Assembly: GCA_027531565.1 (NCBI GenBank)
Contig: JAPZSB010000002.1
Span: forward strand, 1 to 64,000
DNA length: 64,000 nucleotides
Source of the DNA: Beijerinckiaceae bacterium
Lineage (GTDB): Bacteria; Pseudomonadota; Alphaproteobacteria; Rhizobiales; Beijerinckiaceae
Direction of reading: 5' to 3'
This document shows, piece after piece, positions 1-64,000 of the stretch (position 1 is its first letter; every line of letters starts with the position of its first letter). Below the pieces are notes generated by a model, which saw only the letters and a list, made by a program, of their open reading frames with translations, was not told the DNA's origin and did no database searches. The position numbers were made by a program, and so were the translations under genes.

Positions 1-249
1 GATCTGCTTCAGGGCGAGATCGGTCGACTCGAGGGTCTTGAGGGCCGTCGAGATGTTGTTGTTGACGCGGTTGAGGTTCGACGAACGGCTCAGCATCGTC
101 TCCGACATCGTGTACTTGGTGGCGTCATCGGCCGCGCCGAAGATGCTCTTGCCCGTGGCAACACGCTTCTGGGAGATCTGGAAGAGACGGTTGGTCGTCT
201 GGAGGATATTGACGTTGGCCGCAGTGGCGGCATTGAAAACGACAGACAT
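1..249 (-). CDS. fliC: Flagellin, N-terminal part (cut by window edge)
   Basis: Subunit of the flagellar filament, exported through the flagellar type III apparatus. The reverse strand encodes 83 residues beginning MSVVFNAATAANVN and continuing through ISQKRVATGKSI, SETMLSRSSNLNRVNNNIS and LKTLESTDLAL, the heptad-rich conserved N-terminal D0/D1 helix of flagellins. ATG is preceded by AGGAG at 7 nt. The rest of the gene lies left of the window. It stands alone here, with no other flagellar gene in view, so whether it is fliC or one of several flagellin paralogues cannot be decided. Confidence 0.9.
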   Translation of the reverse strand, partial: MSVVFNAATAANVNILQTTNRLFQISQKRVATGKSIFGAADDATKYTMSETMLSRSSNLNRVNNNISTALKTLESTDLALKQI

Positions 250-724
250 TGTGCGCTCCTTCTGAATGCACATAGTTTACTTTGTGAATTAACCCACGTA
301 AAATTACGCAAGTATAATCACGTTGCTTATTCAACTGCTTTCCTGCGGTTGATGGGTGCATCATTGGAGGTTAGGAAAACTCAATCCTTAACGAGTTTGT
401 TTTCAGATGACTTGCGTATTTCGATGGTGAATGCCTGGTAAAAATTGCCGGAAATCGACAATCTGCGCTGCGTAAACCTTCGCAGCGGACAGGGAAGACC
501 GGTTCGCGATCGCCTCCCGAGGCGCGCAATCCGGCTCACATACAAGGCTGACATGCAGAGGCCGGAAACAGGCGGAAAACAGCTGTCCCTCACTCCCGGC
601 TTCCCGCCGCGGGAGAGTCACATAGGCTTAAGGGACGTGAAGCCGGGCCGAAGCGGGACAAGGCCACGCGTCGAAGGACCGGCGCCGGACGGCACGCGGG
701 CGGAAGGAGGGCCGCGGTGCAGCG
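250..724. other. Intergenic region upstream of flagellin, no gene seen
   Basis: No credible coding frame. It holds the flagellin leader. An inverted repeat CGTAA-AA-TTACG at 297-308 lies 48 bp upstream of the flagellin ATG and could be an operator. A 7-bp hairpin (466-472 with 481-487) and a 6-bp hairpin (593-598 with 610-615) lie downstream of the minus-strand L,D-transpeptidase-like gene. I found no convincing sigma-54 or sigma-28 promoter for the flagellin. Confidence 0.5.
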
Positions 725-1414
725 TCAGGACGGGAGGACGATCACCTTGGTCTTGACCGGCGTCCGGTCATAGAGGTCGATCATGTCCTGCGTCAGCAGG
801 CCGGTGCATCCGCTCGTAACGCCGCTGCCGATCGATTCCGGGTCACTGGTGCTGTAGATCGTGTACAGCGTATAGACGCCGTTCTGGTACAGGTAGAGCG
901 TGCGAGCGCCGAGCGGGTTTTCAGGGCCACCGGGCATGCCGCGGGCGTATTTCGCCACTTCCGGCTGCCGCTTGATCATCTCCCGAGGCGGCGTCCAGGT
1001 CGGCCATTCGGCCTTGCGGCCGACATAGGCCTCGCCGCTCCAGAGGAAGCCTTCACGGCCGACATTGGCGCCGTAGCGCGTGGCATTACCCTCGCCCTCG
1101 ATGCGATAGACGTAGAAATTCTTCGGATCGACGATGATGGTGCCCGGAGCCTCGTCGGTCTCGAGGCGTACGGTGCGGCGGAAATATTTCGGATCGACCT
1201 GGCTGATATCAACCGCCGGGATCGGGAATTTCTTGTCCGGCACGGCGCCGTACAGTTTCTCCGCCTCGGCCAGGCTCATGCCGTCATTGGTGACGCAGCC
1301 CCCGAGGGCCAGCGCGCCCAGACCGGCCGTGGCGCCGAGGAGGAACGAGCGGCGATGGAGGTTGCCGGCGGGATGCTGGCCCGCATCCTTGCTGATCTTG
1401 CCCGAAATCGTCAT
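725..1414 (-). CDS. L,D-transpeptidase-like (YkuD/ErfK) exported protein with altered active site
   Basis: Member of the ErfK/YbiS/YkuD family, whose enzymes cross-link peptidoglycan or attach proteins to it using a Cys nucleophile in the periplasm. The 229 residues start with a twin-arginine-like segment (RRSFLLGATAG) followed by a lipobox (ALGGC, Cys about 40), so it looks like a Tat-exported or lipoprotein precursor, as is common for this alphaproteobacterial subgroup. The catalytic-domain pattern is recognisable (LYLY, TIYSTSDPESIG, TSGC at about 201-203, VIVLPS end). However, the usual His-Gly of IHGT is Tyr187-Ser188 and the SGCIR arginine is replaced (SGCTG). Cys203 is kept. The family is clear; activity is doubtful. 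Confidence 0.85.
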   Translation of the reverse strand: MTISGKISKDAGQHPAGNLHRRSFLLGATAGLGALALGGCVTNDGMSLAEAEKLYGAVPDKKFPIPAVDISQVDPKYFRRTVRLETDEAPGTIIVDPKNFYVYRIEGEGNATRYGANVGREGFLWSGEAYVGRKAEWPTWTPPREMIKRQPEVAKYARGMPGGPENPLGARTLYLYQNGVYTLYTIYSTSDPESIGSGVTSGCTGLLTQDMIDLYDRTPVKTKVIVLPS

Positions 1415-1561
1415 CGAGGAATTTCCCCTGTCCTGTCTTCCGACCAGAGAAAACTCCGGTACACACGCCTGAACCCGGCATTTCTGCCCAAGATTGCCGC
1501 GTTATGCCACGATTGGCAAGGTGATCGCAACCGGATCGTTCCCAGCCCGTTCCCTGCCGGC

Positions 1562-2725
1562 TCAGCCCCGCCGGTCAGGGGAGGCCAGCCGCAGCACCAG
1601 CCAGCCAATGGTTCCCGCCAAGAGCGACCCGGCCAGCACGCCGATCTTGGTCTGGTCCTGCAGGCCAGGCGAGCCGGGAAAGGCCAGCAGGCCGATGAAC
1701 AGGCTCATCGTGAAGCCAATGCCGCAGAGCAGCGAGACGCCGTAAAGCTGGAGCCAGGTGGCCCGGGCCGGCAAGTCTGCGAGACCGGTGCGGATGGCGA
1801 TCCAGGCAAAACCGAACACCCCGATCTGCTTGCCGATGAAAAGGCCCAGCATGATGCCCAGCGGCACGGGAGCCAGCAGGGCAGCCGGACCGACGCCTGC
1901 CAGCGAGACGCCGGCATTGGCGAAGCCGAAGACAGGAATGATGAGGAACGCGACCCAGGGATGGAGGCCATGTTCCAGCCGGTTCAGCGGCGCCTCCTCC
2001 CTGTCCTCCATGCCGGGCGCCGGGGCCAGCGGGATCGTCAGGGCGAGGATCACGCCGGCCAGCGTCGCATGCACACCCGATTTGAGGACGAAGGCCCAGA
2101 GAAGTGCGCCCAGAAGCAGATAGGCAGGCAGTTTGCGATGCCCGAGCCGGTTCAGGGCTACGAGCGCCGCCAGCACGCCCAGCGCCCCCAGCAAGGCCAG
2201 CAGGTTCAGCTTGGCCGTGTAGAACAGGGCAATGATGATGACGGCGCCGAGATCATCGAGGATGGCCAGCGCGGTCAGGAAAACCTTCAGCGAGATCGGA
2301 ACGCGCGATCCCAGCAGGGACAGCACACCCAGAGCGAAAGCAATGTCGGTCGCAGCCGGAATCGCCCAGCCGCGCAAGGTTTCCGGCGAATGGGCATTGA
2401 ATGCGACATAGATCAGCCCGGGGACCACCATCCCGCCGAGCGCCGCAAGGCCGGGCAGGGCGCGGCTCGGCCATGTCGAGAGTTGCCCGACCATGAACTC
2501 GCGCTTGATTTCCAGCCCGACCAACAGGAAAAACACCGCCATCAGCGCGTCATTGATCCAGTGCAGGACGGAAAGGCCGGCAATGTAACGGCTCAGGGTT
2601 GCAAAATAGACCGGCGCGAGCGGCGAATTGGCGATCACGATGGCGAGACAGGCAACACCCATCAGGATGACGCCACCGGCGGCTTCGCTCTTCAGAAAAT
2701 GACGGATTGCAAGGGCCTGGCGCAT
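1562..2725 (-). CDS. nhaA: Na+/H+ antiporter NhaA
   Basis: Inner-membrane electrogenic antiporter that expels Na+ in exchange for protons, giving pH and salt homeostasis. The 387 residues match the usual NhaA length and have about twelve hydrophobic segments. Diagnostic residues are present: the Asp pair in AILDDLG (157-158, equivalent to E. coli D163/D164) and the upstream Asp in AATDIAF (127, equivalent to D133), plus the GLEIKREF motif. Monocistronic by appearance, between the L,D-transpeptidase-like gene and tRNA-Ser. No nhaR-like regulator is adjacent. Confidence 0.95.
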
Positions 2726-2896
2726 GGATACGGGTTTCCTGCGAAGGCGGCCCGACCTCCGTAAACCCTGCCCGCCCGGCTTCCGGACGACGCACCCGGA
2801 GCGGTTCTAACGCGCAATCGTAAAATTTCAACTCCTTGGGACCACGGAATCCGGGTCTCGCCTGACGGCCGATCGACATGGGGAAATGTTATACTG

Positions 2897-2914
2897 TCTC
2901 GCGCTGGTGCGAGA
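2897..2914 (-). terminator. Hairpin directly downstream of tRNA-Ser
   Basis: On the minus strand TCTCGC-ACCAGC-GCGAGA forms a 6-bp stem beginning 3 nt after the encoded CCA end, followed by an AT-rich stretch rather than a clean T-run. It probably serves as terminator or 3' processing guide for the tRNA precursor. Confidence 0.5.
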
Positions 2915-2917
2915 ATC

Positions 2918-3007
2918 TGGCGGACAGGGAGGGATTCGAACCCTCGATAGAGTTGCCCCTATACACGCGTTCCAGGCGTGCGCCTTCAACCACTCGGCCA
3001 CCTGTCC
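2918..3007 (-). tRNA. serT-like (GGA): tRNA-Ser (anticodon GGA), CCA encoded
   Basis: The reverse strand folds as a class II tRNA. It has a 7-bp acceptor stem GGACAGG/CCTGTCC, a D-arm with GCCGAGTGG, anticodon stem CACGC/GCGTG with loop CTGGAAC (anticodon GGA, reads UCC/UCU), a long variable arm (ATAG/CTAT), and a T-arm GAGGG-TTCGAAT-CCCTC. The discriminator is G and the CCA end is in the DNA. The long variable arm and anticodon both indicate serine. Its 5' part is duplicated about 96 bp upstream in the transcription direction. Confidence 0.95.
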
Positions 3008-3128
3008 GTACGCGCGCCGGAAAGGCGCACGCAGTTTCCCTTGCTTCGGACGCGATGCCCGTGGGCATCGCTGGTGCGCCTTCAACCACTCGGCCACCTG
3101 TCCGTACGCGCGCCGGGAAGGCGCACGC
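2978..3128. repeat. Direct duplication of the tRNA-Ser 5' part plus leader
   Basis: Copy 1 is 2978-3032 and copy 2 is 3074-3128: 55 bp each, one mismatch (3021 A versus 3117 G), offset 96 bp. Each copy holds the first 30 nt of tRNA-Ser and 25 nt of leader, which itself can pair (GTGCGCC with GGCGCGC). Copy 2 breaks off before the anticodon, so it is a tRNA remnant. Between the copies is a perfect hairpin, GCGATGCCC-GT-GGGCATCGC (3052-3071). Confidence 0.9.
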
Positions 3129-3291
3129 TCCGCGCCGCAGGGCGGCGCAAGCCCGGCCTTATGGCGGGGTGCGGCGGAAAATGCAAGGCTTGCGAGGCAC
3201 CGGCTCGCGATGGTTTCACGTTTGGTTGACAGGGGTTGCGCGGCTGCACGCCCGGCCCCAGCTTGGAACGAGCCAGCGAAAGGGAAATCCG

Positions 3292-3948
3292 ATGTTTTTC
3301 CGCAAGAAGTCCGAAATGCCCAGCGCCGCCACCGCCCTGCCGGGGCGCGAGGCTCCGATCGCCACGGCCAGCCGGCATCATGTGCTGGGCCAGCCGCTCA
3401 AGGGGCCGTATCCCGAGGGGCTGGAAACGGCCGTTTTCGGGTTGGGCTGCTTCTGGGGCGCCGAGCGCAAGTTCTGGCAACTCGGCAAGGGCATCTGGAC
3501 AACAGCGGTCGGCTATTCCGCCGGATTCACCCCGAATCCGACCTATGAGGAGGTCTGTTCCGGCCTGACCGGCCATAACGAGGTGGTCCTCGTCGTCCAT
3601 GATCCGGCGGTGATCAGCTACGAGATGCTGCTGAAGACGTTCTGGGAAAATCACGATCCGACACAGGGCATGCGGCAGGGCAACGATATCGGCACGCAGT
3701 ATCGCTCCGGAATCTATGTGACCTCGCCGGCCCAAAGGCAGGCCGCGGAAGCGTCGATGTCCGCCTTCCAGGCGGCGCTCGATGCGCGCGGCTATGGCCG
3801 GATCACGACCGAGATCCGCGAGGCAGGTCCGTTCTATTTCGCCGAGGAATACCATCAGCAGTATCTTGCCAAGAACCCGGCAGGCTATTGCGGCCTCGGC
3901 GGTACCGGCGTGTCCTGCCCGATCGGCCTTGCGAAAACGGCAGGCTGA
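3292..3948 (+). CDS. msrA: Peptide methionine (S)-S-oxide reductase MsrA
   Basis: Repairs oxidised methionine by reducing the S-sulfoxide with electrons from thioredoxin. The 218-residue protein has the catalytic GCFWG motif (Cys53), the conserved GYSAG and EYHQQYL segments, and C-terminal resolving cysteines (Cys200, Cys209 in [12 protein letters not shown]). The reading frame stays open far upstream through the tRNA-Ser region, but ATG at 3292 is preferred: AAAGGG lies just upstream and MsrA homology starts shortly after it. Residues 1-45 form a short extension before the catalytic domain. Followed by a strong hairpin, so probably a single-gene unit. Confidence 0.95.
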
Positions 3949-3959
3949 GAGAACTCGCA

Positions 3960-3990
3960 CCGGCATGGCGCTTCTCATCGGCCATGCCGG
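3960..3990 (+). terminator. Strong hairpin downstream of msrA
   Basis: A perfect 10-bp stem, CCGGCATGGC (3960-3969) with GCCATGCCGG (3981-3990), has an 11-nt loop and begins 12 nt after the msrA stop. No T-run follows, so it may stabilise the 3' end of the mRNA or act with Rho rather than as a classical intrinsic terminator. Confidence 0.5.
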
Positions 3991-4029
3991 ATGCTAAGGG
4001 CTGCGTGTCCTTCCCCGGCCGGGTGCCCC

Positions 4030-4533
4030 ATGATCGAACGTCTGCTCGAACAATTCCTCTTCCGGAGCCGCTGGCTGCTGGCCCCGTTCTACGTGATGCT
4101 GGTCGTCTCGCTCTGCGTCCTGCTGCTCAAGGCGGGCCAGGAGACCGTGCATTTCGTGGTCCACGCTCTCAGCGCCACCGAATCCGATGTCATTCTCGGG
4201 GTGCTTGCGCTGGTCGACCTGACCCTGACCGGATCGCTGATCATCATCGTCATCTTCTCGGGTTACGAGAATTTCGTCTCCAAGATCGAGGTCGAGGATG
4301 CGAAGGACTGGCCGGAATGGATGGGCAAGATCGATTTCTCGGGGCTGAAGCTCAAGCTCCTGTCGTCGATCGTTGCGATTTCCGGAATCCAGGTGCTCAA
4401 GGCGTTCATGAACGTGAAGAATATCAGCGACCGTGACCTCATCTGGCTGGTCGTGATCCACCTTGTCTTCGTCGGTTCGGGACTGCTGATGGCCCTGACG
4501 GACAAGCTCTCAGGCGAAGCCAAGAGCCATTGA
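4030..4533 (+). CDS. UPF0114 (YqhA-like) membrane protein
   Basis: Small inner-membrane protein of the UPF0114/YqhA family; its function is not established. The 167 residues match the family length. Hydrophobic segments lie near residues 13-35, 55-78, 110-130 and 140-160, with the conserved ENFVSKIE and DWPEWMGKIDFSGLKLKL stretch between segments two and three, which is the family hallmark. The ATG at 4030 (MIERLLEQFLF) is chosen over an upstream in-frame start at 3991 because family homology begins here. Convergent with ptsN. Confidence 0.85.
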   Translation: MIERLLEQFLFRSRWLLAPFYVMLVVSLCVLLLKAGQETVHFVVHALSATESDVILGVLALVDLTLTGSLIIIVIFSGYENFVSKIEVEDAKDWPEWMGKIDFSGLKLKLLSSIVAISGIQVLKAFMNVKNISDRDLIWLVVIHLVFVGSGLLMALTDKLSGEAKSH

Positions 4534-4605
4534 CCGGAGAAACCCTTGGCCCGGAGCCAGCCGTCAACATGGCGGCTCTGGCCTTGCCTCCGGTCCGATG
4601 CGCGC

Positions 4606-5070
4606 TCAGGCGGCGCGCGAGGTCGCCTCGGATGTGAGGATGGCATAGATCGCCGCAGCATCGTCGGTCTGACGCAGCTTCTGCGGCACGCCGGGCGCCC
4701 GGAACAGCCGCGCGATCCGCGCCAAAGCCTGGAGATGGTCCGCGCCGGCATCCTCGGGCGCGAGCAGCACGAAGACCAGATCCACGGGCTCGCCATCCAG
4801 CGCTTCGAAATCGACCGGCCGGGCGAGCTGGGCGAAGAACCCGACCAGCCGGCCGAGGCCGGCCATGCGGCCATGCGGAATGGCAATTCCCTGCCCGATC
4901 GCCGTCGTGCCCAGCCGCTCGCGCTGGAGCAGGGTCTCGAAGACGAGGCGCTCGTTGAGGCCGGCCACACGCGCGATATGGCCAGCCAGATCCTGGAGGA
5001 TCTGCTTCTTGCCGTTCCCCTTGAGGCCGGCCAGCACTGATTCGGGCGTGATCAGAGAGGTGATCGTCAT
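4606..5070 (-). CDS. ptsN: PTS IIA-like nitrogen regulatory protein PtsN (EIIA-Ntr)
   Basis: Phosphoacceptor protein of the nitrogen PTS, phosphorylated on His by NPr. It regulates potassium transport, sensor kinases and nitrogen or carbon responses by protein-protein contacts. The 154 residues contain the phosphorylation motif IAIPHGR (His66) and the family motif TAIGQGIAIP. ATG at 5070 has GAGGG at 5 nt; an in-frame GTG at 5076 would overlap that ribosome site. It follows hpf and rpoN in the order rpoN-hpf-ptsN, the conserved proteobacterial arrangement. The ntrB-type PTS kinase ptsP is not in the window. Confidence 0.95.
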   Translation of the reverse strand: MTITSLITPESVLAGLKGNGKKQILQDLAGHIARVAGLNERLVFETLLQRERLGTTAIGQGIAIPHGRMAGLGRLVGFFAQLARPVDFEALDGEPVDLVFVLLAPEDAGADHLQALARIARLFRAPGVPQKLRQTDDAAAIYAILTSEATSRAA

Positions 5071-5116
5071 GGGCACCCTCTAAGCAGAATGCGTGCCGGA
5101 TGGCCAGAGCCAACTC

Positions 5117-5137
5117 GGCCCTGGCCCCGGCAGGGCC
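5117..5137 (-). other. Hairpin between hpf and ptsN
   Basis: GGCCCTG (5117-5123) pairs with CAGGGCC (5131-5137) around a 7-nt loop, in the 70-bp gap after the hpf stop. There is no T-run. It may limit read-through or protect the hpf message 3' end. Confidence 0.4.
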
Positions 5138-5140
5138 TGT

Positions 5141-5713
5141 TCATCCGATGTCAACCCAGCCGTAATGCCCGTCCTCGCGCCGGTAGAGCACGTTGATCCG
5201 CTCGGTGCCGGCATTGCGGAACACGAGAACCGGGGCCTTGCCCTTCTCGAAAGCGGCGACGGCACCGGTGATGGAAAGCCGGGCCGCGCCGGCAAGCGGC
5301 TCGGCGATGATGGCGGCGCCGGCGCCCGTCACCTCGATCACGTCATCCTCGGTATCGTCATGCCCGTTGACCAGCGGCGCAGCCATTCCGGCGAAATCGG
5401 CGGCATTGAGCCGGTCGGCGCCGTGACGGTCCCGCTTTCGCTTGAACCGCCGGAGCTGCTTGGCGATCCGTTCCACCGCGATCCCGACGCTCTGGTAGGC
5501 ATCCGTGGCTTCGCCGGTGACATGCATGACCGGGCCATGATCGAAATGGACGGCACATTCGGTCTTGAAGCCGATCCCGTCCTTCGAGACGGTGACATGG
5601 CCTGAATAGCCGGCATCGACATATTTGCGCACCGCATCGTTGAGCCGAGTCTCGGCCTGTGCCCTGAGCACGTCACCGAGATCGATATTCTTGCCGGAAA
5701 CACGTATCGCCAT
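5141..5713 (-). CDS. hpf: Ribosome hibernation promoting factor, long form
   Basis: Binds the 30S decoding region and, in its long form, dimerises ribosomes into inactive 100S particles in stationary phase. The 190-residue protein has the N-terminal S30AE domain (RVSGKNIDLGDVLR to about residue 95) and the C-terminal dimerisation domain (about 130-190, APVLVFRNAGTERINVLYRREDGHYGWVD). ATG at 5713 (MAIRVSG) has GAGG at 9 nt; a longer in-frame start at 5743 lacks family similarity. It lies 231 bp downstream of rpoN. Confidence 0.95.
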   Translation of the reverse strand: MAIRVSGKNIDLGDVLRAQAETRLNDAVRKYVDAGYSGHVTVSKDGIGFKTECAVHFDHGPVMHVTGEATDAYQSVGIAVERIAKQLRRFKRKRDRHGADRLNAADFAGMAAPLVNGHDDTEDDVIEVTGAGAAIIAEPLAGAARLSITGAVAAFEKGKAPVLVFRNAGTERINVLYRREDGHYGWVDIG

Positions 5714-5904
5714 GGATTGAACCTCAAATAAGGGACTGGCCACCCGATTGAGGGGGGCCGATTCGGGTGCGATGTGGCCAGGCCGGCCACAGGGTTCCGT
5801 GAGGGATGCTGCGCCTGATTCCTCCTCTGGTTCTGGAAGGAGAGGCTACGTCCGGGCTTCCCGCAAAGTCAACGAAAGCCCGTGCTGCCCTGCAACACCG
5901 TGCT

Positions 5905-5940
5905 GCCCGGATTCCGGGCGGCGTGCCGGCAAAACCGGCA
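5905..5940 (-). terminator. Two hairpins just downstream of rpoN
   Basis: On the minus strand after the rpoN stop come TGCCGG (paired 5924-5929 with 5935-5940) and GCCCGG-ATT-CCGGGC (5905-5919). Neither is followed by a clear T-run. Together they form a structured 3' end for the rpoN message. Confidence 0.4.
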
Positions 5941-5944
5941 GGAT

Positions 5945-7483
5945 TCAGCCAGCCCGGCTGCGGGGCAGGGCGGCCATCTTCTCGCGGCGACGCACGGAGG
6001 AGGAAGCGATTCCGAGGCCCTCGCGATACTTGGCAACCGTACGCCGGGCGATATCGATGCCCATATCGCGCAGCTTGTCGACGATCGCGTCGTCGGACAG
6101 CACGGCCTGCGCTTCTTCCTGGTCGATCAGCTGCTTGATCCGGTACCGCACGGCCTCGGAGGAAACCGAGGCGCCGCCATCGGAAGAAGCGATCGCCGTG
6201 GTAAAGAAATACTTCATCTCGAACAGGCCCCGCGGCGTCGACATGAACTTGTTGGCCGTGACGCGGCTGATTGTCGATTCGTGCAGGGACACGGCATCGG
6301 CGATCATCTTCAGGTTGAGCGGCCGGAGATGGGCGACGCCATAGGTGAAGAAGGCATCCTGCTGCCGGACGATCTCGCTGGCGACCTTGAGGATGGTGCG
6401 CGCGCGCTGCTCGAGGCTGCGGACGATCCAGTTGGCATTGGTCCAGGCCTCGTCAATGAAGGCGCGGACTTCCTTCTCGGCACCCTTTCCCGCCACGCGG
6501 GCATAGAAGGTCTTGTTGGCGACGACACGCGGCAGGGCATCGGAATTGAGGTCAACCTGCCAGCCGCCATCCGGCGTCGCGCGGACAAAGACATCGGGGG
6601 TGACCGGATCAACCGGGTTGGCGCCGAAGATCAGCCCCGGCTTGGGATCGAGGCGGCGGATCTCGGCGATCATGTCCGCGAGGTCTTCCTCGTCCACGCC
6701 GCAGACCCGGCGGAGCTGGCCGAATTCGCGCTTGGCCAGCAGATCGAGATGGTCGACCAAGGCCGCCATGGCCGGGTCCAGGCGGTCCTTCTCGCGGAGC
6801 TGGATCCGGAGGCATTCGGCGAGATTGCGGGCGCCGACGCCGACGGGGTCGAAGCCCTGGACGATCTCGAGGGCCAGCTGGCACCGGGATTCCGGCACGC
6901 CGAGCCGCTGGCTGATATCGGCGAGGGATTCCAGCAGGTAGCCGGTCTGGTCGATCTGGTCGATCATCTGCGCCGCGATGACGCGGGTCAGGTCATCGGT
7001 GTCGGTGCATCCGAGCTGGTTCTCGAGATGCTGGTGCAGGGTTGTTGCGCTGGCGCAAAAGGCCTCGAGATTGTGATCGTCATCATCCAGCGAGGCGCCC
7101 TTGCCGCTGCCGCCCGAGAGGTTCCAGAAAGGGGAATCGGGCTGGGGCAGGGCCTGGTCGGGCACGGCCTCGTCCGGGAAGGCATTCTCGAAATCGGTCC
7201 CGGTCTCGCGCTCCAGTGTCGCGCGGTCGGCGGGAAGCTCCTCGCGGGCCCAATCCCCGGGCTCGGCCGTGGTGGCCGTCGAATCGACCCGCTCCTCCTG
7301 GCTGATCGGGGCATCATCGGCCCGGGAATCCCGCTCGAGCAGCGGATTCTTCTCGAGCTCCGCTTCGACATAATCCTGCAGCTCGACCGTGGAGAACTGC
7401 AGGAGCTTGATCGCCTGCAGCAGCTGCGGCGTCATGACCAGAGACTGGCTCTGGCGCATCATCAGTTTTTGACTGATCGACAT
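5945..7483 (-). CDS. rpoN: RNA polymerase sigma-54 factor RpoN
   Basis: Directs RNA polymerase to -24/-12 promoters of nitrogen, flagellar and other genes; needs AAA+ activators. The 512 residues show region I (QKLMMRQSQSLVMTPQLLQAIKLLQ, Gln/Leu-rich) and an acidic linker (about 55-140). The core-binding domain and helix-turn-helix follow, and the RpoN box ARRTVAKYRE lies at 479-488. The gene lies between lptB upstream and hpf-ptsN downstream, all co-directional, the order usual in proteobacteria. A 161-bp gap to lptB may contain its own promoter. Confidence 0.97.
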   Translation of the reverse strand: MSISQKLMMRQSQSLVMTPQLLQAIKLLQFSTVELQDYVEAELEKNPLLERDSRADDAPISQEERVDSTATTAEPGDWAREELPADRATLERETGTDFENAFPDEAVPDQALPQPDSPFWNLSGGSGKGASLDDDDHNLEAFCASATTLHQHLENQLGCTDTDDLTRVIAAQMIDQIDQTGYLLESLADISQRLGVPESRCQLALEIVQGFDPVGVGARNLAECLRIQLREKDRLDPAMAALVDHLDLLAKREFGQLRRVCGVDEEDLADMIAEIRRLDPKPGLIFGANPVDPVTPDVFVRATPDGGWQVDLNSDALPRVVANKTFYARVAGKGAEKEVRAFIDEAWTNANWIVRSLEQRARTILKVASEIVRQQDAFFTYGVAHLRPLNLKMIADAVSLHESTISRVTANKFMSTPRGLFEMKYFFTTAIASSDGGASVSSEAVRYRIKQLIDQEEAQAVLSDDAIVDKLRDMGIDIARRTVAKYREGLGIASSSVRRREKMAALPRSRAG

Positions 7484-7645
7484 CCCGCTTTACCGCCTGC
7501 CTGTCCCTGTCGTGCGGCGCATCGAATCGGCCCGCCTTCGTGTTCGGCACAGATATTGCACACTTTGCTTGTGCATTCGTGAAGTGCAAGCGCGAAGTTG
7601 GGTTAATGCTGCGCTGCGTCAAGGCAACGCGACCAAGAGGCTCCG

Positions 7646-8509
7646 CTAGAGGCGGAAATCCTCCCCGAGATACAGGCGCCGCACATCGGGGGAGGCGATG
7701 ATCTCGTCCGGCGTGCCTTCCATGAGCACCTGACCAGAATGGATGATATAGGCGCGGTCGATCAGGCTCAGGGTCTCGCGAACATTGTGGTCGGTGATCA
7801 GCACGCCGATGCCGCGCGCCTTCAGATGGAGCACGAGATCCTGGATATCGCCGACGGCGATGGGGTCGATCCCGGCGAAGGGTTCGTCCAGCAGCATGAA
7901 ATTCGGCCGGCCGGCCAGCGCGCGGGCAATCTCGCAGCGCCGCCTCTCACCGCCCGACAGCGCGATGGACGGTGATTTCCGGAGGCGGGTGATCGAGAAT
8001 TCATCCAGCAGCGCGTCGAGCTGTTCCTCGCGCTTGCGGCGGTCAGGCTCGACCATTTCCAGCACGGCGCGGATATTGTCCTCGACGGTCAGGCCACGGA
8101 AGATCGAGGCTTCCTGGGGCAGATAGCCGATGCCGAGCCGCGCGCGGCGATACATCGGGAGGCGGGTGATGTCGAACCCGTCGAGCTGGATCTGGCCCTG
8201 ATCGGCCGGCACAAGGCCGGTGATCATGTAGAAAACCGTGGTCTTGCCGGCGCCGTTGGGGCCGAGAAGACCGACGGCTTCGCCCCGGCGGACATTGAGG
8301 CTGACATCGCGGACGACCTGCCGCTTGCCGTAACTCTTGCCGAGGGAATAGGCCGCCAGCATGGCGTCGCCGGAATCGCGGCCGGCGTCATCAACCCGTT
8401 GCGGAAGCCGCGCGCCCCGCACCGAGGGGGCCGCCGGCAGGGCAGGCGCCACCGGGCGCGCTGCACCCTCAGCCGTGCCCCGCTTTCGCTTCAGCCACCT
8501 GTCCAGCAC
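7646..8509 (-). CDS. lptB: LPS export ABC transporter ATP-binding protein LptB
   Basis: ATPase of the LptB2FGC complex that extracts LPS from the inner membrane. It has Walker [10 protein letters not shown] (about 83-91 from this start), signature LSGGERRR, Walker [13 protein letters not shown] and switch His in TDHNVRE. The ABC core begins at [12 protein letters not shown], where an ATG (8362) gives a standard 238-residue protein but has no ribosome site. I chose GTG at 8509 because AGGGG lies 6 nt upstream. It adds a basic, Pro/Ala-rich extension of about 49 residues ([11 protein letters not shown] onward). Downstream of lptA by 76 bp. Confidence 0.9.
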
Positions 8510-8585
8510 GCCCAGCCCCTGTTCCCCCTGCCGCCCGATCGCCTGCTTATGCCGGTCTTCCGGGGGCCGTGGCAATGCCCCTGTC

Positions 8586-9194
8586 TCAGTTCGTCCGGGG
8601 GCCGCATTCACCCGCGGCCTTCTTCTTGTCATCGCTGCCGGGCGTGAAGACGCCCTGGACGCGGCCCTTCGCCCCGGCATCGACCGTGGCGCGGCCGGTT
8701 TTCACGTCATAGACCGCCCGCTCGCCTCGCTGGACATTGTCACAATCGGAAATGATCACGTTGCCGGTCAGCGTCACGGTTTCGGCCTGGGCATCATAGG
8801 TCATGAACTTGCCCGTCGCGGCCTGCGTGCCCGAACTGACGCTGACAGGGCCTTCGAAATCGATCTTGCGGATCGAATTCTGGCCGGCCGGGGCGGCCTG
8901 GCTGGTGCCGCCGGCGCTCTTGTTCGTGATGTAATGGACGATCATCTGCGACGAGCGGACCGTCGTCTGGCCCTGCACGACGACGACATCGCCGGAATAG
9001 ACCGCGCGGTTCTCCTTGTCGAAGACCTCGAGGCGGTTTGAATCGATCCTGATTGGCTCCTTCGAGCTGGAGCCGAAGCCGGCGAAGGGGGCGCCGGCGC
9101 CGCTCTTGGCCTTCTGCGCCAGGGCCGGCACAGCCGCAGCGACGAGCAGGACGGCGGCGCCGAGGGCCGCCTTGCGGAAAACGTCGATCATCAT
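8586..9194 (-). CDS. lptA: LPS transport periplasmic protein LptA
   Basis: Periplasmic bridge protein that passes LPS from the LptBFGC complex to LptD. The 202 residues have a signal peptide (residues 1-26, ending VPALAQ) and an OstA/LptA beta-jellyroll domain: [23 protein letters not shown] and [35 protein letters not shown] are the typical repeats. Its ATG overlaps the lptC stop (ATGA), indicating translational coupling in lptC-lptA-lptB. Confidence 0.95.
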
Positions 9195-9949
9195 GGATCC
9201 TTGCCGGGCACGGGGGCGCCGGTCTCCTGTTTCTCGGGGCCGGACGGGGTACCGGGATTGACGAACACGCTGCGGACCCGGCCCTCGAAAACGAGCTTGC
9301 GTCCGTTCTCGTGCACCTGCATGCGGTCCGCCGCCACGTCGCCCTGGTTGGTCTTCACCTCGACGGGCTTGTCGGTCACGATCATCCCGGAGCGGAAATC
9401 GATCTGGGCATCCTTCAGGCGGGCATCCATGCCGGTCTCGGTGCGGACCGAGACGCCGCCATCGACATCGAGCTTCTCGCCCTTGCTGTCATAGGTGCCG
9501 CGGGCGCCGGCGAGATCGGCCCAGCCCTCGTTGCCGGTCTGCATCCGCGCCTTGAGGCCGTCGAGTTCGACCATGTTCGGGGTCTTGATGTCCTGTGTCG
9601 CCGTGGCGGCATTAAGTTCATAGGAGCGACCGTCGCGCTTGAAGCCGGAAAGGCGCGGCTTCTCCATCACGATCTTGCGACCCTGGATGCCGACCGTGTC
9701 GGTCGAGACATCCGGAACGGCCAGGATGCCGGCGACCGTCCGCACCACCAGGAAGACAATCGTCACGAGGGCCAGGACGGGAATCGTCCGGCGCCAGAAC
9801 CGCACGCGGCGGGAATGCCGCGCTGCGGCACGGAAGGCGGGGTGATCGCGCAGATGCGGTGGCAGATCGGCATCGGCAGCAGGCGCGAGCCAGCGGCCGA
9901 ACCGGCCCGGCTCCCGTCCTGTCGCAATGTCACTGCCCATCATGGCCAT
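9191..9949 (-). CDS. lptC: LPS export system protein LptC
   Basis: Bitopic inner-membrane protein that links LptBFG to LptA. The 252 residues carry a hydrophilic N-terminal part, one membrane anchor (about 54-76, IPVLALVTIVFLVVRTVAGIL) and a periplasmic LptC/DUF1239 domain. The N-terminal cytoplasmic part is longer than in E. coli, as is usual in alphaproteobacteria. Three Met codons lie close together at the start; the first was kept, with a purine-rich GGAAGGA stretch upstream. First gene of the lptCAB block; rnd lies 78 bp upstream. Confidence 0.9.
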   Translation of the reverse strand: MAMMGSDIATGREPGRFGRWLAPAADADLPPHLRDHPAFRAAARHSRRVRFWRRTIPVLALVTIVFLVVRTVAGILAVPDVSTDTVGIQGRKIVMEKPRLSGFKRDGRSYELNAATATQDIKTPNMVELDGLKARMQTGNEGWADLAGARGTYDSKGEKLDVDGGVSVRTETGMDARLKDAQIDFRSGMIVTDKPVEVKTNQGDVAADRMQVHENGRKLVFEGRVRSVFVNPGTPSGPEKQETGAPVPGKDP

Positions 9950-10027
9950 CGCCCGGTTCCGTCCTTCCTCACTCGCCGATCTCTAGGGATATGAGGAACA
10001 AACACGCCAATTTCTTGTCGGTCTGCC

Positions 10028-10642
10028 TCAGCTATGCGCGAAGATATCCGTTTCCGGCCAGCCATCCAGATCCAGCTGGGACCGGGTGGGGAGAAAATCG
10101 AAGCAGGATTGCGCGAGGGCCGTGCGGTTTTCCCGCGCCAGCATGGCATCGAACTTCGCCTTGAGCCCATGGAGATAGAGCACATCCGAGGCAGCATAGG
10201 CCAGCTGGGCATCGGTCAGCGTTTCCGCGGCCCAGTCGGAGGATTGCTGCTGCTTGGACAATTCGACACCCAGCAACTCGCGGGTGATGTCCTTCAGGCC
10301 ATGCCGGTCGGTATAGGTGCGCGTCAGGCGCGAGGCGATCTTGGTGCAGTACACCGGCGAAGGCATCACCCCGAAGGTCAGGCGGAGGACCGCCAGGTCG
10401 AAACGGGCGAAATGGAACAGCTTCAGCGTGCGCGGGTCCGACAGCATCGCCACGAGATTGGGCGCGGATTTCTGGCCCGGCGCGATCTGGATCACGTCGG
10501 CGGTGCCATCGCCCGTGGAGAGCTGGACCACGCAGAGCCGGTCGCGATGCGGCACGAGACCCAGTGTCTCGGTATCGATTGCCACGACGGCGCCGGAGGG
10601 AATGGGCTTTGCAAGGTCGCCGCGATGCACGCGAATGGTCAT
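10028..10642 (-). CDS. rnd: Ribonuclease D-like 3'-5' exonuclease
   Basis: DEDD-superfamily 3'-5' exonuclease, expected to trim RNA 3' ends. The 204 residues contain Exo I (VAIDTETLGL, Asp and Glu), Exo II (HFARFDLAVL) and Exo III (LAYAASDVLYL, Tyr and Asp). The protein is just the exonuclease domain; the HRDC domains of E. coli RNase D (375 residues) are missing, a short form common in alphaproteobacteria. ATG at 10642 is preferred over an in-frame start at 10750 because homology starts at MTIRVHRGDL. Divergent from the ring-cleaving dioxygenase gene. Confidence 0.88.
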   Translation of the reverse strand: MTIRVHRGDLAKPIPSGAVVAIDTETLGLVPHRDRLCVVQLSTGDGTADVIQIAPGQKSAPNLVAMLSDPRTLKLFHFARFDLAVLRLTFGVMPSPVYCTKIASRLTRTYTDRHGLKDITRELLGVELSKQQQSSDWAAETLTDAQLAYAASDVLYLHGLKAKFDAMLARENRTALAQSCFDFLPTRSQLDLDGWPETDIFAHS

Positions 10643-10742
10643 CTGTGATATTCCAAGGGGATGCGGAATGGGGATAGCTGTCCTTAGTTGAAAAACCTTT
10701 CCTTGCCAAATTGCAGGGGCCGGCACCTGACCCCCAAAGTGA

Positions 10743-10798
10743 CATTGCATAAATGCAATGGATTATCCGGGGTTTCGAATTATATATGCGTCAACGCA
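10743..10798. promoter_or_regulatory. Two related inverted repeats flanking a probable promoter
   Basis: Site 1 (10743-10760) is a perfect CATTGCAT-AA-ATGCAATG. Site 2 (10787-10798) is TGCGT-CA-ACGCA. Read on one strand both fit ATTGCRT-NN-AYGCAW. Their centres are 41 bp apart, about four helical turns. The AT-rich TATATA between them (10781-10786) could be the -10 of the dioxygenase gene, which starts at 10831. The pattern suggests repressor dimers, for example MarR or TetR type; no such regulator gene is adjacent. Confidence 0.55.
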
Positions 10799-10830
10799 AT
10801 GAGTGCGGGGTCATCCCCCAGGAGTTCCCG

Positions 10831-11778
10831 ATGCAACTGCATGGCATCCATCATCTCACGGCCATCACGGCCGATGCCCGGGCCAATCACCGGTTCTACA
10901 CCGAGATCCTCGGCCTGAGGCTCGTGAAGAAGACCGTCAACCAGGACGATGTCTCGGCCTATCACCTGTTCTATGCCGATGGCGAGGCCACACCCGGCAC
11001 GGACCTGACCTTCTTCGAATGGCCGGTTCCGCCGGAACGGCGCGGCACGCATTCGATCACCCGGACCGGCTTCCGCGTTGCCGACGAGGCGAGCCTCGCC
11101 TATTGGCAGGCCCGGTTCGAGGCGCACAAGGTGCGCCACGGGGCCATCCATGTGCTGGACGGGCGCGCTTCGCTCGATTTCGAGGATCATGAGGGCCAGC
11201 GTTTCCGCCTGGTGGTCGATGGCGGCACCGGCGAGGCTTTCCCGTGGTCGAAGAGCCCGGTTCCGGCCGAACACCAGATCCGCGGCCTCGGGCCGATCGA
11301 GATCAGCGTGCCGGACATCACGCCGACAGAGCGTTTCCTGACGCTGCTCTACGAGATGCGGCGGGAGCGCAGCTACGTCCGGACGGACGGAACCGAGGTC
11401 GTGGTCTTTGCCATGGGCGAAGGCGGCCCGGCTGCGGAATTCCATGTCGCGATCGAACCGGGCGCGCCCACCGCCCGGCAGGGCGCCGGCGGAGTGCATC
11501 ACGTCGCCTTCCGGGCCCGCGACGATCAGGAATATGCCTATTGGGTCGACCGCTACAAGCAGCTCGGCCTGCCCTCCTCGGGGCCGGTGGACCGGTTCTA
11601 TTTCCGGTCGCTCTATGTGCGGGAGCCCAACGGCATCCTGATCGAGATCGCGACGGACGGGCCCGGTTTCGCCACCGACGAGCCGAAGGAAAGCATGGGC
11701 GAGACCCTCTCCCTGCCGCCTTTCCTCGAGAAGAAGCGCGCGGAAATCGAGCGCAACCTCAAGCCGATCGGCGCCTGA
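10831..11778 (+). CDS. Ring-cleaving dioxygenase of the VOC superfamily (MhqO/LinE-like)
   Basis: Predicted Fe(II)-dependent extradiol dioxygenase of the glyoxalase/VOC fold, a group including hydroquinone-cleaving MhqO/MhqA. The 315 residues hold two VOC modules: residues 1-140 (GIHHLTAITADARANHRFY) and 150-300 (PIEISVPDITPTERFLT, then VHHVAFRARDDQEY, then NGILIEIATDGPGF). His of IHHLT, His of VHHVAF and Glu of LIEIATD fit the metal ligands. ATG at 10831 has GGAG at 6 nt. Stop is 3 bp from the convergent pcaB stop. Substrate is unknown; protection from quinones is an inference. Confidence 0.85.
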   Translation: MQLHGIHHLTAITADARANHRFYTEILGLRLVKKTVNQDDVSAYHLFYADGEATPGTDLTFFEWPVPPERRGTHSITRTGFRVADEASLAYWQARFEAHKVRHGAIHVLDGRASLDFEDHEGQRFRLVVDGGTGEAFPWSKSPVPAEHQIRGLGPIEISVPDITPTERFLTLLYEMRRERSYVRTDGTEVVVFAMGEGGPAAEFHVAIEPGAPTARQGAGGVHHVAFRARDDQEYAYWVDRYKQLGLPSSGPVDRFYFRSLYVREPNGILIEIATDGPGFATDEPKESMGETLSLPPFLEKKRAEIERNLKPIGA

Positions 11779-11781
11779 GGC

Positions 11782-13104
11782 TCATGATTCGAGCCCGGCA
11801 AGGATCCTGTCGATCAGCATCCTCGCCGGCTCGAGCATGTGCAAGGGGTTCCGCAGGGCGTCCCAGTCCACCGCGACGGGGGAGCGCTCCTCCAGAACCG
11901 AGAGCAACGGACGGGGGTCCTCGGTCATGGCCTGGATCCCCTCCCGCACGATCGTGGCGGCCTGGTTGCGATCCGAGGCCACCGCGAGGGCGAAGGTTGC
12001 GGCCTCCGCCATGACGAGTTCGCGGGTTGCCGCCAGATTGGCCGCCATGCGACCGGCATCGACCCGCAGCCGGGCAATCGCCTCGAGACCAAGCCGCAGG
12101 GCCGCGCCCGTCGTGGCCATCAGGGGCGGCAGGGTCAGCCATTCCAATGTCCAGGCAGCACCGTCGCGCTCGGTGGCATGCAGGGCGGCCTGCGGCAGCC
12201 CCGCCCCCTGCCCGGCCGCCGCGCGACCCAGCGCCACCAGCACCTCGGCAATCACCGGATTCTGCTTCTGCGGCAGGGTGGATGAGCCGCCCGCGCCCTC
12301 GAAGCCAAGTTCGCCAGTTTCCGATTGCGCGAGGCTGACGAGATCGGCGCCGATCCTGCCGATCGAGGTCGCGACCAGGACCAGCAGCAGGCCGAACTCG
12401 ACGAGCCGGTCGCGGCCGCCATGCCAGGGCTCGGCCCGGCCGAGGCCGAGATCATCCGCGAGCGCATCCATGATCTCGAGCCCGCGCGGCCCGAAAGCGG
12501 AGAGATTGCCGGCCGCCCCGCCGAGCTGGACCACCAGCAGCCGGGGCCGGATCTCCCGCAGGCGCTGGCGGTGGCGCTGCAGCGGTTGCAGCCAGTTCGC
12601 CACACGAAGGCCGAACAGGGTCGGCGCAGCGATCTGCGTCCGCGTCCGGGCCAGGCAGGGCGTCTCGCGATGGGCGCGGGCCAGTTCGGCCAGCATCGCG
12701 ACAAGGCGTTCGAGCCGCGCATCGAACAGGTCGATCACCGCGCTCAGCCGCAGCACGAGGGCGAGATCGGCAATGTCCTGCGAGGTGGCGCCCCAATGGA
12801 GCCAGGGCGCGAGTTCGGGGTCGATCTGCCTGCGAAGGGCGGCGACCAGCCCGGGCGCGACAACGCCGTCCCGTGCCGTGGCGGCACGGAGATCGCCCGG
12901 ATCGATCATCACCCGGTCGAGCGCCGCCTCCAGCGCGAGAGCCGCCTCGGCAGGGATCATCCCCGCCTTGCCCTGCACGCGGGCCAGCGCCTTCTCGGCT
13001 GCGATCATCGCACCGATCTCGGCGGCGTCGCTCAGCAGCGGCTGCAATTCGGGATCGTCGAAGAGATCGCCATACAAAGCCGATTCAAGGGTGTGGATGG
13101 CCAT
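11782..13104 (-). CDS. pcaB: 3-carboxy-cis,cis-muconate cycloisomerase PcaB
   Basis: Converts 3-carboxy-cis,cis-muconate to 4-carboxymuconolactone in the protocatechuate branch of the beta-ketoadipate pathway. The 440 residues belong to the fumarase/aspartase fold: signature GGSSTLPQKQNP (catalytic Ser loop), LHWGATSQDIADLAL and LGGAAGNLSAFG. The C-terminal domain (about 370-440) is kept. It is the last gene of pcaC-pcaH-pcaG-pcaB, 38 bp after pcaG. Adenylosuccinate lyase is excluded by the PcaB-type HWGATSQD motif and the context. Confidence 0.95.
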   Translation of the reverse strand: MAIHTLESALYGDLFDDPELQPLLSDAAEIGAMIAAEKALARVQGKAGMIPAEAALALEAALDRVMIDPGDLRAATARDGVVAPGLVAALRRQIDPELAPWLHWGATSQDIADLALVLRLSAVIDLFDARLERLVAMLAELARAHRETPCLARTRTQIAAPTLFGLRVANWLQPLQRHRQRLREIRPRLLVVQLGGAAGNLSAFGPRGLEIMDALADDLGLGRAEPWHGGRDRLVEFGLLLVLVATSIGRIGADLVSLAQSETGELGFEGAGGSSTLPQKQNPVIAEVLVALGRAAAGQGAGLPQAALHATERDGAAWTLEWLTLPPLMATTGAALRLGLEAIARLRVDAGRMAANLAATRELVMAEAATFALAVASDRNQAATIVREGIQAMTEDPRPLLSVLEERSPVAVDWDALRNPLHMLEPARMLIDRILAGLES

Positions 13105-13142
13105 CCGGATCCGTCCTCCGCCGGTCTTTTCGATCGAACCGG

Positions 13143-13709
13143 CTACATGTCGAAGAAGACGGTTTCGTTCTCTCCCTGAAGCCGGATGTCAAAGCGATAG
13201 TGCCCCGGGCCCTGCCTCGTCGCAACCAGCGTGGAACGGCGGGCGGGCGAATCCACCCGCTGGAGCGCCGGATCAGTGGCATGGAGCGCCGCATCCTCCG
13301 GGAAATACATCCGGGTGTGGAGGTGGATATTGATGCCGCGCGCGAAGATCAGCAGGCTGCAATGCGGCGCCTGGCTCTGGCCGTTCCGCCAGGGCAGGGC
13401 CGGCGGGCGGATCGTCTCGAACCGGTAGAGGCCGGTCTCGGGATCGGCCCCGGCACGGCCCCACAGGCCTTTCGTGCCGAGTTCACCGCGCGCATCGGGC
13501 TGCCAGAGCTCCAGCAGGGCATCCCGGACGGGCGTGCCGATCCCGTCATGGACGATTCCCTCGATGATGATCCGCTCGCCTTCGGCCGCGATGACATTCA
13601 GCGCCTCGTTATGGCGCATGGCGAGCCCGGCCTGGGCCGGCAGCAGGCCGATATGGACATAGGGGCCGGCGGTCTGGGACGGAGTTTCCTTGAGATAGGT
13701 GACCGGCAT
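13143..13709 (-). CDS. pcaG: Protocatechuate 3,4-dioxygenase alpha subunit PcaG
   Basis: Non-catalytic partner of PcaH in the (alpha-beta)12 non-heme Fe(III) enzyme that opens the protocatechuate ring. The 188 residues start [21 protein letters not shown], the standard alpha-subunit opening, and include DALLELWQPDARG and GINIHLHTRMYFPED. ATG at 13709 overlaps the pcaH stop by one base (TGATG), so the subunits are translationally coupled. A longer frame up to 13787 is inside pcaH. Confidence 0.96.
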   Translation of the reverse strand: MPVTYLKETPSQTAGPYVHIGLLPAQAGLAMRHNEALNVIAAEGERIIIEGIVHDGIGTPVRDALLELWQPDARGELGTKGLWGRAGADPETGLYRFETIRPPALPWRNGQSQAPHCSLLIFARGINIHLHTRMYFPEDAALHATDPALQRVDSPARRSTLVATRQGPGHYRFDIRLQGENETVFFDM

Positions 13710-14437
13710 CACATGCCCTCCGGACGGTTCTCGAAGAAGGTCTGCTGGCGGCCGCGCAGCACGATGTCGAAGCGGTAGACAAGGCAATCGAACGAGCGCA
13801 TCTCGCCCATGTCGAGCTTTGCGACCAGCTGCTCGATCGCACGGTCATCGCGGATTGTCCGGACAATGGGACAAAGCGGGATCAGCGGATCGCCCTCGAA
13901 ATAGAGCTGCGTGATCAACCTCTGGGCGAAGGCCTCGCCGAAGACCGAGACATGGATATGGGCCGGGCGCCAGTCCGAGCCGTGGTTCGGCCAGGGATAG
14001 GGGCCCGGCTTGATCGTCCGGAAGAAATAGCGGCCGTCGTCATCGCTCATGCAGCGGCCGCAGCCGCCGAAATTCGGATCGAGCGGCGCGAGATAGCGGT
14101 CATTCCGATGGCGGTAGCGGCCACCGGCATTGGCCTGCCACACTTCGAGCAGGGTGCGCGGCACCGCGCGACCCGTCTCGTCCATGACGCGGCCATGGAC
14201 GATGATCCGCTCGCCGATCGCCTCGCCCTCAGCGCCGGTTGCGGCGGCGTAGTTGCGGATCAGGTCATTGTCGAGTTCGTGCAGCATGTCCGCCTTGAAG
14301 ACCGGGCCCGATTTCTCGGCCGGCCCCTGGTCCAGCGAAAGCAGGGCACATTTCGGCGAGCGGAGCACCGAGGTCTTGTAGCCGGGCGTGTAGGCCGGCG
14401 GATGCCAGCTCCTGTCGCGGCGCATGTAATCCGTCAT
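13709..14437 (-). CDS. pcaH: Protocatechuate 3,4-dioxygenase beta subunit PcaH
   Basis: Catalytic subunit carrying Fe(III); cleaves protocatechuate between the hydroxyls to 3-carboxy-cis,cis-muconate. The 242 residues show the iron ligands in context: Tyr in [11 protein letters not shown], Tyr in GPYPWPN, and both His in WRPAHIHVS. The N-terminal [14 protein letters not shown] motif is typical of beta subunits. AGGAAA lies 6-7 nt before the ATG. Second gene of the pca run, 33 bp after pcaC. Confidence 0.97.
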
Positions 14438-14470
14438 GTCGCGTTTCCTGTTGTTCCCTTGCGGCCGGTC

Positions 14471-14857
14471 TCAGGCCGGCTTGGCTTCCGCCGCCATCGC
14501 GGCATAGGTCTGCTTGGCGATCTTGAAGGCGGTGTTGGCGGCGGGAACACCGGCATAGACCGCGACATGCATCAGCGCCTCGCGGACATCCTCCATGGTC
14601 GCGCCGGTATTCGCCGTGGCCCGCACATGCATTGCCACCTCGTCGTGATGGCCGAGGGCGGCCAGCAGGGCGATGGTGATCATCGAGCGCTCGCGGCGCG
14701 TGAGATGATCTCCCGCCCAGACCGTGCCCCAGGCGCCTTCGGTGATGAAGTCCTGGAACGGAGCGTCAAACGGGGTCGTATTGGCATTGGCCCGGTCGAC
14801 ATGGGCATCGCCCAGCACGCCCCGGCGGGTTTTGGTCCCGGTTTCTTTTCGGCTCAT
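14471..14857 (-). CDS. pcaC: 4-carboxymuconolactone decarboxylase PcaC
   Basis: Decarboxylates 4-carboxymuconolactone to beta-ketoadipate enol-lactone. The 128 residues are one AhpD-like all-helical CMD domain with the PcaC motif LLAALGHHDEVAMHVRA and FQDFITEGAWGTVWA. First gene of the pca operon, so the promoter should lie in the 225-bp gap to uraH (14858-15082). The next enzyme, enol-lactone hydrolase PcaD, is neither fused nor adjacent, and no pcaQ-type LysR regulator is seen. Confidence 0.95.
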   Translation of the reverse strand: MSRKETGTKTRRGVLGDAHVDRANANTTPFDAPFQDFITEGAWGTVWAGDHLTRRERSMITIALLAALGHHDEVAMHVRATANTGATMEDVREALMHVAVYAGVPAANTAFKIAKQTYAAMAAEAKPA

Positions 14858-15082
14858 GGTTCGCTTCGGCCCGTTTTCGTCATCGGCTCCCGGCTTTCGC
14901 CGGACCCGGCATTGTCCCGATCGGCGGGATCATGGTCAGCCGCCTTCCGGTTTGTAAATCCGAAAGTCAGCGCCGTCTCTGCCAGCCGCACGAAGTTCGC
15001 ATAGCGCATCATCGACACCCTCGCTTGCGATGCCCGATGGCGCTCTCTACCCTCTTGCCCGGATCGTCAGGAGTGATTCACG

Positions 15083-15439
15083 ATGGGGCGCCTCTCTACA
15101 CATGTCCTTGACACAGCGCATGGATGCCCGGCCGCGGGCATGCGGATCGAGGTTCTGGAGGCACGATCCGGCGGCGGCTGGGAGAAGATCGCCGATCTCC
15201 TGACGAATGCCGATGGCCGCACCGATGCGCCGGTCCTTTCCGGAGCAACCTTCCGGACGGGCGCGTTCCAGCTGCGGTTCCATGTCGCCGCCTATTTCCG
15301 GGGTCGCGGGGTCACCCTGCCCGAACCGCCCTTCCTCGATATCGTGCCGCTGCATTTCGGCATGGCCGAGCCCGACGGACATTACCACGTGCCGCTGCTC
15401 TGCTCGCCCTACGCCTATTCCACCTATCGCGGGAGCTGA
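15083..15439 (+). CDS. uraH: 5-hydroxyisourate hydrolase UraH
   Basis: Transthyretin-related enzyme that hydrolyses 5-hydroxyisourate, the product of urate oxidation, to OHCU. The 118 residues begin with the family motif [14 protein letters not shown], hold the conserved [16 protein letters not shown] and end in YSTYRGS, the diagnostic C-terminal tetrapeptide YRGS. AGGAG is 9 nt before ATG. It is the first gene of a plus-strand set, 5 bp ahead of the puuE-uraD fusion, and diverges from pcaC. A urate oxidase gene is not in the window. Confidence 0.96.
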
Positions 15440-15444
15440 ACGTC

Positions 15445-16887
15445 ATGGCCGGGGAAGCCACCTATCCGCGTGACCTGATCGGCTATGGCCGGCGCGTGCC
15501 GCATGCGCGCTGGCCGGGCGCGGCGCGGATCGCCGTCCAGTTCGTGATCAACTACGAGGAGGGCGGCGAGAACTGCATCCTCCATGGCGATGCGGCCTCC
15601 GAGGCCTTCCTGTCGGAGATTGTCGGCGCGCAGCCCTGGCCGGGCCAGCGGCACATGAACATGGAATCGATCTACGAATATGGCTCGCGATCCGGATTCT
15701 GGCGACTCTACCGGATGTTCACCGAGCGCGGCCTGCCGGTCACGGTCTTCGGTGTGGCCAGTGCCATGGCCCGGCATCCCGAAGCCGTCCGCGCGATGGC
15801 CGAAGCGGGCTGGGAAATCGCCACGCATGGCCTGAAATGGATCGACTACCGCGATTTCACCCCGGCGGAAGAAGCGCGCCATATTGCCGATGCGGTGCAG
15901 ATCCAGCGGGAGATGACGGGGATGCGCCCGCTCGGGATGTATCAGGGGCGCACCTCCGCGCAAACGCTCCGGCTGACCATGGAGGAGGGTGGCTTCCTCT
16001 ATTCGGCCGACAGCTATGCCGACGAGCTGCCCTACTGGGTCAGGGGACCGAACGGGAAAGGCGGCGAGGGGCCGTTCCTGATCGTGCCCTACACGCTCGA
16101 TGCGAATGACATGCGGTTTGCCACGCCGCAGGGGTTCAACAGCGGCGACCAGTTCTTCAGCTATCTCAAGGACAGTTTCGACCTGCTCCATGCCGAGGGC
16201 GAGACCGTGCCGAAGATGATGTCGATCGGCCTGCATTGCCGGCTTGTCGGGCGGCCCGGCCGCGCGGCGGCTTTGGCCCGGTTCCTCGATTATGTGCAGG
16301 GCCATGACCGGGTCTGGGTCACGACGCGGCTGGACATCGCCCGGCACTGGGTGATGAACCATCCGCCCGCCGGCGGGTGGCAGCCCTCCGCACTCTCGCG
16401 GCCGCTTTTCGTGGCCCGGTTCGGCGGCGTGTTCGAGCATTCGCCCTGGGTGGCCGAACAGGCCCATGCGCAGGGGCTCGATTCGCATTGCGATACGCTC
16501 GATGGTCTGCATGCGGTCTTGGTGCGGGCGATGCGCGCCGGCAGCCGCGAACAGCAGGAGAGCCTCGTCCGGGCCCATCCGGACCTTGCCGGACGCCTCG
16601 CGCTGGCGGGGGCGCTTACCCCCGAATCGACGCAGGAACAGGCCTCGGCCGGGCTCGACCGGTTGACGCCCGAGGAGCTTGCGGCCTTTACCGCGCTGAA
16701 CACGGCCTATCTTGCCCGTTTCGGATTCCCCTTCATCATGGCGGTCAAGGGCCAGAGCAAGGCGACGATCCGGGCCGCGTTCGAACAGAGGGTCCGGCAT
16801 GATCCGGACACGGAATTCGCCACCGCCCTCGATGAGATCGCGAAGATCGCCCGATTCCGCCTGTCCGATATCCTGGAAAGCCGCTGA
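15445..16887 (+). CDS. puuE-uraD: Bifunctional allantoinase PuuE / OHCU decarboxylase UraD fusion
   Basis: The N-terminal part (about 1-305) is a cofactor-independent polysaccharide-deacetylase-type allantoinase: [52 protein letters not shown]. The C-terminal part (about 315-480) is OHCU decarboxylase with [15 protein letters not shown] (His and Glu), [11 protein letters not shown] and [12 protein letters not shown]. Together with UraH the protein covers 5-hydroxyisourate to OHCU to (S)-allantoin to allantoate. GGGAG lies in the end of uraH. Its stop is one base before the pgi ATG. Such fusions are known in alphaproteobacteria. Confidence 0.95.
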
Positions 16888-16888
16888 A

Positions 16889-18475
16889 ATGACCGATTCC
16901 CTTGCCTCGTGCCGGGCCGAGCTCGACGCCCACCGGGCCCGCCTTGTGCAGGACCGGATTGCCGACCTTTTCGCCCGGGACCCGGAACGGTTCGCGCGGT
17001 TTGCGGCTGAGTTCGAGGACATGCTCCTCGACCTGTCGAAATGCCGGATCGACGAGGCGGCGATGAGCAGCCTCGTGGCGCTGGCCCATCATGCCGGCGT
17101 CGCGCAGGCCCGGCAGGCCATGTTCGCCGGAGAACCGATCAACAGCACGGAAGGCCGGGCCGTGCTGCATGTGGCCCTGCGCCAGCATGAAGGCACGCGG
17201 CTGACGGCCGGTATCGACGTGATGCCCGACGTGATTGCCACCCGGCAGGCCTGTTTCCGTTTTGCCGAGGGCATCCGGAATGGCAGCATCGCCACCGTCA
17301 CCGGGGCACCCTTTACCGATATCGTCAATATCGGGATCGGCGGTTCCGATCTCGGCCCGGCCATGGCGGTCGAGGCCCTGCGCCCCTATCATGACGGGCC
17401 GCGGGTGCATTTCGTCTCGAATGTCGACGGCGCCCATCTCGCCGACACGTTGCGCCGGCTCGAACCGGCGCGCACGCTCGTGATCGTCGCCTCCAAGACC
17501 TTCACCACGATCGAGACCATGACCAATGCCCGTTCCGCCCGGGAGTGGATGGCCTCAGCCCTTGGCGAAGCCGCAATCGGCCAGCATTTCGCGGCGGTCT
17601 CGACCGCGCTGGACAAGGTGGCCGCCTTCGGTATCCCGGCCGAGCGGGCCTTCGGCTTCTGGGACTGGGTCGGCGGGCGCTACTCGATCTGGTCGTCGAT
17701 CGGGCTGCCGCTGATGATCGCGATCGGGCCGGGCCGGTTCAGCGCGTTTCTCGCCGGGGCCGAGGCAATGGACCGGCATTTCGAATCCGCGCCGATGCGC
17801 CACAACCTGCCGGTCCTGCTTGGCCTTGTCGGGGTCTGGCACCGTCTTGTCTGGGGCCATGCCAGCCGCGCCATCATTCCCTATGACCAGCGGTTGCACC
17901 GGTTTCCGGCCTATCTGCAGCAGCTCGACATGGAATCGAACGGCAAATCCGTCCGCAAGGATGGCAGCCCGGTGGACGGCGTCACGGGCCCGATCGTCTG
18001 GGGTGAGCCGGGCACGAATGGCCAGCATGCCTTTTTCCAGCTGCTCCATCAGGGCACGGATGTCATTCCCGTCGAGTTCCTGCTCGCGGCGGAAGGGCAT
18101 GAGCCGGCCTATGCCCATCATCACCAGCTGCTGATGGCCAATTGCCTCGCCCAGTCGCAGGCGCTGATGATCGGGCGCAGCCTCGCCGAGGCGCAGGGCA
18201 ATCCGCATCGCGTCTTTTCCGGAGACCGGCCGTCGATCACCCTCCTCTACCGCAAGCTTGACCCTTACACGCTGGGGCGGCTGATCGCGCTCTACGAGCA
18301 TCGGGTTTTCGTCGAGGCAGCGATCTACGGGATCAACGCCTTCGATCAATGGGGCGTGGAACTCGGCAAGGAACTGGCGACCCGGCTGGCCGAGCCGCTG
18401 GCCACCGGCCGCAACCTGGACGCGCTTGACGGTTCGACGGCCGGGCTGATAGCGAGGGTCAGAGGGGATCACTAG
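16889..18475 (+). CDS. pgi: Glucose-6-phosphate isomerase
   Basis: Interconverts glucose 6-phosphate and fructose 6-phosphate in the cytoplasm. The 528 residues carry [23 protein letters not shown], signature 1 [15 protein letters not shown] and signature 2 GVELGKELA. The longer frame back to 16712 is inside puuE-uraD. GGAAAG in the end of the fusion gene serves the ATG, which lies one base after the preceding stop. A central sugar isomerase co-transcribed with urate-degradation genes is unusual; nothing indicates a functional link. Confidence 0.96.
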
Positions 18476-18533
18476 GGCGAAAACGCATAGTGCTGGCGCA
18501 TTGTGGGTCTTCGCCCTCGAATCAGGAGGCCGT

Positions 18534-19097
18534 ATGCTGGCGCTCTCTCCCCGCACTGTTCTTCTCCCGATCGATTTCCAGAAAGGCTTCTTCAGCCCGC
18601 GCATGCCGCCCCTCGGCCAGCCCGGCTTCGACCGGAACGCGCTGACCCTGATCGCCGCCTGGCGCGCGAAAGGCTGGCCGATCCTCCATGTCCGGCATGA
18701 TTCCGTCCAGCCGGGCTCCTGCTTCCGCCCGGGAGATCCCGGCCATCCGCTCCGGCCCGGTTTCAGCCCGGCCGAGGGGGAGCCGCTGATCACGAAATCG
18801 GTCAACTCAGCCTTCCTCAACACCGATCTCGACCTGCGCCTCAAGCGGCTCGGGGCGGATGGCGTGGTCGCCTTCGGGATCTCGACCGACATGTGCGTCT
18901 CGACCACGGTGCGGACCGGCAACAATCTCGGCTGGCAGATGATTGTCGCCGGCGATGCCTGCGCGGCTTTCGAGCAGAAGGATCTCGACGGTTCCGTCCT
19001 GCCGGCGGCGGAGATCCATCGGTTCCATCTCGCGACCCTGCGGAACGAATTCGCCACCGTGGCCAGCACGGCGGAGATTCTCGCTGCGCTGGCTTAG
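18534..19097 (+). CDS. Isochorismatase-family cysteine hydrolase
   Basis: Member of the isochorismatase-like (nicotinamidase/YcaC) fold; hydrolyses an amide, ester or vinyl-ether bond of unknown substrate. The 187 residues hold the catalytic triad: Asp14 (LLPIDFQKG), Lys in ITKSVNSAF and Cys in ISTDMCVSTTVR. A perfect AGGAGG is 4 nt before ATG 18534; an in-frame start at 18501 lacks one. Position after pgi in the urate set suggests, only weakly, a role with ureido compounds or carbamates. No close functional subgroup could be recognised. Confidence 0.85.
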   Translation: MLALSPRTVLLPIDFQKGFFSPRMPPLGQPGFDRNALTLIAAWRAKGWPILHVRHDSVQPGSCFRPGDPGHPLRPGFSPAEGEPLITKSVNSAFLNTDLDLRLKRLGADGVVAFGISTDMCVSTTVRTGNNLGWQMIVAGDACAAFEQKDLDGSVLPAAEIHRFHLATLRNEFATVASTAEILAALA

Positions 19098-19330
19098 CTA
19101 CGCAGAAGAAGTAGCTTAAGATTAAGCGAAGATTCCGATTGCCTTACCAGTCTGGCAAGGTTCCGGCGGACATGTTGCATCGGATTTTCTTTGCTTCTCA
19201 AAAGCTTCCAAAGAATCGCCGGATTGTCCACACGATTCACAAGTTAGTCACCAGATGTTGCGACCATCATTTGGATGCCCAACGAGATATTGACGGCCCG
19301 GAAGCGGTACAGTTAACGTACCCCTACTTG

Positions 19331-19424
19331 CAAACGAAAAGGGCCGCCCAATGCGCCAACATTGGAACGGCCCGGTTCGTTCACCCCTAGATTGCATCTA
19401 GCTGGGGCAGTCGTGTCTATCGAC
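19331..19424 (-). ncRNA. Candidate small RNA, about 90 nt
   Basis: Minus-strand unit with all parts of an independent sRNA gene: a promoter at 19431-19459, a start predicted near 19424, and three successive hairpins. These are GTCG-loop-CGAC near the 5' end, a middle stem (CTAGAT 19387-19392 with ATCTAG 19396-19401, extended by CCC/GGG), and a long terminator stem at 19341-19373 followed by TTTTCGTTT. No open reading frame with a ribosome site lies in it. I do not recognise the family; the SRP RNA tetraloop motif is absent. The neighbouring HTH gene starts about 70 bp away on the opposite strand. Confidence 0.55.
19336..19373 (-). terminator. Intrinsic terminator of the candidate sRNA
   Basis: Arms GGGCCG (19341-19346) with CGGCCC (19368-19373), and inner CCAATG (19348-19353) with CATTGG (19360-19365), are followed on the minus strand by TTTTCGTTT. 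It resembles the pnp terminator at 19688-19715 but ends a different transcript, since no minus-strand gene lies between them. Confidence 0.7.
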
Positions 19425-19430
19425 AACGGG

Positions 19431-19459
19431 AGTAAACGCTCCTGTAGACTCGGCGTCAA
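19431..19459 (-). promoter_or_regulatory. Sigma-70 type promoter for the candidate sRNA
   Basis: Minus strand: -35 TTGACG (19459-19454), exactly 17 bp spacer, -10 TTTACT (19436-19431). The -35 matches five of six consensus bases and the -10 four of six. A GGAG/CTCC inverted repeat overlaps the -10 and could bind a regulator. Confidence 0.55.
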
Positions 19460-19493
19460 GTGGCTAGGTGCGCTCTCTTAATGGAGGAGCCCT

Positions 19494-19685
19494 ATGGCCC
19501 GCCATACTCGTCGTTCGCCTGATTTCCACGAAGCTGTCCAGATTTGGGTTCTTTTGAACAGCGGGATGTTCCAGCACGACATCGCCGCAAGGTTTGGCTT
19601 TAATCAGGGTCGGATTTCCGAAGTCAGGACCGGAAAGCGCCACCCGTTGGCTCGTGAGGCAGCCATGCGGCGGTTGTCTCGGTAA
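19494..19685 (+). CDS. Small helix-turn-helix protein, 63 residues
   Basis: Probable DNA-binding protein of unknown target. The sequence opens MARHTRRSPDFHEAVQIW and has a helix-turn-helix at about residues 27-49 (QHDIAARFGFNQGRISEVRTG), with a basic tail. GGAGGAG is 5 nt before the ATG, supporting translation. Similar tiny HTH proteins are scattered in Hyphomicrobiales genomes; I know of no assigned role. It faces the pnp terminator and lies beside the divergent candidate sRNA, which it might regulate (inference). Confidence 0.75.
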   Translation: MARHTRRSPDFHEAVQIWVLLNSGMFQHDIAARFGFNQGRISEVRTGKRHPLAREAAMRRLSR

Positions 19686-19687
19686 AC

Positions 19688-19715
19688 AAAAAGGGCCGCG
19701 CTTGCGGCGCGGCCC
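19688..19715 (-). terminator. Intrinsic terminator of pnp
   Basis: Minus strand: GGGCCGCGC-CGCAA-GCGCGGCCC, a perfect 9-bp stem, followed by TTTTTGTTT. It starts 26 nt after the pnp stop and overlaps the 3' flank of the convergent HTH gene. Confidence 0.9.
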
Positions 19716-19741
19716 TGAATGTTCATCCGGTCCCGGCGGAG

Positions 19742-21904
<2,163 letters not shown>

Positions 21905-21951
21905 GATCTGTCCTGTTCAGGCGCGCGCCGGAGGGCTGCTGCGCCGGGTAG

Positions 21952-22139
21952 CGCGCATCGGCCGGCCCTCGGGCCGGGACGCGCGTGGTTTCACTCGTCT
22001 GGGAAACCGCCCGAATCCATGAGCAAGACGGCGGGACGCTTCCCTGGCCCTCGGGCCCGAAGCGTCCGGCGATCCTGCCATGGCCTTCGCCTGTTTCCCG
22101 CGCCGGGCCGGCCCCCTGCCGGTCCGACGCGAGCAGGGG
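21952..22139 (-). other. Hairpin cluster in the rpsO-pnp intergenic RNA
   Basis: Three stems in the 264-bp gap on the minus strand. GCAGGGG-(6 nt)-CCCCTGC pairs at 22133-22152. GGACGCTTC (22034-22042) pairs with GAAGCGTCC (22059-22067) and has an inner GGCCC/GGGCC. CCGGCCC-TC-GGGCCGG (21962-21977) is flanked by pairing CGCGC/GCGCG. None has a T-run. In E. coli the pnp leader hairpin is cut by RNase III and mediates PNPase autoregulation; these stems are candidates for the same role. Confidence 0.55.
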
Positions 22140-22168
22140 CCTGGACCCCTGCCCGTTCGGTCGCCCGC

Positions 22169-22438
22169 TTAGCGGCGGATGCCGAGACGCTCGATCAGCG
22201 TCCTGTAGCGGGCCTCGTCCTTCTTCTTGAGATAATCAAGGAGCGAACGACGCTGCGACACGAGCTTGAGAAGCCCGCGGCGCGAATGGTTGTCCTTCTT
22301 GTGCGTCTTGAAATGCTCGGTCAGCGTCGAGATACGGCTCGACAGGATGGCCACCTGCACTTCCGGCGAGCCGGTATCGCCCGCCTTGGTCGCATAATCG
22401 GAAATTAGCGCAGACTTGCGCTCGGCTGTGATCGACAT
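22169..22438 (-). CDS. rpsO: 30S ribosomal protein S15
   Basis: Primary 16S rRNA-binding protein of the 30S platform. The 89 residues match S15 throughout ([46 protein letters not shown] pattern), ending [17 protein letters not shown] lies 6 nt before ATG. It precedes pnp and follows truB in the translation cluster. Confidence 0.98.
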
Positions 22439-22598
22439 CGGATGCCTCCATGAGGTTCGAGAAACGGCCCGGCCGGGATGTCGTCCAGCAGGGTCAGGTC
22501 AGACGCACAGGGGCGTCGCGGCAGGAACGCTGTCGCTGCCATGGCCGCGTGCATAGCAGGAAATTCATGAAAAGCCAGCGAAAAGACCGACCTTGCCG

Positions 22599-23543
22599 TC
22601 AGGCGAGGTTGAACACCCGGTGCGGGCGCAGCTCGCCCTTGTCGACTTCGCCGATGGCGATCAGCTCGTGGCCGGCCACCACGGCGACATGGCCGAGCGC
22701 TGCCGGCGCGTCCCGGCCGCGCAGGATGACGCTCTGGCCGCGCTTCAGGCGGGCAGCGTCGTGGCGGGAGACCTGCAATTCGGCGAGTTCGGCGAGGCCG
22801 CGATCAACCGGGGCGAGCAGGGCCGCGATATGGGCTTCCTGCTCGGCCGCATCGGGCAAGGTCCGCGTGAGATCCTCGGCGGGGATGAATTCCTGCTCGA
22901 GGAACGGGCCGACCCGGGTGCGGCGCAGGGCCGTGACATGGCCGAAACAGCCCAAGGCGCGGCCAAGATCCCGCGCGATGGCGCGGACATAGGTGCCCTT
23001 GCCGCATTCGGCCTCGAGCGTGGTCGAGTTGCCGTCATGAGCGACAATCGCGAGGCTGTCGATCAGCACCTCGCGCGCCTCGAGTTCGACCTCCTCACCG
23101 TCGCGGGCGAGGTCATACGCGCGTTCGCCATCGACCTTGATGGCCGAGAATTTCGGCGGCACCTGCAGGATCGCGCCGGTGAAACGCGGCAGCATCGCTT
23201 CGACCTCGGCCCGTTCGGGGCGCCTGTCGGAGGTGCGAGCCGGCGTGCCCTCGGTATCATCGGTCGTCGTCTCGATGCCCCAGGTCACGGTGAAGCGATA
23301 GGCCTTCTTGCCATCCATCACATAGGGCACGGTCTTGGTGGCCTCACCCAGCGCGATCGGCAGGCAGCCGGAAGCGAGCGGGTCGAGCGTACCGGCATGG
23401 CCGGCCTTCTTGGCCCGGAAGACACGCTTCACGATGGCGACGGCATGGGTCGAGGTCATGCCGACCGGCTTGTCGAGGATCAGCCAGCCATGGACATCGC
23501 GCTTCTTCGGGCGCTGGCCCGGGGGGGAAAGGGTTTCGGTCAT
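22599..23543 (-). CDS. truB: tRNA pseudouridine(55) synthase TruB
   Basis: Makes pseudouridine 55 in the T-loop of tRNAs. The 314 residues have the [14 protein letters not shown] opening, the catalytic Asp in [16 protein letters not shown], and [19 protein letters not shown]. The C-terminal part (about 240-314) forms the small PUA-like domain. Overlaps rbfA by 4 bp (ATGA). Confidence 0.97.
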
Positions 23544-23980
23544 TCCGTCTCGGTCTTCTTGTCGTCGCCGGCAGCAAGGTCGCGGCGGACGCGGTCATCG
23601 TGGAAGATCTTCTCGATCCGGGCCGCCTCGTCGTAGCGATCATCGACGCGGAAGCGCAGTTCGGGCGAATATTTCAGCTCGCGCAGGCGCCGGGAGACTT
23701 CGAGGCGCAGTTCCTTCGCGTTGCGGTTGAGCGCAGCCACGGCCTCGGCCTCGCCGGCGGCGCCGAGGACGGCCTTGCCGCCGAGCGGCATCACCAGCAC
23801 CGTGCCGTGGCGCAAATCAGGCGACATGCGCACTTCCAGCACGGAAATCAGCATGCCCGAGAGTTCGGGATCGTGAATATCGCCGCGCGCCAGCACCTCC
23901 GCCAGGACATGGCGGACCTGCTCGCCGACGCGAAGCTGCCGCTGGGAGGGCTGGCCGGGATTGGGATTGGGACGAACCAT
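23540..23980 (-). CDS. rbfA: Ribosome-binding factor A
   Basis: 30S maturation factor needed for 16S rRNA 5'-end processing and cold adaptation. The 146 residues contain the KH-like RbfA fold: [72 protein letters not shown] at 23980 (MVRPNPN) is chosen because GGAG lies 6 nt upstream; the frame extends to a TTG at 23992. Preceded by a terminator-like hairpin separating it from infB. Confidence 0.96.
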
Positions 23981-23990
23981 GTTCCGCTCC

Positions 23991-24018
23991 AAAAGAGAAA
24001 GGCCGGGTCAGCCCGGCC
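23991..24018 (-). terminator. Terminator-like hairpin between infB and rbfA
   Basis: Minus strand: GGCCGGG-CTGA-CCCGGCC (24018-24001) followed by TTTCTCTTTT (24000-23991), ending 10 nt before the rbfA start codon. A 7-bp GC stem with a pyrimidine tract is a plausible partial terminator or attenuator inside the nusA-infB-rbfA-truB operon. Confidence 0.65.
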
Positions 24019-24045
24019 TCCCATCGATGCAAGAGGCCCGAAGGC

Positions 24046-27000
24046 TTACAGAGAACGCTGGATTTCCTCGACGCGGAAGCATTCGATGACGTCGCCGGCG
24101 CGCATGTCCTCGTAATTGGCGAAGGCCATGCCGCATTCCTGGCCGGACTGGACTTCCTTCACCTCGTCCTTGAAGCGCTTCAGCGTCTTCAGCGTGCCCT
24201 CGTGGACCACGACGCTGTCGCGGATCAGGCGCACCTTGGCTCCGCGCTCGACCTTGCCGTCGGTGACGACGCAGCCCGCGATATTGCCGACCTTGGTGAT
24301 GTTGAAGACCTGCTTGATCTCGGCATTGCCGAGCATCGTTTCGCGCAGGGTCGGGGCCAGCAGGCCGGACATCGCCGCCTTCACGTCATCCACGAGGTCG
24401 TAGATGATGTTGTAGTAGCGGATCTCGACACCGGCGCGCTCGGCCGATTCGCGGGCTTCCTTGTGCGCACGCACGTTGAAGGCCAGCACGACGGCGCCGG
24501 TGGCGCTTGCGAGCGTGATGTCGGATTCGGTGATGCCGCCGACACCCGTATGGAGCACGCGGGCGCGGACCTCGTCATTGCCGAGCTTCTCGACCGACGC
24601 CGTGATGGCCTCGACCGAACCCTGCACGTCGCCCTTGATGACCAGCGGGAATTCCTTGCGGCCCGCCGCATCCTTGGCCTGCTTCATCATGTCGACCAGG
24701 CTGCGCGACTGGCCGGCCCCGCGGGCAGCGGCCTGATCGCGCTTCTGGCGCTCGCGGTAATTCGTGATCTCGCGGGCGCGGGCTTCGCTCTCGACCACGG
24801 CCACGCGGTCGCCGGCTTCCGGTGCGCCCTGGAAGCCCAGGATCTCGACCGGCAGCGACGGCCCGGCTTCGGGCACGTTCTCGCCCTTGTCGTTGATGAG
24901 CGCGCGGACACGGCCCCACTGGGCGCCCGCCACGACGATATCGCCCGTACGCAGCGTGCCGCGCTGGACCAGCACGGTGGCGACGGGGCCGCGACCGCGA
25001 TCGAGCTTGGCCTCGATGACCGAACCTTCGGCAGCCCGTTCCGGGTTTGCCCGGAGTTCGAGCACTTCGGCCTGCAGCTGGATGATCTCGAGCAGCTTGT
25101 CGAGATTGAGCTTCTGCTTGGCGGAAACCTCGATCTCGAGCGTGTCGCCGCCCATGCTCTCGACCTGCACGTCATGCTGGAGCAGCTCGGTGCGGACGCG
25201 CTCTGGCTTGGCTTCCGGCTTGTCGATCTTGTTGATCGCCACGATCATCGGCACCTTGGCCGCCTTGGCGTGGTTGATCGCCTCGATGGTCTGCGGCATC
25301 ACGCCGTCATCCGCCGCGACGACGAGGATGACGATGTCCGTCACCTTCGCACCGCGGGCGCGCATCGCCGTGAAGGCCGCGTGGCCCGGCGTGTCGATGA
25401 AGGTGATCTTGCCGCCCAGCGGGCTGGTGACCTGGTAGGCCCCGATATGCTGGGTGATGCCGCCGGCCTCGCCGGAGACGACATTGGTCTGGCGGATGGC
25501 GTCGAGCAGCGAGGTCTTGCCATGGTCGACATGGCCCATGATCGTCACGACCGGGGCGCGGTAGACCATGGTGGAATCATCGTCCGGCGTATCGAAGAGG
25601 CCTTCCTCGACATCCGCTTCGGCGACGCGCTTCACGGTATGGCCGAGATCCTCGGCGACGAGCTGGGCCGTATCCGCATCGATCACATCGGTGATCTTGT
25701 GCATCTGGCCCTGCTTCATCAGGAAGCGGATGACATCCACCGCGCGTTCCGACATGCGGTTCGCCAGTTCCTGGATCGTGATCGTCTCGGGAATGACCAC
25801 CTCGCGGATGATCTTTTCCTTTGGCTCGTTATTGGCCATGCCCTTCATGCGCTGCACGCGGCGCTTGAAGGCGGCCACCGAGCGCTGACGCTCGTCCTCG
25901 TCCGACGTCACCGACGTGACGGTCAGGCGGCCGCGCGACTTCTCCGCGGCACCCTTGGTGCGCTCCGGCTTGGCCGGGGCGGGCACCTTGACACCGCTGC
26001 CGCGGCGCACGCGGCCTTCCTCGTCGTCATCCGGCCGCGGCGCGCGAGGCGGCACATTGCCGATCTCGCGCTTGGGCCGCATGTTCTCGAGTTCCTCGAT
26101 CGGCGCGGCGCCGCCAATCGGAGGACGTCCGCCCGGCGGGCGCGAACCCGGGGCCGGCGCCTGGCCGGGCCGGGGTGCGAAGCCGAGCCGGACCGTTCCG
26201 GCCGGACGCTCGCCCTGCGGGCGGCTGCCTTCAAAACGCTGGCCCTCGGGCCGCGGACCGTCACGGCGCATCCCGTCCCGCGGGGGGCCGCCTTCGCGGC
26301 GGAACCCGCCTTCACGCGGCGCTCCATCCTGCGGACGGCGCTCGCCACCTTCGGCCGGGCGGCCGAAACGCGGGCCATCGAGACGTGGCGGGCGGGTCCC
26401 GAAATCGCGGACCGGCGCAGCCGAGCGCGGCTGGTCCTGGCGCATGCCCGAATCCTGGCGCATGCCCGGAGACGGTCGCGGTTCATAGCGACGGGTTTCC
26501 TGCACGGCCGCCGGGGCGGAAGGCGCGGGCTGAGGTGCCGGAGCAACGGCTTGCGGAACAACCGGCGCGGGGGCCGGAGCAGCCACCGATTCCGATTTCG
26601 GAGCGGCAGCCTGGCTTGCGGCCTCATCCGCGCGACGACGCTCCTCTTCCTCGCGGCGACGGGCTTCCGCAGCCGCGCGATCGCGCTCCTCGCGTTCGCG
26701 GCGCTCGGCTTCCTGGCGACGGCGATCCTCTTCCTCGCGGCGACGGGCCTCCTGGAGGACCTGCGCGCGGGCATCACGCTCGTCCTCGGTGAGGGTACGC
26801 TGCTGCGAAGAGCCGAGCCCGAGCCGGACGGCATTCGCCTTGGCCTCGACAGCCGGGCGCTGCGGCGCAGGCGCGCTCTTCGTCTCGATCACCGGGGGCT
26901 TGGTTTCACGCGGCTCGAAGCCGCCGCCGGGGCGACGCTTGACGGTCTCGACCACGACGGATTTCGTCCGACCATGGGAGAAGCTTTGCTTGACGACGCC

Positions 27001-27078
27001 CTGCTCCACGGGACGCTTCAGCGAAAGCGTCTTCGATACCGAGAGCGTCTTGTCGCCCGTGCCGTTATTCTCACTCAT
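24046..27078 (-). CDS. infB: Translation initiation factor IF-2
   Basis: GTPase that places fMet-tRNA on the 30S subunit and promotes subunit joining. The 1010 residues are typical of long alphaproteobacterial IF-2. Residues 1-400 are charged, Arg/Glu/Pro/Ala-rich low-complexity sequence. The conserved N2 domain is at about 425-500. The G domain starts with [12 protein letters not shown] (about 515-526), followed by DTPGHAAF and NKIDKP (about 612). Domains II-IV then follow to the C-terminal fMet-tRNA binding region. It lies between ylxR and rbfA. Confidence 0.98.
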
Positions 27079-27125
27079 TCGTGTCGCAATCCTCGACGAT
27101 CGATCTGCCGCTTTGCCTGCCCGGG

Positions 27126-27878
27126 TCAGCCCCGGGCCGGCGGGTTCCCGGTTCCGCTTGATGAACCCAGCGAACTGGGATCCGGCGCGGCGCCGCCTTC
27201 ATCCTGCAAGGGAGATGCCGGAACGCCATGAGCGCCCGCATCCGGAACCGCTTGCGGAACCGCCGGGCCATGCGCCTGAAATTCAACGAACCTCAGCGCC
27301 CTTTCGACAAAAACGGACGCTGCATCATGAACCGAGAGCGCCGCATGTATCACATGTTCACGTCCTATGGACAGACCTAATTCGTCGGAAGCAAAGGCAA
27401 GAATCACTTTTGGGTCGCTCCGGCGGGGTCCACGGCCCCGGCAGAGCCCCTGGAGGCGGAGCTTCTCGGCCTCTGAACCATCCTTCGCCTGCACCAGCGC
27501 AAGGATCGGGGGACGCATGCCCTCGATCTTGGCAAAGCCGGATGTCACCGCTCCCGCCTTGTTGCAGAGCGCGAGCATCTGCAGCGCATCCTGGCGGAGC
27601 AGGTCGGCGGTCCGGTCGATCAACTCGGGCGTGGCGATGACCGGCTGCCGGAAATGCCGCGCGAAGACCTGCCGCTCGAGAGCCCGGCGGAGGGAATCCC
27701 GACGGGCCGTGATCCATACGCCGCGCCCAGGCAGCCGGCTGCGGATATCCGGCACCACGAGGCCGTCCGGCGCGCGGACGAAACGCAGGAGCTGGTCCAC
27801 GGGCCGAACTTCCCGCGTGGCCGCGCAGAGGCGGGTCCGGGCCGTCCGGTCGGGGCCGTCATCCAGCGCGTCGTCCAT
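27126..27878 (-). CDS. ylxR: YlxR-family RNA-binding protein with L7Ae-like second domain (DUF448)
   Basis: RNA-binding protein of the nusA-infB operon; function not firmly established. The 250 residues have an N-terminal DUF448/YlxR domain (about 12-90: [37 protein letters not shown]). An L7Ae/L30e-like domain follows (about 105-195: [27 protein letters not shown]), and then a Pro/Gly/Ala-rich disordered tail. The two-domain form is normal in alphaproteobacteria. 18 bp after nusA and 47 bp before infB. Confidence 0.93.
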
Positions 27879-27896
27879 GCACAGGGCCTTTTCGCA

Positions 27897-29492
27897 TCAG
27901 GCCTCTTCGGCCATCTCTTCGGCGGGCTCGTCCTGGGCCGGCTCTTCCTCGGTCACCCAGCCGGCGGCAACGCGGGCAGCCATGATCATGGCCTCCGCCT
28001 CATCCCGCGAGACATCGAGCCCCGAGAGGAAGCCGGTATAGCGCGTGGTCTCGCCGCCCTTCTTCTCCGTCCAGCCGACGAGATCGTCGGTGGCGCAGCC
28101 GGCGAGATCCTCGACGGTCTTCACGTCGTTCTCGCCGAAGGCCACGAGCATGGCCGAGGTCACGCCCGGAATCTCGCCGAGAGCATCCTCGACGCCGAGT
28201 TCACGGCGGCGGGCCTGCCGCTCGGATTCAATCCGCTCGAGATAGGAGCGGGCCCGGTTCTGCAGCTCGTCGGCGGTCTCGCTGTCGAAGCCTTCGATGG
28301 CGAGCACGTCCGAGCGGTCGACATAGGCGATTTCCTCGATCGTCGCGAAGCCTTCCGAGGCCAGGAGCTGGCCGACCATCTCGTCGACATCGAGTGCCTC
28401 GCAGAAGAGCTTCGAACGCTCGGCGAATTCCTTCTGGCGGCGCTCGGATTCCTCGGCTTCCGTCAGGATGTCGATGTTCCAGCCGGTCAGCTGCGAGGCG
28501 AGCCGGACATTCTGGCCGCGGCGGCCGATGGCGAGGCTGAGCTGGTCATCGGGAACAACCACTTCGATGCGCTCGGATTCCTCGTCGAGCACGACCTTCG
28601 ACACTTCGGCCGGCTGCAGCGCATTGACGATGAAGGTGGCGACATTGTCCGACCACGGGATGATGTCGACGCGCTCGCCCTGCAGTTCCTGCACCACCGC
28701 CTGCACGCGGCTTCCGCGCATGCCGACGCAGGCGCCGACGGGGTCGATCGAGGAATCGCGGCTGATCACGGCGATCTTGGCGCGCGAGCCCGGATCGCGG
28801 GCGACGGCCTTGATCTCGATGACGCCGTCATAGATTTCCGGCACTTCCTGCATGAACAGCTTCGCCATGAACATGGGATGCGTGCGCGACAGGAAGATCT
28901 GCGGGCCGCGCGTCTCGCGGCGGACATCGAACAGGTAGGAGCGGATCCGGTCGCCCGGGCGGAAGACCTCGCGGGGGATCAGCTCGTCGCGGCGGATCAC
29001 CGCCTCGCCCTTGCCGAGATCGACGATGACGTTGCCGTATTCGACGCGCTTGACGACGCCGTTGATGATCTCGCCGATGCGATCCTTGAACTCGTCATAC
29101 TGGCGGTCGCGCTCGGCTTCACGCACCTTCTGCGTGATGACCTGCTTGGCGCTCTGCGCGGCCATGCGGCCGAATTCCACCGGCGGCAGCGGCTCGGAGA
29201 GCGAATCGCCGACCTGGGCTGCCGGGTTCTTCTTGCGTGCATCGGCGAGGTTGATCTCGCGGGCATCGTTCTCGACCGCATCGACCACATGCATGATCCG
29301 CGTCAGGCGGACCTCGCCGGTCTTCGGATGGATCTCGGCGCGGATATCGGTTTCCGAGCCGTAGCGGGACCGGGCGATCTTTGCGTAGGCATCTTCCATG
29401 GCCCCGAGAACAATCTCACGGTCGATCGATTTCTCGCGCGCGACGGCATCCGCGATCTGCAGAAGCTCGAGGCGATTGGCGCTGACTGACAT
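27897..29492 (-). CDS. nusA: Transcription termination/antitermination protein NusA
   Basis: Binds RNA polymerase and nascent RNA; controls pausing, termination and antitermination. The 531 residues show the N-terminal RNAP-binding domain (1-130), S1 domain (about 137-200, [31 protein letters not shown]), two KH domains (about 205-350, including [19 protein letters not shown]) and C-terminal helical repeats (about 360-510), then an acidic tail. Two adjacent ATGs exist; the second (29492) has better spacing from GGAGG (5 nt). Follows rimP by 42 bp. Confidence 0.97.
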
Positions 29493-29534
29493 CATGTCCT
29501 CCGTCGGGAATGCGAGAGCGGGGCAGGCCCGATC

Positions 29535-30221
29535 TCAATGGCGCTTGTCTTTCTTCTTCGGCCCGGAGGCCGGAAATTTCTTCTGCGGCTTGGCCGGACG
29601 CGGCGCACGCGGCGGCAGGACGGCCATTTCCGGCTCGGACGCGTCCTCGTCCCCGGCCTCGATGCCTTCCGCCCGCAGGGCTTCCTTGCCGCGGCGGAGC
29701 GATTCCTCGATCACCGCATCGGTCAGGACAAGCCGGGCCTCCTGGATATCGCGGATCTCGAGCCAGTGGCGCGGTTCGGCGCCCTCGGCCACATCCGGCA
29801 GCAGGATGGCGACCTTCTCGCCCTCCACGCCGTCGATGAACCCGCGAAAGCGCTTCCGGCCATCGACCGGGACAGCCATCTCGATCCGGGCATCATAGCC
29901 GATCCAGCGTGCGAAGTCGCTGATCCGCACGAGCGGACGGTCGATGCCGGGCGAGGAGATCTCGAGATGATAGGCCGTGCTGATCGGATCCTCGACATCG
30001 AGAACCGGCGCCACCGCGCGGCTGACGATCTCGCAGTCATTGACGCCCATCATCCCGTCCGGGCGCTCCGCCATGATCTGGACGGTGCAGCCGTTGAGTC
30101 CGGAGATCTTCACCCGGACAAGCCGGTAGCCCAGGCTCCGGATGATCGGATCGACAATCCGGCCAACGCGGCTGGCCATGCCGTTTTCGGTGATGAGCCG
30201 GGGCTCGTTCAGATCATCCAT
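29535..30221 (-). CDS. rimP: Ribosome maturation factor RimP
   Basis: Assists 30S assembly. The 228 residues include the two-domain core: N-terminal about 20-100 ([45 protein letters not shown]) and C-terminal about 100-175 ([23 protein letters not shown]), followed by a Lys/Arg/Pro-rich tail that is longer than in E. coli. GGAGGT is 8 nt before ATG. First gene of rimP-nusA-ylxR-infB-rbfA-truB-rpsO; its leader carries a terminator hairpin. Confidence 0.95.
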
Positions 30222-30240
30222 TCAGGCGGACCTCCGGGGC

Positions 30241-30277
30241 TCAAACAAAAAGAGCGGGTCCGTCGCCGGCCCACTCT
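30241..30277 (-). terminator. Terminator/attenuator hairpin in the rimP leader
   Basis: Minus strand: AGAG-T-GGG ... CCC-G-CTCT stem (30277-30251) with one internal mismatch, followed by TTTTTGTTTGA (about 30251-30241). It ends only about 20 nt before the rimP ATG, while the likely promoter at 30320-30348 lies upstream of it. So it can either end read-through from metK-trmB or attenuate the rimP-nusA operon. Confidence 0.7.
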
Positions 30278-30319
30278 GTTTTCGCGTGTAACCCCGCGTA
30301 AACTGAGATTGATGGTTTC

Positions 30320-30348
30320 CCTATAGCTCTCCCGCTGCCCGAAGGCAA
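30320..30348 (-). promoter_or_regulatory. Probable promoter of the rimP-nusA-infB operon
   Basis: Minus strand: -35 TTGCCT (30348-30343), 17-bp spacer, -10 TATAGG (30325-30320), located immediately after the trmB stop. Predicted start near 30313 gives a leader of about 90 nt containing the hairpin at 30241-30277. Confidence 0.5.
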
Positions 30349-30349
30349 G

Positions 30350-31063
30350 TCAGGCCTTTCGGAAGCGGAAATAGCCGGGCACCCGGCCTTCGCGGATCGC
30401 CTTCTCCTCGTAGCGTGTGCGATGCCAGCCTTCCCACGGCTCCGACCAGTCCGCCGCGGTTTCCGCCAGCCAGACGAGGTCCGTGCGGGGCAGGATGCGC
30501 GCCAGCGTCCAGCCAGCATAATCGTCGATATCGGTCGCAAAACGGAACTCGCCACCGGGCGCGAGGGCCCGCACCACGGCATCGAGGAAGGCCGGGTCCA
30601 CGATGCGGCGCTTGCGCTGCCGCCGCTTCGGCCACGGATCGGGATAGAGCAGGTCGATCCGGGCGAGGCTCCCCTCCGGCAGGGCGGCCAGCACATCGCG
30701 GCCATCCCCGCGCAACAGGCGGATATTGTCGAGCGAATCGGCCTCGATCGCCGCGAGCAGCTTCGCAACACCGTTCAGGAACGGCTCGACGCCGAGATAG
30801 CCGATCCCGGGATTCTTCCGGGCCTGCGCCGCCAGATGCTCGCCACCGCCGAAACCGATCTCGAGGCGGATCTCGCGGACAGGGCGGGGAAAGAGAGCGG
30901 CAGCGCCGATCGCCAGCCGGTCGAGCGGGATGGTCAGGGCCGGCAGCAGCCCTTCGATGCGCGCCGCCTGTGCTGCCCGCAGGGCCTTGCCCTTCGAGCG
31001 GCCATAAAGCTGACGGCGAGGCGCCCTTTCGGGCGCCTCGCCATCGAGGTTCTGTGGATCCAC
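30350..31063 (-). CDS. trmB: tRNA (guanine-N7-)-methyltransferase TrmB
   Basis: SAM-dependent enzyme methylating G46 of tRNAs. About 237 residues from the GTG chosen here. Motifs: RRQLYGRSKGKALR, LEIGFGGGEHLAAQA (SAM-binding), DLLYPDPWPKRRQRKRRIVDPAFLD (TrmB catalytic Asp-Pro-Trp-Pro-Lys) and PGGEFRFATDIDDYA. The start is uncertain: the frame runs back into metK, and GTG codons at 31072 or 31063 lie just after the metK stop, the latter with GGTGA nearby. It directly follows metK, the source of its cofactor. Confidence 0.93.
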   Translation of the reverse strand: MDPQNLDGEAPERAPRRQLYGRSKGKALRAAQAARIEGLLPALTIPLDRLAIGAAALFPRPVREIRLEIGFGGGEHLAAQARKNPGIGYLGVEPFLNGVAKLLAAIEADSLDNIRLLRGDGRDVLAALPEGSLARIDLLYPDPWPKRRQRKRRIVDPAFLDAVVRALAPGGEFRFATDIDDYAGWTLARILPRTDLVWLAETAADWSEPWEGWHRTRYEEKAIREGRVPGYFRFRKA

Positions 31064-31083
31064 CGGTTTCACCGGGAGGTCGA

Positions 31084-32295
<1,212 letters not shown>

Positions 32296-32402
32296 GTGCG
32301 ACTCCCTGCTGATGGGTTACGGCCAGCAAAGGCCCGGGCATGGCCGGGCGGATAGGCCGACGGGCGCGTTCCTTGTCGCAGAATGCCGGTCCGGTCAAGT
32401 CA

Positions 32403-32426
32403 TTTTGGCGAACGAGTTCGCCAAAA
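32403..32426. promoter_or_regulatory. 24-bp perfect palindrome upstream of metK
   Basis: Arms TTTTGGCGAAC (32403-32413) and GTTCGCCAAAA (32416-32426) with a GA centre. It lies immediately upstream of the possible metK -35 and just downstream of the XRE regulator gene. The A side follows the stem on either strand, so it is not a terminator. An operator for the adjacent XRE protein is the simplest reading. Confidence 0.65.
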
Positions 32427-32437
32427 CGAACAATGCC

Positions 32438-32462
32438 GCCGGCATAGCAAACGAATGCCGGC
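32438..32462 (-). terminator. Hairpin after the XRE regulator gene
   Basis: Minus strand GCCGGCAT-(9 nt)-ATGCCGGC, a perfect 8-bp stem, starts 10 nt after the gene's stop. It is followed by a moderately T-rich stretch (GGCATTGTTCGTTTT), so it is probably a weak terminator. Confidence 0.55.
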
Positions 32463-32472
32463 AGAAACGGGC

Positions 32473-32907
32473 TCAGCCCTTGCGCTGGCCCTCGACCAGC
32501 GTGGTCACGAGATCGACGACGCGCCGCCGGACCTTGGGATCCTCGATCGAGGTGAAAGCCTTGGCGAGCGCAATCCCTTCCGGCGTGGAGAGGATGTCGA
32601 CCCGGTATTCGGACTGGGCCGGTTCGGCAAAGCCGACGGCCATGGCCAGGGATTCATCCTTCGGGGAACCCTCGAAGAAATAGGCGACCGGCACGCCGAG
32701 TACCTGCGCGATGCTCTGCATGCGGCTGGCGCTGATGCGGTTCGCACCCTTTTCGTATTTCTGGACCTGCTGGAAGGTGACGCCCAGGGCCTCGCCCAGT
32801 TTCTCCTGGCTCATCCCGACGGTGATGCGGCGCATCCGGACCCGGCTTCCGACATAGCGATCGACGGGGCTCGGCGCCTTCTTCATCCCGATATCGTCAT
32901 TCATCAT
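32473..32907 (-). CDS. XRE-family transcriptional regulator (PraR-like)
   Basis: DNA-binding regulator. The 144 residues have a Cro/C1 HTH at about 18-72 (VGSRVRMRRITVGMSQEKLGEALGVTFQQVQKYEKGANRISASRM), and a C-terminal part of about 70 residues ending in charged helices. The HTH closely resembles PraR-type regulators of Azorhizobium and Rhizobium, which control adhesion, quorum sensing or symbiosis genes. ATG at 32907 has GAGG at 5 nt. Position between lnt and metK is conserved in the group. PraR identity is an inference from memory of the family. Confidence 0.85.
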   Translation of the reverse strand: MMNDDIGMKKAPSPVDRYVGSRVRMRRITVGMSQEKLGEALGVTFQQVQKYEKGANRISASRMQSIAQVLGVPVAYFFEGSPKDESLAMAVGFAEPAQSEYRVDILSTPEGIALAKAFTSIEDPKVRRRVVDLVTTLVEGQRKG

Positions 32908-32958
32908 TGTGACCTCAACTAGGAATTCTTCCACCATCGACCGGTGCATTCCCGGATA

Positions 32959-34602
32959 TCAGGACAATTGATCCCTGCGATCCCTGAACCGCGACAAACC
33001 CGACAGCAGCAAAAAACAAATCAACATTGCGATAGAAACGTGCTCACCATACCGGCGATACACGGTGGTTGCTAGCCCCCTCGGCAAGGGAGAATCAAGC
33101 ACATCGGCGATGCCGAGCCCGATCTTCGCCAGGATGCGGCCATGCGGATCGACCACGGCCGAAATGCCGCTGTTGGCCGCGCGGATGAGCGGCAGGCCGA
33201 ACTCGATGCTCCGCAGACGCGCCTGGGCGAAATGCTGATGGGGCCCGGAGGTCTGGCCGAACCAGGCATCGTTCGTGACGACGACCATCACCGCCTCGCC
33301 GCTCGGCGGCAGGGTGATCTCGCCCGGGAAGATGGCTTCGAAGCAGATCAGCGGCAGGATGGCGGGAAGACCCGGAATGACCAGCGGGCGCCGCTCGGGG
33401 CTGGCCGTGAAGCCGCCGATCACCGAGACGAATTGCTGGAGCCCGGCGGCCCGGAGCCAGTCCTCGAAGGGCAGGTATTCGCCGAACGGAACCAGGTGAA
33501 CCTTGTCGTAGCCGGCGATGATGCCGGTCTTGTCGAGAACCTGCATCGCGTTGAAATAGCGGAAACGGGGCCGGGCCTCGCCGGTCTCCTCGGCGCGGAT
33601 CGCCCCGGTGACGAGATGCGTGCGCGCCGGCAGGAAGCGGCTGATCGCGGCCAGAGCTTCCTGATTGCGCTCGAGCACGTAGGGAAACGGCGATTCAGGC
33701 CAGAACAGATGCGTGACATCCGCAATGCCGGTAGCATGGGCGCCCCGCGCGGCGTCGCTCAATTCGAGATAGCGCCGCAGCAGGTCGGGGCCGAGTGTCT
33801 CGAAGGTCTTGGCATCCTGCGGGATGTTGGGCTGCATGATCCGGAGCCGGATCTCCGGCATGACCGGCAGCAGGGCAAAATCGACGCCCGGCCCGCCCGT
33901 GGGCTTCAGCCGGAGTAGCCCGAAGCCGGCCATTCCGGCCAGGACGAGCACCGCGAGGAGGGATGGCCCCCAGCGGGCTGACCGGCTGAAGCCCGTTGCA
34001 ACGGTCGCCGGGGCGGCGAACAGGACCAGCGCCAGGAGGCCGAGACCGCTGGCCCCGATCCAGGCGGCAGCCTGCGCCAGCACGATATGGTTGGCGAAGA
34101 CCTGCCCGAAGCTGTTCCAGGGAAAACCGGTGAGAACCCAGCTCCTCAGGTTTTCCGACACGCCGAGCCCGAAGGCGAGCGCGAGGATACGGCCTGCCCC
34201 GCGGGACCAGAACAGGAAGGCAAGGGCCAGGCCGAAGGCGGGGAAGATCGCAAGGAACGCCGGCAGGCCCAGCACCCCGAGGGGCAGCAGCCAGATGAAT
34301 TGCGGCCCGCCGGTGACAAAGGCCGCGCCCAGCCACCACAGACCTGCGGTGAAATAGGCGATCCCGAAGGCCCATCCGACAAGCCAGACCTGCATCAGGC
34401 GATTGCGGATCCCGAGTTCACCGTGAAAGACCGCATCGACGGACCAGACGAGAACGGGAAAGGCCAGGGCAAGGGCCGGCAGAAGATCAAGCGGCGGCAA
34501 GGCGAGGGCAGCGATCAGGCCTGCGAGGAGAGCGATCAGGAACCGGACCCGCCGGCCGGCCAGCACGATCCCGTGGTAGAGGCCCTCCACCCGATCCACC
34601 AT
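32959..34602 (-). CDS. lnt: Apolipoprotein N-acyltransferase Lnt
   Basis: Adds the third acyl chain to the N-terminal Cys of lipoproteins in the inner membrane. The 547 residues have about six N-terminal membrane segments (residues 20-210), then the periplasmic nitrilase-like domain and a C-terminal segment. The catalytic Glu-Lys-Cys are in WPESPFPYVLE, YDKVHLVPFGEYLPFE and LPLICFEAIFP. Slightly longer than E. coli Lnt (512). Follows corC by 116 bp. Confidence 0.96.
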   Translation of the reverse strand: MVDRVEGLYHGIVLAGRRVRFLIALLAGLIAALALPPLDLLPALALAFPVLVWSVDAVFHGELGIRNRLMQVWLVGWAFGIAYFTAGLWWLGAAFVTGGPQFIWLLPLGVLGLPAFLAIFPAFGLALAFLFWSRGAGRILALAFGLGVSENLRSWVLTGFPWNSFGQVFANHIVLAQAAAWIGASGLGLLALVLFAAPATVATGFSRSARWGPSLLAVLVLAGMAGFGLLRLKPTGGPGVDFALLPVMPEIRLRIMQPNIPQDAKTFETLGPDLLRRYLELSDAARGAHATGIADVTHLFWPESPFPYVLERNQEALAAISRFLPARTHLVTGAIRAEETGEARPRFRYFNAMQVLDKTGIIAGYDKVHLVPFGEYLPFEDWLRAAGLQQFVSVIGGFTASPERRPLVIPGLPAILPLICFEAIFPGEITLPPSGEAVMVVVTNDAWFGQTSGPHQHFAQARLRSIEFGLPLIRAANSGISAVVDPHGRILAKIGLGIADVLDSPLPRGLATTVYRRYGEHVSIAMLICFLLLSGLSRFRDRRDQLS

Positions 34603-34718
34603 GCTGCGCGCTGCCCCCCTGCCACCGGGCCGTCACGGAATTCCGGACGATCTTCTCGGCGATTCAATTGTTTCACGACTTGTCATACCGGAACGGTCGC
34701 TGGCAAGCGTTTTCCCGC

Positions 34719-35627
34719 TCATTCCCCGGCCGCATCGGCGATTTCCGGGGCGGGAGCGATGCGAAGGCGGCGGATCCGCCGGGAATCCCCGTCAAGAACG
34801 GTGAAGATCAAGCCATTGTCGGAGGCGATCGTCTCGCCCACAGCCGGCACGCGCCCGAGAAAGGCCGTGACATAGCCGCCGATCGTACCGATCTCATGCT
34901 CGTCACTGATCGGTTCGAAGGGCACCTTGAGCAGCGCCGTCACCTCCTCGAGCGTGGCATAGGCATTGATCGCGATGGCGCCGCCCTCGAGAGGCTCGAC
35001 ACCGGAATCCTCGGCAATGTCGTGCTCGTCCTCGATCTCCCCGACGATGATCTCGATCAGGTCCTCCATGGAGACGAGGCCGTCCGTGGCCCCGTATTCA
35101 TCGATGACCAGCGCCATGTGGATCCGCTTTGACTGCATCTCCAGCAGGAGGTCGAGCGCCGGCTTCGAGCCCGGCGCGAACAGGACCGGGCGGATCAGGC
35201 CGATTTCCCGGACGCGGGCGTCGAGCGGGATCGAATCGAGCCGTGCGAACATGTCCCGGATATGGATCATGCCGCGCGGATCATCGAGCGTCTCGGTATA
35301 GACCGGCAGGCGCGAATGCGCGGCGGACGCAAAAAGCGCCCGCAATTCGGCGAAGGTCGCGTCGTCCGGCACGGCGATGATCGCGCTCCGTGGCACCATG
35401 ACATCCTGGATCCGGATGTCGCGCGCGGTCAGGAGGTTGCGCAGGATCCGCTTTTCCTCGACGGTGAAATCGTCGTCAGCGCCGGCCTCCCCCTCCTCGA
35501 GGGCATCCTCGAGATCGTCGCGGATCGAGCCGGGCGCCTTCAGGCCAAGCGCAACCTTCAGGCGGTCGAACCAGCTGTCGCCTCTCGCGCCCTCGCGGAC
35601 CGTGCGATCAAGATCCTCCTGGCTCAT
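34719..35627 (-). CDS. corC: CBS-domain hemolysin/CorC-family protein
   Basis: Cytosolic CBS-pair protein linked to magnesium and cobalt efflux (CorC/YbeX); in several bacteria it affects ribosome metabolism together with YbeY. The 302 residues have a charged N-terminal stretch, a CBS pair at about 75-205 (VMVPRSAIIAVP, LPVYTETLDDPRGMIHIRDM, MALVIDEYGATDGLVSMEDLIEIIVGEI) and a CorC_HlyC domain at about 218-295. No membrane segment. Overlaps ybeY by 4 bp in phoH-ybeY-corC-lnt, the conserved order. Confidence 0.95.
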   Translation of the reverse strand: MSQEDLDRTVREGARGDSWFDRLKVALGLKAPGSIRDDLEDALEEGEAGADDDFTVEEKRILRNLLTARDIRIQDVMVPRSAIIAVPDDATFAELRALFASAAHSRLPVYTETLDDPRGMIHIRDMFARLDSIPLDARVREIGLIRPVLFAPGSKPALDLLLEMQSKRIHMALVIDEYGATDGLVSMEDLIEIIVGEIEDEHDIAEDSGVEPLEGGAIAINAYATLEEVTALLKVPFEPISDEHEIGTIGGYVTAFLGRVPAVGETIASDNGLIFTVLDGDSRRIRRLRIAPAPEIADAAGE

Positions 35628-36100
35628 CCCTGCGCCTCCGGACGGTCGGCATAGGGATTGGCGATACCGAGCCCGGCGAGCAGCGCGATCTCGCGCGCTT
35701 CCATGGCCTCGGCCTCCTCGTCCCGCTCGTGGTCATGCCCCAGCAGGTGAAGGGTGCCATGAATGACAAGATGGGCAACATGGTCAGCCAGCGTCTTGCC
35801 CTCGGCCTCGGCTTCCAAACGGCAGGTCTCGAAGGCGAGAATGATATCGCCGAGGACGGGGGCTGGCTGGCCGGGAATCTGCGGCGCCGGGAAGGAAAGG
35901 ACATTGGTCGGCTGGTCCTTGCCGCGATACTGCGCGTTGAGTTCGCGCACGGCGGCATCATTGCCGAGCAGGATTGAGATTCCGGCTCCATCGGCCTTTT
36001 CGGCGACCAGGGTGGCCAGAACGGCCCGTTCCACCACGGCCTCCACCCCCGGGATGGCCTTCCAGCCAGGGGATTCGATCAGGATATCTATGTCGGGCAT
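35624..36100 (-). CDS. ybeY: Endoribonuclease YbeY
   Basis: Zinc-dependent endoribonuclease acting in 16S rRNA 3'-end maturation and ribosome quality control. The 158 residues contain the metal-binding motif HGTLHLLGHDH and the conserved NAQYRGKDQPTNVLSFP. The ATG overlaps the phoH stop by one base and its end overlaps corC, so phoH, ybeY and corC form a tightly coupled set. Confidence 0.96.
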   Translation of the reverse strand: MPDIDILIESPGWKAIPGVEAVVERAVLATLVAEKADGAGISILLGNDAAVRELNAQYRGKDQPTNVLSFPAPQIPGQPAPVLGDIILAFETCRLEAEAEGKTLADHVAHLVIHGTLHLLGHDHERDEEAEAMEAREIALLAGLGIANPYADRPEAQG

Positions 36101-37173
36101 CAGCGCATTGCAGCGGGATTTCCAGCCCCGACCTCCTCATAGGCTTGCACGATCCGGCGCACGAGATCGTGCCGGACGACGTGCTGATGGCCGAACCGGA
36201 CATGGCCGACCCCCTCGACATTCTGAAGGAGAGCGATGGCTTCGCCAAGCCCGGATTTCTGCCCGGGCGGCAGGTCGATCTGCGTGGGGTCTCCCGTGAT
36301 GATCATCCGCGAGCCCTCGCCGAGCCGCGTCAGGAACATCTTCATCTGCATCGAGGAGGTGTTCTGGGCCTCGTCCAGCAGGATCAGGGCGTTGGACAGG
36401 GTCCGGCCGCGCATGAAGGCCAGCGGGGCAACCTCGATCACGCCGGTCTGCAGCGCGCGCTCGACCAGACGGCCCTCCATGAAATCATAAAGCGCATCGT
36501 AGATCGGCCGGAGATAGGGATCGACCTTGTCGCGCATGTCGCCCGGCAGGAAGCCGATCTTCTCGCCGGCCTCGACCGCCGGCCGGGAGAGAATCAGCCG
36601 CTCGACATGGCCGGCCTCGAGCAGCTGCACCGCATGGCCGACAGCCAGCCACGTCTTGCCGGTGCCGGCCGGACCTTCGGCAAAGACCAGTTCGTGCCGC
36701 GCCAGGACGCGCAGGTAGGAATCCTGCGCGGCGTTCCGCGCCTTGGTGATTCCCCGCTTGCGGGTGGTGACATGGCCGAAGCCGGAATAGGCCTCGCGCG
36801 ACTTCGCCACCGTTTCGGGCTCCGGGTCCGGCGCTGGACGATCCGGGAAGAGGCCGCGCTGGGTGGCCGTCTCCTCGATCGCGCCATCGACATCGCCCGT
36901 CCCGACAACGCGGCCGCGCTTGACCGTGGCATAGAGGGATTCAAGCACGCGGCGGGCATGCTCGACCTGCTCGCGCGGGCCGCGCAGCAGGATCTGGTTG
37001 CCGTTGACATGGGCAACCACGTTCAGCCGTCGCTCGAGATGGGCGATGTTCTGGTCGTAATTGCCGACAACGAGGCTTGCAGCCCGGTTGTCGTTCAGGG
37101 TGAGGGATTCCTCCACCCCCTCGAGGGAAGCCTGTACGGAGGCCGCAAGGCGCGATGGCTCGCTGAGGCGCAT
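36100..37173 (-). CDS. phoH: PhoH-family ATPase
   Basis: P-loop ATPase of the PhoH/YbeZ group, thought to act in RNA metabolism with YbeY. The 357 residues have a KH-like N-terminal region (about 30-90), Walker A EGPAGTGKTWLA (about 170), Walker B ALILLDEAQNTSS and TRLGEGSRMIITGDPTQIDLP. ATG at 37173 lies 2 bp after the miaB stop; the frame also runs back to a TTG at 37179. Follows miaB and precedes ybeY. Confidence 0.95.
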   Translation of the reverse strand: MRLSEPSRLAASVQASLEGVEESLTLNDNRAASLVVGNYDQNIAHLERRLNVVAHVNGNQILLRGPREQVEHARRVLESLYATVKRGRVVGTGDVDGAIEETATQRGLFPDRPAPDPEPETVAKSREAYSGFGHVTTRKRGITKARNAAQDSYLRVLARHELVFAEGPAGTGKTWLAVGHAVQLLEAGHVERLILSRPAVEAGEKIGFLPGDMRDKVDPYLRPIYDALYDFMEGRLVERALQTGVIEVAPLAFMRGRTLSNALILLDEAQNTSSMQMKMFLTRLGEGSRMIITGDPTQIDLPPGQKSGLGEAIALLQNVEGVGHVRFGHQHVVRHDLVRRIVQAYEEVGAGNPAAMR

Positions 37174-37175
37174 GG

Positions 37176-38621
37176 TCAAGCGGCTTGATCCTCCCGTTTG
37201 GGCTGCGATTCGGCGACGAGGCAGCCCTGCAGCGAATTGGATGTCACGTCGAGCAGGTCAACCGACCAGATCCGCCCGAGGACGGCTTCGGCCGGAACGC
37301 CCTCCGGCAGGTCGACATGGACGGCCTGCAGCCAGGGCGATTTCCCGGTGAGCTGGCCGGGATGGCGCCCCGGCTTCTCGAACAGCACATCGGCCCGACG
37401 GCCGAGGGTCGAGCGGTTGAAAGCGTTCTGCTGCTCCAGCAGCAGGGCCTGGAGTGCGTGAAGGCGGGCGGATTTCTCGGCTTCCGGCACGTCATCGGCA
37501 CCCTCGGCGGATTTCGTGCCCGGCCGGGGGCTGTATTTGAACGAGAAAGCCGACGCGAAGCCGGTTTCCCGCACAAGCGCCATCGTCTCCTCGAAGTCAG
37601 CCTCGGTCTCGCCGGGAAACCCGACGATGAAATCCGATGAAAGGGCGATATCGGGTCTAGCGGTGCGCATCCTGTCGACGATCCGGCGATACAGATCCCG
37701 ATCATGCTTCCGATTCATCGCCTTGAGAATCCGGTTCGAGCCGCTTTGCACCGGCAAATGCAGGTAAGGCATCACTTTCGGGTTGTCGCGATGGATCGCG
37801 TAGAGATCATCGGTCATGTCGAGCGGATGGCTGGTCGCATAGCGGATCCGGTCCAGACCCCCGATCGCCGACAGCGCGTCGATCAGCCCGGCGAGCGACA
37901 GCGTTCCGCCCGCGGCCCCCTCGCCATGATAGGCATTCACGTTCTGGCCGAGGAGCATGATCTCGCGGATGCCGGCCGCAACCAGGGAGCGGGCCTCGTC
38001 GAGGATCGCGGCGGCAGGCCGCGACGTTTCCGCACCCCGGGTGAAGGGCACGACGCAGAAGGAGCAGAACTTGTCGCAGCCCTCCTGCACGGTGAGAAAG
38101 GCGGACGGGCCTTTCGCCGCCAGCCTCCGGGCCTGGGGCGGTGGCAGCGCGTCGAACTTGTCGCTGGCCGGAAATTCCGTATCGACCACGCGGCGGCGGC
38201 GGGCGTCGGCGAGCAGGCCGGGCAGGTTCTGGTAGCTCTGCGGCCCGACGACCAGATCGACCGCCGGCTGCCGGTGCAAGATCTCCCGGCCCTCCGCCTG
38301 CGCGACGCATCCGGCCACGGCAATCAGCGTGGATTGCCCGGCTTCCGCCCGCTCGGATTTGAGCCGGCGCAGGCGCCCGAGTTCGGAATAGACCTTCTCG
38401 GAGGCCTTTTCCCGGATATGGCAGGTATTGAGGATAACGAGATCCGCCTGCTCGACCTGATCGGTCGTCGTGTAGCCCTCCAGTGCCAGCAGATCGGCCA
38501 TGCGCTCGGCGTCATGGACATTCATCTGGCAACCGAATGACTTGATATGGACGCGCTTCGTCGCGTCGGGAATCGCGGTCTCGGGCGATGTCGGGCCAAT
38601 GGCCAGCGGCGTTTCGGACAT
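37176..38621 (-). CDS. miaB: tRNA-2-methylthio-N6-dimethylallyladenosine synthase MiaB
   Basis: Radical-SAM enzyme that methylthiolates i6A37 in tRNAs reading UNN codons. The 481 residues have the UPF0004 domain with three cluster cysteines (Cys31, Cys67, Cys105), the radical-SAM motif CDKFCSFC (Cys182, 186, 189) and a C-terminal TRAM domain (about 400-465). Length is standard. First gene of miaB-phoH-ybeY-corC-lnt. Confidence 0.97.
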
Positions 38622-38668
38622 GCCGCTTCTTTACCGCCGGCAGCCGCATTCGGAAAGGGCAATGGCTG

Positions 38669-39475
38669 TCATAATCCTTCGCCACGGAGCGTCCGGGCAT
38701 GCGTTCTCCGGATCTCGGCCTCGATCTCGCGGGTCATCGCCTTCCGGTCCGAGCCGGGGCCGACTTCGCGCGCAGGCAGGAAGGTGACATGGCATTCGAT
38801 TCCCGGAAGGGTGAGCAGGTCGGCAAGATGGGGCACGAGGTCCATGTCGCCATGCCAGGCGATATGGGGATGGTCGCCCCGCCCGATCGGCAGCCCGCCG
38901 ATCTTCGGATAGGCAATGTTGAGCGGCTGGATGTAGGACGCGCCCTCATTGCGGCCGGATGCCGCCTGCGCGGCACCGATCAGCGCCGAGCGGAACGGCA
39001 GCACGCGCCGGCCATCGCTGGTCGTGCCTTCGGCGAAGAGCACCAGCGCATCGCCGGATTCGAGCCGTGTTGCAATCGCGCGGTTGACCTCGGCGGTCTT
39101 GCCTCGCCGCTGGCGTTCCACGAAAACCGAGCGCTGCAGCCGGGCCAGCGTGCCGAAGACCGGCCATTCGCCGACCTCGCTCTTGGCAATGAAGGAAACC
39201 GGGCGCAGCGAGGAAATCACCACGATATCGAGCCAGGAGAGATGGTTTGCCGTGATCAGCAGCGGCGAGCGCGGATCCGCCTCGCCCCGGCGGACCACCT
39301 TCACGCCCATCACCCGCAGCAGGTATCGATGGAAGATGACCGGCATCCACCGGGCGAGCGGCGGGGCCACCCGCAGCGCCAGCCATTGCGCCGGCAGGCC
39401 GAGGGCGAAAGCCGGTGCCAGCGCCAGAAGCCGAAGCGTGATCAGGATGCGCCGGGTCAGCCCTGTCTCGATCAT
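38669..39475 (-). CDS. plsC: 1-acyl-sn-glycerol-3-phosphate acyltransferase
   Basis: Acylates lysophosphatidic acid to phosphatidic acid at the inner membrane. The 268 residues have an N-terminal hydrophobic segment (about 9-40), the catalytic HX4D motif NHLSWLD (His78, Asp83) and the substrate motif LFAEGTTSDGRRVLPF. The C-terminal region is basic. Lies between rimI and miaB, co-directional. An ornithine-lipid acyltransferase (OlsA) is an alternative within the same family. Confidence 0.88.
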   Translation of the reverse strand: MIETGLTRRILITLRLLALAPAFALGLPAQWLALRVAPPLARWMPVIFHRYLLRVMGVKVVRRGEADPRSPLLITANHLSWLDIVVISSLRPVSFIAKSEVGEWPVFGTLARLQRSVFVERQRRGKTAEVNRAIATRLESGDALVLFAEGTTSDGRRVLPFRSALIGAAQAASGRNEGASYIQPLNIAYPKIGGLPIGRGDHPHIAWHGDMDLVPHLADLLTLPGIECHVTFLPAREVGPGSDRKAMTREIEAEIRRTHARTLRGEGL

Positions 39476-39539
39476 GCGCGTGCCGTTCCCTTTCCGCTGG
39501 CGCGGCGATAGCAGGAAGACCGGGCCAAGGAAACCGGGT

Positions 39540-40067
39540 TCAGCCGAATCGCGGCGTGGGATCGAAGCGGCCGAGATCGGCCTGCATCGTCACCGCATCG
39601 CGCCGCGCGGCGCCGGGTGCGGCGTAATAACCCTTCCGGCGGCCCATCTCGACAAAACCGGCCTGCCGGTAGAGGGCGAGTGCGGCGGGATTGTCATCGG
39701 CCACTTCGAGAAACATCGTCCGGGCGCCGGCCTGCGCGGCATGGCCCATATGGCGTTCGAGAAGCGCAGGCGACAGGCCGAGGCCGCGCACTTCGGGGTC
39801 GAGCGCAATGGAAAGCAGTTCGCACTCATCCGCCGCAACGCGGCTGATCGCGAAGCCGGTGACGACATGGCCGAACGGCGCCTGCGAGACCAGAACATCG
39901 GCAAGGGCGCGGTCAAGGATCATCTGCTCGAAATCCTCGCGCGACCAGCCGATGGCGAAACCCTCGGCGTGGATGGCCGCCATGCGGCCTGCATCGAGCA
40001 CGGAAGCGCGCCGCAGGCTGTGACGGGCGAGGCCGGACCGGAACCAGGGCCAGAGCCAGAACCACAT
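39540..40067 (-). CDS. rimI: GNAT acetyltransferase, RimI-like
   Basis: Predicted N-alpha-acetyltransferase, by analogy acting on ribosomal protein S18. The 175 residues show the GNAT acetyl-CoA fold: ELLSIALDPEVRGLGLSPALLERHM (motif A; the usual Q/RxxGxG/A is RGLGLS) and LEVADDNPAALALYRQAGFVEMGRRKGYY (motif B). A Trp-rich N-terminal segment (WFWLWPWF) is unusual for RimI. GAGG is 7 nt before ATG. Placed 9 bp after tsaB, the common tsaB-rimI pair. Confidence 0.9.
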   Translation of the reverse strand: MWFWLWPWFRSGLARHSLRRASVLDAGRMAAIHAEGFAIGWSREDFEQMILDRALADVLVSQAPFGHVVTGFAISRVAADECELLSIALDPEVRGLGLSPALLERHMGHAAQAGARTMFLEVADDNPAALALYRQAGFVEMGRRKGYYAAPGAARRDAVTMQADLGRFDPTPRFG

Positions 40068-40076
40068 GGCGCCGCC

Positions 40077-40775
40077 TCAGGCCCGCTGGAGGCGGGCCTT
40101 GTCCTGCAGGGTCACGTTCGCTTCCCGCAGGTAGAGCGGGCGGGCGGGCGAGGCGGCAGGATCGGCCACGGCGCCGAGGCGGGCGACCCAGGCGATTTCG
40201 GGCGAAGGACGTTGCTGGATGGCGGGGCGCTGGCCGGGCCGGTTCTCGAGAATCGCACCACGTCGGGCCTGCGCCAGCTTCTCGGCGGCATTGCCGACAA
40301 AGACCACCGGGCCATCCCCGATCTTCCGCGCGGCCTCCTCGACGGGATAGACGCCCGGCCCGGCCATGGTTCGCCCGCCGATGGCAAGCGACTGGAAATA
40401 GACGAGGCCATTCCGGGCATCGATCGCCGCGGCAACCGGCGAACGGTCTGCCGAGAAGAGAACCGGCGCGGCGAAAGCGGAAAGCGTCGAGACACCGACC
40501 ACCGGGCGCTGGTGGATCAGGCCGAAACCGCGCGCGGCGGAAATGCCGATCCGCAAGCCGGTGAAACTGCCGGGCCCGATGGTGACGGCGAAGCGGGAGA
40601 TCTCGGCAAAGGCGATGCCCGACCGGTCAAGCACGCGGCGGATCAGCGGCATCAGCGCTTCGGCATGGCCGCGCTCCATCACCTGGGTTTCCTCGGCGAG
40701 GACCCTGTCCTGCCCGGGGACATAGACGGCAGCCGCGGTTGCGCCGAGCGCCGTGTCGAGGGCCAGGAGATACAC
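40077..40775 (-). CDS. tsaB: tRNA threonylcarbamoyladenosine biosynthesis protein TsaB
   Basis: Scaffold partner of TsaD in t6A37 synthesis on ANN-decoding tRNAs. The 232 residues begin with LLALDTALGATAAAVY (ASKHA phosphate-1-like motif) and hold HAEALMPLIRRVL and TIGPGSFTGLRIGISAARGF. GTG start with GGAG at 7 nt. Preceded by the Nfu gene (18 bp) and followed by rimI. Confidence 0.95.
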   Translation of the reverse strand: MYLLALDTALGATAAAVYVPGQDRVLAEETQVMERGHAEALMPLIRRVLDRSGIAFAEISRFAVTIGPGSFTGLRIGISAARGFGLIHQRPVVGVSTLSAFAAPVLFSADRSPVAAAIDARNGLVYFQSLAIGGRTMAGPGVYPVEEAARKIGDGPVVFVGNAAEKLAQARRGAILENRPGQRPAIQQRPSPEIAWVARLGAVADPAASPARPLYLREANVTLQDKARLQRA

Positions 40776-40793
40776 GCCGCCGCTCCGGGGCCG

Positions 40794-41351
40794 TCAGGCC
40801 GCCTCGACGGACTGGACATCCGGCAGGAAGTGGCGGAGGAGGTTCTGGATACCGTGCTTCAGCGTCGCGGTCGAGCTGGGGCAGCCCGAGCAGGAGCCCT
40901 TCATGGTGAGATAGACCACACCATCGCGGAAGCCGCGGAAGGTGATGTCACCGCCATCGCCGGCGACGGCCGGCCGAACCCGGGTTTCCAGCAGTTCCTT
41001 GATGGTCGCCACGGTCTCGGCATCCTCGGGCGCGAAGAATTCCTCACCCGCCGTTTCGGCAGGACCGCCTTCGGCCAGGATCGGCGAACCGGAGAGATAA
41101 TGCTCCATGATGGCGCCGAGGATGGCCGGCTTGAGATGCTGCCATTCGCCGCCGCTCTTCGTCACAGTCACGAAATCGGAGCCGAAGAACACGCCGGTCA
41201 CGCCGGGAATCCCGAACAGCGCGACCGCGAGCGGTGACGCGGCCGCCTCCTCGGGGGTGCGGAACTCGCGCGTCGAACCGGCGAGGACATCGCGCCCGGG
41301 AAGGAATTTCAACGTCGCAGGGTTCGGGGTGGCTTCCGTCTGGATGAACAT
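40794..41351 (-). CDS. Nfu-type iron-sulfur cluster carrier protein
   Basis: Delivers assembled Fe-S clusters to target proteins. The 185 residues have the N-terminal Nfu domain (1-90: MFIQTEATPNPATLKFLPGR) and a C-terminal NifU-like domain with the cluster ligands GSCSGCPSS (Cys154, Cys157). This two-domain layout equals that of mitochondrial NFU1 and alphaproteobacterial NfuA-like proteins, and differs from E. coli NfuA, which has an A-type N-terminal domain. GAGG precedes ATG. Confidence 0.94.
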   Translation of the reverse strand: MFIQTEATPNPATLKFLPGRDVLAGSTREFRTPEEAAASPLAVALFGIPGVTGVFFGSDFVTVTKSGGEWQHLKPAILGAIMEHYLSGSPILAEGGPAETAGEEFFAPEDAETVATIKELLETRVRPAVAGDGGDITFRGFRDGVVYLTMKGSCSGCPSSTATLKHGIQNLLRHFLPDVQSVEAA

Positions 41352-41457
41352 GGGGGCCTCTTCGCGCGTGGTCGGAGCCGGAGGTCAAGGAACCGGTACG
41401 CCACGGCACCGATATAGGATGTCGGCGAAACCGAGGGAAGAGGGCATCGGCCCGGCC

Positions 41458-41952
41458 TCAGGCAAGGGCCTCGAAATCCGCCTCCGCCAGCCCTCCGGGC
41501 ACGATTGTCACCGGGACGGGGAAGTTGGCCGCCACCCGGCCGGCGATATGCGAGACGAGCGGACCCGGCCCTTCCTTGCCGATTCCGGCTGCCAGAACGA
41601 GGACGGCGATATCCTCGTCCGCCTCGATCAGCCCCATCACCTCCTGCGCGGGCTGGCCGGTGCGGATGATGCGCTCGGGCTCGAACCCGGCCTCGCGGCG
41701 GACAAGCTCCGCGGCCCTGTCGAGACGCTGTTCGGCCTCCGCCTCGGCTTCGGCCTGCATGAGATCACCCACGCCGAGCCAGGGCTGGCCCTCTTCCGGG
41801 ACGACAATGGCCAGCATGATGATGCTGGCGCCCGAACGGCGCGCGCGGCGCGCTGCGAACAAGGCAGCGCGGGCACATTCCGGCGTATCATCGACCACGA
41901 TCAGGATTTTCGGGCGATGGCCTGGCTCGTAAGCCCGTCGTCGAAACGGCAT
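41458..41952 (-). CDS. Universal stress protein family protein
   Basis: UspA-fold cytosolic protein. From ATG 41952 it is 164 residues: ILIVVDDTPECARAALFAARRARRSGASIIMLAIV at the start, and VLVLAAGIGKEGPGPLVSHIAGRVAANFPVPVTIVPGGL at the end. The ATP-binding Gly-rich loop typical of UspFG (GX2GX9GS/T) is only partly matched here (AAGIGKEGPGPLVSHIAG). Role is unknown; a stress or metabolic binding protein is the usual guess. Confidence 0.85.
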   Translation of the reverse strand: MPFRRRAYEPGHRPKILIVVDDTPECARAALFAARRARRSGASIIMLAIVVPEEGQPWLGVGDLMQAEAEAEAEQRLDRAAELVRREAGFEPERIIRTGQPAQEVMGLIEADEDIAVLVLAAGIGKEGPGPLVSHIAGRVAANFPVPVTIVPGGLAEADFEALA

Positions 41953-42020
41953 GCATATTCCCGCCTGTGGCCAGCTTCCCCCGCATGGTGCCAAAGTCCC
42001 GGACGGGAGGCAAGCGCCGC

Positions 42021-43082
42021 TCAGCGGCCGAGAAAGCCCATGATCTCGCGGACCTGCCGGAGAACCGGATCCGCGATGGCCCGGGCGCGGTCGGCGCCGT
42101 CGAGGAGAATCGCATCGATGGCGGAGGAATCATCGACCAGCCGCCGCATTTCCCGGCCCAACGGCGAGAGCTTCTCGACGGCAAGGTCGACCAGCGCGTT
42201 CTTGAAGGTCGAGAACTGGCCACCGCCGAATTCGCCGAGGATCGACTGCGCCTCGCGTCCGGACAGGGCGGCGAAGATGGTCACGAGGTTTTCCGCCTCC
42301 GGCCGCGCGGCCAGCCCCGCCACCTCGCCCGGCAGGGGCTCGGGATCGGTCTTGGCCTTGCGCACCTTCTGGGCGATGGCATCGGCATCATCGGTCAGGT
42401 TGATCCGTGAATAATCCGAGGGATCCGATTTCGACATCTTCTTCGTGCCGTCGCGCAGCGACATGACGCGCGGCGCCGGGCCGGCGATCAATGGTTCGGG
42501 GAGCGGGAAGAACTCGCCCGATTCGAGACCGAGAGCCCGGATGCGGTCACCGAAGTCGAAATTGAACTTCTGCGCGATGTCGCGCGTCAGCTCGAGATGC
42601 TGCTTCTGGTCCTCGCCGACCGGCACATGGGTTGCCCGGTACGCCAGGATATCGGCTGCCATCAGTGTCGGGTAGGCATAGAGCCCGACGCTGGCATTCT
42701 CACGGTCCTTGCCGGCCTTTTCCTTGAACTGGGTCATCCGGTTGAGCCAACCGATCCGGGCGATGCAGTTGAAGATCCAGGCGAGTTCGGCATGGGCCGA
42801 GACCTGGCTCTGGTTGAAGATGATCTGCTTCTTCGGATCGATGCCGGCGGCAATGAAGGCGGCCGCGACCTCGCGCGTGGCGCGGCGCAGTTCGAGAGGA
42901 TCCTGCGGCAGGGTGATGGCGTGCATGTCCACCACGCAATAGACGCATTCATGCTCGTCCTGCAGGTCAACGAACCGCTTGATGGCGCCGAGGTAGTTCC
43001 CGAGGTGGAGATTGCCGGTGGGCTGGACGCCGGAAAAGACGCGCGGCCGATAGGGCGTGAGCGGAGCAGCTGGTGTCGGCAC
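42021..43082 (-). CDS. trpS: Tryptophanyl-tRNA synthetase
   Basis: Charges tRNA-Trp. The 353 residues contain [21 protein letters not shown] (HIGH-type motif TGNLHLGN), [30 protein letters not shown] and KKMSKSDPS (KMSKS). I chose GTG at 43082 because GAGGA lies 7 nt upstream; the frame continues to a TTG at 43142 with no ribosome site. Follows murJ by 69 bp. Confidence 0.96.
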
Positions 43083-43151
43083 GCGATCATCCTCGACTTG
43101 GTTTGGCGTTGCGCCTCTATCAACCCGCGCGGGGCTCGACAAGCCGCGATT

Positions 43152-44720
43152 TCAGAGGGAACCGGCCTGCCGGCGGATCGCCGCGAGGGAATAGACCCCC
43201 AGCACCCGGGTCAGGACACCGAAGATGACGATTCCCGTGAGGCAGAGGCCGGTCAGCACAGCAATGCGGAGCCCGAAACCGCGGCCGGGTTCGAGCAACG
43301 GTGCGGCATAGGGCAGGATGGCATGGACGCACCAGCCCATGGCGAGCGCGCCGAACAGGGTGGCGGCCACCCGCCAGCCTGCCCTCGGCTGGAAGGCCAG
43401 CCTGCCGCGGGCCATGACGAGAAGCAGGAGCGTGTTGGCCCAGACACCGGCAACCACGCCGCCGGGCGCAGCGAGCACGGGATCCACACTCCGCAGGAGC
43501 CAGGCCGAGATGCCGTTCACCGCGAGGGCCAGCAGGGCCGCCAGAACCGGCCTCCCCATTTCCTCGCGGGCGAGGAAGGATGGCAGGACGACCTTGATCA
43601 GCACGAAGGCCGGCAGGGCGAGAACCAGGACCTTCAGGATCCGGGCCGTGTGCCATGCGTCCTCCGCGAGGAACGCGCCGTGCCGGAACAGGATCGAGAC
43701 GATCGGTTCGGCGAGGATCCAGAGACCGATCGTTGCCGGGAAGATCAGCAGCGCCGCAAAGATGACCGATTCGGTCTGGGCCTGCGCCATCGCCTTGCCA
43801 TCGCCGTGCTGGAACCCGCGAGACACATGCGGCAGCAGCACCACGCCGATCGCCGAGGCGACGAAGCCGAGGGGAAGCTGGAACAGCCGGTCCGCGAAAT
43901 ACAGCATCGAGAGGATGCGCGGCTCGAGCGAGGCGGTCTGGCTTGCCATGACCATGTGCACGTGACCCGACCCGGCCACCACCATCGCGGGGAGCATGCG
44001 GACAAGCAGCGACCAGGCACCCGGATCGATCCGGCCTGCCAATGCATCCCACGGACGCGGCGACAGGACGAGGCCAAGACGCCGTGCGGCCAGCCACAGC
44101 AGGACGAGCTGCACCAGCCCGGCCGCAAGAACCGTGGAGACGAGCACCAGCCCGGATTCCCTCGGACCCGCCGTCGCTCCGGCGAGGATGACGGCGAGCA
44201 CGAGGATCATCATCAGGTTGAGCGCAAGCGGCACGAGGGCCGCCAGGGCGAATCGGTCGAGCGCGTTGAGAAGCGCCGCAATGGCTGCGCCGAGGATGAC
44301 GAAGCCGACAAATGGAAAGGCGATCCGCCCGAACAGCACGGCATTGTCGAGCTTGCCGGGATCGGCCGCGAAGCCATGGGCCAGCAGCGTCATGACCTGT
44401 GGCATGAACAATTCTGCGACCAGGACCAGCAGGATCGTTGCCACCAGCAGGATCGACAGGAGATCGTCGAAGAAACCCTGCATCGCCTGCTGGCCGCCTT
44501 CCCGCTCGAGGCGGGCAAGCCGCGGCACGAGCGAGGCGTTGAAGGCACCCTCGCTGACCATCTTCCGGATCAGGTTCGGGATCAGGAAGGCCGCAACATA
44601 GATATCGGCGATCGGCCCGGTGCCAAGCGCTGCCGCGATCATCACGTCGCGCACAAACCCCGTGACACGCGAAGCGAGAGTCGCCGAGCCGACAATCGTG
44701 AAGGGAAGGGCGAGCGACAT
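43152..44720 (-). CDS. murJ: Lipid II flippase MurJ
   Basis: MOP-superfamily transporter that flips lipid II across the inner membrane for peptidoglycan synthesis. The 522 residues form about 14 membrane segments. Typical motifs are ATLASRVTGFVRDVMIAAALGTGPIADIYVAAFLIPNLIRKM near the N-terminus and FNASLVPRL. ATG at 44720 (MSLALPFTIVG) is used; the in-frame TTG at 44756 overlaps the upstream gene. Between the phosphoesterase gene and trpS. Confidence 0.95.
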   Translation of the reverse strand: MSLALPFTIVGSATLASRVTGFVRDVMIAAALGTGPIADIYVAAFLIPNLIRKMVSEGAFNASLVPRLARLEREGGQQAMQGFFDDLLSILLVATILLVLVAELFMPQVMTLLAHGFAADPGKLDNAVLFGRIAFPFVGFVILGAAIAALLNALDRFALAALVPLALNLMMILVLAVILAGATAGPRESGLVLVSTVLAAGLVQLVLLWLAARRLGLVLSPRPWDALAGRIDPGAWSLLVRMLPAMVVAGSGHVHMVMASQTASLEPRILSMLYFADRLFQLPLGFVASAIGVVLLPHVSRGFQHGDGKAMAQAQTESVIFAALLIFPATIGLWILAEPIVSILFRHGAFLAEDAWHTARILKVLVLALPAFVLIKVVLPSFLAREEMGRPVLAALLALAVNGISAWLLRSVDPVLAAPGGVVAGVWANTLLLLVMARGRLAFQPRAGWRVAATLFGALAMGWCVHAILPYAAPLLEPGRGFGLRIAVLTGLCLTGIVIFGVLTRVLGVYSLAAIRRQAGSL

Positions 44721-44752
44721 GGCGAGAGGTTGGGCGAAACCGCGGCCCGGCG

Positions 44753-45517
44753 TCAAGCGCCCGAACCACCGAGGGCCGCGGGCATCCAGCCGGAGCGCAG
44801 CGGAAAAGCCCAGTCCGGACGACCATTCTCCCCGGCGCGGCGGGCAGCCGCTTCGTTGTCATAGGGAAGGGCGCGGAAGGTCACATCCGGCTCACCGGAC
44901 GCGGTCAACGTCAGCAAGGCATAGCAGGCGAGCGGCGTTCCCGCTTCGGAGACATGGGCCCGGCCGGTCCCGTCCTGATAGCCTGCACAGCCGATACTGC
45001 CGGGATTGAGGATCCAGCGGCCATCGGGCAGGCGGAGAAGGTCCGGACGGTGGCTGTGCCCGAACAGGATGATCCCTGCCTCAACCGGGCCGAGGCGGCG
45101 CGCGATCTTCGCGACCGGTGCGCGGACGAGGCGACCCTCGACAATATCCTCCACGACATAGCGGTCATCATGCTGCGGGGTGGCATGGAAGGCGAGGACC
45201 CCCGGGGCCGGGCTGGCCTCGAAGGGCAAGGCCCGCAGGAGGGCGCGGCTTTCGGCGTCGAGCGCGTCGAAGGCGAAACGATCGGAAGGAGCAAGCCCGT
45301 CGGGCGATTCGCTGCCGGCGAGCCGGTCATGGTTGCCGCGGACGCCGGGAATGGCGTGCTTCTGCATCAATTCGAGCGTCTCGCGCGGCCAGAGCGGGCC
45401 TGAAACCCGGTCGCCCAGATCGAAAAACGCATCGGCGCCCTGGCGCGCGGCATCGCGCAAAACCGCCTCGAGCGCGAGGACATTGCCATGGATATCGGCG
45501 AGAACAGCAAGCCGCAT
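44753..45517 (-). CDS. Metallophosphoesterase (YfcE/calcineurin-like)
   Basis: Dinuclear metal phosphodiesterase or phosphatase of unknown substrate. The 254 residues include the metallophosphoesterase blocks LADIHGN, DLGDRVSGP, VRGNHDRL, FHATPQHDD and FGHSHRPD, with a unique C-terminal tail of about 60 residues. ATG at 45517 has GAGGTG at 6-7 nt; a GTG at 45526 overlaps that site. It lies 10 bp after hslU and may belong to its operon. Confidence 0.88.
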   Translation of the reverse strand: MRLAVLADIHGNVLALEAVLRDAARQGADAFFDLGDRVSGPLWPRETLELMQKHAIPGVRGNHDRLAGSESPDGLAPSDRFAFDALDAESRALLRALPFEASPAPGVLAFHATPQHDDRYVVEDIVEGRLVRAPVAKIARRLGPVEAGIILFGHSHRPDLLRLPDGRWILNPGSIGCAGYQDGTGRAHVSEAGTPLACYALLTLTASGEPDVTFRALPYDNEAAARRAGENGRPDWAFPLRSGWMPAALGGSGA

Positions 45518-45527
45518 GGCCTTCACC

Positions 45528-46838
45528 TCACAGGATGAAGCGCGAGAGATCGGCGTTTCGCGCGAGATCGCCGACCTCGCGGCGGACCCAATCGCCGTCG
45601 ATCACGATGGTCTCGCCGCCCCGATCGGTCGCGGTGAAGCTGATCTCATCCAGTACGCGCTCCAGCACCGTCTGGAGCCGGCGCGCGCCGATATTCTCGA
45701 CATTGCTGTTCACCTCGAAGGCGGCACGGGCGAGCGCGGCGATCGCGTCCTCGGTGAAGGAGAGCGACACCTGCTCGGTCGCCATCAGCGCTACGGATTG
45801 CTTGATGAGCGAGGCTTCCGTGTCGCTCAGGATGCGGCGGAAATCCTCCTCGCCCAGCGGCTTCAGCTCGACGCGGATCGGCAGGCGGCCCTGAAGCTCT
45901 GGCAGGAGGTCCGAAGGCTTCGCCACATGGAAGGCGCCGGAAGCGATGAAGAGGATATGGTCCGTCTTCACCGGGCCGTGCTTGGTGGCCACGGTGGTGC
46001 CCTCGATCAGCGGCAGCAGGTCGCGCTGGACGCCCTCGCGCGAGACATCGCCGCCGCTGCGCCCTTCACGGACCGAGATCTTGTCGATCTCGTCGAGGAA
46101 GACGATGCCGTTTTCCTCGACCGATCGAATCGCCTCCGCAATGATCCGGTCCTGATCGATCAGCTTGTCGCTTTCCTCGGCCAGCAGCGGCTCGTAGGCG
46201 TCGCGCACCGTCATCCGGCGCGGTTTCCCGCGAGAGCCGAAGGCCTTGCCGAGCATGTCGCCGAGCGAGATCGCGCCGATCTGGCCGCCCGGCATGCCGG
46301 GAATGTCGAACATGGGCATGCCGCCGGCCGGCCCGCCCTGCAATTCGACCTCGATTTCCTTGTCCGCCATCTCGCCGTTGCGCAGCTTGCGGCGGAAGGC
46401 GTCACGCGTGGCGGGCGAAGCGGTGGAGCCGACCAGCGCGTCGAGCACGCGCTCCTCGGCCGCGACATGCGCCTTGGCCTCGACATCCTTGCGCCGGGCA
46501 TCACGCTGGAGGCCGATCCCCACCTCGACGAGATCGCGGACGATCTGCTCGACATCGCGGCCGACATACCCGACCTCGGTGAATTTCGTCGCCTCGATCT
46601 TGAGGAAGGGCGCCCCGGCCAGTTTCGCGAGGCGGCGGGCAATCTCGGTCTTGCCGCAGCCGGTCGGACCGATCATCAGGATGTTCTTCGGCAGCACCTC
46701 CTCGCGCATCGGACCTTCCAGCTGCTGGCGGCGCCAGCGATTGCGCAGGGCGATGGCGACGGCGCGCTTGGCCTCTTTCTGGCCGACAATATAGCGATCC
46801 AGCTCCGAAACGATCTCGCGGGGAGAAAAGGCGGTCAT
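45528..46838 (-). CDS. hslU: ATP-dependent protease ATPase subunit HslU
   Basis: AAA+ unfoldase that feeds proteins to the HslV peptidase. The 436 residues open [19 protein letters not shown] and hold Walker [10 protein letters not shown], the GYVGRDVEQ pore motif, the intermediate I domain (about 105-220), Walker [11 protein letters not shown] and sensor region, ending LSRFIL as HslU does for docking into HslV. The ATG overlaps the stop of the membrane-protein gene (ATGA), which separates hslU from hslV. Confidence 0.97.
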
Positions 46839-47908
46839 GACGGGCTTCCTGTCTGGATAACGGGCAAGGCAAGGCGGATCCGCGCGGGCATCGGGGCCAG
46901 CACGAGCCGGCGGATCGGCTGCCAGCCCGCGCTGAGGATCAGGATGAACCCGCCGAGCACGAGCAGAGTTGCCGGAACGACGGCATTGGTGATGCCGGAA
47001 ACCTTGAAGACCTGCCCGAAGGCGATGCCGGCATAGACAAGGCCGGAGACGAGAATGGCCCGGCGATCGATCAGCAGGGCGACGAGCGCCAGCGCCAGGA
47101 ACAGGGCGATCAGGCCGAACGCGGCGCCGGTCTGGATCTTGCCGACGCCGCCGAAGACCAGCGCGATCAGTGAATGCACGATCATCGGCGCAGCGAGGAG
47201 GTGGAGCCAGAAGGCGATATCGGTCTTTCGCGTCTGGCGTTGCAGGTCTTTCGCATCGAACCGCATCGCCAGGGCAAACACACCGATCCCCGCGATCAGG
47301 ATCAGCGGGGTGAGCGCGGCCTCGGCAAAGGCGGGCGAGATCGTGGCGACAAGGCCGAACAGCGCCGCGACCAGGGCCGCGACACCGGCGGCAACGGTGA
47401 TGGGGACGCGGAAGCGCCAGTAATGCAGGGCAACGAGGCCGGCCGTGGCCAAAGCCGCCAGGGCCGCCGGGGCCGGTCGATCGAAATCGAGGCCGGCTTT
47501 CGACAGGGCAACCGCCTTCGGGCTGGTCAGCCAGCCGAACAGACCATTGAAGGCGGCGAAAACCGCCACGGCAAAACCGAGGAGGAGAACGATGCTCGGC
47601 AGGGCCATGCGGCGACGGCGGCTGAACTGCTCCGCGAGGAGCCATGCGGTCACTGCGAGGCCGGCAAATCCGGCCATCGGGCCGAAGGATTCGATCAGGA
47701 AATAGCCGAGGGCAGAGGCAAAGAGCCCCAGGCCGATCACAACGAAGATATCGCCGAAACCGGTGATGAACCGGAGCCGCTCATGGTCCGGGACCGGTTC
47801 GAATTCGGCCTTGCGGCGGTCCGCCTCGATCATGCGGAGGGCCCGCGCCTGGTCGGGGCCGATCAACCCCCGGGCGACGGCCTGTTCAAGCGATTCCTCC
47901 GAGATCAT
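46835..47908 (-). CDS. Multi-pass membrane protein encoded between hslV and hslU
   Basis: Unrecognised inner-membrane protein of 357 residues. Residues 1-47 are hydrophilic and helical ([31 protein letters not shown]), loosely resembling the start of DUF2157 proteins; about ten hydrophobic segments follow and the tail is basic. It overlaps hslV upstream and hslU downstream by 4 bp each (ATGA), so its translation is coupled to both. Coupling suggests but does not prove a role with the HslUV protease. No catalytic motif is visible. Confidence 0.8.
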
Positions 47909-48462
47909 GCCTCGACGCTCTCGATCACGAGGTTGCCGTTGGTGTAGACGCAGATCTCGCCGGCAATGCGCATGGAACGGCGGACGATGTCCTCGGCCGG
48001 AAGTTCCGTTTCGGCCAGCGCCCGGGCGGCCGCCAGCGCGAACATGCCGCCGGAGCCGATGCCCATGATGCCGCCTTCAGGTTCGAGCACATCACCCGTT
48101 CCGGAGAGAACGAGGCCGGTCGAGCGATCCGCCACCAGCATCATCGCCTCGAGCCGGCGGAGATAGCGGTCGGTGCGCCAGTCCTTCGCCAGTTCGACGC
48201 AGGCGCGCATCAATTGTCCGGGATACTGCTCGATCTTCGCTTCGAGGCGCTCGAACAGGGTGAAGGCATCCGCCGTCGCGCCGGCAAAGCCCGCGATCAC
48301 CTCGCCCTTGCCGAGCCGCCGGACCTTTCGGGCATTGCCCTTGATGATGGTCGGCCCGAGGCTGACCTGACCGTCCCCGCCGATCACGGTCGCCCCGCCC
48401 TTGCGGACCATCAGGATCGTGGTGGCGTGCCAGCCTGTGGCGGGGTTGGGCGGTTCGGACAC
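47905..48462 (-). CDS. hslV: ATP-dependent protease peptidase subunit HslV
   Basis: N-terminal-Thr peptidase forming the core of HslUV. The 185-residue precursor starts at GTG 48462 (AGGAG at 7 nt) and has a 13-residue propeptide ([13 protein letters not shown]). The mature enzyme should start at Thr14 ([10 protein letters not shown]). Other motifs: [42 protein letters not shown] and [16 protein letters not shown]. The propeptide form is normal for alphaproteobacteria, unlike E. coli MTTIV. Divergent from hisB. Confidence 0.96.
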
Positions 48463-48511
48463 GGGCGACTCCTGATTCAGCTCCCGCCAATGTAGGGATG
48501 CTCCCCGAGAC

Positions 48512-48542
48512 TTGCCAAGGTCGGACGTTGCCAGGGTCGGAC
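48512..48542. repeat. Tandem 15-bp direct repeat between hslV and hisB
   Basis: TTGCCAAGGTCGGAC (48512-48526) is followed after one base by TTGCCAGGGTCGGAC (48528-48542): one mismatch, 16-bp period. It sits in the 183-bp divergent promoter region and may be a regulator binding site. Confidence 0.7.
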
Positions 48543-48563
48543 CTGAGTCGCACCGTGGAGCGA

Positions 48564-48629
48564 TCCGGAATTGCCGTCCGGAGGCTTTTTCGGTAAAGCC
48601 GGCGGCGGATGTCCGGATCCTCGCCGGAC
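48564..48629 (+). promoter_or_regulatory. Two hairpins in the hisB leader
   Basis: Hairpin A: TCCGGA (48564-48569) with TCCGGA (48577-48582), followed by GGCTTTTT, resembles a weak terminator. Hairpin B: GTCCGG (48611-48616) with CCGGAC (48624-48629) ends directly before the hisB ribosome site. The shared TCCGG words allow alternative pairing. A 33-codon frame at the start of this leader has no His codon, so classical his attenuation is not indicated. Confidence 0.4.
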
Positions 48630-48645
48630 AGGAGTGGAGTGAGCC

Positions 48646-49239
48646 ATGCGTCGCGCCGACATCAAGCGGGAAACCGGTGAGACGAAGATCGAGATCGGTC
48701 TCGATCTCGACGGGACCGGACGGGCGGATATCGCCACCGGGATCGGCTTTCTCGACCATATGCTGACCCTGCTGGCCCGCCACTCGATGATCGACCTGCT
48801 GGTCCGGGCCGAGGGCGACCTGCATGTCGATGACCATCACACGACGGAGGATGTCGGGATCGCACTGGGCCAGGCCTTCGCGAAGGCGCTCGGCACGAAA
48901 GCCGGCATCACGCGCTACGCCGATTGCCTGATGCCAATGGACGAGACGCTGACGCGCGTCGCGCTCGATATCTCGGGCCGGGCTTTCCTTGTCTTCAAGG
49001 TCGAGTTCCCGACGGAGAAGATCGGCACCTTCGATACCGAACTGGTGCGGGAATTCTTCCAGGCCTTCGCGTCCAATGCCGGCGTCACGCTGCATGTCGA
49101 ATGCCTGCACGGGGCAAACAGCCATCATATTGCCGAGAGCGCCTTCAAGGGCCTCGCGCGGGTGCTGCGCCTCGCGACCGAGAAGGATGCGCGCGCGGCT
49201 GACCGTGTGCCTTCGACCAAGGGGACCTTGTCCGTCTGA
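48646..49239 (+). CDS. hisB: Imidazoleglycerol-phosphate dehydratase
   Basis: Sixth step of histidine synthesis, a Mn-dependent dehydration. The 197 residues are the monofunctional form with the repeated metal-binding motifs [31 protein letters not shown] and [19 protein letters not shown] lies 6 nt before ATG. First gene of a compact his operon; overlaps the following DUF2628 gene by one base. Confidence 0.97.
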
Positions 49240-49721
49240 TGGCCTGCTACACCGTTCATCTCCGGAACCGGATCGCCGATCCGGAACTCGCGCGGGAAAA
49301 GGCTGTCTTCGTCCGGGACGGCTGGAACCTCGCGGCGTTCGGGTTCGGGCCGTTCTGGCTGATCGCCAAAGGGCATGCCGTGACCGGAATCGTGGTCCTG
49401 CTGCTCCAGCTGGCGCTGCTTGGCACGGTGATCGCCCTTGGCCTGTCGCCGGGATTCCAGCTGGCGGTGATGGGTCTGATCTCGCTTTCCTGGGGTCTCG
49501 AAGGCGCCAGCCTGCGGCGCCTCGCGCTGCGGCTCTCGCGCCATCGCGAGGCCGGGCTGGTGATCGCTCCGACCGAGGACGAGGCGGAGCGTCGGTTCTT
49601 TGCCGAGGCGGAGGGTGCGGAGGCGCCCCCGCCCGCGCGGCCCGGGCCGGAAGGTTTCGTGCCGCACGGGACGACCAATCCGGTCATGGGCCTCTTTCCG
49701 CAGGCGCGAGGTCCGGCGTGA
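49239..49721 (+). CDS. DUF2628-family membrane protein in the his operon
   Basis: Small predicted inner-membrane protein of unknown function. The 160 residues show a hydrophilic N-terminal part with [28 protein letters not shown], the DUF2628 core, hydrophobic segments at about 45-67 and 70-90, and an acidic, Pro-rich C-terminal tail. It overlaps hisB by 1 bp and hisH by 4 bp, so it is an integral part of the operon, as in many alphaproteobacteria. Nothing ties it biochemically to histidine. Confidence 0.82.
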
Positions 49722-50368
49722 GGATCGCACTCATCGATTACGGCGCGGGGAACCTGCATTCCGCCGCCAAGGCCCTGATGCGCGCGCTCGACGAGACCGG
49801 CCAGCGCGGCGAGGTCATCATGGGGGCTGACCCGGAGGTGATCGCCATGGCGGACCGGATCGTCCTGCCAGGCGACGGTGCCTTCCGCGATTGCCGCGAG
49901 AGTCTCGCCGTCGTGAAGGGGCTTGAAGAGGCGCTTGACCACGCCGTCCGCGGGAAGGGGAGGCCGTTCCTCGGCATCTGCGTCGGCATGCAGCTGCTGG
50001 CGACACGCGGGCTGGAACGCGGCATCACCGCCGGGCTGGACTGGATTCCCGGGGATGTCGTGCCATTGAAGCCAGCCGATCCGGCACTGAAAGTGCCGCA
50101 TATGGGCTGGAACACGCTGGCCGAAACGGCCAGACACCCGGTTCTCGAGGGGATCGCGCTCGGACCGGACGGGCTTCACGCCTATTTCCTGCATTCGTTC
50201 CACCTGATTCCCGAGGGCACCGGGAATCTGGTTGCCACGGCGGAATATGGCGGGCCGGTCTCGGCCATTGTCGGCCGGGACACGGTGATCGGGACGCAGT
50301 TCCACCCGGAAAAAAGCCAGGTCCTCGGCGTCAAACTGCTTGCCAATTTTCTCAAATGGGCGCCATAG
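49718..50368 (+). CDS. hisH: Imidazole glycerol phosphate synthase, glutaminase subunit HisH
   Basis: Class I glutamine amidotransferase that channels ammonia to HisF. The 216 residues have the opening [13 protein letters not shown], nucleophile Cys88 in GICVGMQLL, and His196/Glu198 in [13 protein letters not shown] start at 49718 overlaps the DUF2628 stop (GTGA) with GAGG at 6 nt. Confidence 0.97.
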
Positions 50369-50391
50369 CGGCCCTTTCGACCGGAAGCGCC

Positions 50392-51129
50392 ATGATCCTG
50401 TACCCCGCCATCGACCTCAAGAACGGGCAATGTGTTCGCCTCAAGCAGGGCGACATGGCACAGGCCACGATCTTCAATGATGATCCGGCCGCCCAGGCGG
50501 CTGCCTTCGAGGCGCAGGGCTTCGAGGCGCTGCATGTCGTCGATCTCGACGGCGCCTTTGCGGGCTCGCCCGTCAATGCGCGGGCGGTGGAGGGCATCGT
50601 CGACCGTGTCCGGTTCCCGGTCCAGCTCGGCGGCGGCATCCGCGAGATGGCGCAGGTCGAGGCCTGGCTGACGCGTGGGATCGCGCGGGTGATCATCGGC
50701 ACCGCCGCGCTGAAGAACCCGGCCTTCGTCCGCGAGGCGGCGCGTGCCTTCCCGGGAAAGGTTGCCGTGGGGATCGACGCGCGCGATGGCCGCGTCGCCG
50801 TGGAAGGATGGGCCGAAACATCCGACCTGCTGGCCGTGGATCTCGGCCGGCGTTTCGAGGATGCCGGCGTGGCGGCGATCATCTACACCAACATCGCCCG
50901 GGATGGCATGCTCTCGGGGCTGGATTTCGAGGGGACGGTGGGGCTCGCGGAGGCGTTGAGCATTCCGGTCATCGCCTCGGGCGGGCTGGCCTCGATTGTC
51001 GATGTCGAGCGGCTGGTCTCGCCGGAATGCGCGCGGCTCGCCGGCGCCATTACCGGCCGCGCCCTCTATGACGGCCGGCTCGACCCGGCTGCGGCGCTGG
51101 CCCTGGTCAGCCGGCGGAGGGCAGCCTGA
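50392..51129 (+). CDS. hisA: ProFAR isomerase HisA
   Basis: Isomerises ProFAR to PRFAR, an Amadori rearrangement on a beta/alpha barrel. The 245 residues begin [17 protein letters not shown] (catalytic Asp8), with second catalytic Asp in [12 protein letters not shown], and phosphate-binding QLGGGIRE and ASGGLAS. ATG at 50392 has GGAAG at 5 nt; an earlier in-frame ATG at 50356 lies in the hisH end. Its stop overlaps the hisF start by one base. Confidence 0.97.
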
Positions 51130-51920
51130 TGCTGAAGAAGCGGGTCATACCCTGCCTCGACGTCAAGAATGGCCGTGTGGTCAAGGGGATCAATTTCGTC
51201 GATCTCGCCGATGTCGGCGATCCGGTCGAGAGCGCGAAGGCCTATGATGCCGCCGGCGCGGATGAATTGTGCTTCCTCGACATCACCGCCAGCCACGAAA
51301 ATCGCGGCACGCTGCTCGATGTCGTGCGGCGGACGGCCGAGAATTGCTTCATGCCGGTCACCGTCGGTGGCGGCGTGCGCGATGTCGAGGATGTGCGCGC
51401 GCTGATGCTCGCCGGTGCCGACAAGGTCTCGATCAATACCGCCGCCGTGCGGGACCCGTCGATCGTCGGCCGGGCGGCGGAGAAATTCGGCGCGCAGGCC
51501 ATCGTTGTGGCGATCGATGCCAAGAAGGTCAGCGGGGATGGAGAATCCCCGCGCTGGGAAATTTTCACCCATGGCGGCCGCAACCCCACGGGAATCGACG
51601 CCATCGGGTTTGCGCGTGCGGTCGCCGATCTCGGGGCGGGCGAGATCCTGCTGACCTCCATGGATCGCGATGGCACCAAGGCCGGGTTCGACCTCGCGCT
51701 CACACGCGCCGTCAGCGACGCGGTGACCGTGCCGGTCGTGGCGTCCGGTGGAGTCGGCACGCTGGATCATCTCGTCGAGGGGATCCGCGAGGGCGGCGCC
51801 AGCGCGGTGCTCGCGGCTTCGATCTTCCATTATGGCACGTTCTCGATCGCCGAAGCCAAGCGGCATATGGCCCGGGCGGGCCTGCCGATGCGGCTGGACG
51901 GGCTGGAGGGAACGCCGTGA
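51129..51920 (+). CDS. hisF: Imidazole glycerol phosphate synthase, cyclase subunit HisF
   Basis: Uses ammonia from HisH to make imidazole glycerol phosphate and AICAR. The 263 residues have [18 protein letters not shown] (catalytic Asp11), [14 protein letters not shown], second catalytic Asp in [13 protein letters not shown] and [12 protein letters not shown]. Coupled to hisA (1-bp overlap) and hisE (4-bp overlap). Confidence 0.98.
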
Positions 51921-52246
51921 GCCGGTTCACGCTCGAGAGGCTGGAAGCAATCGTCGCGGCCCGTTCGGCCGATGATCCGGCACAATCCTACACGGCGCGC
52001 CTTGCCGCCGATGGCATGCCGCGCGCAACGAAAAAGCTGGGCGAGGAAGCCGTGGAAACGGTGATCGCCGCGCTGTCCGGGGACAGGCGGGAATTGACGA
52101 AAGAGAGCGCGGATCTTCTCTATCATCTGCTCGTTGTTCTCCGGATCGGCGGGGTCGGGCTGGACGAGGTGATGGCCGAGCTCGAGGCCCGGACCGCGCA
52201 ATCCGGCCTCGCCGAGAAGGCCAGCCGGCCGGGTGGCCGGGGATAA
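51917..52246 (+). CDS. hisE: Phosphoribosyl-ATP pyrophosphatase HisE
   Basis: Second step of histidine synthesis, PR-ATP to PR-AMP. The 109 residues form an all-helical MazG-like domain: [30 protein letters not shown] and [14 protein letters not shown] with the metal-binding Glu/Asp. GTG start overlaps the hisF stop, with GGAGGG upstream. It is separate from HisI, which is not in the window. Confidence 0.96.
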
Positions 52247-52281
52247 CGCCGCGTCAGACGGCGGGAAGGGGGCGAATCACC

Positions 52282-53253
52282 ATGGATGTCGAGATCTCGA
52301 AGCTGTCGCCCGATGTCGACCTGTCACCGTTCCGCCTGTTCAGCCGCGAGGAATGGGCCTCGCTCCGCGCGGATACGCCGCTCACGCTGAGCCTCGAGGA
52401 AATCAAGGGCCTGACCTCGATCAATGACCGGCTCGGCCTCGACGAGGTGGTGGACATCTACCTGCCACTCTCGCGTCTGCTGGCCCTCTATGTCGCCGCC
52501 ACGCAGGGCCTGTTCAAGGCGACGCAGCGCTTCCTCAATGCCGGGGGGGACGCCAAGGTTCCGTACATTATCGGGGTAGCGGGGTCCGTCGCGGTCGGGA
52601 AATCCACGACGGCCCGCGTGCTCGAGAAGCTGCTGGCGCGCTGGCCGAACACGCCAAAGGTCAGCCTGGTGACCACCGACGGCTTCCTGCTGCCGAATGC
52701 CGAGTTGCGGCGGCTGGGCCTGATGGAGCGCAAGGGCTTTCCGGAAAGCTATGACACGCCGGCGCTCCTGCATTTCCTCGCGCGGATCAAGGCCGGCGAG
52801 CGCAATGTGACCGCGCCGCTCTATTCCCATCTCGTCTATGATGTGGTGCCCGGCGAGCAGATCGAAATTGACCGGCCGGACATCCTGATTGTCGAGGGGC
52901 TCAACGTGCTGCAGCCGCCAAAACTGCCGCGCGACGCGAAGCCGATCCCCTTCGTCTCGGATTACTTCGATTTCTCGATCTATATCGACGCCGAGGAAGA
53001 GTTGCTCCGGCGCTGGTATGTCGACCGGTTCATGACCCTGCGCAAGACCGCGTTCCGCAAGCCGGAAAGCTTCTTCCGCCGCTATGCGGAGATTTCCGAG
53101 GAAGAGGCGCGGCAGACGGCATTCGGCCTCTGGGACCGGATCAACCTGCCGAACCTGCGCGAGAACATCTTCCCGACGCGGCCCCGCGCCGATCTCATCC
53201 TCCGCAAGGGCAGCAACCACATGATCGAGGAAGTGGCGCTCCGGAAGCTCTGA
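52282..53253 (+). CDS. coaA: Pantothenate kinase, type I
   Basis: First committed step of coenzyme A synthesis. The 323 residues have Walker [17 protein letters not shown] (about 98-110), [36 protein letters not shown] and [11 protein letters not shown]. Lies 35 bp after hisE and ends 15 bp from the convergent PfkB kinase gene. coaE, the last CoA-pathway kinase, is also in this window at 58.8 kb. Confidence 0.97.
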
Positions 53254-53268
53254 GCGCCTTCTCCTTCG

Positions 53269-54267
53269 TCAGGCGAGCAGGCCGGCCTGCTGCGCAAGGT
53301 TGCGGAGGGGCTCGGCCGGGCGGGCGCCGATCTTCTGGATGACATGGCTGGCCGCGAGGGCGCCGAGCTGACCCGCCTTCTCGAAGCCCATCCCCTGCGT
53401 GTAGCCGAACAGGAAGCCGGCCGCGAAAGCGTCACCGGCGCCGGTGGCATCCACAAGCTGCTCGATCGGCCGGGCCGGAACCGTCACCGTGCGGTTGCCT
53501 TCGATCATGACGGCGCCCTGTTCGGACCGCGTGACGGCGGCGCGCTTCACATCGTTACGGAGCGCCGAGAGAGCAGTGCCGAAATCGGCGGTTTCATACA
53601 GCGCCTTCAGCTCGCTTTCGTTGGCGAAGACGAGATCGACCTCGCCACCGCGCATCAGGGCGATGAATTCCTCCCGGTAGCGGTTGACGCAGAAGGAATC
53701 CGACAGGGTCAGCGCAACCTCGCGGCCGGCGGCATGGGCCAGCTTCGCCGCCTTGCGGAAAGCGGCCTTCGCATGGGGCGGATCCCAGAGATAGCCCTCG
53801 AGATAGGTGACCCGCGCGCGGGCCACGGTGGCGGGATCGATCTCGGCTTCGGTGAGGTTCTGGCAGGCGCCGAGATAGGTATTCATCGTGCGCTCGCCAT
53901 CCGGGGTGACGAGGATGAAGCTGCGCGCCGTGGCCGGGCCATCGAGTGCGGCGGGCGTGCCGAAGGCGACGCCCGAGGCGACGATGTCATGGGCGAAAAC
54001 CTCGCCGACCGGATCGGCCTTCACGCGGCCGATAAAGGCCGCCGAACCGCCGAACGATGCGAGGCCCACCACGGTATTCGCCGCCGAACCGCCGGAAATG
54101 ATCGTGGCCGGGCCCATCGCCGCGTAAAGGCGCTCGGCCTGCGCCTCGTCGATCAGGGTCATGGAGCCCTTGGCAACGCCTTGCGCCACGAGGAAATCCT
54201 CCCCGGCCCGGGCAATCACGTCGACAATCGCGTTGCCGAGGGCGAGAACGTCGAATTCGTGGTCCAT
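53269..54267 (-). CDS. PfkB-family carbohydrate kinase, adenosine kinase-like
   Basis: Ribokinase-fold kinase. The 332 residues have the opening DVLALGNAIVDVIARAGEDFL, the Gly-rich GGSAANTVVGLASFGG and the C-terminal PfkB signature VDATGAGDAFAAGFLFGYTQG with the catalytic Asp. Similar alphaproteobacterial genes near coaA and smr are annotated as adenosine kinases; substrate cannot be proven here. ATG at 54267 has AAGGA at 6-7 nt; the frame runs on upstream without homology. Confidence 0.87.
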   Translation of the reverse strand: MDHEFDVLALGNAIVDVIARAGEDFLVAQGVAKGSMTLIDEAQAERLYAAMGPATIISGGSAANTVVGLASFGGSAAFIGRVKADPVGEVFAHDIVASGVAFGTPAALDGPATARSFILVTPDGERTMNTYLGACQNLTEAEIDPATVARARVTYLEGYLWDPPHAKAAFRKAAKLAHAAGREVALTLSDSFCVNRYREEFIALMRGGEVDLVFANESELKALYETADFGTALSALRNDVKRAAVTRSEQGAVMIEGNRTVTVPARPIEQLVDATGAGDAFAAGFLFGYTQGMGFEKAGQLGALAASHVIQKIGARPAEPLRNLAQQAGLLA

Positions 54268-54341
54268 CTGGAAATCCTTTATGGCTCGGGACGCGTCGTC
54301 CGCAGCCCCGGCCGGGTGAATGGCCGAGCAAGGCCGAGAAA

Positions 54342-54908
54342 TCAAGTGTCGCGGCGGCGGCGCAGACGGACATAAAGGGCGCCCTCGCCGCCATGCTGGC
54401 GGGCGGAGACGTCGAAACCGATGACCAGCGGCCGCAGATCGGGGTCTGCCAGCCAATGCGGGACAAGGCGGCGGAGGATGCCCCGCTCGCCGGCGAGGGA
54501 ATCGGGACCGCCGCCCTTGCCCGTGATCACGAGGAGCAGTTTCGATCCCAGCGCATGATGCCGGTGCAGGAACGCCCGGAGCGCCTGGTGGGCCTCGGCC
54601 TGGCGCATGCCGTGCAGGTCAAGCCGGCCGTCCACCTGCCGGCTGCCGCGGGAGAGATCCTTCAGGAGGCGACGCTCGACACCGGCAAGCGGAAGCAGGC
54701 GCGGGCGAAGGGGTGCCTTGGCGGGAGGGAGCAACGGAACGGCCGGAACCGGCTTCTCCTCGGGCTCCGGCACAGGCAAGGTCCGGCCGGGCATCGGCTT
54801 CGCGTTCTGCACGACATGGGCCCAGAGCGTGCGTTCTTCTGGCGTCAGCCCCCGGCGGTTGCGCCGGGCCGGTCTCGGCGGACCTTCGCCGTCCGGACGC
54901 CGCTTCAT
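54342..54908 (-). CDS. Smr-domain protein
   Basis: Small MutS-related domain protein; such domains bind or nick nucleic acids, and recent work links some to ribosome rescue. The 188 residues have a basic Pro-rich N-terminal half (1-90) and the Smr domain with DLHGMRQAEAHQALRAFL (DLHG motif) and LLVITGKGGG (TGKG motif) at about 97-185. Overlaps mltA by 4 bp. Role not assigned. Confidence 0.88.
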   Translation of the reverse strand: MKRRPDGEGPPRPARRNRRGLTPEERTLWAHVVQNAKPMPGRTLPVPEPEEKPVPAVPLLPPAKAPLRPRLLPLAGVERRLLKDLSRGSRQVDGRLDLHGMRQAEAHQALRAFLHRHHALGSKLLLVITGKGGGPDSLAGERGILRRLVPHWLADPDLRPLVIGFDVSARQHGGEGALYVRLRRRRDT

Positions 54909-56110
54909 GGCGCAACCTCGCGCGGGATCAGAACGATGAAGCGCATCGGATCCCGGAAAAGGCCGGCGCGATCCCCCGCCGCTGCGCCGGACCCGACGAA
55001 AAAGTCACCCCGCGCCGGCCCGACAATGGCGGAACCGGTATCCTGTGCGACCATCAGGCGTGCCACGCGCTGGCGACCGCCCTCGGGAACCAGCGGCGAG
55101 GCCTCGATGAAGACCGGCAGGCCATAGGGCCAGATCGACCGGTCAACCGCCAGCGAGCGGCCTGCCACAAGCGGAACGCCCGCACCGCCGATCGGTCCTT
55201 CATCCGGGGAAAGGCTCTCGTCGAGCTGGAAGAAAACATAGGAGCGGTTCTCTTCCATCAGGGCGCGGGCTTCGGCGGGATTTTCCCGAAGCCAGCCCAT
55301 CAGTTTCGCCAGCGTCATCGTTTCGAGAACCATGATGCCGCGTTCGACCAGCTTGCGGCCGATCGAGGTGTAGCGATGGCCGTTCCGGCCCGCATAACGC
55401 AGACGCCCGACGCCACCCTCGACCCAGCGCAGGCGGGCGGAGCCCTGGACCTGCGTGATGAAGAGTTCCGGTTTGTCGCGGAGCCAGGCGATTTCCAGTC
55501 CCTGCCCTGCGAGGGCTCCTGCCCAGATCGCCTTCCGGTCAGGATAGGGTTCCGGCCCACGCGGACCCTGGCGCCAGGCCTGCAGGCCTGGATCCAGCGG
55601 TGGCGGGGCAGGCTCGCCCTGCGGAACGGTGACGAGATCAGCCGGGCGGCCCAGAACCGGCTCCGGAAAGCTTTCGCGCTGCTGCCGCGAAGCCTCGAGT
55701 TCCGGCTCGTAATAGCCGGTCAGGAACCCGGACCCGCTGGCCGGGATGATCTCGACCGGGGTGAAATGGCGCTCGAAGAACTGCCGGGCGCTGCCGGACC
55801 CCGAGGACAGCGCATCCCGTTCGGCCAGTGCCCGATCGCAGGCCTGCTGCAGTGGTGCCGGCCGGGGCAGCCCGGCCCGCAAGGCCGGGATCCCTGCGGG
55901 ACAGGTACGGAGAAAGGCGGAGAAGGCTGCCGTGTGGTCGTCTGCTGCCCAACCCGGCAAGGCAGACCAGTCAAGCACGCGGGTCCGGGTGCCTTCGGGC
56001 AGCGGGGCCGACAGGACCGACCCGACAGGTTCAGCGGAGACCGACATGGACGAGAAGGCCCCGATCATCGCGGCAAGGCAGCCCGGGGCGACCTTGCCGG
56101 CCGGCTTCAT
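54905..56110 (-). CDS. mltA: Membrane-bound lytic murein transglycosylase A
   Basis: Cleaves peptidoglycan glycan strands with 1,6-anhydro product formation in the periplasm. The 401 residues have a signal peptide (about 1-26, ending SVSA), the MltA core with SGFLTGYYEPELEAS, the inserted domain, and the 3D domain at the C-terminus (about 300-390: RSYVFFQLDES, AGRSLAVDRSIWPYGLPVFIE, LMVAQDTGSAIVGPARGDFF with catalytic Asp). It lacks an obvious lipobox. Overlaps tim44-like and smr genes by 4 bp each. Confidence 0.93.
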   Translation of the reverse strand: MKPAGKVAPGCLAAMIGAFSSMSVSAEPVGSVLSAPLPEGTRTRVLDWSALPGWAADDHTAAFSAFLRTCPAGIPALRAGLPRPAPLQQACDRALAERDALSSGSGSARQFFERHFTPVEIIPASGSGFLTGYYEPELEASRQQRESFPEPVLGRPADLVTVPQGEPAPPPLDPGLQAWRQGPRGPEPYPDRKAIWAGALAGQGLEIAWLRDKPELFITQVQGSARLRWVEGGVGRLRYAGRNGHRYTSIGRKLVERGIMVLETMTLAKLMGWLRENPAEARALMEENRSYVFFQLDESLSPDEGPIGGAGVPLVAGRSLAVDRSIWPYGLPVFIEASPLVPEGGRQRVARLMVAQDTGSAIVGPARGDFFVGSGAAAGDRAGLFRDPMRFIVLIPREVAP

Positions 56111-56835
56111 TGCGCGGATTCGGTTGCCACCAGCCGCCAGTTCGGATCACGCGCCGTGGTCTCCCGGGCAAACGTCCAGATATCGACGACGTCGACCACC
56201 TTTTCCGCGTTGCCGTCGATCACCGTGCCGCCCGCATCGCGGGTGGCCGTGATCAGCTTGGACTGGAACCGTACCGTGACCTGGGCTGTCCGGCCCCGCA
56301 GGAGCGCGTCCGAAATCTCGGCCTTGTCGATCGAGACGAACTGGGTCTCGACCCGCTCGTTCCGGGTCTCGCGTTCGCGGATGGCGGCCTCGAAGCCTTC
56401 GAAGACATCCTTGGCCAGAAGATCCTTGAGCGTGCGCCGGTCGCCATTGGCAAAGGCGAGCACGATCATCTCGTAGGCCGAGCGGGCGCCTCCGACGAAT
56501 TCCTTGGGATCGAAGCTCGGATCAGCCTGCATGATGTCAAGGAGGCCTTTCTGGGCCGGGCTGTCCTTTGCCACCACGCCCTCGAGCCGGGCTTCCGGCG
56601 GCAAGGCCTCGGTCGGCGCATCGCGGCGGAGGCCGGGCAGCGGCACCACATTCGAATTGCCGTTGGCGCCGGGGCTGTTGTCCTGCTGGGGCACATCCGC
56701 CGGCGGGCGCCGGTCGAACAGGTCACGCGGCGGCTTTTCCGTGCCGGTCCGCGTGCCCAGGACGGAGCGCAGCTTGTAGATCACGAAAACGGCCAGCCCC
56801 AAAAAGACCAGCGTGAGGATATCGAAATTCTGCAT
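56107..56835 (-). CDS. Tim44-like domain inner-membrane protein
   Basis: Bacterial homologue of the mitochondrial import factor Tim44. The 242 residues have one N-terminal membrane anchor (about 5-22, ILTLVFLGLAVFVIYKL), a Pro/Asn-rich linker (about 30-85) and the Tim44/TimA domain (about 95-240: FDPKEFVGGARSAYEMIVLAFANGDRRTLKDLL, VVDIWTFARETTARDPNW). ATG at 56835 has GGAAG upstream. Position next to mltA and opposite fxsA and secB is conserved in alphaproteobacteria. Exact function in bacteria is unsettled. Confidence 0.92.
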   Translation of the reverse strand: MQNFDILTLVFLGLAVFVIYKLRSVLGTRTGTEKPPRDLFDRRPPADVPQQDNSPGANGNSNVVPLPGLRRDAPTEALPPEARLEGVVAKDSPAQKGLLDIMQADPSFDPKEFVGGARSAYEMIVLAFANGDRRTLKDLLAKDVFEGFEAAIRERETRNERVETQFVSIDKAEISDALLRGRTAQVTVRFQSKLITATRDAGGTVIDGNAEKVVDVVDIWTFARETTARDPNWRLVATESAQ

Positions 56836-56992
56836 TGGTTCTTCCCGGCAAACCGCCATCGCATCCCGCATTGGCCAGGAAACGATGTTTCCCTCCCTGT
56901 CATATAGGGCCTGTTCGCCCGCTTCGCTATCCTCTAGATGATCGCATGATTGCCGGAATTCGGCATCCCTCCTGAGGCGGCGACGGCTCGTC

Positions 56993-57475
56993 ATGCTCCG
57001 ATCGTTCTTTCCGGCCCTGCGCCCCCTGCTGATCCTGGTTGCAGGCTGGATGCTGCTCGAATTCGTCCTGCTGGAACTGCTCGCCGCGCGGCTGGGCTGG
57101 GGACTGGTTCTGGCGATCGTCAGCCTGAAGGGCGGCCTCGGCCTCATCGCACTGGTGCTGATCACGCTTCTGGCCGGACGCGCGGCCCGCGGCCGGCAGG
57201 GGCTGGACCGCATCGCCGCGCTCGGCTTCCCGATGGCTTCCGGTATCCTGATCGCATTGCCGGGCCTGATTCCGATGCTCTTCGGCATTGCGCTCTTCTC
57301 GCCGAGCCTGAGGAAGGCGGTCACCCGATGGGCGCAGCGACGCTCGGGTGCAGCCCCGGATCCGCGCCTTCTGGAACTTCCAGCCTCGGAATGGAAGGAA
57401 ATCGCGGCGAAAAAAACCCGACGCAAGGCAAAATCCGTGAAGGGCCCGCTTGAGGGGCAGCCCCCATCCGTGTAA
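56993..57475 (+). CDS. fxsA: FxsA-family membrane protein
   Basis: Inner-membrane protein; in E. coli FxsA suppresses phage T7 exclusion by the F plasmid when overproduced. The 160 residues have four hydrophobic segments (about 10-30, 33-52, 74-100), with the FxsA core RLGWGLVLAIVSLKGGLGLIAL, then a basic tail. No strong ribosome site was seen. Upstream of secB by 73 bp, the usual alphaproteobacterial pair. Confidence 0.85.
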   Translation: MLRSFFPALRPLLILVAGWMLLEFVLLELLAARLGWGLVLAIVSLKGGLGLIALVLITLLAGRAARGRQGLDRIAALGFPMASGILIALPGLIPMLFGIALFSPSLRKAVTRWAQRRSGAAPDPRLLELPASEWKEIAAKKTRRKAKSVKGPLEGQPPSV

Positions 57476-57548
57476 GCGGGGGCTCGGATCCACCCGGATT
57501 GAACGGCGCGTCGGAAACGGAGCGCCTCGCGAGAACAGGACGAAGACG

Positions 57549-58007
57549 ATGGCCGATGGCAATGGCGGCGCGCCGCATCTCGAAGCGCTTGCACAATATG
57601 TGAAGGATCTCTCCTTCGAGAATCCGAACGCTCCGCAATCGCTGCGGCCGCAGGAAACCCCGCCGAACATCTCGATCCAGGTCAATGTCAATTCGAAGCC
57701 GCTGGGCGAGGACGACTACGAGGTCGAACTGATCCTCGAGGGATCGGCCGGTGAAGGCGAGGGCATGCTGTTCCGCTTCGAGCTGAATTTTGCGGGCGTC
57801 TTCCGGCTGCTGAATATTCCGAAGGAGCATGTGAACCAGGTGCTGATGATCGAGTGCCCGCGCCTGATGTTCCCGTTCGCGCGCGCCGTGCTGGCCAATG
57901 CAGTCCGGGATGGCGGCTACCCGCCTTTCCTGCTCCAGCCGATCGATTTCGGTGGCCTCTACCAGGCGCGCATGCAGGAATTGCAGCGCGGCGGCATGAA
58001 CAGCTGA
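57549..58007 (+). CDS. secB: Protein-export chaperone SecB
   Basis: Tetrameric chaperone that keeps preproteins unfolded and delivers them to SecA. The 152 residues include the SecB core: YVKDLSFENPNAPQSL, QVNVNSKPLGEDDYEVELILEG, CPRLMFPFARAVLANAVRDGGYPPFLLQPIDFGGLY. ATG at 57549 has AGGACGA upstream; the frame is open back to 57450 without homology. Its stop codon directly abuts the convergent dnaQ stop. Confidence 0.97.
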   Translation: MADGNGGAPHLEALAQYVKDLSFENPNAPQSLRPQETPPNISIQVNVNSKPLGEDDYEVELILEGSAGEGEGMLFRFELNFAGVFRLLNIPKEHVNQVLMIECPRLMFPFARAVLANAVRDGGYPPFLLQPIDFGGLYQARMQELQRGGMNS

Positions 58008-58748
58008 TCAGCCGGATTTTGCCGTGTCGCCCGCCTGGTCGGGCGACCCGGCGAGATATTCATTCCAGAGCGCTTTCGCACCGATCTGCGCGACAAACGC
58101 GGCATGAAGCTGGCGTTCATTCTCCGTGATCCGTGGCGTGTGCTCGGAGAAGCTGAGTCGACGGTTGGCTTCGCGCACAGCGGCAACACTTCCCGTTACC
58201 GGCTCGGAGAGATCGGCAGTCAGCCCGAGGGACGACTGGCGGCCGCCAGTCAGCTCGGCATAAACCTCGGCGAGAATTTCCGAATCCAGCAGCGCGCCGT
58301 GCTTGGTCCGCCGGGAATTGTCGATTCCATAACGCTGGCACAGGGCATCCAGGGAATTCTGCTGGCCGGGATGGCGGCGCCGGGCAAGCATCAGCGTATC
58401 AATGACCCGGGTCTGGGCGATGGGCGGGTGCCCGAGGCGCTTCAGCTCGTAGTTCAGGAAGCCGATATCGAAGGCGGCATTGTGAATGACGAGCGCCGAA
58501 TCCCCGATGAAGTCGAGGAATTCCTGTGCCACATCACGGAAGACCGGCTTGTCGGCGAGAAAAGCATCCGAAAGCCCGTGAATGGCGAAGGCATCGGGTG
58601 ACATCGGCCGCTCGGGATTGAGATAGCGATGGAAGACCCGACCGGTGAGAAACCGGTTCACCATCTCGACACAGCCGATCTCGACCAGCCGGTCGCCCTT
58701 GAACGGGTCAAGTCCGGTTGTTTCGGTATCGAGCACGATCTCGCGCAT
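58008..58748 (-). CDS. dnaQ: DNA polymerase III epsilon subunit (proofreading exonuclease)
   Basis: 3'-5' proofreading exonuclease of the replicative polymerase. The 246 residues contain Exo [12 protein letters not shown], Exo [16 protein letters not shown] and Exo IIIe [14 protein letters not shown], and a C-terminal tail that binds the alpha subunit. ATG at 58748. Followed in the opposite direction by secB with zero spacing; lies 11 bp after coaE. Confidence 0.96.
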
Positions 58749-58759
58749 GCACAGGTCCT

Positions 58760-59350
58760 TCAGACGATGGTGGATGCCAGGGCCCGGATGAGCGCATGGA
58801 TATCCCGGCGTGCCGCTTCCAGGCCCAGACCGGTATCGATCCTGGCATGGGCACGACGGCATTTCTCCCTCGGGGGCATCTGACGCGCCAGAATGGCGTG
58901 GAAAAGCGCCTCGGTCATTCCCGGCCGGGACAGGACGCGGCGGGCCTGCTCCTCCGGCGAGACGTGGACCACAAGAACGGCATCGCAGCGCTGTTCCGCC
59001 CGCGTCTCGAACAGGAGCGGGATATCAAGCACGACAAGCCTGTGGCCAGACCGGGCGGCCGTATCGAGCGCTTCCCGCTCTGCCGCATGGACCAGCGGAT
59101 GGACGATCGCCTCGAGTTCGGGAAACCGCTCCGGCGATGCGCGCAGAACGGCAGACAGGGCTGCCCGATCGACCTTTCCCTCCCGGGTCGTTCCCGGAAA
59201 GGCGGCCTCGACGAGAGGAGCCGCCGGCCCGGCATACAGTCGGTGGACAGTGGCATCGGCATCATGGACGGGAATGCCGGCTTCGCGGAAAAAACCCGCG
59301 GTGGTCGACTTGCCGCTGCCGATGGATCCTGTCAGGCCCAGCCGGAACAT
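58760..59350 (-). CDS. coaE: Dephospho-CoA kinase
   Basis: Last step of CoA synthesis, phosphorylating dephospho-CoA at the 3'-OH. The 196 residues carry Walker [13 protein letters not shown] (about 7-18), [11 protein letters not shown] and [25 protein letters not shown]. The usual C-terminal DxVIDTG is present as [12 protein letters not shown]. In the chain ppsR-maf-aroE-coaE-dnaQ leading away from the putative origin. Confidence 0.96.
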
Positions 59351-59368
59351 CTCTCGCCTCGACCCCGC

Positions 59369-60247
59369 TCAGTGCCGACCGAGAAGATCGGCGAAGACAT
59401 GCTGACGCAAGGCCGGGGTGACCGACGGGCGCCGGCCGAACCAGCGCTCGAACCCGGGAACTGCCTGGTGGAGCAACATGCCGAGGCCATCCAGCGTCTT
59501 CAGCCCGAGCCGGTTGGCGGAGGCCAGCAAAGGTGTTTCGAGGGGGGCATAGACAATATCCGCCACGATGCCGGACGGCCTCATCGTCGACAGGTCGATA
59601 TCGAGCGGGGGCTGGCCGTCCATCCCCATGCTTGTCGTGTTGACCAGGAGGTCGACGGTTTCGAGATGCTCGCCGCGATGGGTCCAGTCGAGGATCGTGA
59701 GCGGTGCATCCGGCAGCACGGCGCCGATGTCCCGGCAGAGGGCTTCTGCCCGGTCACGCGAACGATTCGATACCGAAATGGACTTCACGTTCCGGTCAAG
59801 GAGGGGGGCGATCAGACCGCGGGCGGCACCACCTGCGCCGATGATGCGGATTTCTGCAGGCCTGCAATCCCAATCCGGCCATGTCTCCGAGAGATGGGCC
59901 ACGAAGCCGGTTCCGTCGGTATTGTCACCATGCAGTCTGCCTCCCTCGAACCAGAAGGTATTGACCGCGCCGGCAATCCGGGCCCGATCCGTCACGTCAT
60001 CACAGGCGGCGAAGGCCTCTTCCTTGTGCGGCACGGTGACGTTGCCACCAGCATAACCCGCATCCTGCAGCTCCCGGAGGGTTGCGGAGACCGCCCCGGG
60101 CATGACCTCGCGTCGTTCATAGATCCCCTCGATTTCGAGCTGGTCGAGCCAGTATCCATGGATAAGCGGCGACCGGGCATGGGAGATGGGGCGGCCGATA
60201 ATCACGGCCTTCGGTCCCGGATGGCCGGTGACGGCTTGATCCTTCAT
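59369..60247 (-). CDS. aroE: Shikimate dehydrogenase
   Basis: NADPH-dependent reduction of 3-dehydroshikimate in aromatic amino acid synthesis. The 292 residues have the substrate-binding IGRPISHARSPLIHGYWL, catalytic Lys in GGNVTVPHKEEAFAACD, the NADP-binding IIGAGGAARGLIAPLL and SNRSRDRAEAL. Lies 12 bp after maf and 18 bp before coaE. Confidence 0.97.
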   Translation of the reverse strand: MKDQAVTGHPGPKAVIIGRPISHARSPLIHGYWLDQLEIEGIYERREVMPGAVSATLRELQDAGYAGGNVTVPHKEEAFAACDDVTDRARIAGAVNTFWFEGGRLHGDNTDGTGFVAHLSETWPDWDCRPAEIRIIGAGGAARGLIAPLLDRNVKSISVSNRSRDRAEALCRDIGAVLPDAPLTILDWTHRGEHLETVDLLVNTTSMGMDGQPPLDIDLSTMRPSGIVADIVYAPLETPLLASANRLGLKTLDGLGMLLHQAVPGFERWFGRRPSVTPALRQHVFADLLGRH

Positions 60248-60259
60248 CGGGCAAGACTC

Positions 60260-60883
60260 CTAGGCAGCAAGACAGTCAAGATCCCGCAAGGCATGCAGGA
60301 CGGGGATCAAGGGTAGACCAAGGATCGTGCTGTGGTCACCTTCGATCGAATCGAAGAGATGGATTCCGAGTGCCTCGAGCTGGTAGCCGCCGACAGTCGT
60401 TGTGACTGCTGGTCCCATCCGGTGGAGATAGGCATCGAGGAAGGCTTCCGAGAAATCCCGCATGCGCAGGGACGCCGCGGCGATGCCGGCCCAGAGCACG
60501 GTATTGCCGCTGCGCAGCACGGCAGCGGAGTGCAGGACATGCGTGTTCCCGCGCAAGGAGAGGAGCTGCATGCGGGCGTGGTCGCTGTCCACCGGTTTCA
60601 TCAGCAACCGGCCTTGGTGATCGAGTGTCTGGTCAGCCGCCAGGAGAAGGGCGTCCGGATGGCGCCGCGCGGCGGCTTCCGCCTTGGCATGGGCGAGAGC
60701 AACGGCAATTTCCGCGGGAGTCTTGCGCGTTTCCAGCAGCGCTGCGGCAATGGCACCTTCGTCGACCGGCGCACGGACGACCTGAAGCGGAATGCCGGCC
60801 GCTTCGAGCATTTCCCGGCGCGCCGCCGAGCCCGAGGCGAGGAGCAGGGGCGCCCCGGCCTTCCAGAAAACCGGATTGTTCAT
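60260..60883 (-). CDS. maf: Maf-family nucleoside triphosphate pyrophosphatase
   Basis: Hydrolyses non-canonical or modified nucleoside triphosphates to monophosphates. The 207 residues contain the Maf phosphate loop [29 protein letters not shown] and the catalytic [16 protein letters not shown]. The substrate subclass (dTTP/UTP versus m7GTP) cannot be fixed with certainty from this. Overlaps ppsR by 4 bp. Confidence 0.93.
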
Positions 60884-61713
60884 TGTGCCACCAGTCCAAG
60901 CCGGTGGGTGCGGTAGAGATCGATGATCGCGGCCGCTGTCTCCTCGATGGATCGGCGTGTGACATCGATTACCGGCCAGTTGTTGCGATCGAAGAGGCGC
61001 CGGGCCTGCGCGATTTCCTCGGTCACGGCCTGCCGGTCGATATAGGTCGAGTCCTTGCCATCGGCCGCCAGCGCCAGCATCCGGTTCTGCCGGATCTGGA
61101 CGATACGCTCGGGCGAGGCCACGAGGCCCACGATCAGCGGCTTGACCAATGTCTCGATATTCGGAGGAAGGGGGACATTCGGAACAAGCGGGACGTTGGC
61201 GGTCTTGATGCCGCGATTGGCGAGGTAGATGCTCGTCGGTGTCTTGGACGTCCGGCTCACGCCCACAAGGACCACATCGGCCTGATCAAGATTCTCGGTC
61301 AGTTGCCCGTCATCATGCATCATCGTGAAATTGAGGGCATCGATCCGGCGGAAATATTCGGCGTTGAGCATGTGTTGGGCGCCGGCCTTGGGTGTCGTCA
61401 CGACGCCGAGATAGGACTGGAAAAGGTTATGGACCGGCTCGAGGACCGACAGGCTCGGGCATCCCTGCTCTTCGCAGGCCCGCTGGAGCCGTGCCGCCAG
61501 ATCCTGATCCACCATGGTGTAGAGCACGATGCCGGGTTCATTCTCGATATCGAGGATCACCCGGTCGAGCTGCCGCTCGTTGCGCACCAGCGGATAGACA
61601 TGCTCGATCGGCGAGATGCCGGCATAAAGGGCGGTTGCCGCTCGCGCCACGGTGATCAGCGTCTCGCCGGTCGAATCGGAGACCAGATGAAGATGAAAGA
61701 AGTTCCGGCCCAT
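60880..61713 (-). CDS. ppsR: Bifunctional kinase/pyrophosphorylase regulating PEP synthase or PPDK (DUF299)
   Basis: Reversibly phosphorylates and reactivates PEP synthase or pyruvate phosphate dikinase. The 277 residues show [13 protein letters not shown] at the start and the P-loop-like [18 protein letters not shown]. In Caulobacter the homologous gene borders the chromosome origin. ATG at 61713, with AGGGA just upstream; the frame extends further without homology. First gene of the leftward set from the candidate oriC. Whether its partner is PpsA or PpdK is not known. Confidence 0.93.
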
Positions 61714-62105
61714 GATCCCTGTCCGAAAGCCCGGCACGATTGGGATATCAACCGGGTTGTCCACATCCCTGTTTACGGCGGGGGACAGGCGAGCGCAATC
61801 GAGGGCAACGGCAGCACGGCGTCACGAGCGCTGTGGGAAAGGCCGAATTTCATCCCCAGTCCCGGGATTGGGGATCCGCGGGTCTGCCTGGTGTGAGAAT
61901 CGGGGAAAAGTTGGTCTGCCCCGGATCATGCGATCACAAGCCACTGGAATCTCTTCCGATCCGGATGGGCAGCGTTTCGTCGAGGATGCGAGGTGTCCAG
62001 TTTGGTTGACAATCCGCTGTGGATGATCTTGCGGATGCCCTTTGAGGCGTGCCAGAAAGAGAAACAGAGAAGAATCCTCTTCCTTTCTTGTTTTCGGGAG
62101 CCTTC
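61714..62105. other. oriC: Candidate chromosomal replication origin (oriC)
   Basis: A 392-bp gene-free region between ppsR and hemE, the place of the origin in Caulobacter and other alphaproteobacteria. DnaA-box-like 9-mers (TTATCCACA type): TTGTCCACA 61757-61765 on plus, and on minus TTTCCCACA 61832-61840, ATTCTCACA 61892-61900 and TCATCCACA 62018-62026. CcrM-type GAATC sites at 61897 and 61947, and GATC sites at 61924, 61932 and 61958. A TTGACA at 62006-62011 may be the hemE -35. Flanking genes diverge from here. None of the boxes is a perfect consensus. Confidence 0.6.
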
Positions 62106-63125
62106 GTGAAGCCCTTCCTCGATGTTCTGGCCGGAAAGGCTGCCGCGCGTCCCCCCATCTGGCTCATGCGCCAGGCCGGGCGTTATCTCCCGGAATATCG
62201 CGCGATCCGGTCGCAGGCACGGGATTTCCTGCATTTCTGCTATTCGCCGGAGCTGGCGATCGAAGCGACGATGCAGCCCATCCGCCGTTTTGCCTTCGAT
62301 GCGGCGATCATCTTCTCGGATATTCTCGTGGTTCCGGATGCGCTGGGACAAGGCGTCCGGTTTGCCGAAGGCGAGGGGCCACGGCTGGAGGCGCTCGAGA
62401 CGCCGGACGCTCTCAAAAGCCTGGCAACGGCGCTTGATCAGGAGAAGCTGGAACCGGTCTATCAGGCTCTCCGCGGCGTGCGTGCTGCCCTTCCGTCCTC
62501 CGTTGCGCTGATCGGCTTCTGTGGCGCTCCCTGGACGCTGGCGACCTACATGATCGGCGGGCGCGGGACTCCGGACCAGGCCCCGGCCCGCCATTTCGCC
62601 TATCAGCATCCCGAGGCGTTCCAGTCGCTGATGGATCTCCTCGTGGAAGCGTGCACGACCCATCTGTCGTTGCAGGTCGAAGCCGGCGCCGAGGCCTTGC
62701 AGATTTTCGACTCGTGGGCGGGCAATCTTCCCGAGCCGGAGTTGCGGCGGTGGAGTGAAGCGCCGATCCGGCGGATCATTGCCGGGGTCAAGGCCCGCCA
62801 TCCTTCCGTCCCGATCATCGCGTTTCCCCGCGGGATTGCCGGAGGATTTTCACGATTCGTCTCCGAAACGAAGTCTGACGCGATCAGCCTCGATACCGCC
62901 TGTGCGATTTCCGAGATCCGCAAGCAGGTACCGGCCGGAATGGTGACGCAGGGCAATCTGGATCCGCTGGTGCTGATCAATGGCGGCCATGCTCTCGATT
63001 CGGCGGTTGACCATATCCTCCAATCGACCTCTGGCCTGCCCCATGTGTTCAATCTGGGCCATGGAATCCTGCCGCCGACGCCGATCCCGCATGTCGAGGC
63101 GATGTTGCGCCGGGTGCGGGGCTGA
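62106..63125 (+). CDS. hemE: Uroporphyrinogen decarboxylase
   Basis: Converts uroporphyrinogen III to coproporphyrinogen III in heme synthesis. The 339 residues from GTG 62106 carry RPPIWLMRQAGRYLPEYR, the catalytic-site FSDILVVPDALG, and GFCGAPWTLATYMIGG. GTG 62106 (VKPFLDVLAGK) is preferred because GGGAG is 5 nt upstream and UroD homology starts here; another in-frame GTG is at 62049. Overlaps hemJ by one base. Adjacent to the putative origin. Confidence 0.96.
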   Translation: MKPFLDVLAGKAAARPPIWLMRQAGRYLPEYRAIRSQARDFLHFCYSPELAIEATMQPIRRFAFDAAIIFSDILVVPDALGQGVRFAEGEGPRLEALETPDALKSLATALDQEKLEPVYQALRGVRAALPSSVALIGFCGAPWTLATYMIGGRGTPDQAPARHFAYQHPEAFQSLMDLLVEACTTHLSLQVEAGAEALQIFDSWAGNLPEPELRRWSEAPIRRIIAGVKARHPSVPIIAFPRGIAGGFSRFVSETKSDAISLDTACAISEIRKQVPAGMVTQGNLDPLVLINGGHALDSAVDHILQSTSGLPHVFNLGHGILPPTPIPHVEAMLRRVRG

Positions 63126-63547
63126 TGGATCTCTGGCTGAAGGCACTGCATGTTCTCGCCATCATCTCGTGGATGGCGGGGCTCCTCTATCTGCCGAGAC
63201 TGATGGTCTACCATTCGGAGGCGCCGTCGCATTCCGATGCCAGCGAGCGGTTCAAGGTCATGGAGCGCAAGCTGTATCGCTTCATCATGCGGCCGGCCAT
63301 GGCGGTGGCCTGGGTGACGGGTCTCTGGCTGGCCTGGTCCAGCTTCGGCTTTCGCGGTGGATGGCTGCACGGCAAGCTTCTGCTGGTCGTGCTGATGACC
63401 GGGCATCACCATATGCAGGGCGCATGGGTTGCCGCTTTCGCGCGCGACGAGCGGCGCCATGGCAGCCGGTTCTACCGGATCCAGAACGAGGTTCCGACCT
63501 TGCTCATGGTGGGCATTGTCGTGCTGGTCATCGTCAAGCCGTTCTGA
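63125..63547 (+). CDS. hemJ: Protoporphyrinogen IX oxidase HemJ
   Basis: Membrane oxidase for the penultimate step of heme synthesis in bacteria lacking HemG and HemY. The 140 residues form four hydrophobic segments. The conserved His is in KALHVLAIISWMAGLLYLPRLMVYH; ERKLYRFIMRPAM and MQGAWVAAFARDER follow. Starts within the hemE stop (TGATG). The hemE-hemJ-rho order is typical for alphaproteobacteria. Confidence 0.95.
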   Translation: MDLWLKALHVLAIISWMAGLLYLPRLMVYHSEAPSHSDASERFKVMERKLYRFIMRPAMAVAWVTGLWLAWSSFGFRGGWLHGKLLLVVLMTGHHHMQGAWVAAFARDERRHGSRFYRIQNEVPTLLMVGIVVLVIVKPF

Positions 63548-63608
63548 CCTGTCGCTGGTCGCGGAACGCCCCCGTTGCGGTCCGCCCAAAGACGACTTGC
63601 CGAATCCT

Positions 63609-63623
63609 GATAAAGTGTTTATC
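63609..63623. promoter_or_regulatory. Inverted repeat upstream of rho
   Basis: GATAAA-GTG-TTTATC, a perfect 6-bp inverted repeat with 3-bp centre, lies in the 216-bp hemJ-rho gap and is AT-rich against its surroundings. It could be an operator or an RNA hairpin in the rho leader. I see nothing else definable in this gap. Confidence 0.45.
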
Positions 63624-63763
63624 GGACTCGCATCGCTCGCCCCCTTCCTGCGGCTGAGCGGACCGGCTGTCAGCGTTCTGGCATGCCAGACTGGCCTTTC
63701 CCGAGATGTGTAGCGGCCCGTCTTCGCCTTTTCCCCTTTCGACTAGCCAATCAAGGTTTGACA

Positions 63764-64000
63764 ATGCCGGAGATCAAGCTCCACGACCTGAAACGCAAAT
63801 CACCGACCGAACTCCTCAGCTTCGCCGAGGAGCTGGAGGTCGAAGGCGCCAGCACCATGCGCAAGCAGGAGCTGATGTTCGCCATTCTCAAGCAACTCGC
63901 TGCCAATGACACCGAGATCATCGGGGAAGGCGTTGTCGAGGTGCTGCAGGATGGGTTCGCGTTCCTTCGATCCCCGGATGCCAATTATCTGGCCGGGCCG
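63764..64000 (+). CDS. rho: Transcription termination factor Rho, N-terminal part (cut by window edge)
   Basis: Hexameric RNA helicase that ends transcription. The visible 79 residues are the N-terminal helical domain ([41 protein letters not shown]) and the start of the cold-shock-like RNA-binding domain ([29 protein letters not shown]). AAGG lies about 8 nt before ATG. The ATPase domain is beyond the window. Confidence 0.96.

Follow-up and report, generated by a model that had tools for sequence, protein, structure and literature searches.

A candidate cis-antisense RNA gene in the leader of a small HTH protein gene from a Beijerinckiaceae bacterium

We propose that positions 19331-19459 of the window (the whole stretch of 64,000 nucleotides of Beijerinckiaceae DNA analysed here) encode a cis-antisense RNA that holds back the translation of a small HTH protein whose gene lies on the opposite strand. 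Judged from sequence, the probability of this reading is about 0.7. In the leader of the HTH mRNA, a segment of the stem-loop I loop, termed arm1, could pair with a second segment, arm2, located just upstream of the Shine-Dalgarno sequence. Arm2 would also overlap the strand that would otherwise mask the Shine-Dalgarno sequence; hence, pairing of arm1 with arm2 should favour translation. The antisense RNA would be a copy of stem-loop I with the arm2 sequence in its loop. By taking arm1, it would allow arm2 to rejoin the Shine-Dalgarno hairpin and so stop synthesis of the HTH protein. Both the production of the two RNAs and this direction of the switch are inferred. The features are given below by position, strand and basis.

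19212-19307, plus strand: near-copy of the nrdJ (class II ribonucleotide reductase) promoter region, 88/96 bases (91.7%), pointing to the HTH gene
19290-19319, plus strand: proposed sense promoter, -35 TTGACG 19290-19295, 18 bp, -10 TAACGT 19314-19319, from alignment to nrdJ promoters
19327-19493, plus strand: proposed 5' leader of the HTH mRNA, its probable start placed by the promoter
19331-19424, minus strand: candidate antisense RNA (94 nt), from sequence reading, fold, comparison with the congener G002 and family anatomy
19341-19373, minus strand: predicted hairpin of the antisense terminator, with its U-run extending down from 19340, from sequence, fold and the strand bias of the hairpin in the family
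19384-19407, both strands: predicted stem-loop I, CCCC/GGGG with a 16-nt loop, in both RNAs, from sequence; weak in the window (z 0.9)
19394-19403, plus strand: arm1 (GCATCTAGCT), within the loop of stem-loop I, from sequence and arm-pairing analysis
19427-19444, plus strand: hairpin or palindrome over the antisense -10, from family hairpin analysis
19431-19459, minus strand: putative antisense promoter, -10 19436-19431, -35 19459-19454, from sequence and family motif counts
19462-19471, plus strand: arm2 (GGCTAGGTGC), predicted to pair with arm1, from sequence, arm-pairing analysis and comparison with G002
19472-19490, plus strand: GCTC/GAGC hairpin holding the Shine-Dalgarno sequence GGAGGAG (19483-19489); weak in the window (z -0.2)
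19494-19685, plus strand: 63-aa HTH protein, the proposed target, from its purifying pattern, homologues and predicted fold

An earlier sequence-only reading had described an RNA on the minus strand, about 90 nt long and with a promoter and a terminator of its own, and this is supported by sequence reading, fold and comparison. The promoter (-35 TTGACG at 19459-19454, 17 bp, -10 TTTACT at 19436-19431) is present on direct reading, and the expected start near 19424, downstream of it, agrees with the sequence. Three stems follow (GTCG/CGAC, CCCC/GGGG and the terminator) and then TTTTCGTTT, all within 19331-19459. The MFE of 19331-19424 on the minus strand is -44.2 kcal/mol, versus -28.15 (sd 2.98) for 200 shuffles (z -5.4); longer versions of the RNA give z -3.95 at 102 nt and z -3.5 at 140 nt against shuffles, and the plus strand of 19331-19424 gives z -3.4. 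A simple consensus scan, which requires an A as the second base of the -10, lists neither the promoter nor the terminator of the candidate. Pattern alone does not set these two signals apart from chance, and it is comparison that carries the case.

The terminator had been held distinct from that of pnp, and it is: pnp has its own terminator at 19716-19692 on the minus strand, which rules out the candidate as the pnp terminator. The claimed lack of coding capacity agrees with the minus strand of the candidate, which holds no ORF of at least 50 aa; a 59-aa minus-strand ORF at 19464-19643 lies outside the RNA body, opposite the HTH gene, is without a Pfam match and is taken as chance. A riboswitch or other known ncRNA was also rejected. 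The Rfam scan of the window gave no family at gathering score on the candidate, the best sub-threshold match there being ctRNA_p42d with 15 of 50 bits, and scans of 8 and 14 related loci gave only tRNAs. Elsewhere in the window, an nhaA-I RNA (RF03057, 46.1 bits, gathering 37) lies at 2742-2797 on the minus strand, adjoining tRNA-Ser(GGA) at 2918-3007.

The candidate is flanked by an isochorismatase gene, the HTH ORF and pnp. The HTH ORF (63 aa, plus strand, 19494-19685, with the Shine-Dalgarno sequence GGAGGA) was absent from the sequence-only reading. Compared with G002, it differs at 7, 8 and 30 nucleotides in codon positions 1, 2 and 3, respectively; thus, it behaves as a protein gene. The structure model of the protein is confident (pLDDT 90.5, four helices). 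Pfam holds no match for the window's HTH protein, its PHROG matches are weak and to transcriptional regulators, and a fold search of the model against the PDB returned no match at E <= 0.001, the best being the CENP-B N-terminal HTH at E 0.6. Conservation of the candidate in close relatives, on which the sequence-only reading had staked its RNA, is half borne out by DNA: a DNA search of 61 genomes found the candidate in two, both among the 17 from the same genus. Identity to G002 is 93.0% over 19331-19459 (120/129 columns), 76.6% over the HTH ORF (147/192) and 65.5% over the spacer 19101-19211 toward the isochorismatase gene (74/113). The loop-side pair 19391/19397 has changed on both sides between the window and G002.

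On the plus strand, 19212-19307 is a second copy of the same genome's nrdJ promoter region, far from nrdJ itself and at the same place in G002. The name nrdJ comes from NCBIfam (vitamin B12-dependent ribonucleotide reductase, from 411 residues). Of the 17 same-genus genomes, 12 have this nrdJ-upstream stretch, and at every one of the 12 loci checked it stands upstream of nrdJ. The TTGACG and TA.C.T of the proposed sense promoter stand at the nrdJ promoter spacing, and both are conserved in nrdJ promoters. Given that this nrdJ-like promoter stretch points to the HTH gene, the HTH transcript probably starts near 19327, with a leader that runs through the candidate. Also conserved upstream of nrdJ are two repeats with an AGAT core (19253-19256 and 19285-19288), which may be NrdR-box-like; they are 32 bp apart, a spacing that agrees with the account of NrdR boxes in the relevant passage of PMC12051234, where an integral number of helix turns separates the box centres. 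The genome encodes both GcrA and NrdR.

Relatives of the HTH protein were sought by protein and by profile, and the following counts include relatives without the module. They were found in 24/298 family genomes at E <= 1e-3 and 30/298 at 1e-6, in 11/385 class genomes at 1e-6, in 36/397 order genomes at 1e-8, at 54 viral-contig loci, and on plasmid or phage records of Methylobacterium, Rhizobium, Azospirillum, Agrobacterium, Ensifer and Bradyrhizobium. Many of them, in other Alphaproteobacteria, viral contigs and plasmids, share one anatomy: an antisense -35, an antisense terminator, an arm1 loop, an arm2 and a Shine-Dalgarno hairpin. Removal of duplicates left 129 loci, 55 of them with an HMM score of at least 58, a cut-off that was fixed after the loci had been viewed, with an HMM built from members whose upstream regions had already been inspected. 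GTCAA, the minus-strand -35 box, lies 25-70 nt before the HTH start in 41 of these 55, while random windows of the same loci have a mean of 3.0 and a maximum of 7. Arranged by HMM score, it is present in 18/20 loci at 100 or above, in 13/15 at 85-100, then in 3/6 and 7/14, and in 17/74 below 58.

GTCAA is absent from 14 of the 55 loci (L024, L156, L160, L108, L165, L100, L167, L121, L117, L129, L168, L061, L053 and L170). One of them, L100 (Bradyrhizobium phage ppBeUSDA76-1), has its HTH relative near DNA ligase and site-specific integrase genes. At L040, L045 and L046, a different HTH subfamily with a DELPPPGPYP-like tail stands directly behind another gene, seemingly without an antisense module. 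Small ORFs lie downstream of the HTH ORF at L032, L034 and L027, alike in the first two, and suggest an operon of small genes. With the terms used, the papers listed first in the open library include no description of such an HTH module with an antisense RNA.

Forty modules were analysed further, L110 being dropped as a near-duplicate and the 14 loci without GTCAA left out. In their sense-promoter stretches, 61 GANTC (CcrM methylation) sites occur in 31/40 modules (random mean 6.8, max 16); the sites are clustered, often as TTGACTC overlapping the -35 box. Plus-strand promoters lie upstream in 27/40. Control of the sense promoter by LexA or DnaA was rejected, in that LexA-like spacing in 4/40 modules (random mean 0.9, max 4) and DnaA boxes in 1/40 (random mean 0.2, max 2) do not carry the family. 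The window has a GANTC site, GACTC at 19447-19451, in the spacer of its antisense promoter.

At the level of sequence, comparison across the family shows conserved places of the antisense -35, the terminator, the two arms and the Shine-Dalgarno hairpin, the covariation of arm1 with arm2, and opposite strand biases of the arm1:arm2 helix and the terminator hairpin; the rows entering these statistics are related, and the p values are therefore optimistic. A member's own arms score 9.5, versus 5.8 with arm2 swapped between members, and lie above the swap mean in 39 of the 40 modules; arm pairing exceeds z 2 in 24/40. Arm1 has at least 4 nt inside the loop of stem-loop I in 32/40, and stem-loop I itself is weak over all 40 modules (mean z 1.2). 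Arm2 overlaps the Shine-Dalgarno hairpin in 32/40 (shuffled mean 19.1, max 26), and this hairpin scores 6.97 versus 5.08 shuffled. Thirteen leaders were aligned, namely those that align well (L104, L155, the window and L009 were dropped from 17, themselves 17/28), and in these 89.4% of cells are paired and 15/19 pairs have changed on both sides (12/13 arm pairs and 3/6 stem pairs). Covariation in the 13 leaders is 0.545 versus 0.252; none of 500 shuffles reaches it, and slid versions give at most 0.244.

The arm1:arm2 pairing spans the antisense promoter, and so only a plus-strand RNA can hold both arms. Their pairing in the 40 modules comprises 50 G-U and 19 A-C, against a shuffled G-U fraction of 0.52 (p 6e-4). 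The antisense terminator hairpin, in plus-strand notation, has 3 G-U and 19 A-C, some of the A-C cells adjoining its A-run, against 108:106 in random hairpins (p 9e-4). Because A-C exceeds G-U in that notation, the wobble pairs of this hairpin lie on the minus strand. The G-U bias thus suggests that arm1:arm2 acts in the sense RNA and that the terminator acts in the antisense RNA. Furthermore, the A-run (plus-strand notation) on the minus 3' side of the terminator beats the T-run opposite in 32 modules, the reverse being seen in 4, and an antisense -10 TAnnnT at 16/17 bp is present in 14/40 modules, compared with 7/321 for other TTGAC. The palindrome over the antisense -10 could be an operator for the HTH protein. 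Its hairpin scores 5.1 versus 4.0 shuffled and shows no strand bias (G-U 11, A-C 7, p 0.48).

A covariance model, R1, was built from 13 members. It matches L104 (E 1e-10) and L155 (3e-6), both outside the training set. Of 23 further loci it matches 5, with the window and L009 unmatched at E <= 10. Over 298 family genomes, it returned 5 training members and 3 weak matches; one of these, a 27-bit match at L230 (1501-1603, minus strand, congener G014), lies within an ORF and is probably due to chance. As a route to the window, R1 is too narrow and misses it. The window's own parts are weak (arms z 1.6, Shine-Dalgarno hairpin z -0.2, stem-loop I z 0.9), and its apparent membership in the family rests on HTH homology, the positions of the parts and the antisense gene. 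We infer that it works as the other members do.

The sequence-only reading had taken the RNA for an independent transcript. A trans-acting sRNA, to which the neighbouring HTH gene is incidental, would explain why the candidate has its own promoter and terminator, a strong fold and better conservation than its neighbours between the two species. However, the layout recurs before HTH relatives (41/55), and arm2 of the HTH leader is matched to the loop; we regard this explanation as improbable. Independence is the part of the earlier claim that finds no support, the same layout preceding many HTH relatives and the RNA being complementary to the HTH leader. If instead only the plus strand mattered, the HTH mRNA would simply have a structured leader, and the minus-strand promoter and terminator would be by-products of its folds. 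Arm1:arm2 and the Shine-Dalgarno hairpin do follow plus-strand logic, and upstream plus-strand promoters (27/40) agree with it, but neither the G-U of the terminator hairpin on the minus strand, with the U-run on the minus side, nor the enrichment of the antisense -10 is expected in that case, which we regard as improbable.

Another explanation is a symE/symR-like type I toxin-antitoxin, in which DNA binding by the HTH protein would be harmful to the cell, with the antisense RNA as its antitoxin. A small DNA-binding-like protein under an antisense RNA suits it, as does the patchy spread (2/17 congeners by DNA; plasmids and viral contigs). Nevertheless, the HTH fold alone, as modelled, would fit a regulator better, and we consider a toxin unlikely. 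This explanation concerns the role of the protein and is compatible with the best one, the cis-antisense switch.

If the cis-antisense switch is real, a cassette of the plasmid copy-number type would govern a family of small DNA-binding proteins, widespread and unnamed, that occurs both on chromosomes and on mobile elements, and this HTH family would be tied to CcrM methylation or ribonucleotide-reductase control, i.e. to DNA replication. The sense promoter may be timed by DNA replication, through CcrM/GcrA-type sites in most members and through the nrdJ type in the window. More tentatively, a repABC-type copy-control cassette (antisense RNA, two-state leader, CcrM sites in promoters) could have become detached from plasmid replication. 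Many Alphaproteobacteria would employ it on their chromosomes, prophages and plasmids to meter out a small HTH protein in time with DNA replication, the window's lineage having exchanged the methylation-type promoter for an nrdJ promoter copy. A dose-sensing resident copy would then silence an incoming one, which would amount to RNA-level incompatibility between mobile elements. We think of this larger scheme as possible, though doubtful.

The sequence-only reading recognized no known family. This stands at the Rfam gathering score, but a working relative can be named, namely the repABC ctRNA (RepE/IncA) with the repC leader. As described in parts of the literature on repABC, the ctRNA controls RepC via alternative leader folds, one with the Shine-Dalgarno sequence free (PMC3155836, PMC6090056), GANTC occurs in the sense and antisense promoters (PMC11514494, PMC6090056), and GcrA acts on the antisense promoter (PMC11514494). 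Like the repABC ctRNA/S-element (RF00489 ctRNA_p42d, RF00490; RepE/IncA/inc-alpha), the candidate would be an antisense RNA inside the leader of the gene it controls. An antisense promoter in the leader, with its -35 just upstream of the arm adjoining the Shine-Dalgarno sequence, is found in the window and in the family. The family as a whole supports predicted alternative leader folds, one freeing the Shine-Dalgarno sequence, which score poorly in the window (z 1.6 for the arms, -0.2 for the hairpin). The repB-repC spacer of Sinorhizobium meliloti pHRC017 has the same order, with GTCAA 65 nt before repC and then the arms AAACGTCGCC / GGCGCCGTTT; R1 gives no match to the pHRC017 leader. Unlike in repABC, the proposed target is a 63-aa HTH protein rather than RepC, no repA or repB lies alongside, and in place of repB and repC the flanks are the isochorismatase gene, the HTH ORF and pnp. 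In the portions of the repABC papers drawn on here, the antisense RNA induces a terminator, whereas here the second fold would be the Shine-Dalgarno hairpin.

Scores for the repABC families stay below gathering, at 15 of 50 for ctRNA_p42d in the window and 24.5 of 47 for the S-element on L155/L192, where the match ends at the start codon. Among 20 modules, the two best E-values are those of the Alphaproteobacterial sRNA ar35 (RF02346; 0.39) and the S-element (0.75); 20 control stretches 1 kb away list none of RF00489, RF00490 and RF02346. The ar35 match lies over the antisense RNA of L032/L188 on the right strand, with 22.4 of 45 bits (E 0.39), but is below gathering and comes from one of the 20 modules scanned. 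The sub-threshold matches on the window, L155 and L032 point the same way; the two E-values by themselves prove nothing.

In IncI-type rep control, an antisense RNA competes with a pseudoknot. In the module, similarly, the antisense loop and a downstream leader segment would compete for one loop, in agreement with complementarity and covariation. In the IncI complex, according to the section of PMC10724649 on this control, an antisense stem-loop RNA (Inc RNA/RNAI) kisses stem-loop I of the rep leader. The gene and the bacteria are different from those considered here. SymE, for its part, resembles the antitoxin MazE and is LexA-controlled, unlike the present HTH protein with its GANTC- or nrdJ-type promoters. 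The symE/symR pair, as outlined in part of PMC1891008, also sets a cis-antisense RNA against a small protein of nucleic-acid type. Taken together, while threshold and context keep the module out of the repABC families, on the best reading it would work like the repABC ctRNA/repC leader switch.
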